Shown here: piece by piece, positions 1 to 37,175 of the stretch
Layout of the letters: each line of letters begins with the position of its first letter
How positions within the stretch are numbered: position 1 is the stretch's first letter
Source: Deltaproteobacteria bacterium
GTDB taxonomy: Bacteria; Desulfobacterota; Desulfomonilia; Desulfomonilales; Desulfomonilaceae
Direction of reading: 5' to 3'
DNA: 37,175 nucleotides
NCBI GenBank assembly: GCA_016875095.1
Contig: VGSG01000037.1
Location: forward strand, 1-37,175
Notes under the pieces: generated by a model
Database searches by the model: none
Seen by the model: only the letters and a program-made list of their open reading frames with translations
Told to the model about the DNA's origin: nothing
Position numbers and translations under genes: made by a program

Positions 1-517
1 GCGTTCTATCGCTTCGAAAATCCCCTTGTATCCCATAGGCGTTAAATTAAAGGTTGGGTGCGTATGATTTCAACTAGTTATAACCCTCCCCCTTCCCCCA
101 TAGGCGTTCAAATAAGGAATCGGCCTCCGTGATAACAATGCCTTATCTTCCTCCCCCTTCCCCCTCCCTTGACGGGAGAGGGAAGCGGGATGGTGATAAC
201 CAATTGTAATTAAAGGGGCTGATTTCTTATTTGAACGCCTATGCCCCTGGCGGGAGAGGGCAGGGTGAGGGGGAACAAGGTATCTTCTGCGGGCTCTCCA
301 TTTTAGCGCCTATGCCCCTGTGTCCCCCTTTAGAAAAGGGGGACACAGGGGCACATACCCCCTTTACGTAAAAGGGGCAGGGGAGATTTTCCCTCGGATA
401 ATCGAACGAATGCTGCAACTCAAGCTCCATCCGTTTACAGGCCGCTCACCCTGTGCTAGGGATGATTGCCGGCGCGGGCCCCGGTCTGCGCCAAATCATA
501 AGGACCTCACACAACCT
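1..517. repeat. Repeat-rich intergenic region
   Basis: I see no convincing gene here. The region holds copies of a motif beginning CATAGGCGTT at 34-53 and 99-121, and inverted at 221-243, with a further partial inverted core at 303-313. It also holds a perfect 18-bp inverted repeat (314-331 with 335-352, 3-nt loop) that would form a very stable hairpin on either strand. C-rich and G-rich tracts fill the rest. Short open frames exist but they run through the palindromes and look non-coding. A promoter for the following prenyltransferase must lie here or upstream, but I cannot pick one out. Confidence 0.7.
99..243. repeat. Short element with 23-bp terminal inverted repeats
   Basis: The left end (99-121) and the reverse complement of the right end (221-243) agree at 22 of 23 positions, starting CATAGGCGTTCAAATAAG. 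The 99-bp interior contains a C-rich/G-rich near-palindrome and no open frame of note. The arrangement resembles a non-autonomous MITE- or REPIN-type element. I see no transposase in the window and no clear target duplication. Single copies of the end motif occur at 34-53 and 31362-31379. Confidence 0.55.
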
Positions 518-1399
518 ATGAGCAGTTTCGTAGCGCTCGCACACCTCATGCGGCCCACCCAGTGGGTGAAGAACGGCTTTGTCTTCATGCCGTTGATCTT
601 CAGCGCTCACCTGATGGTGGAGGAAGACATCGTCCGGGTGGCGGGAGTTTTCATAGCGTTCTGCCTGGCGTCATCAGCCACCTATATTCTCAACGATTAC
701 GCCGACATGGAACGTGACCGGGCTCATCCTCTCAAACAGAACCGGCCCCTGGCTCGAGGAGACATCTCGCCCGCTGCCGCTTTGACAGCTATGGTGGCGC
801 TGCTTCTCGTGGTCTTCGGGATCGCGGCCGCGGTCAAGGCCCCGCTCGCGTGCCATATGTACCTAAGCGCTTATCTGCTGATCCAGGTGGCATACTCTTT
901 CGGCTTGAAGAACCTGGTGATCCTGGATGTGCTGACCATTTCCTCGGGCTTCCTCCTCCGGGTGTTGGCCGGCGCTGCTGCGATTGCGGTCACCGTCTCG
1001 AGTTGGCTTGTCCTGTGTACTTTTTCGCTCGCGATCCTCCTTGCCTTGGGAAAGCGCCGCCACGAAGTGGTTTTGCTCAACGACAACGCGATCAGTCACA
1101 GGCCGGTGCTGGAAAACTACAGTGTGCAACTGCTGGATCAGTTGTTGCTGATCGTAACCACATCCACGTTCATCTTTTACTGCTTGTACTCCGTGCGAGG
1201 GAACCCTGAAACGGGAATTGAATCGGAAAAGATGATGTTCACCATTCCGTTGGTGACGTACGGCATCTTTCGGTACATGTTCTTGGTTTATCACAAAGAA
1301 GAAGGGGGATCTCCTACGACGATGCTGCTCACGGATCCTCCCCTGTTGGCTTGCACGGTTGTCTGGTTGGCCGCGTGCGTGGCAATTATCTATTTCTGA
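518..1399 (+). CDS. UbiA-family polyprenyl-phosphate phosphoribosyltransferase (DPPR synthase-like)
   Basis: This 293-residue polytopic membrane protein belongs to the UbiA prenyltransferase superfamily. The closest match in pattern is decaprenyl-phosphate phosphoribosyltransferase, which transfers 5-phosphoribose from PRPP to a polyprenyl phosphate. The family signature is clear: N59-D60, D63 and D67 followed by H-P-x-K and R-P form the Mg/diphosphate site. The second signature is Y125-x4-K130-x5-D136. Most of the protein is hydrophobic, as expected for about nine membrane helices. The open frame extends upstream to 320 through the hairpin repeat, so I chose the ATG at 518, which has AAGGA at 500-504. 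No DprE1/DprE2-type epimerase gene is next to it, so the acceptor lipid and the fate of the product are unknown. The superfamily is certain; the exact substrate is inference. Confidence 0.85.
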   Translation: MSSFVALAHLMRPTQWVKNGFVFMPLIFSAHLMVEEDIVRVAGVFIAFCLASSATYILNDYADMERDRAHPLKQNRPLARGDISPAAALTAMVALLLVVFGIAAAVKAPLACHMYLSAYLLIQVAYSFGLKNLVILDVLTISSGFLLRVLAGAAAIAVTVSSWLVLCTFSLAILLALGKRRHEVVLLNDNAISHRPVLENYSVQLLDQLLLIVTTSTFIFYCLYSVRGNPETGIESEKMMFTIPLVTYGIFRYMFLVYHKEEGGSPTTMLLTDPPLLACTVVWLAACVAIIYF

Positions 1400-1472
1400 C
1401 GGGGATTTCGCTGACTGCTCTGTTCATTTCACACCCGGGTCTTGCCCGGGTCGGAGCGAGAGAGGTCCCAGG

Positions 1473-1784
1473 ATGTTGAAAGCTCTCAAGTATCTCGTCT
1501 GGTTCGGGGTCATGGCCGGCCTCGGGGTGATCCTGGGCTGCTTCATCCACGGCTGGAGAGTGGGCCAGACCACTCTGATGAGTGGAGTGGCATTCGTCCG
1601 TGAGCTCCCACACGGGGAACGAATCGTGGGCGCCATTGAAACCACGGTCTTCTCTTACCAGGAAAGGAAGCACCTGGAGAACTTTATGAAAAAGCATGAA
1701 GGCAAGATCAAGATCGACCCCAATGTGCTCAAGCAACACGAGGACTTGTATCGAGGGGGCTCATCAGGACCTCGGTCGGAATGA
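1473..1784 (+). CDS. Small single-span membrane protein, unknown function
   Basis: This 103-residue protein has one hydrophobic segment at about residues 8-27, followed by a charged, probably helical tail rich in Lys, Glu and Arg (residues 55-103). The ATG at 1473 follows a GAGAGAGG stretch ending at 1465, which fits a ribosome binding site. It starts 73 bp after the prenyltransferase in the same direction and could share its transcript. I recognise no family. The tail would face the cytoplasm or periplasm depending on insertion, and the sequence does not settle this. Confidence 0.55.
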   Translation: MLKALKYLVWFGVMAGLGVILGCFIHGWRVGQTTLMSGVAFVRELPHGERIVGAIETTVFSYQERKHLENFMKKHEGKIKIDPNVLKQHEDLYRGGSSGPRSE

Positions 1785-2266
1785 AAAGACTCCGCTTCCG
1801 GCTCAAGCCTTAACTGAAGGCCTAGCTGTTCGTCTGTCGGTCATTCCTGCGAAGGCAGGAATCCAGTCTCAAGGACTTGGCGCAAGGTCGTGGACTGCCC
1901 GCGTGTTCAATCTCCGGATTCCCGCGTTCGCGGGAATGACGAACAAAGGCTCCCCGGCTGAATCCCCTTGGAATACTCGTCTCGCGGCCGGACGGAAATC
2001 ATCTTTGCCACCGGCATGACGCCTATGCGGGATTCGAGGGAACCCTTCGGCGCTCTGCCCGGAACGCGGCGACGATGCGCAGGACTTGCTATCAATATTT
2101 CGCACTATTTTTTCGGCATATTATAAGAAAAAATAAAACCAAAACTTGACAATATTTGAGCAAGGTGTTACCGCATCTTCCCGACGCCTGTTTGGCGCAG
2201 CTCCAGGGACCATACCCCGCGCCGAGCGCTCAGGCTGCCCCACCAAGAAAACCGCAGGGAGTCGCG
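1785..2266. other. Intergenic region with REPIN and AT-rich tract
   Basis: The left part carries the inverted-repeat element at 1840-1942. Another CATAGGCG core lies inverted at about 2020-2027. From 2095 to 2160 the DNA becomes strongly AT-rich, in contrast to its surroundings, and contains a TTGACA at 2146-2151. No good -10 box sits 16-18 bp downstream (only TACCGC), so a promoter is possible but not demonstrated. Confidence 0.5.
1840..1942. repeat. REPIN-like element, GTCATTCC family
   Basis: Two inverted copies of a palindromic unit of the form GTCATTCCYGCGAASGCRGG bracket about 50 bp of unrelated sequence. Each end is itself a hairpin (CCTGC/GCAGG on the left, CCCGCG/CGCGGG on the right). 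Related units occur at 16737, 22935, 31399 and, as a right end only, at about 31650-31680. Confidence 0.7.
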
Positions 2267-2716
2267 ATGAAGCCCGATCACACCGCCCATGAAACCGATC
2301 TGTCGTGCATACCTGCTCCGTTTCGAGAGAATTACCGCTTCCTGTCAGAGTTGATCAGTTGTAAGGACAGAAACAACTCGCTCAAGAAACGCCTCGCCAA
2401 TCTCGATGAATGGCCTCTGGCCGAATTGAGAGGCAGGCTCAACCGCCGTCAGATGAAGCTGGTGAAGGATTTCCTCAACGGGGACGGTTTGGAAGGGATG
2501 GAGCCGTTGGAATGTCCGGTGCCCGCCGAGCTGGAAGCAGCGATTCTCGTCAAGAAGCGCGCTTCGTGGCTCCCTTGGGAGGCGGAAGCCATCCGCAAGG
2601 CGGATCGCTGGCGCGCAGACGTGCGCGCTATTGCCGAGCATCTGGGTCGCACCATCAAGCTCTGCGTAGATAACGGCCGTTCTACTCGAGTCCCAAAAAA
2701 AATGGAGCCGCTTTAG
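2267..2716 (+). CDS. Hypothetical protein, 149 residues
   Basis: I do not recognise this protein. It is soluble-looking, charged and probably mostly helical, with a Lys/Arg-rich centre and no signal peptide or membrane segment. The frame is open from a TTG at 2156. The ATG at 2267 is preceded by AGGGAG at good spacing, and the upstream part reads Pro/Ala-rich and low in complexity, so I chose 2267. It stands alone between repeat-rich spacers. Because the DNA just upstream is AT-rich, it may have its own promoter. It could also be a remnant of a larger gene; nothing in the sequence decides this. Confidence 0.45.
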   Translation: MKPDHTAHETDLSCIPAPFRENYRFLSELISCKDRNNSLKKRLANLDEWPLAELRGRLNRRQMKLVKDFLNGDGLEGMEPLECPVPAELEAAILVKKRASWLPWEAEAIRKADRWRADVRAIAEHLGRTIKLCVDNGRSTRVPKKMEPL

Positions 2717-2761
2717 AATCCTTGTGCTTCCGGAAGCCGGCCGAAGGCGGGGAAATAGTTC

Positions 2762-2785
2762 GGTGGGACAGGCGTCTCGCCTGTC
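2762..2785. repeat. Palindromic repeat, GGTGGGACAGG family
   Basis: A perfect 8-bp stem (2767-2774 with 2778-2785, loop TCT) lies in the spacer between two convergent genes. The same GGTGGGACAGGC words recur at 23089-23143 and 29731-29810, so this is one unit of a dispersed repeat family. Confidence 0.6.
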
Positions 2786-2907
2786 TATTCCGGCGCGGTG
2801 ATTCTCTCCAAGTTATGACCGGCAGTCTTGTAGGACGCGGTGACCCCGCGGGACGCAAAGGAACCGCATCCTACGCGAACATGACGCCGAACCAGCAAAG
2901 CCGAATC

Positions 2908-3633
2908 CTAAGCCGGATACAGTTCCACGCGAGGATTTTCTTGGCTGAGCATGTCCAGCCTGGCGCTTCCTCCACAGAACCTCTCGATAAGCCGGGCAAT
3001 CTCGCGGCAGGCCTCCTGAACCTCTTCCACGGAAACCGGAGGCAGCCCGTCCACGTTGACTTCCAGCGCGGTGGTCTCGGGAACCACCAGGGTGTGCTTG
3101 GCCTGGCGCCAGGTCCAGCGCCTGGTTAGAACAGTCTTGCCTTCCACGAAGATGATTTCCCCGGGCGCCGGGTGTTCGACCTCGTCCGAATCCAACGGCG
3201 TGAATTCTTCGTCTCCACGAGCAGGCCGTAGCTCGATGTCTTGGGTGAGCGTGTCGATGGCGTGGCCGCCAGCAGGCGCAAGATACCGCAGGGAGACCAC
3301 GTTGCCGATGTCCACCAGAGCGTTGATCGAGGGCAGGGGCTCATTTCTCAGCACACGTCGAGCCATAGCTTCGATGGACGGCCTGAATTTGCTGGGTTTC
3401 GCGCCAAAAGCCCGATACGCTTCGCGCCAGGAAGCCATCTTAGGGTGCTCGGCCAGAGTTTCAAGGTTGAGTCGGCCTCGGGCTTCATCTTCCGCAGCGC
3501 GCAGCAACGAAATGAGCCCTTCGGATGAGGGGCCGTTCTTCACTCCATGAGCGATTACAAGGCCACGGACGTAACCGGGAAAGCGGTCAAAAACCTCTTG
3601 AGAAATCGTGTAAGAACTTATGTGGCTCGTCAA
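2908..3633 (-). CDS. Solo B3/B4 domain protein (phenylalanyl-tRNA synthetase beta-like)
   Basis: This 241-residue protein matches the B3/B4 tRNA-binding domain family, known from the beta chain of phenylalanyl-tRNA synthetase and as free-standing proteins. Recognisable parts are the central segment with A-x-R-A-F-G-x-x-P-S-x-F-x-P-S and the later D-x-x-N-x-V-S-L-R stretch followed by P-A-G-G-x-D-like residues. In FARSB this domain belongs to the editing module, and solo versions are suspected of editing or tRNA-related roles, which is inference here. The open frame reaches a GTG at 3687. A TTG at 3633, however, is preceded at 5 bp by a near-perfect AAGGGAGG, so TTG is the likely start. There is no synthetase gene beside it. 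Confidence 0.75.
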   Translation of the reverse strand: MTSHISSYTISQEVFDRFPGYVRGLVIAHGVKNGPSSEGLISLLRAAEDEARGRLNLETLAEHPKMASWREAYRAFGAKPSKFRPSIEAMARRVLRNEPLPSINALVDIGNVVSLRYLAPAGGHAIDTLTQDIELRPARGDEEFTPLDSDEVEHPAPGEIIFVEGKTVLTRRWTWRQAKHTLVVPETTALEVNVDGLPPVSVEEVQEACREIARLIERFCGGSARLDMLSQENPRVELYPA

Positions 3634-3735
3634 AGCAGCCTCCCTTGTTTGTGATTCGACGACACCATACCCACCTTGATGACTCACTCGAATAGGTGCG
3701 ACGCCGACAGTGTACCTAGTCGGACATCCGAAGAC

Positions 3736-3816
3736 AAATCCTCCCCGCCCCCTTTAGGAAAGGGGGGTATGGAACGCCTTCCTCCTTTTGTAAAGGGGGA
3801 CACAGGGGGATTTTCT
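3736..3816. repeat. Inverted-repeat element, AAATCC(Y)CCC family
   Basis: The element begins AAATCCTCCCCG and ends with GGGGGATTT, so the tips are inverted repeats. Inside are two C-run/G-run hairpins, and the right one shares GGGGGACACAGGGG with the hairpin at 314-352. A second copy of the same layout lies at 9460-9538. Confidence 0.65.
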
Positions 3817-3886
3817 CAGTAATTACCACCAGGTGTAACCAGTTGAGCAGTCCCATCGCGCCTCGTAATTGAAGGCTTACCGACAA

Positions 3887-6088
3887 CTACCTCGATGCGC
3901 GTCCCGACCGCCGGAGCAGCGTTCTGAATTTCTCGGTCGCACGGACCGCGTCCGGATGCGATCTGAGCTCTTCCACGGTGTAGAGCATCCTGGTCACCCA
4001 GTTTGCGCGCTCCGAGGTGGTCCCCGGGAAGTTCTGTTGCCGTTTGTCGAGGAATATGTCCTCCTGGTTGATCGCCACCAGCTTCGAGGGCGTTTCGAAC
4101 AGGAATCGTAGGACCGCGGTGTGGAGCTCCTCTGTAGGGGCCGACGATTCAAAGGCAAGATGAGCCGCGTGAGGGTTGAGCAGCTCATCCTGCGTCAGTC
4201 TTTGGAGGATCTTCTCCTTGTGGAGCGCCCGATCCTGCCGAAAGCGCGGTTCCGTCTCATCGTCCAGTTGTCCGATTTCCTTGCGGACGTCTATGTCCGC
4301 GCCGCTCCAGAACCCTGCCAGGGTAGGCAGGTCGTGAGTGCTGATCGAGACCAGCGCGTTTTCAGGATAGCTCCGGCCCGGGATCAGGTTGCCTTCGCCG
4401 TCTCGTTCGAAATAAAACAGACGGTAAGAGAAAATTCTCTTTGCCATGAGCCTCTCTCTGAGATCGTAGGGCACGGTTCCCAGATCCTCTCCCACCATAA
4501 CGGCGCGGGTTTCCTGGCTCAGTAGAGCGAGAATATTGAGCAGGTCGTCTTCGAAGTCTCGGACGTAGAAACCGTCCTTGGGCGTGCGACCTTCAGGTAT
4601 CCAGAAAAGACGGCGCACCTGCATCACGTGGTCGATACGCGCCGCGCCGCCGTGGCTGCAACTGGTTCGGAGTTTTCGGATAAACGGCGCGTACCCCGCG
4701 CGTCTGATGGCTTCCCGATTCGGTGGAGGGAAGCCCCAGTCCTGACCCTGAGGAGCGAACGCATCGGGTGGAGCGCCGACCCTGCATCCGTGGTGAAAGA
4801 AGTCTTGGAGCGCCCAGCTATCCGCGCCGTTCACATCCACCGCGAGCGCCTCGTCATGATACAGACCTATGCGCATTCCCTTTGAGAGCGCGTACTCCTG
4901 CACGCGCTTGAGCTGCTCTTCGATTTGCCATTGCAGATACTTCCAGAAGAGAATCTCCGTAGCACGCTCGTCGGCAAATGCCTTGATTTCAAGAGAATCC
5001 GGCTCGCGCAAACCCGCGGGCCATTCTCGCCACAGGTGCACAGGCGGGTCTTCGGAGATGAATCGACGCTCCAGCTCACAGAAGACCGCGAACTTTTTCA
5101 GATACTCCCCCTGCGATTCCACGTATGCCATGAATTCCGCCCACCGTGGACTGCCGGCCCTTGGCGGACTGTGCCGGTCCATGAACGAACCGAAGAGTTC
5201 ACGGAGAACTTCGAGTTTCAGGGCCGCCACACCCTCGTAGTCCACGTGGTCCGCATTGCGGAGCCGCTCGATACGACGAACGGTTTTGGGATCCTTCACG
5301 AGACCGCGAGCCGCCGCGGATTCGCTGAAATCCGGGATCGCCGTGAGATCCAGGTAGATGAAGTTCCGGTACAACCGGCTGGAAGGCAGGTACGGGCTGA
5401 TGGTGTACGGCGCCCGATTCGACAGCGCGTGGAGAGGGTTTAAACCCACGAAGTCAACCGTCAGGTCATCCGCAGCCCAGTCCACGAACGCCATCAAGTC
5501 TGAAAAATCGCCGACGCCCCAGTTCCTTTGGGATCGAATCCCGTACAGGGCCACATTGACCCCGGCAATCTTCGCGCCGCTCTCCAGCGGTTCAGGCAAG
5601 TATGCGGCGGATGGGCAAACGATCCAGGTCCCGGGAAAGGAGTGGAGCTTTTCACCGCGCCGCACGTGGATGTGGGTCCGATGGACCCCTGTTTGGAGAT
5701 CGGTGGGGAACGGCGCGGAGACGTGAATGAGGCCGGTATCCTGACTAACACGGACGGAGATCTGCTCACGGGCCCGGGAGAACAGCCGCTCCTGGCCCTC
5801 TTCGTGCACCAGCGCGACGGTGATCTCATCAACGTCCGGTATCGGGGCCACCGCAGTTGATTCCGGCTCAATGCAAACGGTGAACGTCTCCGGCGGATTT
5901 CCGGCGCAGGCCACCAAGGTGGCGAGAGAGGGTTTCGCCACGTCGTCGGGTATGGCGATCCCTTTGGCCTCAAGGATTCTGAGCGCGGTCTCCAGATCCG
6001 CACGGTGCGTGACCCCGTAGTTGTCCGTGTATTTCCGCTCGACACCAAGGCTTTCGGCCAGATTGATCAATGCTTCATCAGCGTTCAT
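3887..6088 (-). CDS. malQ: 4-alpha-glucanotransferase (amylomaltase)
   Basis: This 733-residue GH77 enzyme moves alpha-1,4-glucan segments between maltodextrins or glycogen-derived chains. The catalytic residues are visible: nucleophile D486 in the R-I-D-H motif, acid/base E534 in G-E-D-L-G, and D586 in T-H-D-L-P-T. The segment around residues 440-456 (G-A-P-P-D-x-F-x-x-x-G-Q-x-W-G) is the GH77 hallmark. About 170 extra N-terminal residues precede the barrel, as in the long MalQ form of Enterobacteria, and probably form beta-sandwich domains. The ATG at 6088 has a GAGAGGG about 10 bp upstream. No glycogen phosphorylase, synthase or MalT gene lies nearby, so it is an isolated glycan gene, transcribed divergently from the acyl-CoA dehydrogenase at 6406. 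Confidence 0.95.
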   Translation of the reverse strand: MNADEALINLAESLGVERKYTDNYGVTHRADLETALRILEAKGIAIPDDVAKPSLATLVACAGNPPETFTVCIEPESTAVAPIPDVDEITVALVHEEGQERLFSRAREQISVRVSQDTGLIHVSAPFPTDLQTGVHRTHIHVRRGEKLHSFPGTWIVCPSAAYLPEPLESGAKIAGVNVALYGIRSQRNWGVGDFSDLMAFVDWAADDLTVDFVGLNPLHALSNRAPYTISPYLPSSRLYRNFIYLDLTAIPDFSESAAARGLVKDPKTVRRIERLRNADHVDYEGVAALKLEVLRELFGSFMDRHSPPRAGSPRWAEFMAYVESQGEYLKKFAVFCELERRFISEDPPVHLWREWPAGLREPDSLEIKAFADERATEILFWKYLQWQIEEQLKRVQEYALSKGMRIGLYHDEALAVDVNGADSWALQDFFHHGCRVGAPPDAFAPQGQDWGFPPPNREAIRRAGYAPFIRKLRTSCSHGGAARIDHVMQVRRLFWIPEGRTPKDGFYVRDFEDDLLNILALLSQETRAVMVGEDLGTVPYDLRERLMAKRIFSYRLFYFERDGEGNLIPGRSYPENALVSISTHDLPTLAGFWSGADIDVRKEIGQLDDETEPRFRQDRALHKEKILQRLTQDELLNPHAAHLAFESSAPTEELHTAVLRFLFETPSKLVAINQEDIFLDKRQQNFPGTTSERANWVTRMLYTVEELRSHPDAVRATEKFRTLLRRSGRASR

Positions 6089-6132
6089 TAAATAGAGACC
6101 CTCTCACAATATGGAATACCATGTTTTTCCTG

Positions 6133-6160
6133 TTGACGCGTTTCGTCGTTTGCCGATAAT
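6133..6160 (+). promoter_or_regulatory. Sigma70-type promoter with hairpin at the transcript start
   Basis: TTGACG (6133-6138) and GATAAT (6155-6160) are separated by 16 bp, which places transcription start near 6167 and a leader of about 240 nt before the dehydrogenase. An imperfect inverted repeat (GAAACCGCCGG at 6161-6171 against CCGGCGCGGTTTC at 6197-6209) starts right after the -10 box. It could be an operator or a leader hairpin. The remaining 317-bp divergent spacer towards malQ shows nothing else I can name. Confidence 0.55.
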
Positions 6161-6405
6161 GAAACCGCCGGACCGTTCAATCCCCTTCGCAGAATACCGG
6201 CGCGGTTTCCGATCAATTCCGCATGACGCCGCATCGTGGTGGCCGTGGGCCGAAGATACGTCCGCCGCGACGAAGTCGTCAAACATTTTCCGTGCCGAGG
6301 GTCTGCGCTGGTGTTTGATTGAGCCGTGGCAGGAAACAAGCTTCAAGGACCTTTCTCGAAGATTCACGGATTTTCAAATCGCTTGTCGGAAACCGGAGTC
6401 GGCGT

Positions 6406-7578
6406 ATGGAATTTAAGCTCAATGACGAACAGCGTCTTATCAGGAAGGCGGCCCGTGATTTCGCATTCAAGGAACTGGAGCCGAATGCGCGCGAATGGGA
6501 AGAGACTGCGACATTCTCCCGAGACGTCTTCACCAAGATGGGGCGCCTGGACTTCACCGGGCTGTACGTCCCGGAAGAGTACAATGGGACCGGCGTGGGT
6601 CGGCTCACCGCGTGCCTCATATTCGAGGAATTGGCCAAGGGATGTTTTTCCACCGCGGTGTGCCTCACCGTTCACAACATGGTGACTAATCTCATCTATC
6701 AGTACGGCTCGGAGGAGCAGCGGGAACGATGGGTCAAGCCCCTTGCCGCGGGACAACAACTGGCCGCGTATTCACTGACCGAGGCTGACGCCGGCTCGGA
6801 CGCGGCGGCCCTGAGCGCGTCCGCGATGAAGACCGACGGTGGATACGTGCTCAACGGGACAAAATTGTTCGTGACCAGCGGGGGGGTCGCAGACGTCTAC
6901 GCGGTGATGATGCGCACGGATTCGGAGCAAAAGGAGAGGGCTCGCGGGATCAGCGCATTCGTCGTGGAAAAGGGCGCCAAGGGCTTCTCGTTCGGACATC
7001 ATGAGCCCAAGATGGGCATGAACTCGTCTCCCACCACGGAATTACACTTCAACGACTGCTTCATCCCCGACGAGAATCTCCTGGGAGAAACGGGAAGGGG
7101 CTTCAATATGGCCCTCACCGCGCTTAACGGGGGCCGGATCAGCATAGGGGCTTGTTCCGTGGGACTGGCCCAACAAGCCTTAGACTACGCCCTGAACTAC
7201 GCTCACAAGCGCCAACAGTTTGGGCGGCCTATAGTCTCTTTCCAGGGTCTGCAATTCCTTTTCGCAGACCTTGTGACGGAAATAGAAGCCGCCAGGCTGA
7301 TGATCTATCGGGCCGCGTTTCTCATGGACCAAGGGGAGGCCAGCGTAATGGAAGCCGCTATGGCAAAGCGGTTGGCAACAGACACCGCGATGCGGGTCAC
7401 CACCGACGCGGTCCAGATCCTCGGCGGCGCTGGGTACATGAAATCCTATCCCGTGGAGATGTACATGCGGTTCGCTAAGGTGGCCCAGATATTCGAAGGC
7501 ACCAACCAGATACAGAGACTGGTGATAGCCAGAGAGCTCACAAAGTACAAGGGTGGAAAAAGACCGGACGCTTATTAA
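6406..7578 (+). CDS. Acyl-CoA dehydrogenase, short-chain type
   Basis: This 390-residue flavoprotein oxidises a short or medium acyl-CoA to the 2-enoyl-CoA and passes electrons to ETF. The FAD signature A-Y-S-L-T-E-A-D-A-G-S-D is at 121-132. The catalytic base is E364 in F-E-G-T-N-Q-I-Q, at the position used by short- and medium-chain dehydrogenases. R-x-F-G (270-273) and the I-L-G-G-A-G-Y segment (338-344) also fit the family. The length is normal. I chose the ATG at 6406 over an upstream GTG/ATG in frame because GGAG lies 7 bp before it and homology begins there. The XRE-cupin regulator follows after 27 bp and probably controls the pair. The exact acyl substrate cannot be told from sequence. 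Confidence 0.92.
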   Translation: MEFKLNDEQRLIRKAARDFAFKELEPNAREWEETATFSRDVFTKMGRLDFTGLYVPEEYNGTGVGRLTACLIFEELAKGCFSTAVCLTVHNMVTNLIYQYGSEEQRERWVKPLAAGQQLAAYSLTEADAGSDAAALSASAMKTDGGYVLNGTKLFVTSGGVADVYAVMMRTDSEQKERARGISAFVVEKGAKGFSFGHHEPKMGMNSSPTTELHFNDCFIPDENLLGETGRGFNMALTALNGGRISIGACSVGLAQQALDYALNYAHKRQQFGRPIVSFQGLQFLFADLVTEIEAARLMIYRAAFLMDQGEASVMEAAMAKRLATDTAMRVTTDAVQILGGAGYMKSYPVEMYMRFAKVAQIFEGTNQIQRLVIARELTKYKGGKRPDAY

Positions 7579-7605
7579 TGGCCCGAAAGGCGCAGGAGAA
7601 GAGAA

Positions 7606-8148
7606 ATGCCGACGAAACCCCGTTCCAGCCGCAGCCTGGGCGAACGGATCCAGGACATGAGAAAAAAGCAAAAGATGAATCTGGACGCCTTTGCCAAGAA
7701 GACAGGGTATGACGCGGACTATCTAGCGAAGATCGAAGAAGGAAAGATATCTCCTCCCGTAGGCGCGCTCATCCAGATATCGAGAGCTCTGGCGGTGGAC
7801 TCTTCAACACTGCTCGCGGAAGAGAAGAAAAAGGAACGCGCCCGCAGCTACCGCAAACGCACCAAGGCGTATCTGTACAAGAATCTCACCCCCGGCGCTG
7901 AAGATAAGCATCTCTGGGCGTACCTGATCACCCTGGAGCCCAAGAAGGAGCACGAACGAGTCGAGTACCAGCATGAAGGCGAGGAATTCGTCTACGTGAT
8001 CGAGGGCCGGGTTCAGATTCAGGTGGGGAAGAAAGGCCATGAGCTTAAGAAGGGCGCCAGCCTCCACTTCATGTCGAGCCAGCCCCATACGCTCAAGAAT
8101 CTCTCCGCGCGCCAGTCCAAGCTCCTGGTGGTGGTTTACGCTCCCTGA
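7606..8148 (+). CDS. XRE-family transcriptional regulator with cupin domain
   Basis: This 180-residue protein joins an N-terminal helix-turn-helix of the XRE/Cro type (about residues 11-68) to a C-terminal cupin_2 barrel (about 104-178). Metal-ligand positions of the cupin are visible as H123 and E126/E127 in motif 1 and H161 in motif 2. Proteins of this architecture usually sense a small molecule or metal through the cupin and control a neighbouring catabolic operon. It lies 27 bp after the acyl-CoA dehydrogenase with GGAGAAGAG before its ATG. The inverted repeat at 6161-6209 just downstream of the promoter is a candidate operator, which is inference. The ligand is unknown. Confidence 0.88.
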   Translation: MPTKPRSSRSLGERIQDMRKKQKMNLDAFAKKTGYDADYLAKIEEGKISPPVGALIQISRALAVDSSTLLAEEKKKERARSYRKRTKAYLYKNLTPGAEDKHLWAYLITLEPKKEHERVEYQHEGEEFVYVIEGRVQIQVGKKGHELKKGASLHFMSSQPHTLKNLSARQSKLLVVVYAP

Positions 8149-8315
8149 ATCGGGTCGGCCTCCCCATGAGCTTCGTCATGAGGAGCGTCGTTTGTCGCTC
8201 TCCTGGACTGCGCGATTCCATCCCCTCGGCGTAGAGTCCACGATGAGCTTTCGGGCGGCAATTGCGGGCGGAAAGGGAACTTTCGGGGGGTTCGACGTGT
8301 CTTACTATTCAAGGG

Positions 8316-8414
8316 TTATGTGAACTGCGAAACCGCAACCATCTCATTCTTTGACCGCATCTTGGCAGCCCGTGCGGCGAGATGCGCGGTTCGCCCAAAG
8401 ACACGATAACCCAT
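8316..8414 (-). CDS. Possible 32-residue small protein
   Basis: A minus-strand frame of 32 codons starts with ATG at 8414 and ends with TAA at 8316-8318. It is preceded at exactly 7 bp by a perfect GAAAGGAGGT. The product would be basic, with five Arg and three Lys and no membrane segment. The stem at 8433-8453 would sit in its 5' leader. The strong Shine-Dalgarno sequence is the main evidence. There is no recognisable promoter, and a chance match is possible in a spacer this long. Confidence 0.35.
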   Translation of the reverse strand: MGYRVFGRTAHLAARAAKMRSKNEMVAVSQFT

Positions 8415-8432
8415 ATCCATACCTCCTTTCAC

Positions 8433-8462
8433 GCCCCGATGCCCAATCGGGGCTTTTTTTTT
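8433..8462 (+). terminator. Rho-independent terminator
   Basis: A perfect 8-bp stem (8433-8440 with 8446-8453, loop GCCCA) is followed by nine T residues. It lies 285 bp after the XRE-cupin gene and would end transcripts of the acyl-CoA dehydrogenase-regulator pair. Confidence 0.85.
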
Positions 8463-8675
8463 GCAGGCCCGCCTGATAAACTTGGTCCCTTCCGGAACTA
8501 CGCGTTCCTCGTCATTGTGTTCCCATGAAAGTTTCCGTCATGAAGCGCCCCGGGTTGGTCCTACGTATGGGGAGCTTCTTCGCTGTGGAAGGTTCCCTAC
8601 GGCATTCAGCGAGGGTAGGGCGATCCTGATGGGCCCGACCCATGAACAGAAATAAAGAAATTCTTAGGAGGTATC

Positions 8676-9428
8676 ATGAAACTGGCCGGCAGAGCGGCTG
8701 TGGTAACGGGAAGCAGTCGTGGGGTCGGGCGCACGGTAGCGCTGGCCTTTGCGCAAGAAGGCGCGGATGTGCTGGTGAATTACACAGCCGGGGAAGGCCC
8801 CGCGCTTGAAGTGGTCGATCAGATCCGGGCAATGGGCCGGAAATCGCTGGCAGTGCGAGCCGACGTGGCATCCCGATCGGACGTGGAAAAGATGATGCGG
8901 GCCGCGAAGGAATGCTTCGGCCGGCTGGACATTCTGGTGAATAACGCCGGATTCACCAGGCCCGCTATGCTGCACAAGATGTCTGAAGAGGAGTGGGACG
9001 CGGTGGTGAACGCGCACCTGAAAGGCCCCTTTCTCTGCGTTCAGGCGGCATTTCCCTATTTCAAGGAACAGAACTACGGGAAGGTTATCAACGTCAGTTC
9101 CGTGGCGGGACTGGTCGGCACGGTGGGTCAGGTGAACTACGCTTCGGCCAAGGGCGGCATTCTCAGCTTCACCAAGAGCGTAGCGCGCGAAATGGCCCGG
9201 TACAATGTCTGCGCCAACGTGATTTCTCTGGGGATCGTCGAGACGGACATGACCGAGAAGATCCGGTCCGACGAGAAGCTCAGGGAGATTTATATGAATC
9301 GTATCCTGCTCAAGCGATTCGCCAAATCCGATGATATAGGGCCCGCGTTCGTCTTTTTCGCCTCGCCCGAATCGGACTACGTCACGGGCCAAGTCCTGTG
9401 CGTGGATGGCGGATACGGCATGATCTAG
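8676..9428 (+). CDS. Short-chain dehydrogenase/reductase, FabG-like
   Basis: This 250-residue classical SDR resembles 3-oxoacyl-ACP reductase and 3-hydroxyacyl-CoA dehydrogenase homologues, reducing or oxidising a 3-oxo/3-hydroxy acyl thioester with NAD(P). Visible motifs are T-G-S-S-R-G-V-G (11-18) for the cofactor, N-N-A-G (89-92), and the catalytic S142, Y155 and K159. The start follows a strong TAGGAGGT at 5 bp. One oddity is that the usual P-G after the active site is L-G here (residues 185-186, in N-V-I-S-L-G), still followed by E-T-D-M. It stands alone after a long leader. Given the acyl-CoA dehydrogenase upstream, a beta-oxidation-type role is plausible but not shown. Confidence 0.88.
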   Translation: MKLAGRAAVVTGSSRGVGRTVALAFAQEGADVLVNYTAGEGPALEVVDQIRAMGRKSLAVRADVASRSDVEKMMRAAKECFGRLDILVNNAGFTRPAMLHKMSEEEWDAVVNAHLKGPFLCVQAAFPYFKEQNYGKVINVSSVAGLVGTVGQVNYASAKGGILSFTKSVAREMARYNVCANVISLGIVETDMTEKIRSDEKLREIYMNRILLKRFAKSDDIGPAFVFFASPESDYVTGQVLCVDGGYGMI

Positions 9429-9459
9429 CCCTATTGCAGTCATCCGGTTATCCGGGGAC

Positions 9460-9538
9460 AAATCCCCTCCGCCCCTCTTCCGGAAAGGGAGGCGCCTAAC
9501 GCGTTTCCCCTTTTCCAAGGGGGGCGCCGGGGGATTTT
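9460..9538. repeat. Inverted-repeat element, AAATCC(Y)CCC family
   Basis: This is a second copy of the element seen at 3736-3816. The tips are AAATCCCCTCC and GGGGGATTT in inverted orientation, with internal GGAGGCGCC and GGGGCGCC blocks. It sits directly after the FabG-like gene and could act as a transcript-stabilising or terminating structure. Confidence 0.65.
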
Positions 9539-9626
9539 CAAAGCGATAAATCCCGGCGAGCGCCGGTCAAGTTTTTTTTCGCTCCCGGATGACTGTAAGG
9601 CATACGGCGGAGCGCGAAAAAAAACG

Positions 9627-9889
9627 TTGACTTGCCTGCGGCCATTTGATAGAGAATTCGTACTAAGCAACGTGGATCGTAGATTGGTTTGAGAGATTCG
9701 GGTAGTCCCGGGAGGGACTCCCTGAAGAAGCGGTGTCTTGGGGAGCGGTTGGACCGAGGAAGACCCAGCCGGACTTTGAGAGACGCTGTTGGCTAGGGAG
9801 TCAGGCAAAAAATAGCTTGACATTTCGCAGGTGATTTGTTACCAAAGAATACATTCCGGACTATATGGTTGTTTTCCGGGAATGTTTTT
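9627..9889 (+). ncRNA. Candidate structured RNA or leader with attenuator-like end
   Basis: A possible promoter is TTGACT (9627-9632) with TAGAGA (9650-9655) at 17 bp. The following RNA can form hairpin A, 9700-9709 with 9714-9722 (GGGA loop, one bulge). Alternatively it can form an 8-bp long-range stem of 9716-9723 (GACTCCCT) with 9795-9802 (AGGGAGTC). The two are mutually exclusive. Inside the long-range stem are a hairpin at 9735-9764 and a 4-bp stem at 9767-9770/9791-9794, giving a three-way junction. A stem at 9851-9859/9876-9885 followed by five T residues looks like a weak terminator. I recognise no known RNA family. It may be a small RNA or a regulatory leader of the gene at 9943. Confidence 0.35.
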
Positions 9890-9942
9890 ACGGGGCTCCC
9901 GACCACAAATCGGGAGGAACTGTTGAAAGGAGGATTGAGGGT

Positions 9943-10428
9943 ATGGTTAAACGCTTGGTTCTTTTGAGCCTTTTAGTTCTCGCGCTGTGCGGCGCCAGCA
10001 CACTGGTATCTTTTGCCGGTGGGGCTCCCGGTGGCGCTGCCTACATGCCGCCTCCGGGCCCTCCGTGTGTTGGCGGCCCAGCATCTTCAAAGTATTCCGT
10101 AGTGAGAGAGACGATTACGCCGGTTCCGGCCCAGCTCAGGAAAGTGAGAGTCGTTGCTCCTTACCTGGCGGGGATCGCGTGGCCGCGTACCCCTCTACCA
10201 TTCCTTACCAACCCGCAGGCTTGGCCCACTCCCGTCGCTCCTGGTCGCTATGAGTGGCTGGTTCCTGTGACAGGCATCGAGAAAGAGCACTTCTGGAAGC
10301 TCGCTGGTCCCTGCTGCAAGACCGTGGACGTGCCGCGCTGCGTGTACGTGAAGGCGAACTATGTGAAGCCCAAGTGCGGGCCTATGCCCTGTCCGCCTCC
10401 GCCCATGCCGATGAAGGTGAAGAAGTAA
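9943..10428 (+). CDS. Exported Pro/Cys-rich protein, unknown function
   Basis: This 161-residue protein starts with a clear Sec signal peptide (M-V-K-R, a Leu-rich core, then A-G-G near residue 26). The mature part is rich in Pro and Gly, has six Cys (as P-P-C-V-G, P-C-C-K, R-C-V and K-C-x3-P-C) and ends in a Pro-rich, Lys-rich tail. The ATG at 9943 has GAAAGGAGGA before it. A longer in-frame start at 9865 would put the signal sequence inside the protein, so I reject it. It is paired with the similar gene at 10497: the two share the ribosome-binding sequence almost exactly and the C-V-G motif. I recognise no family. Periplasmic or surface location and disulphide bonding are inference. Confidence 0.7.
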   Translation: MVKRLVLLSLLVLALCGASTLVSFAGGAPGGAAYMPPPGPPCVGGPASSKYSVVRETITPVPAQLRKVRVVAPYLAGIAWPRTPLPFLTNPQAWPTPVAPGRYEWLVPVTGIEKEHFWKLAGPCCKTVDVPRCVYVKANYVKPKCGPMPCPPPPMPMKVKK

Positions 10429-10496
10429 GGGCTGTGTGAGAAAAACCAGTTTAGAGAACTACGATATAATGATTTTTGCGAAAGGAGGATGAGGGT

Positions 10497-10853
10497 ATGG
10501 TCAAGAAGCTAGCAATTCTCGGATTCATCCTGGTCGCCGTGGCTGCGGCGGGCATGGTATGGGCCGGGACTGAGACGGGGACGGTAGCCGCTCCCCAACC
10601 GACGGTTATGCCGGCCTCTGCTCCAGCGTGTGTTGGCGTGGCTTGTCCGCCGATGAAGATGGTTTCACCCAAAGTGAAAGCCAAACCCAAGCAGATGACC
10701 ACCAGCATTCAAGTGAATATGCAGTTTCCTCAGCCGCAGATGCCGCCGTGTGTCGGGCCGATGTGTGGACCGCCCCCCATTCCTGTTGCGGTTCCCATGT
10801 GGAAGTTCATCGTTCCTTGGCCGCCGTTTGTGTATTATCTGCCGGTTGAGTAA
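10497..10853 (+). CDS. Exported Pro/Cys-rich protein with two CVGxxC motifs
   Basis: This 118-residue protein has a signal peptide (M-V-K-K, hydrophobic core, W-A-G near residue 22). The mature part is about one-fifth Pro and carries its four Cys as two C-V-G-x-x-C units (near residues 43-48 and 83-88). Met is also frequent, often as P-M or M-x-P, which might suit metal or copper contact, but this is only a suggestion. The start context GAAAGGAGGATGAGGGT then ATG is nearly identical to that of the gene at 9943, so the two are probably diverged duplicates. A perfect TATAAT lies at 10465-10470 without a good -35 box. The strong terminator at 10878-10906 closes the unit. I recognise no family. 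Confidence 0.68.
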   Translation: MVKKLAILGFILVAVAAAGMVWAGTETGTVAAPQPTVMPASAPACVGVACPPMKMVSPKVKAKPKQMTTSIQVNMQFPQPQMPPCVGPMCGPPPIPVAVPMWKFIVPWPPFVYYLPVE

Positions 10854-10869
10854 CAACGCATAGTTACTC
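10848..10869. repeat. Perfect 7-bp inverted repeat over a stop codon
   Basis: GAGTAAC (10848-10854) and GTTACTC (10863-10869) are perfect inverted repeats with an 8-nt loop. They overlap the TAA of the preceding gene and lie just before the terminator. It may be part of a double-hairpin 3' end or a binding site for a dimeric regulator of hisA. Confidence 0.4.
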
Positions 10870-10877
10870 TGATAGGG

Positions 10878-10906
10878 AAAAAAAGCCCCCGAGAGGGGGC
10901 TTTTTT
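10878..10906. terminator. Bidirectional Rho-independent terminator
   Basis: Seven A residues, a perfect GCCCCC/GGGGGC stem (10885-10890 with 10895-10900), a GAGA tetraloop and six T residues form a textbook terminator usable in both directions. It ends the exported-peptide transcript only 21 bp before the hisA start. Confidence 0.9.
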
Positions 10907-10927
10907 ATTCAGAATGGGACACTTGCC

Positions 10928-11665
10928 GTGATCCTTATCCCCGCCATAGATATTAAAGATGGGAAATGCGTCCGTCTCAGACAGGGAAAGATGGATTCTT
11001 CCACCATTTTCAGCGACGCCCCCCCCGAACAGGCAAAAAAGTGGGAGGCGCTCGGCGCGGCGCGCATTCATGTGGTGGACTTGGATGGCTCGGTGGGGGG
11101 GACGCCGGTGAACTTGGAGTTGGTGGGCAAGATCGCGGCTTCGGTGCGGATTCCCGTTCAGTTGGGGGGCGGGGTGAGGGATAGAGCCACCGCGGCCATG
11201 TGCCTGGACATGGGTGTGGACAGGCTCATTCTGGGCACTATGGCGGCCAAGGAGCCGGAGAGAGCGCTGGAGTTGCTCTCGGAATTCCCTGGACGGATCG
11301 CCATCGGCATCGACGCGCGCCGCGGTTGGGTAGCGGTCCAGGGGTGGACCGAATCCACCAGTATGAGAGCATCGGAATTGGCTGCTCAGTACGACGGGCG
11401 CCATCCTGCGGCCTTTATCTACACCGACATAGAACGGGACGGTATGATGCAGGGCCCGAACATCGCAGCCACACGCGAATTCGCTGAGAGCGTCTCCACG
11501 CCGGTGATCCTTTCCGGAGGCGTCTCTGCCCTTGAAGACGTGCGCAATGCCCTGACCCTTGAACAGTTCGGGATCGTGGGCATTATCATCGGCAGAGCCC
11601 TGTACGACGGGAAGATCGACCTCAGAGAAGCCATCGCGCTGGCGGAAAAACGAGATGCTCGCTAA
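10928..11665 (+). CDS. hisA: ProFAR isomerase, histidine biosynthesis
   Basis: This 245-residue (beta/alpha)8 enzyme converts ProFAR to PRFAR, the fourth step of histidine synthesis. Catalytic D8 lies in A-I-D-I and D129 in G-I-D-A, and the Y-T-D-I segment at 165-168 carries the family Thr. The phosphate-binding G-G-G-V (80-83) and I-L-G-T (101-104) loops are present. The start is a GTG at 10928 with only a weak GGGAC before it. Because a strong terminator ends 21 bp upstream, hisA must either be served by read-through or by a promoter overlapping the end of the previous gene. hisF overlaps its end by 11 bp, so the two are translationally coupled. Confidence 0.96.
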
Positions 11666-12428
11666 GAGAATTATACCCTGCCTGGACGTGAAGGACGGCA
11701 GGGTCGTCAAGGGCGTCCACTTCGTGAACTTCCGCGACGCGGGGGACCCAGTGGAAAACGCCCGCTTCTATGACGAAGAAGGAGCCGACGAACTGGTCTT
11801 CCTGGACATCACCGCGTCCCACGAGCGACGCAAGATCATCTTGGACGTGGTGAGACGCGCCGCTGAAGAGGTTTTCATGCCTCTCACCGTAGGCGGGGGG
11901 GTCCGAACGACCGGGGATATTCGAGAGTTGCTCATTGCCGGCGCGGACAAGGTTTCTCTCAACACCGCCGCGGCGCAGAACCCGGAGATCCTGCGGGAGG
12001 CCTCGCTCAAGTTCGGGAGTCAGTGCATTGTGGCTGCCATTGACGCCAAGCGCACCGGCAAAACGCGGTCGGGGTACGAAATCTCAATCCATGGTGGCCG
12101 CACCATGACGGGCGTGGACCTTTTGGAATGGGCGCGAAAGGTGGAAGAGCTTGGGGCCGGGGAAATCCTCCTCACCAGCATGGATGCGGACGGCGCCAAG
12201 GACGGATACGACATTCCCATGACCAAGGCTGTCACGGATCTGGTGGGTATTCCCGTGATTGCGTCCGGCGGCGCGGGTAAGGCTGAGCACCTGAGAGACG
12301 CGGTGGTTCAAGCGAACGCGGATGCGGTCCTGGCTGCTTCAATCTTCCATTATCGGGAGATATCTATCCCGGAACTCAAGAAATACCTCCTTGCCGAAGG
12401 GATTCCCGTGCGAATGGTCGGTAATTGA
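11655..12428 (+). CDS. hisF: Imidazole glycerol phosphate synthase, cyclase subunit
   Basis: This 257-residue (beta/alpha)8 enzyme joins PRFAR and ammonia to give IGP and AICAR, working with the HisH glutaminase. Catalytic D11 and D130 are at the standard numbers. The phosphate loops G-G-G-V (80-83) and S-G-G-A (225-228) are present. The ATG at 11655 overlaps the end of hisA by 11 bp; an earlier in-frame start would run deep into hisA. HisH is not in the window, so the histidine genes are split here. mutS2 follows after 27 bp and is probably on the same transcript. Confidence 0.96.
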
Positions 12429-12455
12429 TTCAAGAGGCTCGACCGTTTCTTGCAG

Positions 12456-14831
12456 ATGACGAAATCCGAAACTCAGTTCAGGATTGAAGAATTCCGCGAG
12501 GATATCGTGGGAGAGAGCCTTGTGGCTCTGGAACTTCCCGGGGTTCTGGAGGAAGCGGCTCAGTACGCGGCGTCCGCGGCCGGCCGTGCAGCGGTCCTTG
12601 AGTCCGAACCCGCGGCCGATCTCGCAGTCGTTCGCGCACAACTCGCGCTGGTGGGCGAACTCAAAGAGATCGTGGGATTGCACGGTTCTATGGGCATGGC
12701 AGGACTCCTACCGATGGAAGGTATTCTCGCCACCGTGGCTAATCCCGCCACGATCCTCGATGTGGAAGAAATCCTTGCGGTGCGGGATCTTCTGGCGCTC
12801 TCGCACTTAACGATGGACCGACTGGATGCGCTCGACGAGCGGTACGCGCAGGTTCGGGAGCTTGGCGCGCGGCTGATCGCTCTACACACGCTGGAGCGCA
12901 GAATAAATGAGGTCTTCGACGACCACGGTCTGGTGCGGGAAACCGCCAGCCCTCAGCTTATGGCGATCCGTGACAGGCTCAGAAAGCTTCGCCGCAACGT
13001 GCAAAAGATCCTTGACGATGTGGTCGGGAATCAGGATCTGGCTCACGTGGTCCAGGAGGATTATGTCACCCTGCGCAACGATCGGTACGTGATTCTGCTT
13101 CGCCCGGAATTCAAGGGATACCTCGACGGCATCGTTCACGACCATTCCAGGAGCGGAGCTTCGGTGTACGTGGAGCCCCTCCGAGTGGTGGAAATGAACA
13201 ATCAGGTGGCCTCGCTCCTGGATGAAGAGAGAGAGGAGATTCGCAGGATCTTCAAGGAACTTACGGGGGAGATCCGCATCGTCTGGGAAGAGCTCTCCGA
13301 GAACTATCACCTTCTCTCTCGGCTGGACGCGTTTCAGGCGCGCGCCCTGTATGCCGCTGCAACTGATTCGGTAGCGCCTGAACTGATTGAGGAAGGCTTC
13401 AGGATCTTGGATGCGCGCCATCCTCTACTGCTGGCGGATGCGGAGACCAAGGTGGTTCCTATGGACGTGATCCAGGAGCCCGGCACGTCAGTCACCGTGA
13501 TCAGCGGCGCGAATATGGGCGGTAAGACCGTGGCCCTAAAGATAGCCGGTCTCTTCCCTCTCATGGTTCGCTGCGGAATGATGCTCCCCGCGCGAGAAGG
13601 CGTCAGGCTTCAACCTTTTACGCGCGTCATGGCTGATATTGGGGACGAGCAGGATATACGCAGCCGCGTCTCGTCGTTCTCCGGGCACATGAGCCGTATT
13701 GGAGCGATCCTTTCCACAGCTTCGAAAGGTGATCTCGCGCTCCTGGACGAGCTGGGGAGCGCGACGGACCCCGAGGAGGGGTCTGCCCTGGCAATGGCCA
13801 TCATGGACGAACTGATCGCCCGGGGGGCGCGGGTGGTGATTACCACGCACCTCACGCATTTGAAGGCTTATGCGCTGGGACGGCCGGAAGTCGAGAACGT
13901 GAGCGTTGAGTTTCATCCACAAACCATGCAGCCAACCTTCCGGCTTCTTTACAATGTTCCCGGAGAGTCCCACGCAATCGAGACCGCCCAACGGATAGGG
14001 GTCCCGGAGCACGTGATCGCTGCGGCTCGATCGTACGCGGACAAGGCTGCTGGAGGCAGCTCCAAGCTGATCGAGCGTCTCCGGAATGAAATCGCGGCTG
14101 TGGAGCGCGGCAGGAAGGCTCTCGAAGAAGAGCGCGAGACGCTGGCACACGAGTTGGAAGACTTCCAGACCACAAGGGAAGCGATGCTGGAAGGGTTTCG
14201 CAGAGAGGCCCGTGAAGCCGTAAGGACTGCCGAGCGTCGTATTACGGAACTCCAGAAAGCCTTGAGGAACTCCCGGGACAAGGAACGCCTCCGTGTTCGG
14301 GAAAGTATGGCGCAGATCAAGACGGACCTTGAGCAGCGACTGGGCGTGCCGCTGGAGAAGCGACTCCCGGAACTCAGTGTGGGGACAAGGGTCCGTCTTG
14401 GCCGTTTGGGAAAGGATGGGATCGTTTCCGAGATTCTGGAAAAAGGCCAAGCCGAGGTTGCGGTGGGCAAGATGAAGGTCCGGGCCGCGGTAGAAGACCT
14501 GGAGATCCTCGAGCCGCGCGTCCCGACGAAAAAAAACTCTTTGAAAATGGAGCAGATTAGGGTAGATATCCCCCTTGCCACACCGCGGGGGGAGGTGAAC
14601 GTGGTGGGCCTCCGCGTTGACGACGCGCTCCCCGTAGTGGACAAGGCGCTCGATGATGCAGTACTGGGCGGCCTATCTTCAGTGCGCGTGATTCACGGGA
14701 AGGGCACGGGCCGTCTCAAGCAGGCGATTCGCGATTATCTTTCTCAGCATGCTTTGGTTAAAGGCATTCGTGGCGGAGATATGCGACGGGGTGGAGAAGG
14801 CGTCACCATCGTGGATCTGGACACGGAGTGA
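12456..14831 (+). CDS. mutS2: Endonuclease MutS2
   Basis: This 791-residue protein is a MutS-family ATPase with a C-terminal Smr nuclease domain. MutS2 proteins bind branched DNA and limit recombination, and in some bacteria split collided ribosomes; they do not do mismatch repair. Walker A (S-G-A-N-M-G-G-K-T) lies near residue 350 and Walker B (L-L-D-E-L-G-S-A-T-D-P) near 428. A long charged coiled coil spans about 540-630, followed by a KOW-like beta segment. The Smr domain with H-G-K-G-T-G lies near residue 746. The MutS mismatch domain is absent, as usual. An alternative TTG start two codons earlier is possible. Its length is normal. Confidence 0.95.
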   Translation: MTKSETQFRIEEFREDIVGESLVALELPGVLEEAAQYAASAAGRAAVLESEPAADLAVVRAQLALVGELKEIVGLHGSMGMAGLLPMEGILATVANPATILDVEEILAVRDLLALSHLTMDRLDALDERYAQVRELGARLIALHTLERRINEVFDDHGLVRETASPQLMAIRDRLRKLRRNVQKILDDVVGNQDLAHVVQEDYVTLRNDRYVILLRPEFKGYLDGIVHDHSRSGASVYVEPLRVVEMNNQVASLLDEEREEIRRIFKELTGEIRIVWEELSENYHLLSRLDAFQARALYAAATDSVAPELIEEGFRILDARHPLLLADAETKVVPMDVIQEPGTSVTVISGANMGGKTVALKIAGLFPLMVRCGMMLPAREGVRLQPFTRVMADIGDEQDIRSRVSSFSGHMSRIGAILSTASKGDLALLDELGSATDPEEGSALAMAIMDELIARGARVVITTHLTHLKAYALGRPEVENVSVEFHPQTMQPTFRLLYNVPGESHAIETAQRIGVPEHVIAAARSYADKAAGGSSKLIERLRNEIAAVERGRKALEEERETLAHELEDFQTTREAMLEGFRREAREAVRTAERRITELQKALRNSRDKERLRVRESMAQIKTDLEQRLGVPLEKRLPELSVGTRVRLGRLGKDGIVSEILEKGQAEVAVGKMKVRAAVEDLEILEPRVPTKKNSLKMEQIRVDIPLATPRGEVNVVGLRVDDALPVVDKALDDAVLGGLSSVRVIHGKGTGRLKQAIRDYLSQHALVKGIRGGDMRRGGEGVTIVDLDTE

Positions 14832-14913
14832 TCCGGACAGATTTATTCTTCACCACCCGCAGAACGTATTGGCTGCCCGAAAGTTCATGCAGGATCTGAT
14901 CTAGAGGAGTCGA

Positions 14914-16674
14914 ATGCGAATCCCCGACTCGAAGGTGGCTGAAGTTGCCGCCGCCGCCGATATCGTGGAGGTAATCTCCGATTACGTCGAGCTGAAGAGG
15001 GCGGGAAAGGACTACCGCGGACTTTGTCCTTTTCATGGGGACAAAGACCCGTCCTTTTATGTCTCGCCTCAGAAGGAGATCTTCCACTGCTTCGGCTGCG
15101 CGGCGGGTGGCAGCGTCTTCAGCTTTCTGATGAAGATAGAGAACATCACCTTTGTGGAGGCTGTTCGCAGGATTGCCGCCCGCTACGGAGCGCCCTTTGA
15201 ATTCGAGCAGGTCGATCGCAAGAAAGATGACCAGAAGGAGAGGATTACCAGAGCGCTCAATGTGGCCCACCGTTTCTTTCGGGACAGACTGACCGCGGAC
15301 GCGCGGGCTCAGGACTATTTGGTCGCGCGAGGCGTCTCTGCGGATTGGGCCCAGCGCTTGGGGCTCGGTTTTGCCCCTGACTCATGGAATGGGCTGTGCG
15401 AGCGCTTGAACGCCGCGAGCGTAGATCGAGGGGACGCGGTCGCGGCCGGCCTGGTAAGGCCCCGGGCCACCGGAGGGTATTACGACTACTTCCGTTCTCG
15501 GATCATGATACCCATCCTTGATTTGAGCGGCGGCTTGGTGGCTTTCGGAGGTCGTGTTTTTGGCGAAGGAGAGCCGAAGTACCTGAATTCCCCGGAAAGC
15601 GCGGTCTTTAGGAAAAAAGGGGTCCTCTACGGGTTGGAGTCGGCTCGTGAGGCCGTTCGTCGTGAAGGACGGCTGGTTTTGGTGGAGGGGTATTTCGACC
15701 AGATCTCTCTGAGGATCAGAGGCATGGAAAACGTGGCCGCGCCTCTCGGCACGGCCCTGGGCAGCGAACAGGTAAGGCTGGCCAAGCGGTTCTCTCAGCG
15801 CATCGTGCTGGTGTTCGACGGCGATGAGGCCGGCATCCGTGCGGTGAAGAGATCCATTCCGCTGTTCCTGGCTGAGAGCCTGGAGCCTGATTGCGTAATA
15901 CTCAGCGAGCACAAGGACCCGGACGAGGCGGTAAATAGGTTGGGCATCGACGGCTTTCGTTCGTTGCTCGACGGGGCGGTCCCGCTAATCGACGTATTCA
16001 TCGAAGATCTGGAAGCGAATTATGACTTGAAGTCGTTACACGGGAGAAACCTGGCCGTGGAAGAGTGTCTCCCTATTCTCCGTGAGATTGCTGATTCCCC
16101 GGAGAGGGATTATCTTATTGAGAGGTTTGCGTCCAGGTTTCACGTTCGAGAAGATCGTCTCCGGAAGCTCCTCACCGCCCGGAAGCCGCACCGCGTCGGG
16201 AGCGTTCCATCATCGGAGGCGGGAAGGAAGAGTCTATTCGATTTTGACCCGGCCGAACGAGATGTGGTGAGGGGCATGCTGCTCAAGGACGGATTCATGG
16301 ACGAGGTCCTTGAGAGGGGAGCGGTCAAGCACATGGAGGATCCGATTCTGCGATCCATAGCGGAACGGATGATCGCTTTCAAGGACAGAACGGAGAAGTT
16401 TGATTCCATCGCGTTTTGTCGATCCCTGGACGAGCAGGAGTTCGCGTCGGTCGTAGCGAGCTGGATGAAGCCCAGGCACGAAGAGGACGACCTCAGGCCG
16501 GAAGTCGACGGTGACCTGGCCATTTATGAGTCCCTTGACCGGTTGTGCTTGCGCGGGATTGAACGACGCAAGCAGGAAATCATGGAACGCATGAAACGGT
16601 GCATTCCGTGTGACGAAGAGTACAATAGGCTTGCACAGGAGCTGCTCACCATCGGGCGACGCCTGCGAAGATAA
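14914..16674 (+). CDS. dnaG: DNA primase
   Basis: This 586-residue enzyme makes RNA primers for replication and works with the DnaB helicase. The zinc ribbon is C38-x2-H41-x17-C59-x2-C62. The TOPRIM catalytic core has E258 in V-E-G-Y and D302/D304 in F-D-G-D-E-A-G, with the R-V-F-G-E/P-K-Y-L-N-S-P segment at about 214-227. The last 150 residues form the helical DnaB-binding region. GAGGAGT lies just before the ATG. It comes 82 bp after mutS2 and precedes rpoD, the usual primase-sigma pair of the macromolecular synthesis operon. Confidence 0.96.
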   Translation: MRIPDSKVAEVAAAADIVEVISDYVELKRAGKDYRGLCPFHGDKDPSFYVSPQKEIFHCFGCAAGGSVFSFLMKIENITFVEAVRRIAARYGAPFEFEQVDRKKDDQKERITRALNVAHRFFRDRLTADARAQDYLVARGVSADWAQRLGLGFAPDSWNGLCERLNAASVDRGDAVAAGLVRPRATGGYYDYFRSRIMIPILDLSGGLVAFGGRVFGEGEPKYLNSPESAVFRKKGVLYGLESAREAVRREGRLVLVEGYFDQISLRIRGMENVAAPLGTALGSEQVRLAKRFSQRIVLVFDGDEAGIRAVKRSIPLFLAESLEPDCVILSEHKDPDEAVNRLGIDGFRSLLDGAVPLIDVFIEDLEANYDLKSLHGRNLAVEECLPILREIADSPERDYLIERFASRFHVREDRLRKLLTARKPHRVGSVPSSEAGRKSLFDFDPAERDVVRGMLLKDGFMDEVLERGAVKHMEDPILRSIAERMIAFKDRTEKFDSIAFCRSLDEQEFASVVASWMKPRHEEDDLRPEVDGDLAIYESLDRLCLRGIERRKQEIMERMKRCIPCDEEYNRLAQELLTIGRRLRR

Positions 16675-17062
16675 GGCTGAAACGAGTTACCAGGAATGAT
16701 GTCCGATTGGTTATCCGAGACGACGCATACGTCTCCGTCATTCCTGCGAAAGCAGGAATCCAGTCCCGCGCAGAACGCGGGATGGACCCCGGATCAAGTC
16801 CGGGGTGACGCCATCGCTCCCGCCAATCGGATAGGAATTCCGGCTCTTGCTGTCGAAGAATTCGTGAGACCCGCGCGTAGAGGCGCGCGGCGGCGCGCCC
16901 TTGCGGGGTGTAAGGATTGAGAAGAATGGCCGTGGCTTGGCCACTCCGCTGAAAAAGGCCGGACCCCGAACAGCGGCCCGGTTGCGCTACGAGCCGGGGG
17001 CCGTCGGGAGGTCCTGAGCGGCCGAAGCCGGTCCGGAACAACGAATAAGGAGAGACCCCTAT
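16675..17062. other. dnaG-rpoD spacer with REP element
   Basis: This 388-bp gap contains the GTCATTCC-family repeat at 16737-16809 and a short GGCCGTGGCTTGGCC palindrome near 16927-16941. I see no gene. A small open frame through the repeat is not credible. No convincing promoter is visible, although rpoD often has one here. Just before the repeat is the word ATGTCCGATTG (16699-16709), which recurs at 27464-27474. Confidence 0.5.
16737..16809. repeat. REP element, GTCATTCC family
   Basis: The sequence runs GTCATTCCTGCGAAAGCAGG, then a CCCGCG/CGCGGG hairpin, then a CCCCGGA/TCCGGGG hairpin, and ends GTGAC, which is the inverse of the opening GTCA. Three stacked hairpins result. Related copies are at 22935-23029 and 31399-31519. 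Confidence 0.75.
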
Positions 17063-18853
<1,791 letters not shown>

Positions 18854-18865
18854 TCGCCCCATCCG

Positions 18866-20128
18866 ATGAGCCCGGACAGCGATTATCGGCCTAAACTGAG
18901 GAATGTGGAGCCGGTCATGGTGGTGATTGAGGGCCGCCGGGCCGTAGCGCTCAAGGACCCACTTGCGCTGATGGAGCGGATGGTCTGCGTCGGCACGGAA
19001 GCGATCCCGGTCCTGGCGCTTCTCGATGGGCGGCATTCTTTGCGCGACATTCAGTGGGAATTGACTCGGCGCACGGGCAGTCTGGTTTTCAGTGACGATG
19101 TGGAAAGACTGCTCAACACCCTGGACGAGGCTTATCTGTTGGAAGGGCCTCGGTTCCAAGCGCTGCTGGACAGCAAGGTCCGGGAGTATCGGAACCGTCC
19201 GTTCAGACCGGCGACCCATGCGGGCCGAAGCTACGCCGCGGGTGCGGAGGAGCTACGGTCGCAGCTTGCATCGTTTTTCGAGGGTCCCGGAGGCCCCGGC
19301 CCGCTTGCTTACTTCACCGACCCCAGGCGCCCACTGGCCCTGATAGCCCCGCACATCGACATACGATCGGGTGGGCGCTGTTTTGCTCACGGGTATCATG
19401 CGCTCGCGTCCGGGCAACCCTCCGATCTGTACGTTATTCTGGGAACGGGCCATTCAGGCGTGCAAGGACTTTTCACGGCTACCGCCCTTGACTTCGAGAC
19501 TCCGCTGGGGATGGTCCGAACCGATCGGGAAGCCCTCCAAGAGCTTGCCAAGGAGTTCGGCCGAGATCCTTGCGCGGAAGAGATTCTCCACCTGGGAGAG
19601 CACGTCATCGAATTCCAGGCCGTGTTCCTGCAATACGTCCTGGGAGCGCGCCGTGACTTCCGGATACTTCCTTTGCTCGTCTCCGTTTCCCCGTCAATGT
19701 TCGGCGATAGAGCGGGAAGCGAGGCGGAAAAAGGGCTCTTCGACCGTTTCTGCGCCGCACTCAGAGATGTCCTGGCAAAGAGTTCCAAGTCGGTCTGTTT
19801 CATTGCCAGCGCGGACCTGGACCACATCGGGCCGCGGTACGGGGATTCATTTGCTCCTCATCAGGGCACGGTCCGGGAGTCTCTGGAGAAAGACCGGTCC
19901 ATGATCGCTCTTCTGGAGCGGTTCGATGTGGAGGCTTTCATTCGGAGCGTGGCCCGTGAGAATGAAACACGGCGGATCTGCGGGTTTTCACCCATCATCG
20001 CGATGGTCCACTGCATGGATGCCTGCGCCGGGACCTTGCTCGATCTCGATTTTGTCCATGTGGATGACCGGAACTCTTTTGTGAGCTTCTGTTCCATGAT
20101 TTTCCATGAGAGCAGCGGTTCCGGCTGA
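18866..20128 (+). CDS. MEMO-family protein with N-terminal extension (AmmeMemoRadiSam B-like)
   Basis: This 420-residue protein has a MEMO domain at about 115-405, related to human MEMO1 and to the extradiol dioxygenase-type fold. In bacteria it often accompanies AMMECR1 and a radical SAM enzyme. The likely metal ligands by comparison with MEMO1 are H163 (A-P-H-I-D), H196 (G-T-G-H-S-G) and C372 (I-C-G-F-S-P); H246 and D319 also lie in conserved motifs. The first 110 residues are extra. They look like a small helical or winged-helix domain ([11 protein letters not shown] near 52-62), somewhat like PqqD or TPR-less HTH modules. It starts 12 bp after rpoD. Neither partner gene is in the window. 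The function of this system is not established. Confidence 0.85.
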
Positions 20129-20141
20129 AAGGTGTGTGCGA

Positions 20142-21650
20142 ATGCCGCGTCGATTGGTAATCTGTTTATTCGTGTTTTTCATGGCTTCGGCGGGGATCGG
20201 GAGCCAAGCGGACGAACTCCAAAAAGACATCGAGACCAAAGTAGTCCGCGTTCTTTCTACAAAAAAATCCAATTATTATCACAAGCCCTGGAAATCGCCT
20301 GACTTCACCACTATGCGAGCGAGCGGGTTCTTCTTCAGGGACGAAAAGAACTACCCCAATCGGAGAGGACTCATCCTTACCAACGCGCATGTGGTGGAGA
20401 TGGCCGAAAGCATCAAGATCTCCAACGGCCGCGAGAAGCGTCAGTACTCGGTGAAATGCATCGGCGCCTGCAACATGGCAGACTTCGCGGTGCTGGAGAT
20501 GGAGCGGGAAGATCTCGCGGTGTACGAGTCCCGCAACGGAAAGGTGGCGCCTCTGGACCTGGGTGACAGCGACTCGCTCAGGGTTGGGGACAAGGTGCGG
20601 GGATGGGGCTACCCGCTGGGCGGCGAAGGCATCAGCAAGTCTGAACAAGGAGAGGTCAACCGGATTGAGGTGAGCAGGTTCGCCTACTCCCTTGAAGATT
20701 GGCTCATGGTCCAGGCCTCGCTGCAACAGAATCGCGGCAACTCGGGAGGCCCGGTGCTGAAGGGGGACAAAGTCATCGGCATGGCATTCCAGGGGATTCG
20801 GCAGAGTGATCGTATCAACTACTTCGTCCCCATAAACCTGGTGAGGAGCCTGATTCCGCTCCTGGAGCATCAGGAGAAGGTCCCTCGTTGGCGCTACGTG
20901 GTCCAACACATGTTCCCTCGGCTCAAGGCGTACTACAAGCTCAAACCTGATGAGGGCGGGGTCCTTCTGGACTATGTGATACCCGGCGGAGGACCTCATT
21001 CCTTCGGCTTGAGAAAAGACGATATACTGATGGAGATTGACGGGCACGAGATTGACAACTTCGGGGACATCTTCTTCAACCCGCTGCAACAGAAAGTCTT
21101 CTTCGGCGAGATCCTCAACAGGAAGAAGGTCGGTGACCCTCTTACCGTCAAGGTAAAGCGAAAAGGCGAAATCCTGGAGATCTCCGGCGCGGTGACGCCC
21201 GGACTCCCCAGGCTCGTGCCGAAGATCTTCACGCCGGCTAACTATTTTATCTTCAGCGCGGTCGGATTTGTGGAGCTCACGTACAATTGCATTGAGAATC
21301 TGGGCAAGTCCGGGGAGAGTTTTAAGGAGAAATACCTGGAAGACCACCCCGAAGAGCCGCACCAAAAGATCGTGATCGTTTCGGAGATTTTTCCCGAATA
21401 CGAGCTGGACAAGTCAGTTTCATACGTGAAGCGGGTGGAAAAGATCAACGGCGTCAAGGTGATCAACATTGCGCATCTGTACGACACGATTCAGTCTCTC
21501 AAAGCCAAAGGCGAAGAGAAGGCGCTCCTGGAAATCGACGGCAAGCTTCAACTCCCGCTCGATCTGAAAGACGCCGAGCGACTGGATAGCGAAGTGCGGG
21601 CCAAATACGGTATCCTGTACTCCAAGACCCCTGGCGGCTTTTACAAATAG
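20142..21650 (+). CDS. Exported trypsin-like serine protease with PDZ domains
   Basis: This 502-residue S1C (HtrA/Deg-like) protease should act in the periplasm. A signal peptide covers about residues 1-23. The catalytic triad is H83 (T-N-A-H-V-V), D114 (A-D-F-A-V) and S201 (G-N-S-G-G-P-V). One PDZ domain follows at about 265-370, and a second PDZ-like segment at about 385-495 (K-I-N-G-V-K-V-I-N). This arrangement is closer to the plant Deg2/Deg9 form than to DegP, whose catalytic loop it does not match exactly. I preferred the ATG at 20142, 13 bp after the MEMO gene with AAAGG before it, over an overlapping ATG at 20106. It is probably in the rpoD-MEMO transcript. Confidence 0.9.
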   Translation: MPRRLVICLFVFFMASAGIGSQADELQKDIETKVVRVLSTKKSNYYHKPWKSPDFTTMRASGFFFRDEKNYPNRRGLILTNAHVVEMAESIKISNGREKRQYSVKCIGACNMADFAVLEMEREDLAVYESRNGKVAPLDLGDSDSLRVGDKVRGWGYPLGGEGISKSEQGEVNRIEVSRFAYSLEDWLMVQASLQQNRGNSGGPVLKGDKVIGMAFQGIRQSDRINYFVPINLVRSLIPLLEHQEKVPRWRYVVQHMFPRLKAYYKLKPDEGGVLLDYVIPGGGPHSFGLRKDDILMEIDGHEIDNFGDIFFNPLQQKVFFGEILNRKKVGDPLTVKVKRKGEILEISGAVTPGLPRLVPKIFTPANYFIFSAVGFVELTYNCIENLGKSGESFKEKYLEDHPEEPHQKIVIVSEIFPEYELDKSVSYVKRVEKINGVKVINIAHLYDTIQSLKAKGEEKALLEIDGKLQLPLDLKDAERLDSEVRAKYGILYSKTPGGFYK

Positions 21651-21721
21651 ACTGCTGTGACAAACGCCGGACTTGTTTGGTTCGTCAGGGGGCGAGAACG
21701 GGAGGAGGAGCCGCGAATAAA

Positions 21722-22219
21722 ATGAAGCCGAGTAGTCTTTCTCTTTCGTCATTTCTTCTGTCGGCCGCGCTCGTGATGACGGGCCTCCTCTCGGAAAAAG
21801 CTCTCTGCGGCGCGACCTCGATTCTTTCCCAAGGCCAGCATGTCTATGTGCCGGTTTATTCCTCGATCCGTATCGGTGAGCTTGGCCGCCCCTATGACCT
21901 GGCCGTAACCCTTTGTGTTCGCAACACCGATCAAACCCACACCATCACGGTCACCTCCGCGGATTATTATGATTCAAACGGGAAAATGCTCAGGAGGTTT
22001 CTGGACGCGCCTAGACAGGTCGGCCCTTTGGCGTCCGTGGACTTCTTCATACGAGCATCTGACGTGAGTGGTGGGTTGTTCCCGTCATTCCTGGTCAAGT
22101 GGAAATCGTCGCAAAAGGTCAATGAGCCGATCATCGAAGCGATCATGATTGGCGACAAGCACGGTCAGGGGATCTCTTTCGCGTGCCCCGGCAAAGTGAT
22201 CAAAGAAAGCTCCGAGTAG
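21722..22219 (+). CDS. DUF3124 exported protein
   Basis: This 165-residue protein has a signal peptide (about residues 1-27) and then a single DUF3124 domain. The recognisable pattern is V-Y-V-P-V-Y-S, a conserved L-A-V-T-L-x-V-R-N-T-D, V-T-S-A-D-Y-Y-D and a final G-Q-G-I-S-F. It is probably an all-beta periplasmic protein. DUF3124 has no established function. The ATG at 21722 is preceded by GGGAGGAGGAG about 12 bp away; an upstream in-frame GTG at 21677 would put charged residues ahead of the signal peptide. It follows the protease by 71 bp in the same direction and is convergent with the next gene. Confidence 0.85.
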   Translation: MKPSSLSLSSFLLSAALVMTGLLSEKALCGATSILSQGQHVYVPVYSSIRIGELGRPYDLAVTLCVRNTDQTHTITVTSADYYDSNGKMLRRFLDAPRQVGPLASVDFFIRASDVSGGLFPSFLVKWKSSQKVNEPIIEAIMIGDKHGQGISFACPGKVIKESSE

Positions 22220-22249
22220 TTGTCGCGGCCCGATTTCTTCGGAAGCGCC

Positions 22250-22870
22250 TCATCGTTCCAGCCCGGTCAAGATCCCGTGGCAACGGCATGAAGTCGCAAG
22301 CGCGTTTTTTCCCTTGGTTATCAGCGCAGGCAAGCGGTCAAGCTCGCCAAAGGGGTACCCCCCTACCCCGGGAAGTATCTGGTAACTGCGCTGAACAACT
22401 ATGTTGCATTTAGAGAGCTTGAGCTGCTCGATCGCTTTGTGCAGCGGCTCCAATCGAGGCTCACCCGTGACCGAGCACACATCGTCTTCAGGGCAATTGT
22501 CGGGACATACGAAATCAGCGCGAGAGCACGTGACTGTGGATGGATTCAACCTTACGGGATTGGGAAGCAGGGCATCCAACGCAGGCGGCAGTGCGGTTTC
22601 TCGAATTGCCGGGTCACGAGCGAGAACATACGCTGCTGCAAGATGGAATGGGACCATGGGAATGACGATGTCGTCTTCATCGAGAAAGGCGGACTGTATG
22701 AGGAATTCCGCCGCGTCCCCGCATACCCCTGCCACATGGGGGAATTGCTGAACATCGGCCAAATCCGCGCGATCATCCACTACGACGATGTGGCTCTCGG
22801 GTTTGCGCTTTAGCAAGCGCTCCAAGGCTAATCGACCGAACCGGCCGAAGCCTGCGATGATGTACGTCAT
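22250..22870 (-). CDS. Rossmann (TrkA-N-like) protein with conserved-looking Cys cluster
   Basis: This 206-residue protein begins with an NAD-binding Rossmann motif G7-x-G9-x-x-G12 and the acidic V-V-D-D pair (31-33), as in TrkA-N/RCK domains. It continues with C115-x6-C122-x3-C126-x5-C132, then C155, and ends with C195-x-C197-H198. The Cys spacing looks made for a metal or iron-sulphur centre, but I know no named family for it. No potassium channel or Trk transporter gene lies nearby. I chose the ATG at 22870 because GGAAG is 5 bp before it; an in-frame ATG at 22882 is possible. The open frame beyond that is the REP repeat at 22935-23029. A redox-sensing role is inference. Confidence 0.7.
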   Translation of the reverse strand: MTYIIAGFGRFGRLALERLLKRKPESHIVVVDDRADLADVQQFPHVAGVCGDAAEFLIQSAFLDEDDIVIPMVPFHLAAAYVLARDPAIRETALPPALDALLPNPVRLNPSTVTCSRADFVCPDNCPEDDVCSVTGEPRLEPLHKAIEQLKLSKCNIVVQRSYQILPGVGGYPFGELDRLPALITKGKNALATSCRCHGILTGLER

Positions 22871-22934
22871 ACAGACTTCCATAGCTATATACCAGTTGCC
22901 GAGAATTCGCTCCGATTCGCGGCGGCGTAATTCC

Positions 22935-23029
22935 GTCATTCCTGCGGAAGCAGGAATCCAGTCACGCCAAAGGCGTGATTCAATCCCGAGTCCGCGCGGG
23001 ACTGGACCCCCGGCTTTCGCCGAGGTGAC
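22935..23029. repeat. REP element, GTCATTCC family
   Basis: This opens with GTCATTCCTGCGGAAGCAGG and closes with GAGGTGAC. Internal hairpins are CACGCC/GGCGTG and CCGCGCGGG-type blocks. It lies in the prmC/Rossmann-gene spacer and creates a false N-terminal extension of the latter. Confidence 0.75.
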
Positions 23030-23088
23030 GGGTGCGGAATAGACCATTATCCTTATCAAACACTATAAAGGGAGAGAGGTTCGGTCTT

Positions 23089-23143
23089 GGTGGGACAGGC
23101 ATCCTGCCTGTCATTCTTGGACAGGCGAGACGCCTGTCCCACC
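23089..23143. repeat. Inverted repeat pair, GGTGGGACAGGC family
   Basis: The element starts GGTGGGACAGGC and ends GCCTGTCCCACC, a perfect 12-bp terminal inverted repeat. Two inner hairpins (ACAGGCATCCTGCCTGT and ACAGGCGAGACGCCTGT) are contained in it. It sits 42 bp from the prmC stop and may stabilise the mRNA end. Confidence 0.7.
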
Positions 23144-23185
23144 ATTCCCGCTTCGGAGCGATCTCCGTATGAAAGTGCTTTGGCA

Positions 23186-24064
23186 TTAACCGCGTCCCTT
23201 CACGACGCGTGGTATTCCGGCCAAATCCTTGAAGACGGCAATCTCCTTGTCCAACCCGGCGGACCGAAAGATCTCTCGCACCGCTTTTTCCTGTCCCGCG
23301 CCCATTTCCAGGATTAACGCGCCGCGTTCCGCCAAGAACTCCCGCGCTCGGCACGCGATGGCCCGGATCACGTCAAGCCCGTCGGGGCCGGCTGCAAGCG
23401 CGGATCGCGGCTCGAACTGAACGATCTCGGGAGCAAGCGTCATGAGTTCGTCATCACGCACGTACGGAGGGTTGGAGCAAATCACGTGAAAATGAAGGCC
23501 CGGCCTGAAGCACGAGAAGAGGTCCGCCACCAGGACCGACATATGCTCGGCCGTGTCCGTGTCTTTGGCGTTCATCCAGGTGAGGCGCGCGGCCACGGGG
23601 TCCCGATCGGATGCGATCACGCGCGCGTCGGGGCGTTCGTGCGCAACCGCTATGGCTACCGCGCCCGATCCCGCGCCGATGTCCAGGATGCGGGGCCGTC
23701 GCAGCTCTCGTATTTCATCGAGCGTGGCCTGCGCCAGAAGTTCCGTTTCCGGCCTCGGTATGAGGACCCCGGGAAGCACGCGCAGGTTGATGGACCAGAA
23801 TTCCTTGCGTCCCGTTATGAGCGCGACCGGTTCACGGCGGGCTCGTCTGGCCACCAGTTCCCGGTATTTGTCTCTTTCCCGCTGAGATAGCGGCTTATCC
23901 AGGTTCAAGTACAAGTAGAGTCGATCCGCGCCCAGCGCATGGGCCAGGAGCGCCTCAGCGTCCAGTCTCGCGGACTCGATCCCTTTCTGACGGAAATAGT
24001 CGGCGGTCCATTGCAGCACTTCCCGTATGGTCCACCGGTTCGAGATTCTTGCTGATTCGTCCAT
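23186..24064 (-). CDS. prmC: Peptide chain release factor N5-glutamine methyltransferase
   Basis: This 292-residue SAM-dependent enzyme methylates the Gln of the GGQ loop in release factors RF1 and RF2. The N-terminal helical substrate-binding domain spans about residues 11-85. Motifs are R-P-E-T-E (104-108), SAM-binding L-D-I-G-A-G-S-G (127-134) and the catalytic N-P-P-Y (198-201). The length is normal. The ATG at 24064 lacks a good ribosome binding site. prfA, the usual neighbour, is not in the window. It is divergent from etfB. Confidence 0.95.
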   Translation of the reverse strand: MDESARISNRWTIREVLQWTADYFRQKGIESARLDAEALLAHALGADRLYLYLNLDKPLSQRERDKYRELVARRARREPVALITGRKEFWSINLRVLPGVLIPRPETELLAQATLDEIRELRRPRILDIGAGSGAVAIAVAHERPDARVIASDRDPVAARLTWMNAKDTDTAEHMSVLVADLFSCFRPGLHFHVICSNPPYVRDDELMTLAPEIVQFEPRSALAAGPDGLDVIRAIACRAREFLAERGALILEMGAGQEKAVREIFRSAGLDKEIAVFKDLAGIPRVVKGRG

Positions 24065-24159
24065 GCGCCGGCGCGGCTCGCTCGATTTCAGGGCTTTTGC
24101 CCGCTGATTGTAATCGTCTTGCGGCGCTCAGTCAAAAGGGTCTTCGGATCAGGACGACC

Positions 24160-24189
24160 TTGACATTCGCGCCCCGTTGACGGTATTTT
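24160..24189 (+). promoter_or_regulatory. Promoter of the etfB-etfA-dehydrogenase operon
   Basis: A consensus TTGACA (24160-24165) is followed at 18 bp by TATTTT (24184-24189). Transcription would start near 24196, giving a leader of about 33 nt before the etfB start. Confidence 0.6.
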
Positions 24190-24228
24190 TCTCAGGCCAG
24201 CCTTGGCTTTTCTCCGGGAGTCTTTCCA

Positions 24229-25026
24229 ATGAACATTGTGGTCCTCGTCAAACAAGTCCCCAATACCACCGACGTGAAGATCGACCCCAAGACCGGCAAC
24301 CTTATCCGAGAAGGCGTGGCGAGCATTATCAATCCAGAAGACCGTCATGGGCTTGAAGCCGGGTTACAGATCCGAGAAAAACTGGGCGGAACCGTGACGG
24401 TTATTTCTATGGGACCGCCTCAGGCTATGGAGACCGTATGCGAGTGTCTGGCTATGGGAGCGGACCGCGGGATTTTGCTCAGCGATCGGGCTTTTGCCGG
24501 AGCGGATACCTGGGCGACTTCCACTGCGCTGGGAATGGCCGTCAGGAAGCTGGGCGAATTCGATCTGATCCTTGCCGGGCGGCAAGCGATTGATGGCGAC
24601 ACGGCCCAGATAGGGCCTCAAGTAGCTGAATTCCTGAGAATTGCTCAGCTCACCTACGTGCGACGTCTGGACGCGCAGGAGGGGAAAGTCATCGCGGAAC
24701 GCGCCCTTGAAGACGGTTGCGAGCATATAGAAGCTCCCACGCCTGTGCTGGTGACGGTCCTCGGAGCGCTCAATAAGCCGCGACACCCTACGGTGGAAGG
24801 TATCCTGGCCGCGACTTCGGAACGCTCACCGGTTGAGGTGTGGAACGCCGCGGACATCGGCGTCAAAGTGCAGGATGTGGGACTGGCTGGGTCCCTCACC
24901 CACGTGGTGCGCACCTTTACGCCCAAAGGCGCCCGTGACACACGGCGCCTGGAAGGCTCGGCCACGGTTATCGCGGCGGAATTGTTAGAAGCTTTGCGTC
25001 AGAAGGAAATCCGGCTCGGAGAGTGA
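24229..25026 (+). CDS. etfB: Electron transfer flavoprotein beta subunit
   Basis: This 265-residue subunit pairs with EtfA to carry electrons from acyl-CoA dehydrogenases. The start M-N-I-V-V-L-V-K-Q-V-P and the conserved A-G-R-Q-A-I-D-G-D-T-A-Q-x-G-P block near residues 120-135, an ETF-beta signature, are clear. GGGAG lies 7 bp before the ATG. Only 1 bp separates it from etfA. The pairing with a ferredoxin-bearing EtfA suggests an anaerobic redox role. Whether this pair bifurcates electrons cannot be decided by eye. Confidence 0.94.
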   Translation: MNIVVLVKQVPNTTDVKIDPKTGNLIREGVASIINPEDRHGLEAGLQIREKLGGTVTVISMGPPQAMETVCECLAMGADRGILLSDRAFAGADTWATSTALGMAVRKLGEFDLILAGRQAIDGDTAQIGPQVAEFLRIAQLTYVRRLDAQEGKVIAERALEDGCEHIEAPTPVLVTVLGALNKPRHPTVEGILAATSERSPVEVWNAADIGVKVQDVGLAGSLTHVVRTFTPKGARDTRRLEGSATVIAAELLEALRQKEIRLGE

Positions 25027-25027
25027 T

Positions 25028-26218
25028 ATGGGCGCGATCGTCATCGATCTGGAAAAGTGCAACGGCTGTACCATGTGTTCAAGAGCCTGTCCGTACCAGG
25101 CCATTGAGATGGCGGACAAGAAGGCCCGATGGATCGAGGATCGGTGCACCCTCTGCGGCGCATGTTTGGAATCGTGCAAGTTCGACGCATTATTCGGAGA
25201 AATGCCCGTTCCCGAAGTCCCGGACTTCAGCGATCGCCGCGGGGTATGGGTCTTTGTCGAACAGCATGACGGCGAATTCCATCGGTCCGCGTTTGAACTC
25301 TTAGGGTGCGCCCGCGGCCTTGCGGACGAGCTGGGCCAAGAAGTAGTCGCCGCGGTTCTGGGAAACGATCTTAAGGAGAAAGCTTCACGGCTGATTCATC
25401 ATGGCGCGGACCGCTGTATTCTGGTGGATGATCCTTCGCTCGCATATTATCAGACCTGCACGCACACCCATGCGCTCAGCGAACTTGTAAAGCAGCATCG
25501 GCCGAATATCCTGCTCATCGCGGCCACCCATCTGGGACGGGACATGGCGCCCCGGCTGGCGCGTCGCCTTGGACTGGGACTTACCGCGGACTGCACGCGC
25601 CTCACCATCGATCCGGACGAGAGGATACTCCTTCAGACACGCCCTGCTTTTGGCGGCAACATCATGGCAACGATCGTGTCCCGGTTTTCCAGGCCCCAGA
25701 CGGCCACGGTGCGCCCGGGGATCATGACGCCGCTCCCAGCGGATTCTTCACGCACAGGCGAAGTCTCGGTGGCTCAGGTAGACATGGCCGCGTGCCGTGA
25801 ATTCACCAGGGTCCTGGAGTGCGTGCTGCCCGAGGAGAAAGGCGTGGACTTGGCTTCCGCGAAGATCATCGTGGCCGGCGGACGTCCTGTCTGCTCCGAC
25901 CGAGGTGTTTCGGTTCTCAGAGAATTCGCCGACGCGGTCGGGGGAGAGATGGCCTGCACCCGTGTGGTGGTGGAAGAAGGATTTCTGCCGGCTACGCGGC
26001 AAGTGGGGCAAACCGGCCAGTCCGTGAGACCCGCGGTGTACTTTGCGTGCGGCATATCCGGCGCGGTGCAGCACAAGGCGGGAATGGACGGCTCTCGGTA
26101 TGTCGTGGCTATCAATAAGGATCCGGACGCCCCGATCTTCGAGATTGCGGATTTCGCGATCGTCGGGGACCTCTTCGAGATTCTGCCCGCGTTGACCAGA
26201 GCGATGAGAGAACGCTAG
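25028..26218 (+). CDS. etfA: Electron transfer flavoprotein alpha subunit with N-terminal ferredoxin domain
   Basis: This 396-residue fusion has a 2[4Fe-4S] ferredoxin domain (C11, C14, C17, C21 and C40, C43, C46, C50) ahead of an ETF alpha chain of normal length. The FAD-binding C-terminal domain shows Q-V-G-Q-T-G-x-x-V-R-P and G-I-S-G-A-V-Q-H near residues 320-350. The expected S-G-G-R-G is C-S-D-R-G here. ETF alpha subunits with this extension are known from anaerobes and allow direct exchange with low-potential carriers or a membrane FeS oxidoreductase. It follows etfB by 1 bp and precedes an acyl-CoA dehydrogenase by 45 bp. Confidence 0.94.
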   Translation: MGAIVIDLEKCNGCTMCSRACPYQAIEMADKKARWIEDRCTLCGACLESCKFDALFGEMPVPEVPDFSDRRGVWVFVEQHDGEFHRSAFELLGCARGLADELGQEVVAAVLGNDLKEKASRLIHHGADRCILVDDPSLAYYQTCTHTHALSELVKQHRPNILLIAATHLGRDMAPRLARRLGLGLTADCTRLTIDPDERILLQTRPAFGGNIMATIVSRFSRPQTATVRPGIMTPLPADSSRTGEVSVAQVDMAACREFTRVLECVLPEEKGVDLASAKIIVAGGRPVCSDRGVSVLREFADAVGGEMACTRVVVEEGFLPATRQVGQTGQSVRPAVYFACGISGAVQHKAGMDGSRYVVAINKDPDAPIFEIADFAIVGDLFEILPALTRAMRER

Positions 26219-26263
26219 ACGCGGCCTCCAAGACCCAGAGATTGGATTTGGCGAGGAGCCCCG

Positions 26264-27409
26264 GTGAATAAGATCCCAAGACCGACACCAGAAGAGATGA
26301 TCCGAAAGAGCTTTGCTCGTTTCACGGACGAGGAGATCATTCCAAAGGCCCGAGAAATGGACGAAGCAGACCAGTTCCCCCGATGGATGTTTGACAAGAT
26401 CGCCAAGACCGGGGCTTTTGGGATCCGCTATCCCAGGTCGGTCGGCGGCGCCGGGGGGAACACCACCCAGTTTTGCATCATGGTGGAAGAGCTTGCCCGC
26501 GGCTCAATGAGCGTGGCCGCGTTTACCGCCATGCAATGCCTTATGGGGACCAACTTCCTCTTTGAGTACGGCACCCCCGAACAGCATGAACGGCTGCTCA
26601 AACCTGCCATACGCGGAGAAAAAGTGGCTTCCTTCGCGCTGACCGAGGCGGACGCGGCCACGGATCTGGCCAATGTGAAGACCACAGCCCGGCCGGATGC
26701 GGAGGAGTGGGTGATCAGCGGCTCCAAGACCTGGATCACCAATGCTCCGGTAGCCGATTTCTTCACGGTGCTGTGCCAAACGGACAAGAATAAAGGGCTC
26801 AGGGGCCTGGACTTCTTTCTCATTGAACGCGACACGCCCGGGTTGTATGTCTCCAAGAAGTTCGACAAACTCGGGACAAGGGCCACAGAGATCTCTGAGC
26901 TGGCTTTTACCGACGTGCGAATTCCCCATGAGAACCGCCTGGGCAAGGAGGGGCAGGGCGTGGGGAATCTTATGCGTATCCTCTCAGTTATTCGGGTGAT
27001 GACCGCGGCCCTCTCTTTGGGCCTCGCGCGAGCGGCATACGACCAATCAGCGCGGTACGCGATGGAGCGAACCCAATTCAAGAAACACATCGGCAGCTTT
27101 CAGCTCATTCAGCAAAAGATCGCGAATATGGCCACGGAGATCTGGGCGTCACACCTTATGACCTACACCACCGCGGAAATGATCGATCAAGGTCAACGGC
27201 CTTTGAAAGAGGCTTCCATGGCAAAGTATTACGCGTCGGAAGTCGCGTGCAGATGCGCAGACGAGGCCACACGCATCTTCGGCGCGTACAGTTATTCCAT
27301 GGAATATGATGTGCAGCGCTACTATCGAGATTGCAGGTTCCTGCTCTTCGGCGGGGGCACGTCGGAAATACTTCAGACCATCATATCGCGGGAGTGCGGG
27401 GTTTCCTGA
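26264..27409 (+). CDS. Acyl-CoA dehydrogenase homologue lacking canonical catalytic Glu
   Basis: This 381-residue protein has the acyl-CoA dehydrogenase fold, with the FAD signature F-A-L-T-E-A-D-A-A-T-D at 124-134 and a normal length. However, the short-chain catalytic position is G364 (G-G-G-T-S-E-I). The alternative isovaleryl/long-chain position in helix G is I243 (S-V-I-R-V-M). Neither site has Glu. It may use another base, as known for some cyclohexane-carbonyl-CoA type enzymes that use Asp, or have another reaction. The start is GTG at 26264 behind GCGAGGAG. It is the third gene of the ETF operon, so ETF is its likely partner. A GATAGG/CCTATC hairpin at 27408-27423 overlaps its stop. 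Confidence 0.88.
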   Translation: MNKIPRPTPEEMIRKSFARFTDEEIIPKAREMDEADQFPRWMFDKIAKTGAFGIRYPRSVGGAGGNTTQFCIMVEELARGSMSVAAFTAMQCLMGTNFLFEYGTPEQHERLLKPAIRGEKVASFALTEADAATDLANVKTTARPDAEEWVISGSKTWITNAPVADFFTVLCQTDKNKGLRGLDFFLIERDTPGLYVSKKFDKLGTRATEISELAFTDVRIPHENRLGKEGQGVGNLMRILSVIRVMTAALSLGLARAAYDQSARYAMERTQFKKHIGSFQLIQQKIANMATEIWASHLMTYTTAEMIDQGQRPLKEASMAKYYASEVACRCADEATRIFGAYSYSMEYDVQRYYRDCRFLLFGGGTSEILQTIISRECGVS

Positions 27410-27614
27410 TAGGGGGGCCTATCGATTCCAGCGCCCAAGCCGAATATAGCAAGTGTCAAAAATAATGTCCGATTGCCGCTTGGGCTTTGGGCGCATCTTT
27501 CTCAAAAATATCAACCAGCTCGGGCCGGCAGAGCCTGCCCCGGACTCGATCCGGGGGACGCCGGCCCCACCATTCCTTGTTCATAATTGTCGCTTGTTTG
27601 AAAGCGCACAGCCC

Positions 27615-28364
27615 CTAGATACCCAGATCCGCGTCGAGAAACGCCTGCAATTCTTGCTTGAGCGTATCCAAGGGGATCATGGTGGCCTTGCGGGATGTTG
27701 TCACCTGTTGACCTTTCACCAGGCCATATTCAACTGTTTGCGGATAGTGAAACTTTCGCCTGGAAACCCGCCTCTTGTCCATCCAGGGCGCCTGGTGAAT
27801 GGGGAGGTAGAAGGAGAAGCGGAACGGCTCCACAACAACGTGAAAGTTGTACAGGTCGAAATAGCCCTCTTCGTATTCCACTTTGCACTTGCCGCTCAGG
27901 TACATGCGCACGTGGTGTTTATTGCTCCCGGTTTCCTCTTCCCATTTCTTCTTTGCTTCAGGGCTTAGGTGATAGATCTCCCGGTCTCCCCGGCGGATAT
28001 GGTGCGCCGTCAGGCCGGGATGGCCCGTCTTGAATATCTTTTCGAGCACATTGTGTTTCAACGGGAAGAGTTCGGCGTTGCTCTTGGTCTCATGGACCAG
28101 GAAGCACATGAAATAGCAGACTCTCGCAATTTCCTTCTCAGGAGAGGGTAATGCCTGTATCAATTCCAGGTTTTGCGTGTGGAGCCGAACCTTTTCCGGA
28201 ATTACCGCCTTGGTCTCTTTTGGCTTCCTCTGCTTCTGAGGAGGCTTGGGCCCCTGATCTCGCCCAAACCGGAACCCTCCCGTCTTCGGCAGGAAGGGTC
28301 TCATCCTTTTGTCTTCCCTCTTATAGACAATGACGGGATCTCGTCTAGGCGGTTTCTTGGTCAT
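27615..28364 (-). CDS. Hypothetical basic protein
   Basis: I do not recognise this 249-residue protein. The first 65 residues are very rich in Lys, Arg and Pro and probably unstructured, as in nucleic-acid-binding tails. The rest is a mixed alpha/beta region with many aromatic residues (for example Y-E-E-G-Y-F-D-L-Y-N-F-H near 170-182), a Cys pair, and several His. No signal peptide or membrane segment is seen. The ATG at 28364 has AAGGAGAGG before it; the frame extends 22 codons upstream without a better start. Its 5' leader (28365-28480) contains nested inverted repeats. It is convergent with the ETF operon and stands alone. Confidence 0.65.
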   Translation of the reverse strand: MTKKPPRRDPVIVYKREDKRMRPFLPKTGGFRFGRDQGPKPPQKQRKPKETKAVIPEKVRLHTQNLELIQALPSPEKEIARVCYFMCFLVHETKSNAELFPLKHNVLEKIFKTGHPGLTAHHIRRGDREIYHLSPEAKKKWEEETGSNKHHVRMYLSGKCKVEYEEGYFDLYNFHVVVEPFRFSFYLPIHQAPWMDKRRVSRRKFHYPQTVEYGLVKGQQVTTSRKATMIPLDTLKQELQAFLDADLGI

Positions 28365-29001
28365 GTTCCTCTCCTTCACCTGGATGCGTTTTGCCGAGCC
28401 GAATCGAACCGGCTTCCGTGCCGATGGCAACCGCCTTGCCTCGGCCTCCGTCTATCCGGCGACTCATCGGCATTCGTTTTGTCGTCTTGAGTCCGCCGGA
28501 TTGCCCGCCGCCCGCCGTAAAAGAGTCTTTCACTGCGGCAGTGGGCTTCAATCCTGCAACGCCTTGCGCTGTATGCGCGGCCAACGCCCCTCGCAATCTT
28601 ACACTGCTTTGAGCGACCGTGAACTCCAAGGAGTCCGCAAAGGAGTTATACTCCAGGACCCCGAGGGGGCAAGCGAAAAAATGTCTATCGGGTTCTTCTT
28701 ACGGGCCTCAGGGGGACATCCACGTCGGACGGCTATGCTCGGCGCAATAGAAAGCCGGCCCGCAGACGCCTACGCGCCGCGCCTTTCTCTTTCACCTCTA
28801 AACGTTTAGCCTTCAGGAATCAAGGGAAATATGTCTTGGTCCATTTCACTGCGGTGTACGACACTTCGGTTATCTTTTTGTTGCGGGATAGCCCATACGA
28901 AGGCCGGACCGGGCGCTTTTCGCGGCCGGCGCTTTCATAAGTAGTTCTCGTCTTGCGCCTGCGCCGGGGAGCGCGCTATAAAGGTGGAGTGGGAGGAGAT
29001 C
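28365..29001. other. Intergenic region with structured leader
   Basis: This 637-bp divergent spacer has no credible gene. Near the minus-strand gene it carries GCCGATG (28420-28426) against CATCGGC (28465-28471) with an inner CGCC/GGCG pair, and a separate AGCCG/CGGCT hairpin (28397-28414, 8-nt loop). Open frames on both strands read as low-complexity and are rejected. Promoters for the two flanking genes should be here, but none stands out. Confidence 0.45.
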
Positions 29002-29673
29002 ATGCAAATTATCGAAAAGGCGCTCAGTGAAGGCAGAACCGTTCTTTCGGAATACGAATCCAAGAAGCTCTTGCAGGCGTACAGGATTCCCATAACCGCC
29101 GAGGCGCTCATCCAAAGCCGTGACGAGTTGCCAGGGGCCGCGGCAAGCATAGGCTACCCGTTGGTCCTGAAAGGCTGCTCACCCGAAATCAGCCACAAGA
29201 CCGAACGAGGACTGGTGCGATTGGACATCCGCAGCGAACAAGAGGCTCTCAGCGCGTTCGATGAGATCGCCGCGGCCATGAACTCGGGCAGCGCGGCAGT
29301 CCTCGTCCAGGAAATGGTCAAAGGGAGCAGGGAACTCATGGCGGGCCTCACCCGTGATCCTCAGTTCGGGCCCTGCGTCATGTTCGGGCTTGGAGGGATC
29401 TTCACTGAAATTCTCGAAGACGTCTCTTTCAGACTGGCCCCGCTGGAGAAACGAGACGCCCTGGAGATGATGAGAGAGATCAAGGGCCATAAGGTGCTCG
29501 GCGCGGTCCGTGGCATGGAACCAGTAGACCTGGACGCGCTCGCGGAAATCTTGATCAACGTGGGACGAATCGGCCTGGAGAACGAACGAGTCAAGGAAAT
29601 AGATGTCAATCCGCTCATCATCAAAGGACGCTCGCCGTTGGCGGTAGATGCCCTTGTGGCCCTGAGCCCTTAG
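29002..29673 (+). CDS. ATP-grasp (beta) subunit of ADP-forming acyl-CoA synthetase
   Basis: This 223-residue ATP-grasp_5 protein matches the beta subunit of ADP-forming acetyl/acyl-CoA synthetases, which make ATP and free acid from acyl-CoA, ADP and phosphate. Seen are the swivelling S-E-x-E-S-K-x-L-L start, Y-P-L-V-L-K with the ATP-site Lys near residue 56, S-x-x-I-S-H-K-T-E-R-G, V-Q-E-M-V-K-G-x-R-E, F-G-L-G-G-I-F-T-E and the final E-I-D-V-N-P-L. The length fits a free beta subunit. The alpha subunit with the phospho-His is missing from the window. The ATG at 29002 sits behind GGGAGGAG; a GTG at 28984 is less likely. Energy conservation from acyl-CoA is the probable role. Confidence 0.88.
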   Translation: MQIIEKALSEGRTVLSEYESKKLLQAYRIPITAEALIQSRDELPGAAASIGYPLVLKGCSPEISHKTERGLVRLDIRSEQEALSAFDEIAAAMNSGSAAVLVQEMVKGSRELMAGLTRDPQFGPCVMFGLGGIFTEILEDVSFRLAPLEKRDALEMMREIKGHKVLGAVRGMEPVDLDALAEILINVGRIGLENERVKEIDVNPLIIKGRSPLAVDALVALSP

Positions 29674-29730
29674 TATTCCCATTCAAAAGCGCGGCGACAT
29701 CTTTGGCGCCGAACGCGAAGAACAGGCTTC

Positions 29731-29810
29731 GGCGGGAGAGGCGTCCCGTCTGTCTACTCCGGCCGCAATCCATGTCTCCAAGACATGACAGGTGGGACGC
29801 CCGTCCCACC
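29731..29810. repeat. Inverted repeat cluster, GGTGGGAC family
   Basis: This contains GGCGGGAGAGGCGTCCCGTC, then an ATGTCTCCAAGACAT hairpin, then a perfect 9-bp stem GGTGGGACG/CGTCCCACC (29791-29810). It is related to the units at 2762 and 23089. Confidence 0.65.
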
Positions 29811-29861
29811 GCGCATCCTCCGTGCGCGGCCGGCAGCCGTCGAGGGCGTGGGCGCGCCGTT

Positions 29862-31292
29862 TTATCGGGAGGAGCCCCGCGAACCGCCGCCATCCAAATC
29901 CGGAGGCAATGCGGAATTTAGCGTCTTCGCGACTACCTCGTGGCCGAAGAAGGTGAAATGATCCCCGAAGATGAACTTGCCGGTCTCTTTCTGCGCGCGC
30001 GCCAACGGGTCCAGCAGAGACGTGAACGGGATATCATTCTTTTCGCAGAAATCCCTGACTCGATTGACCGACCTCGTCAGATCCCAGTCGGTTTGCCGGT
30101 GAGGCCCCCCCATGCTCCTCAGCTCTGCGAGAGTCTTCTCAGGATCGAGCGCGTACTTGAGTTCCAGCTCGGAACCAAGATAGACCAGTCGAAACCCGAT
30201 CCCCCGCGTTCGACAAAAATCCCGCGCGTCCTTCACCGCAGCCAGAGTGCGTTGCCACGCGGCCTCGATCCTGGGAATATCCGAAGCCGACCACTGGAGC
30301 AGCTCAGGAGAAATCCCCAACCGATTCCGTTGAAGCTCGCGGTATCGAAATAGGGCAAACGAAAGCGCAAAATAGCCGTGCCGTACGAGATTTCGCAGGA
30401 ACGGCGTTGCTTCCCCCAAGCTCAGATTCCGCTCGCGGTTCAGCTCCGGATCGTCGTCGCAAGAGTCATTGTGGGCAAGCGTGAAGATCACCAGGTCCGG
30501 GGAATATTTGATCGCCTCGGTCTTGAGTGCGTTCAGAAGCGCGACCTGACCCGCGCCCGAATTACCCAGCGCCATGACCTCAAAACGAGGCGACGCGGAA
30601 GCCGGTTGCTTCACAGCCTCATTGAGACCGGTTTCCAGCAACTTGTGAAACGTGCGGTTGAGCGGAGCTTGGATCGACTCGACGTATGAGTCGCCGATAA
30701 GAGCGATCCGAAACAGATGGGGCGACTTGTCTCGCGTGTAATCACGGTCAAAATAACCTTGAGAATTCCAACGTATTATATTGACGTAACGGATCCTCTC
30801 GTTTGGATCGTACCCGAAGTACTCGAAATCCTTTCCGGGTTCGTGCCACGCGACCGACCTTGGCCGATCCCCGGGCTTGGTCGAAAGCGAGCGCTCCTGG
30901 CGATCAGCGTTGGTGAAAACCACGGGAAACAGCTCCCTATCCGTGTCCGACACGCCGGTTATGGCTTTGGACAGGTCTCGCATCTGCGCATAACGCGCGG
31001 GGAGAGCCCACGGGAACAGCATTTCGACGCCAAGCGCCGCAAATACAAAGGCCACCGTATACGCGCAAGCAACCTTTGCCGGGGCAAAACTCCCGGCCAA
31101 CCCGAGCCTTTTTCCGGGAAGCGCGAGCGCGACACTGTTGAGCGCGATGAGGGCGAGGAATATCAGGCGTCCTTGGGTGAAATTATTGTACAGGACGAGA
31201 AAGAGAGCGAGCGTCAACAGCGGCGGCGCCAACGCCGCGAAAACAGTAACAGCCCACATGAACAAAGGCGATCGCGACTTCGCGCCCCTCAT
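29862..31292 (-). CDS. Membrane-anchored SGNH/GDSL hydrolase-like protein
   Basis: This 476-residue protein has about three N-terminal membrane helices (about 11-35, 42-58 and 74-94) and a large domain outside the membrane with SGNH signatures. Block I is G-D-S with S202. Block II is A-L-G-N-S-G (242-246). Block III is A-H-N-D with N275. A C-terminal D-H-x-x-x-x-G-H carries the Asp/His pair near residues 449-455. Such proteins usually remove or add O-acyl groups on polysaccharides or peptidoglycan. The closest named relatives would be AlgX/DltD-like proteins, but I cannot assign a substrate. No acyltransferase or glycosyltransferase gene is beside it. The ATG at 31292 has AGGTAGGAC before it. 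Confidence 0.8.
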   Translation of the reverse strand: MRGAKSRSPLFMWAVTVFAALAPPLLTLALFLVLYNNFTQGRLIFLALIALNSVALALPGKRLGLAGSFAPAKVACAYTVAFVFAALGVEMLFPWALPARYAQMRDLSKAITGVSDTDRELFPVVFTNADRQERSLSTKPGDRPRSVAWHEPGKDFEYFGYDPNERIRYVNIIRWNSQGYFDRDYTRDKSPHLFRIALIGDSYVESIQAPLNRTFHKLLETGLNEAVKQPASASPRFEVMALGNSGAGQVALLNALKTEAIKYSPDLVIFTLAHNDSCDDDPELNRERNLSLGEATPFLRNLVRHGYFALSFALFRYRELQRNRLGISPELLQWSASDIPRIEAAWQRTLAAVKDARDFCRTRGIGFRLVYLGSELELKYALDPEKTLAELRSMGGPHRQTDWDLTRSVNRVRDFCEKNDIPFTSLLDPLARAQKETGKFIFGDHFTFFGHEVVAKTLNSALPPDLDGGGSRGSSR

Positions 31293-31864
31293 GGCAAACG
31301 TCCTACCTGGGCGCCCGACACCCTGTTATTCCCGCAAGAGAACCTCATTCCCGCGCAACCGCATAGGCGTTAAGTTAAGCAGCCCAGTTCTTTCGTCCGT
31401 CATTCCCGCGGAAGCGGGAATCCAGTCACCCCAAAGGCGTGATTCAATCCCGCGTTCCGCGCGGGACTGAACCCCGGATCAAAGCCTGCCCCGGACGGCG
31501 ATCCGGGGGCCGGGGTGACGGGGTGGATTTGAGTTTACTCATTGAAATCACATGTCGAGATCCTTTAAGTGAACGCGAATGCGCGCGACCGGGAACGGGC
31601 ATCCAGTTGTAGCAGTGTGGCGCCGGGTCTTCCCGAATCCGCGCTTTCCACCTCCGGATCCTTGCGTGCGCGGGAATGACGAAGAAAAGCTTACTGACTT
31701 CCCTCTATCGGATCGGTTTTCCCCTGGCAACACACGCGGCATTCTTGGAGAGCGGAATTGTTTGCGCCAGAGCGATTATACAAGACCCCTACCGAAATCG
31801 AAACCTAAGCCAAGCGCATTTCTTACTCTCAAGTCGCCGGGAGAGGTGTTCCGCGGGAAAAGAA
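31293..31864. other. Repeat-filled intergenic region
   Basis: This 572-bp spacer holds a CATAGGCGTTAAGTTAAG motif at 31362-31379, a long REP element at 31399-31519 and a single right-end unit of the 1840-1942 type (CTCCGGAT to GGGAATGAC) at about 31651-31680. No gene is supported. Confidence 0.6.
31399..31519. repeat. REP element, GTCATTCC family, long version
   Basis: This opens GTCATTCCCGCGGAAGCGGG and closes GGGGTGAC. The first 70 bp follow the 22935 copy closely (GCGTGATTCAATCCCG is shared), and a CCCCGGAT-type hairpin region resembles the 16737 copy. It directly follows a CATAGGCG motif. Confidence 0.75.
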
Positions 31865-32323
31865 TCAGAAATCGTAGCGAGACAGGGTGTCCCGTTTAGA
31901 TTCCGAAGACAGCGAAGGCCCGGCGCGCTTGATTCGGTAGGCCCCCGGATCGACCAGTTCCAGGAAAGCCCGGTCCAGGTCTTGCTGCTTCGGCATGAGG
32001 AGCGCCAAGAGGCCGGTCACGCCGGTCTCGGGACGACGCGGCTCAAGGTCCGGGACGTGCGGGGAAGCCGGGGTCTGCGCCGGAGGAGGCGGCGCTAATG
32101 CAGCGGAACCTTGACTCCGGTCCTGGGGCTGCTCAGGGGAAGGATGGAGCGGCTCAGGGAACTGGGGCTGAGACACAACCGCGCGACCTGAAGGGGAGGC
32201 GGCCGGAGTAGGAGAGGAGTAACCCTGAGAGACAGGGATGGTTTCGCTTGCCGGCAGCGTAGGGGGCCATACGCATAAGAGCGGAACGATGAGCGCGGTG
32301 ACGACTGCGAGTGAGGCCCGCAT
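31865..32323 (-). CDS. Exported Pro-rich protein, unknown function
   Basis: This 152-residue protein has a signal peptide (about 1-25), a Pro/Ser/Gln-rich linker of some 75 residues, and a short conserved-looking C-terminal part with a hydrophobic helix (G-V-T-G-L-L-A-L-L near 101-109) and many charged residues. I recognise no family. The ATG at 32323 has AAAAGGAGAA before it. A perfect TATAAT on this strand (32354-32359) would place transcription start close by, but no -35 box is clear. It sits next to an unusually AT-rich spacer. It may be periplasmic or cell-wall associated; this is inference. Confidence 0.6.
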   Translation of the reverse strand: MRASLAVVTALIVPLLCVWPPTLPASETIPVSQGYSSPTPAASPSGRAVVSQPQFPEPLHPSPEQPQDRSQGSAALAPPPPAQTPASPHVPDLEPRRPETGVTGLLALLMPKQQDLDRAFLELVDPGAYRIKRAGPSLSSESKRDTLSRYDF

Positions 32324-32742
32324 GGGTTCTCCTTTTCGGGGCGTGGGCTCATAATTATAATGTAATCAATCAAATGTTATCTAAAACATATTGAAATGTC
32401 AAGACATACTAAACATTCATGAGGAGCTTAAACTTCGCGGAGATTTGGTCTTGATAAATGATTCTACCTTTCCAAAATAACGTTTCGTTTCACGCGGTTA
32501 AGAGTATAGTTCAATTTTCCCGCGTGGATGAAGAACTTTCAAGAAAAAAAGCTTGACAAAGAAACCCTATCCTACTAGAAGACCCTCACCTGCATCAGTC
32601 CTACCACATATACCTTCCGAGCACTCCAGCCCTTGAATTTCCTTTCCCGTAGCCCCAGAGGGGGTCCCGCCTTTTTTTTCGCCCCCTATCAAGTCCTCAT
32701 GGTGTGGAGCGGGAACAGAACTCGCCGAAACGCGCCGTGGAA
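32324..32742. other. AT-rich spacer with inverted repeat and orphan promoter
   Basis: The stretch 32340-32570 is clearly richer in A and T than the rest of the window. It contains the inverted repeat CACGCGG (32491-32497) / CCGCGTG (32520-32526) and the promoter-like site at 32553-32581. Near 32656-32692 are AGGGGG/CCCCCT tracts and a run of eight T residues that might end a short plus-strand RNA. I see no protein gene. Confidence 0.45.
32553..32581 (+). promoter_or_regulatory. Orphan plus-strand promoter
   Basis: TTGACA (32553-32558) and TAGAAG (32576-32581) are spaced by 17 bp. Nothing on the plus strand downstream codes for protein; the transcript would run about 100 nt to a T run near 32680 or into queA in antisense. 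The inverted repeat at 32491-32526 lies just upstream. Confidence 0.4.
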
Positions 32743-33876
32743 TCAATCAACAATCAGACACGCGTCGCCGTAACTAAAAAAGCGATATTTCAGAGCCACT
32801 GCTTCATGGTACGCGGCCATGACGGACTCAACACCGGCAAATGCGCACACCAGCATCAGAAGTGTGGATTTGGGCAGGTGGAAGTTGGTGATCAATCCGC
32901 GGATCGTCCGGAAACCGTACGCCGGCCGTATGAACAGGTCGGTTCGGCCTTTTCCCGCAATCAGACGTCCGTTGGGGTCGATCGCGGATTCGAGGGTTCG
33001 CACGCTGGTGGTGCCCACGGCGATGATACGCGCCTTTTCCGCGAAAGCCCTATTGATCAGCTCTGCCGCGAGTTCGGGCGTTTCGTAGTATTCGGCTTCC
33101 ATGCGGTGCATTCTTATATCCTCATGTTTCACGGGCGTGAACGTGCCCGGTCCCACATGGAGGACTATGCGAGCGATTCGGACGCCGCCGGCTTCCAGTT
33201 CCCGCAAAAGCCCGTCCGTGAAGTGCAACCCCGCGGTAGGAGCAGCCACAGAACCCGCCTGTCGCGCATAGACGGTCTGGTATCGTTTCCGATCCCGCTC
33301 GGAATCACGGGCTGGATCCCTAATATAGGGTGGGAGGGGAGGGTGGCCCCACTCTTCCAAGAATGCGAGAAAGTCGGCCTCCTGCGCGGGAAAGCGAACG
33401 CGGACCCGGCCGGGCGCCACGCTCTCTCCTACGATTATCTCCCGGCCGTCTTCCAGTTTAAGCGCTGCGCCACTTCGCAGGGGCTTGCTGGAATGAAACA
33501 TGCAAATGCGCTCCGCAAGCGCGCTCAGATCAATACCGCGCGCCACTCCCGCGGGGTCGAGGACCAGCAGATCTACCCGCCCTCCGGTAGGCTTACGCGC
33601 GCGTAAGGCCGCGGGTATGACCTTTGTTTCGTTGAGCACAAGCACATCGGAGGGTTTCAGGAGAGATGGGAGTTCTCGAAAGGAACGGTGTGAGACGCGG
33701 CCGGTTTGCCGGTTCAGGGCGAGGAGTCGGGATTCGTCGCGCGGCGCCTCGGGTTCCTGCGCTATGAGGCGCTCGGGGAGCTCGTAATCGTACGTGGACA
33801 GGCGGCATTCGTAAGGAATGGGATTATCGTCCGCCGATGCGCGGTGGATAGTTTGTCTCGTATTCATGGGATTCAT
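32743..33876 (-). CDS. queA: S-adenosylmethionine:tRNA ribosyltransferase-isomerase
   Basis: This 377-residue enzyme adds the ribosyl part of SAM to 7-aminomethyl-7-deazaguanine in tRNA, giving epoxyqueuosine. Family blocks are D-Y-E-L-P (30-34), V-L-N-E-T-K-V-I-P-A near 80, A-P-T-A-G-L-H-F, H-V-G-x-G-T-F-x-P-V, the V-G-T-T-S-V-R-T-L-E-S segment and the final T-N-F-H-L-P-x-S-T-L-L-M-L-V. Its first 25 or so residues are extra compared with the usual 340-350. The ATG at 33876 overlaps the stop of the DUF2065 gene as ATGA, which supports this start and translational coupling. It is the last gene of the valS operon. Confidence 0.95.
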   Translation of the reverse strand: MNPMNTRQTIHRASADDNPIPYECRLSTYDYELPERLIAQEPEAPRDESRLLALNRQTGRVSHRSFRELPSLLKPSDVLVLNETKVIPAALRARKPTGGRVDLLVLDPAGVARGIDLSALAERICMFHSSKPLRSGAALKLEDGREIIVGESVAPGRVRVRFPAQEADFLAFLEEWGHPPLPPYIRDPARDSERDRKRYQTVYARQAGSVAAPTAGLHFTDGLLRELEAGGVRIARIVLHVGPGTFTPVKHEDIRMHRMEAEYYETPELAAELINRAFAEKARIIAVGTTSVRTLESAIDPNGRLIAGKGRTDLFIRPAYGFRTIRGLITNFHLPKSTLLMLVCAFAGVESVMAAYHEAVALKYRFFSYGDACLIVD

Positions 33877-34073
33877 GACGCGCCGAGGATGGTCCGAGCG
33901 ATAATGATGATAGCGAGCCCGATAGCCATAGAAACAGCGCCCATTACTCGCAGCGCCGCATCATCCTGCTCCTGCAAATAGGCCATGAGGAGCTTCATCT
34001 TGTCAGGAAATCCGAAGTACGGAATGCCCTCGATCACAAACAGGAGACCAATGACGCAAAGCAAGAGTTCCAT
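33873..34073 (-). CDS. DUF2065 (YjeT-like) membrane protein
   Basis: This 66-residue protein has two membrane helices (about 3-18 and 44-62) around a short polar loop with P-Y-F-x-F-P and a conserved-looking L-R-x-M-G, the pattern of the DUF2065 family. The family function is not known. It lies 17 bp after the DUF1189 gene and overlaps queA by 4 bp, so it is within the same operon. Confidence 0.85.
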   Translation of the reverse strand: MELLLCVIGLLFVIEGIPYFGFPDKMKLLMAYLQEQDDAALRVMGAVSMAIGLAIIIIARTILGAS

Positions 34074-34090
34074 GATCGCGCGTTTCGGTT

Positions 34091-34855
34091 TCAGGGGTTG
34101 ATCGGGCCGGAGAATTGGGCGCTTTGAGGCTCGCTCTTCCGGAGCGCCACTGTAGCGACCGCTATGAGACCTCCATAGATCAAGAAATAAGCGACAAGGG
34201 AGGCGCCAAAAGGAACGCCCGTGAGTATTGCAATCACGTCCAGCGTCACCGGCGGGATCAATGCCAAGATCGCGATCTTGAAGGCCTGCGAAAAGGTTAC
34301 ACCTTTCGCCTGCGCGGCCAGGTACGGCACGAGGCCCATAATGAGGGCCTGAAGGAGTTTGGCAAAGAGAAAATAGACAACCAGGGCCGCCGCAGCCACC
34401 TTGACGAGCAGAGTGAAATAGCGATTCTTGAACGCTCGAAGGCTTGCCGAGTTGATCACCATATCCGGGACGTTGCTCAGGGAAACGACCCTGGTCTGAT
34501 CGGGGCTCTTGAATATAAAATTCGTGCGGGTAAGAAGCGCGACCTCTTCATATTCCTTGAGCAGCTCAAACGCGTCCTTGCGGGTTTCCCGGCGGGTGTC
34601 GATGATGACGAGCGGCCCTTTGCCGGGATCCTTATTCACAAAATAGGGCTGGTCCTTATTGATGCTTGCTTGGCCGCCCTGGATAGTTATTTCAGGGACG
34701 ACGGAATCGTACTTCGAGACGACCCGCTCCAGGATCCGCTCCACTCGGTGACCGGTCACGTGCGTAATCACCCATGCGCCGGCAATGGCGCAGGCGAAGA
34801 ACACGAGAACAACCAATGCCCAATGAACCCTCATCAGCGATCTCAGAAATCCCAT
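34091..34855 (-). CDS. DUF1189 integral membrane protein
   Basis: This 254-residue protein has one N-terminal membrane helix (about 11-31), an outside domain with the DUF1189 pattern (P-E-I-T-I-Q-G-G-Q-A-S, then V-I-I-D-T near 84-88) and four or so C-terminal helices. The family is of unknown function and is common in Gram-positive bacteria and in Desulfobacterota. I chose the ATG at 34855 because GTGAGGAAG precedes it and the extra 17 upstream residues are polar. It sits between birA and the DUF2065 gene. Confidence 0.82.
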   Translation of the reverse strand: MGFLRSLMRVHWALVVLVFFACAIAGAWVITHVTGHRVERILERVVSKYDSVVPEITIQGGQASINKDQPYFVNKDPGKGPLVIIDTRRETRKDAFELLKEYEEVALLTRTNFIFKSPDQTRVVSLSNVPDMVINSASLRAFKNRYFTLLVKVAAAALVVYFLFAKLLQALIMGLVPYLAAQAKGVTFSQAFKIAILALIPPVTLDVIAILTGVPFGASLVAYFLIYGGLIAVATVALRKSEPQSAQFSGPINP

Positions 34856-34997
34856 AGCTTCTTCCTCACCTGACAGGCTCGTCACAGCGACGACTAGGCC
34901 CCGCAATCCCCGCAGCCGACGCTCGCCGATAGCGTTTCTTGGAACGGGGTTCGGGGAAAACTTCTTTGCAGTTAATAAAGCTCCCCTCGACTACTCT

Positions 34998-35747
34998 TCA
35001 AGAAGCGGTCTCCACTCCGATGGGCTCGGCTTGGCCGGAGTTGATTTCCACGCGGCGGCCGTCCGCGGTTCTCAGGATGAGGCTCCCCAGCGGCCCGATG
35101 CCTTCCGCACGCCCTTCCAATCCGTCACGAGTCAAGATTCGGCCTTTGTGCGCCCATCGAGTTTCCCAGAAATAAGGTACAAAGCCGCAACCCTCCTCAT
35201 TCACGCGAATGTGAAGAGCGTCCATTTCTCTCAGAAGGCCACGCGCCGCGTCTCGCAGGTCCCATTCTTCCCCGGTGGCGAGCAGGACCGACGTGACTGA
35301 ATCGTGAAGCTCGGGCGGGAAGTCCGACAAGCGTGAATTCACGTTCAGGCCGATGCCGATGATGACGAACTCAAGGCTATCGCCCTTTACGCTGGCTTCG
35401 GGAAGGATACCCGCGATTTTCTTGCCGTCAACGAGCACGTCGTTGGGCCACTTCAAGGACACTGACGGGACACCCTTTGCGTCAAGGGCCGCGGCGACTG
35501 CCACCGATGCCAATAGTCCTATCAGTGGAGCTTCTCGTGGGGCGAGCTTCGGTCTGAGCAGGGCCGACAGCGCGAGGTTCTTACCGGGAGGGGATATCCA
35601 AGAGCGTCCGGATCGACCTCGCCCCGCGGTTTGCTTCAGCGCCATGACAGCCACTGGCCCTTGTTCTCCGGCTTGAGCGAGTTCCCGCGCGATATCTTGG
35701 GTTGAAGCCGCCTCTTCATAGACGATGAGTTTGATTGCGTGATCCAT
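34998..35747 (-). CDS. birA: Biotin-[acetyl-CoA-carboxylase] ligase, catalytic only
   Basis: This 249-residue enzyme attaches biotin to carboxylase subunits through biotinyl-AMP. The adenylate loop G-R-G-R-S-G-R (42-48), K-W-P-N-D (99-103) and K110 in G-K-K-I-A-G-I-L are present, with the SH3-like C-terminal domain after about residue 195. The N-terminal helix-turn-helix of the E. coli-type bifunctional repressor is absent, so it should not be a regulator. It follows valS by 49 bp and precedes the DUF1189 gene in the same direction. Confidence 0.95.
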   Translation of the reverse strand: MDHAIKLIVYEEAASTQDIARELAQAGEQGPVAVMALKQTAGRGRSGRSWISPPGKNLALSALLRPKLAPREAPLIGLLASVAVAAALDAKGVPSVSLKWPNDVLVDGKKIAGILPEASVKGDSLEFVIIGIGLNVNSRLSDFPPELHDSVTSVLLATGEEWDLRDAARGLLREMDALHIRVNEEGCGFVPYFWETRWAHKGRILTRDGLEGRAEGIGPLGSLILRTADGRRVEINSGQAEPIGVETAS

Positions 35748-35796
35748 GCTTCATGTGGAGCCAAGTCGCGTAGGGTCGGACCCGCGCGTCCGCCCC

Positions 35797-37175
35797 TCAG
35801 CCCTGTTTCAACCTTTGCATGCGCCCCAGGCTCTCCTTGAGGCCGTCGGTCTTGCCCGTGAGTTCGTGGCGCCGCGTCTTCTGCTTTTCCACCGCCTCGG
35901 GCTTGGCCTTGGCCAGGAAATCCTCATTAGACAGCTTCTTCTGAACTCCCATCAGTTCTTGCTCCATCTTGGCGAGCTCTTTTTCCAGACGGGCGATTTC
36001 CACATCCGGGTCCACGATCCCTTCCAGCGGAACAAAGACTTTCATGTCCGATACCACCGCAGTGGCGGACATGCGAGGCGGTCGCAAGTTCTGAGCCGAT
36101 CCGGCCACATCGAGGGTGGAAATACGTCCTAGAGAAAGAATCATGGTTCTGTTGTAATCGATGAGCTGGGCATCTTCCGACGAGTTCGGGAAGACCATCG
36201 CTGGTAGAGGCGTGGACGGAGGAAGATTCATTTCGGCCCTGATATTCCGCACGGAGGTGATCAGCCCCATGAGGAGCGTCATTTGCCTCTCAGCTTCGGG
36301 GTCTGCGAGTCGAGGATCCGATTCGGGCCAAGGCCCGAGCATCAACGTTGTCCCGCTCAGAGGGATCTTGGACGCGATCTCCTCCGTAATGAAAGGTGTG
36401 AACGGATGGAGGAGCCTCATGAGCGCATCCAGCACATGCCTGAGCGCCACTCTGGCGCAGCGGGCCGCTTCAGGGTCGTCTCCACCAAGAGGCGCCTTGG
36501 CATACTCGATGTGCCAGTCGCAGAATTCATGCCAGGTGAACTGATAGATGCTCTGAGCCGCGTCATTGAATCGATAGGTGCGAATTGCGTCGGCCACCTC
36601 GGTTGCCACTGTGTTGAGGCGGGACAGAATCCACCGTTCCGGCAACGGGTAGTCTCGAACTGCGGCCGGATCGAGTTTCTCCTGCACGCTTTCCACATGG
36701 GGCAACGCGAAACGGGCCGCGTTCCAGATCTTGTTCATGAAGTTGCGATAGCCCTCGATCCGCTGCTCTGAGAGCCGTATGTCTCGACCCTGAGCGGCCA
36801 TTGCGGCCAAGGTGAAGCGGAAAGCATCCGTGCCGTACTGGTCCATGATCATAAGTGGATCGATAATATTGCCCAGCGACTTGCTCATTTTCTTGCCGTA
36901 TTCGTCCCGAACCAGCGCATGGATGTACACGTCCCTGAACGGAACGTCCCCCATGAACTTCAGTCCCATCATCATCATGCGCGCCACCCAGAAAAACAGG
37001 ATATCAAAGGCTGTGACGAGACAAGAGGTGGGATAGAAGGTTTTCAGAAGTTCCGCTTGGTCAGGCCATCCCATGGTGCTGAAGGGCCAGAGCGCGGACG
37101 AAAACCAGGTGTCCAGAACGTCGGTCTCCTGGGCCAGACGAGAGCCCTTACACGATGGGCATTCCGTGGGATCGT
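35797..37175 (-). CDS. valS: Valyl-tRNA synthetase (C-terminal part, cut by window edge)
   Basis: The last 459 codons of valS are present and the 5' part lies beyond the right edge. Visible are a zinc-type C-P-S-C (encoded at 37150-37161), D-V-L-D-T-W-F-S-S-A-L-W-P, the ATP-site K-M-S-K-S-L-G-N (about 36868-36891), the anticodon-binding helical domain and the C-terminal coiled coil (about 35800-36010 in DNA) typical of ValRS. The first Met at 37074 is internal, not the start. It is probably the first gene of the operon valS-birA-DUF1189-DUF2065-queA. Confidence 0.95.
   Translation of the reverse strand, partial: DPTECPSCKGSRLAQETDVLDTWFSSALWPFSTMGWPDQAELLKTFYPTSCLVTAFDILFFWVARMMMMGLKFMGDVPFRDVYIHALVRDEYGKKMSKSLGNIIDPLMIMDQYGTDAFRFTLAAMAAQGRDIRLSEQRIEGYRNFMNKIWNAARFALPHVESVQEKLDPAAVRDYPLPERWILSRLNTVATEVADAIRTYRFNDAAQSIYQFTWHEFCDWHIEYAKAPLGGDDPEAARCARVALRHVLDALMRLLHPFTPFITEEIASKIPLSGTTLMLGPWPESDPRLADPEAERQMTLLMGLITSVRNIRAEMNLPPSTPLPAMVFPNSSEDAQLIDYNRTMILSLGRISTLDVAGSAQNLRPPRMSATAVVSDMKVFVPLEGIVDPDVEIARLEKELAKMEQELMGVQKKLSNEDFLAKAKPEAVEKQKTRRHELTGKTDGLKESLGRMQRLKQG

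Follow-up and report, generated by a model that had tools for sequence, protein, structure and literature searches.

What is the region that precedes two small exported-type protein genes in a member of the Desulfomonilaceae, and what does it do for them? The window, one entire contig of 37,175 nucleotides from a 4.7-Mb genome, carries ahead of these genes a region (9627-9942) that a preliminary description, made from the letters alone, had taken for a long structured leader with mutually exclusive stems, resembling a riboswitch, an attenuator or a small RNA. Comparison with relatives shows that this region is a conserved, structured RNA leader of a make specific to the Desulfomonilaceae lineage, and as such it documents a conserved lineage-specific element in a little-studied family. 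Judging by its layout, its most likely role is to keep the mRNA stable and well translated. We give an even chance to the fuller reading, in which a two-promoter structured 5' leader secures high, steady output of a Desulfomonilaceae-specific operon for two small exported proteins.

The comparison rests on a DNA search that matched the locus in 17 of 60 genomes (the window's own included), all of them from the Desulfomonilaceae (family f1). A profile search found gene 1 as a single copy in 17 of the 18 genomes of the family, the only one without it being G009, which is 82% complete. Gene 2 adjoins gene 1 in 17 genomes and was matched in 2 of 297 genomes of the phylum, both from this family. 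Common to all 17 loci, and aligned there, are two promoter-like blocks (P1 and P2), a hairpin (H1) 4-5 nt past the P2 -10 box, a second hairpin (H2) and the ribosome-binding site (Table 1). In the alignment of the 17 upstream regions, the part of the leader that follows P2 has a mean column identity of 88%. Both this shared arrangement and the fixed spacing between the P2 -10 hexamer and H1 argue for a high-output leader.

Table 1. Features of the leader and its operon (positions in the window)
Feature	Position	Strand	Basis or detail
Promoter P1 (putative)	9627..9655	+	-35 TTGACT 9627-9632, 17-nt spacer, -10 TAGAGA 9650-9655
Fast-evolving structured P1-P2 interval	9662..9816	+	Fold z-scores; genus g5 consensus fold
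Hairpin SL0 (predicted)	9662..9688	+	Computed fold
Local hairpin SL-A	9697..9726	+	9704-9709/9714-9719 plus 9697-9702/9721-9726
Long hairpin SL-B	9729..9790	+	Computed fold
Long-range partner of 9716-9723	9795..9802	+	8-bp match in window genome only
H0 inverted repeat GTCAGGC / GCTTGAC	9800..9821	+	Right arm overlaps P2 -35 box
Promoter P2 (putative)	9817..9845	+	-35 TTGACA 9817-9822, 17-nt spacer, -10 TACCAA 9840-9845
H1 hairpin, then TTTTT	9851..9889	+	At inferred P2 start site
H2 hairpin	9896..9916	+	9 nt upstream of Shine-Dalgarno sequence
Shared translation start AAAGGAGGATTGAGGGTATGGTTAA	9926..9950	+	Recurrent pattern
Gene 1, 161-aa protein, signal-peptide-like N-terminus	9943..10428	+	
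Gene 2, 118-aa protein, signal-peptide-like N-terminus	10497..10853	+	
Intrinsic terminator of operon	10885..10906	+	GCCCCC..GGGGGC, T6

The P1 block consists of an A-tract, TTGACT, 17 nucleotides of any kind and TGnTA, which align across all 17 genomes, and the P2 block of an A-tract, TTGACA, 17 nucleotides and TGnTACCAA, likewise kept in all 17. It is this conservation that suggests that both are promoters, with transcription from P1 estimated to start near 9661. Against a high-output leader, their -10 boxes match TATAAT poorly, and the strict rule of a simple consensus scan gave no sigma-70-type promoter. The inverted repeat H0, which runs into the P2 -35 box, scores at least 5.5 of 7 in 15 of the 17 genomes, with 7-10 nt between its arms in those 15; in its left arm, A and G alternate at two positions that lie opposite U. 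The position of H0 and H1, both on a promoter, together with the nearly invariant arms of H1, raises the thought that they are not RNA hairpins but DNA operators, inverted repeats bound by a repressor at the P2 -35 box and start site. We regard this as improbable: the spacing of the arms varies (the H1 loop measures 16-19 nt, and the H0 spacing 7-10 nt), and the change from A to G in the left arm of H0 preserves pairing in RNA but breaks the palindrome in DNA.

The terminator-like hairpin with five T residues noted earlier at 9851-9889 is present in the sequence; a terminator scan did not list it because the loop limit of that scan is 8. Since H1 begins 4 nt past the P2 -10 hexamer in 16 genomes and 5 nt past it in the window, the first nucleotides of P2 transcripts are expected to fall within its 5' arm, provided that the start site lies where the hexamer would place it. 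The arms of H1 are almost invariant across the 17 genomes; because they hardly vary, they are neutral evidence on covariation, and the high-output reading accordingly draws no covariation from H1 itself. H2, a perfect 7-bp hairpin before the ribosome-binding site as had been described, is different in kind: among 15 distinct sequences, four of its pairs have changed on both sides with pairing kept, as many as in 0 of 500 shuffles. Moreover, the consensus fold of the leader downstream of P2 reaches -22.0 kcal/mol against -9.6 ± 2.6 for column-shuffled alignments (z -4.75, equalled by 0 of 200), which favours a high-output leader, and in alignment A1 the paired cells, the doubly changed pairs and the covariation score were each reached by 0 of 500 shuffles, the number of pair types by 27 of 500.

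The T-run behind H1 invites a second interpretation, namely that H1 and its T-run form a partial intrinsic terminator at which P1 transcripts stop, giving a multi-hairpin small RNA of about 230 nt, while P2 transcripts, starting inside the H1 arm, are read through or attenuated. A stability hairpin would have no need of a T-run, whereas a terminator is expected to have one. H1 has a folding energy of -7.5 to -12.1 kcal/mol, precedes 5-7 T in 15 of the 17 genomes and keeps a fixed position shortly after P2, and the P1-P2 interval ahead of it is structured. On the other hand, the T-run is broken in G010 (TTGTC) and G001 (TTTTC), the loop of H1 is large or its stem carries a 9-nt bulge, and the interval lacks the conserved sequence expected of a base-pairing small RNA and matches the shared translation start no better than shuffles do. 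Known transcription attenuators with intrinsic terminators likewise have a hairpin and T-run in the leader, but here no conserved antiterminator partner was found, and the run of T is not kept in every genome. Taken as a whole, termination at H1 with a small RNA from P1 is a doubtful but serious possibility, and it keeps this standing because 15 of 17 genomes preserve five or more T after the hairpin.

The P1-P2 interval measures 134-167 nt in the relatives, which have little sequence in common there, and yet it is structured. The entire region 9627-9942 folds better than dinucleotide shuffles (z -3.25), as does 9655-9815 (z -3.29). In 17 of 17 genomes the minimum free energy of the interval has a z-score below 0 (-0.82 to -2.85, mean -1.70); 68 control segments taken from these loci average -0.44 (Mann-Whitney p 1.3e-5; p 2.7e-4 with one value per genus). 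Within genus g5 (seven sequences) the consensus fold of the interval is -23.3 against -8.4 ± 2.6, a z-score of -5.8 matched by 0 of 200 column shuffles. Five pairs in this genus, located in two local hairpins, have changed on both sides; five such pairs were reached by 23 of 500 shuffles, the covariation score by 1 of 500 and the number of pair types by 152 of 500, counts that are not to be read as probabilities because the seven genomes are closely related. Two of these pairs belong to a local hairpin at the place of SL-A and three to the counterpart of SL-B; the g5 counterpart of SL0 shows none. Other groupings gave less, with consensus-fold z-scores of -3.6 for two g6 sequences, -1.2 for the same two plus G006, -0.2 for four further genera and -1.1 for the window plus G001, and thus the folds specific to the window's own genus are predictions. 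The 17 intervals of the whole family are unalignable, with a consensus energy of 0. Several familiar roles for the interval were also considered and rejected. Open frames occur in it, and by eye none is common across genera as a leader peptide would be; a match antisense to the shared translation start that at most 5 of 100 shuffles reached was seen in 0 of 17 loci; the interval of L010, the one locus read for this purpose, contains no GGA of the kind sought for a CsrB-like small RNA; and the sole match of the window's genome to the 6S RNA family (RF00013) lies elsewhere, at G000:C67:5237-5418.

The most striking proposal of the preliminary description concerned a switch in this interval. Its starting point is sound: 9716-9723 (GACTCCCT) is complementary over its full 8 nt to 9795-9802 (AGGGAGTC), and it also pairs locally, as part of the hairpin 9697-9726. 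The long-range match was equalled by 1 of 200 shuffles, and the two folds are near balance, the winner varying with the length of the stretch folded: the long-range stem has a mean p of 0.87 when 9661-9815 is folded, whereas with 9661-9942 the inner local stem has a mean p of 0.91 and the long-range stem 0.39. Both observations could favour a riboswitch whose expression platform is an exchange among the 9700s, 9716-9723 and 9795-9802. However, the three-way junction that the long-range stem was said to close does not appear in the minimum-free-energy fold, where this stem surrounds a single hairpin (9729-9790) to form a rod with an internal loop. More decisively, mutually exclusive stems fail as a conserved device, for the partner is kept by 0 of 16 relatives, in each of which the complementary run in the interval for the segment homologous to 9795-9802 was equalled by at least 50 of 200 shuffles. 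Hence the comparison lends no support to a conserved switch or riboswitch, and the alternative pairing appears to be private to the window genome, as far as the compared genomes show. In addition, the 17 intervals share no conserved core, their alignment yields no consensus fold, and a model built from genus g5 matches other genera weakly (at most 19.1 bits, mostly in the 3' tail). No Rfam family reached its gathering score in the window, and a permissive E-value brought up nothing credible in the leader; among the titles listed for papers on noncoding RNA or riboswitches in Desulfomonile, none looked relevant. A riboswitch is therefore disfavoured and, in our estimate, very improbable. The claim of a long, structured and conserved leader stands, carried by the compensatory changes in H2 and, in one genus, by those in an upstream part of about 150 nt; a bistable fold that looks attractive in a single genome may not survive comparison even where the region as such proves to be structured.

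A wider context is given by the translation start, in which AAAGGAGG begins at 9926 and the ATG at 9943. The pattern AAAGGAGG-N2-5-GGGTATGGTNAA has 70 occurrences in 17 of the 18 genomes of the family, and a reversed control pattern has 0; across the phylum it is found in 2 of 297 genomes, both from this family, and in 0 of the 295 others. These shared starts precede small exported-type proteins. At the 37 sites examined beyond genes 1 and 2, the frames open with MVK, an opening almost forced by the search pattern itself, and continue, judged by eye, with the kind of hydrophobic segment that exported proteins typically have. In the window's own genome, three further genes have the shared start, at L167 (G000:C63:19529-21477) and L151 (G000:C5:58802-60025); their products are small exported-type proteins with no Pfam match.

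The leaders of these sites were aligned as C-first (14), C-second (6) and D (15), with L152 and L153 left out. All three classes carry the A-tract/TTGAC promoter, and the C-first leaders appear to have tandem promoters too. Their consensus folds beat 297 of 300 (C-first, z -2.6), 299 of 300 (C-second, z -3.6) and 300 of 300 shuffles (D, z -3.7), with 0, 2 and 1 doubly changed pairs, respectively. For C-second and D the consensus shows a hairpin that, like H2, directly precedes the ribosome-binding site; C-first yields a branched structure, whose end lies a short way ahead of this site and which includes pairs with the site itself. That other genes with the same start show a comparable promoter and a predicted structure before the ribosome-binding site supports a high-output leader, and the C-first leaders have no T-run after their promoter-proximal structure, so a leader element fits better than a terminator. 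The likeness has its limits, as the C-first consensus is not a simple hairpin and has no double change among 22 pairs, and in class D no hairpin stands out close to the promoter. In the C-first consensus fold (L154-L167), a promoter-proximal CATCC pairs with GGATG of the Shine-Dalgarno region, a modelled pairing that may possibly exert translational control.

One start design before several small exported-type proteins without a match in the family libraries searched may point to abundant or co-regulated envelope proteins. Co-regulation could take the form of a trans-acting regulator, an RNA-binding protein or small RNA that reads the shared start and nearby structure and coordinates about five exported-protein genes. 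The 70 near-identical starts in 17 genomes, with their empty controls, would suit such a regulator, and so would structure before the ribosome-binding site in all four leader alignments tested, those of the present leader and of C-first, C-second and D. The region before gene 2 has the shared start too. The same pattern is explained by selection for output acting on a strong start site, the hairpin sequences differ between leaders and no candidate can be named, and we consider a regulator of this kind unlikely. Similarly unlikely, as a combination, is a family-specific post-transcriptional regulon in which about five exported-protein mRNAs per genome, with a near-invariant 24-25-nt start and upstream structure, come under joint control by an RNA or protein acting in trans, and P1 gives rise to a structured RNA of its own, about 230 nt long and ending at H1.

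For the two-promoter, high-output leader, the observed layout suggests the following mechanism. Transcripts from P2 would have their first nucleotide at the 5' arm of H1 or inside it, such that the mRNA opens with a 5'-terminal stem-loop, which in turn would hinder 5'-end-dependent decay. H2, immediately upstream of the strong, near-invariant Shine-Dalgarno/start region, would insulate that region and keep it accessible. P1 would supply a longer transcript, whose extra 190 nt or so are probably folded by local hairpins that keep their pairing while their sequence changes fast. Reviews of known systems offer parallels: bla mRNA is made more stable by a 5' hairpin that impedes RppH (PMC3997798), ompA mRNA is stabilised by elements of its 5'-UTR (PMC2777011), and genes for S-layer proteins combine strong promoters with long-lived mRNAs (PMC8056022). 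The 5'-terminal stem-loop leaders of ompA and papA in Escherichia coli and aprE in Bacillus subtilis have a hairpin at the 5' end, as is predicted for the present one, and structure before the ribosome-binding site. By analogy, a 5'-terminal stem-loop may stabilise the mRNA of this operon as well. The comparison is one of working principle only, for the leader described here differs in its unrelated sequence, the T-run after H1, the two promoters and the fast-evolving array of upstream hairpins. S-layer genes express exported proteins strongly through strong promoters and long-lived mRNA, as is proposed here, but the proteins of genes 1 and 2 have no Pfam or NCBIfam match or confident fold, and the likeness to S-layer genes lies in the proposed mode of expression.

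Both proteins were searched against Pfam and NCBIfam at E <= 1, with no match, and the gene 1 protein has no sequence match in the PDB; its AlphaFold2 model (pLDDT 42) is too poor for fold comparison. A GC-rich hairpin follows gene 2 across the 17 loci, of which L021 ends early at a contig end. In all 17 genomes the gap between genes 1 and 2 (10429-10496) keeps the motif [G/A]ATATA[A/G]TG a short distance ahead of the ribosome-binding site; no -35 box is obvious with it, and it may serve as a -10 element, as a site of processing or as an enhancer of translation. Farther upstream, 9500-9564 is part of a dispersed GC-rich repeat with eight other matching places in the genome.
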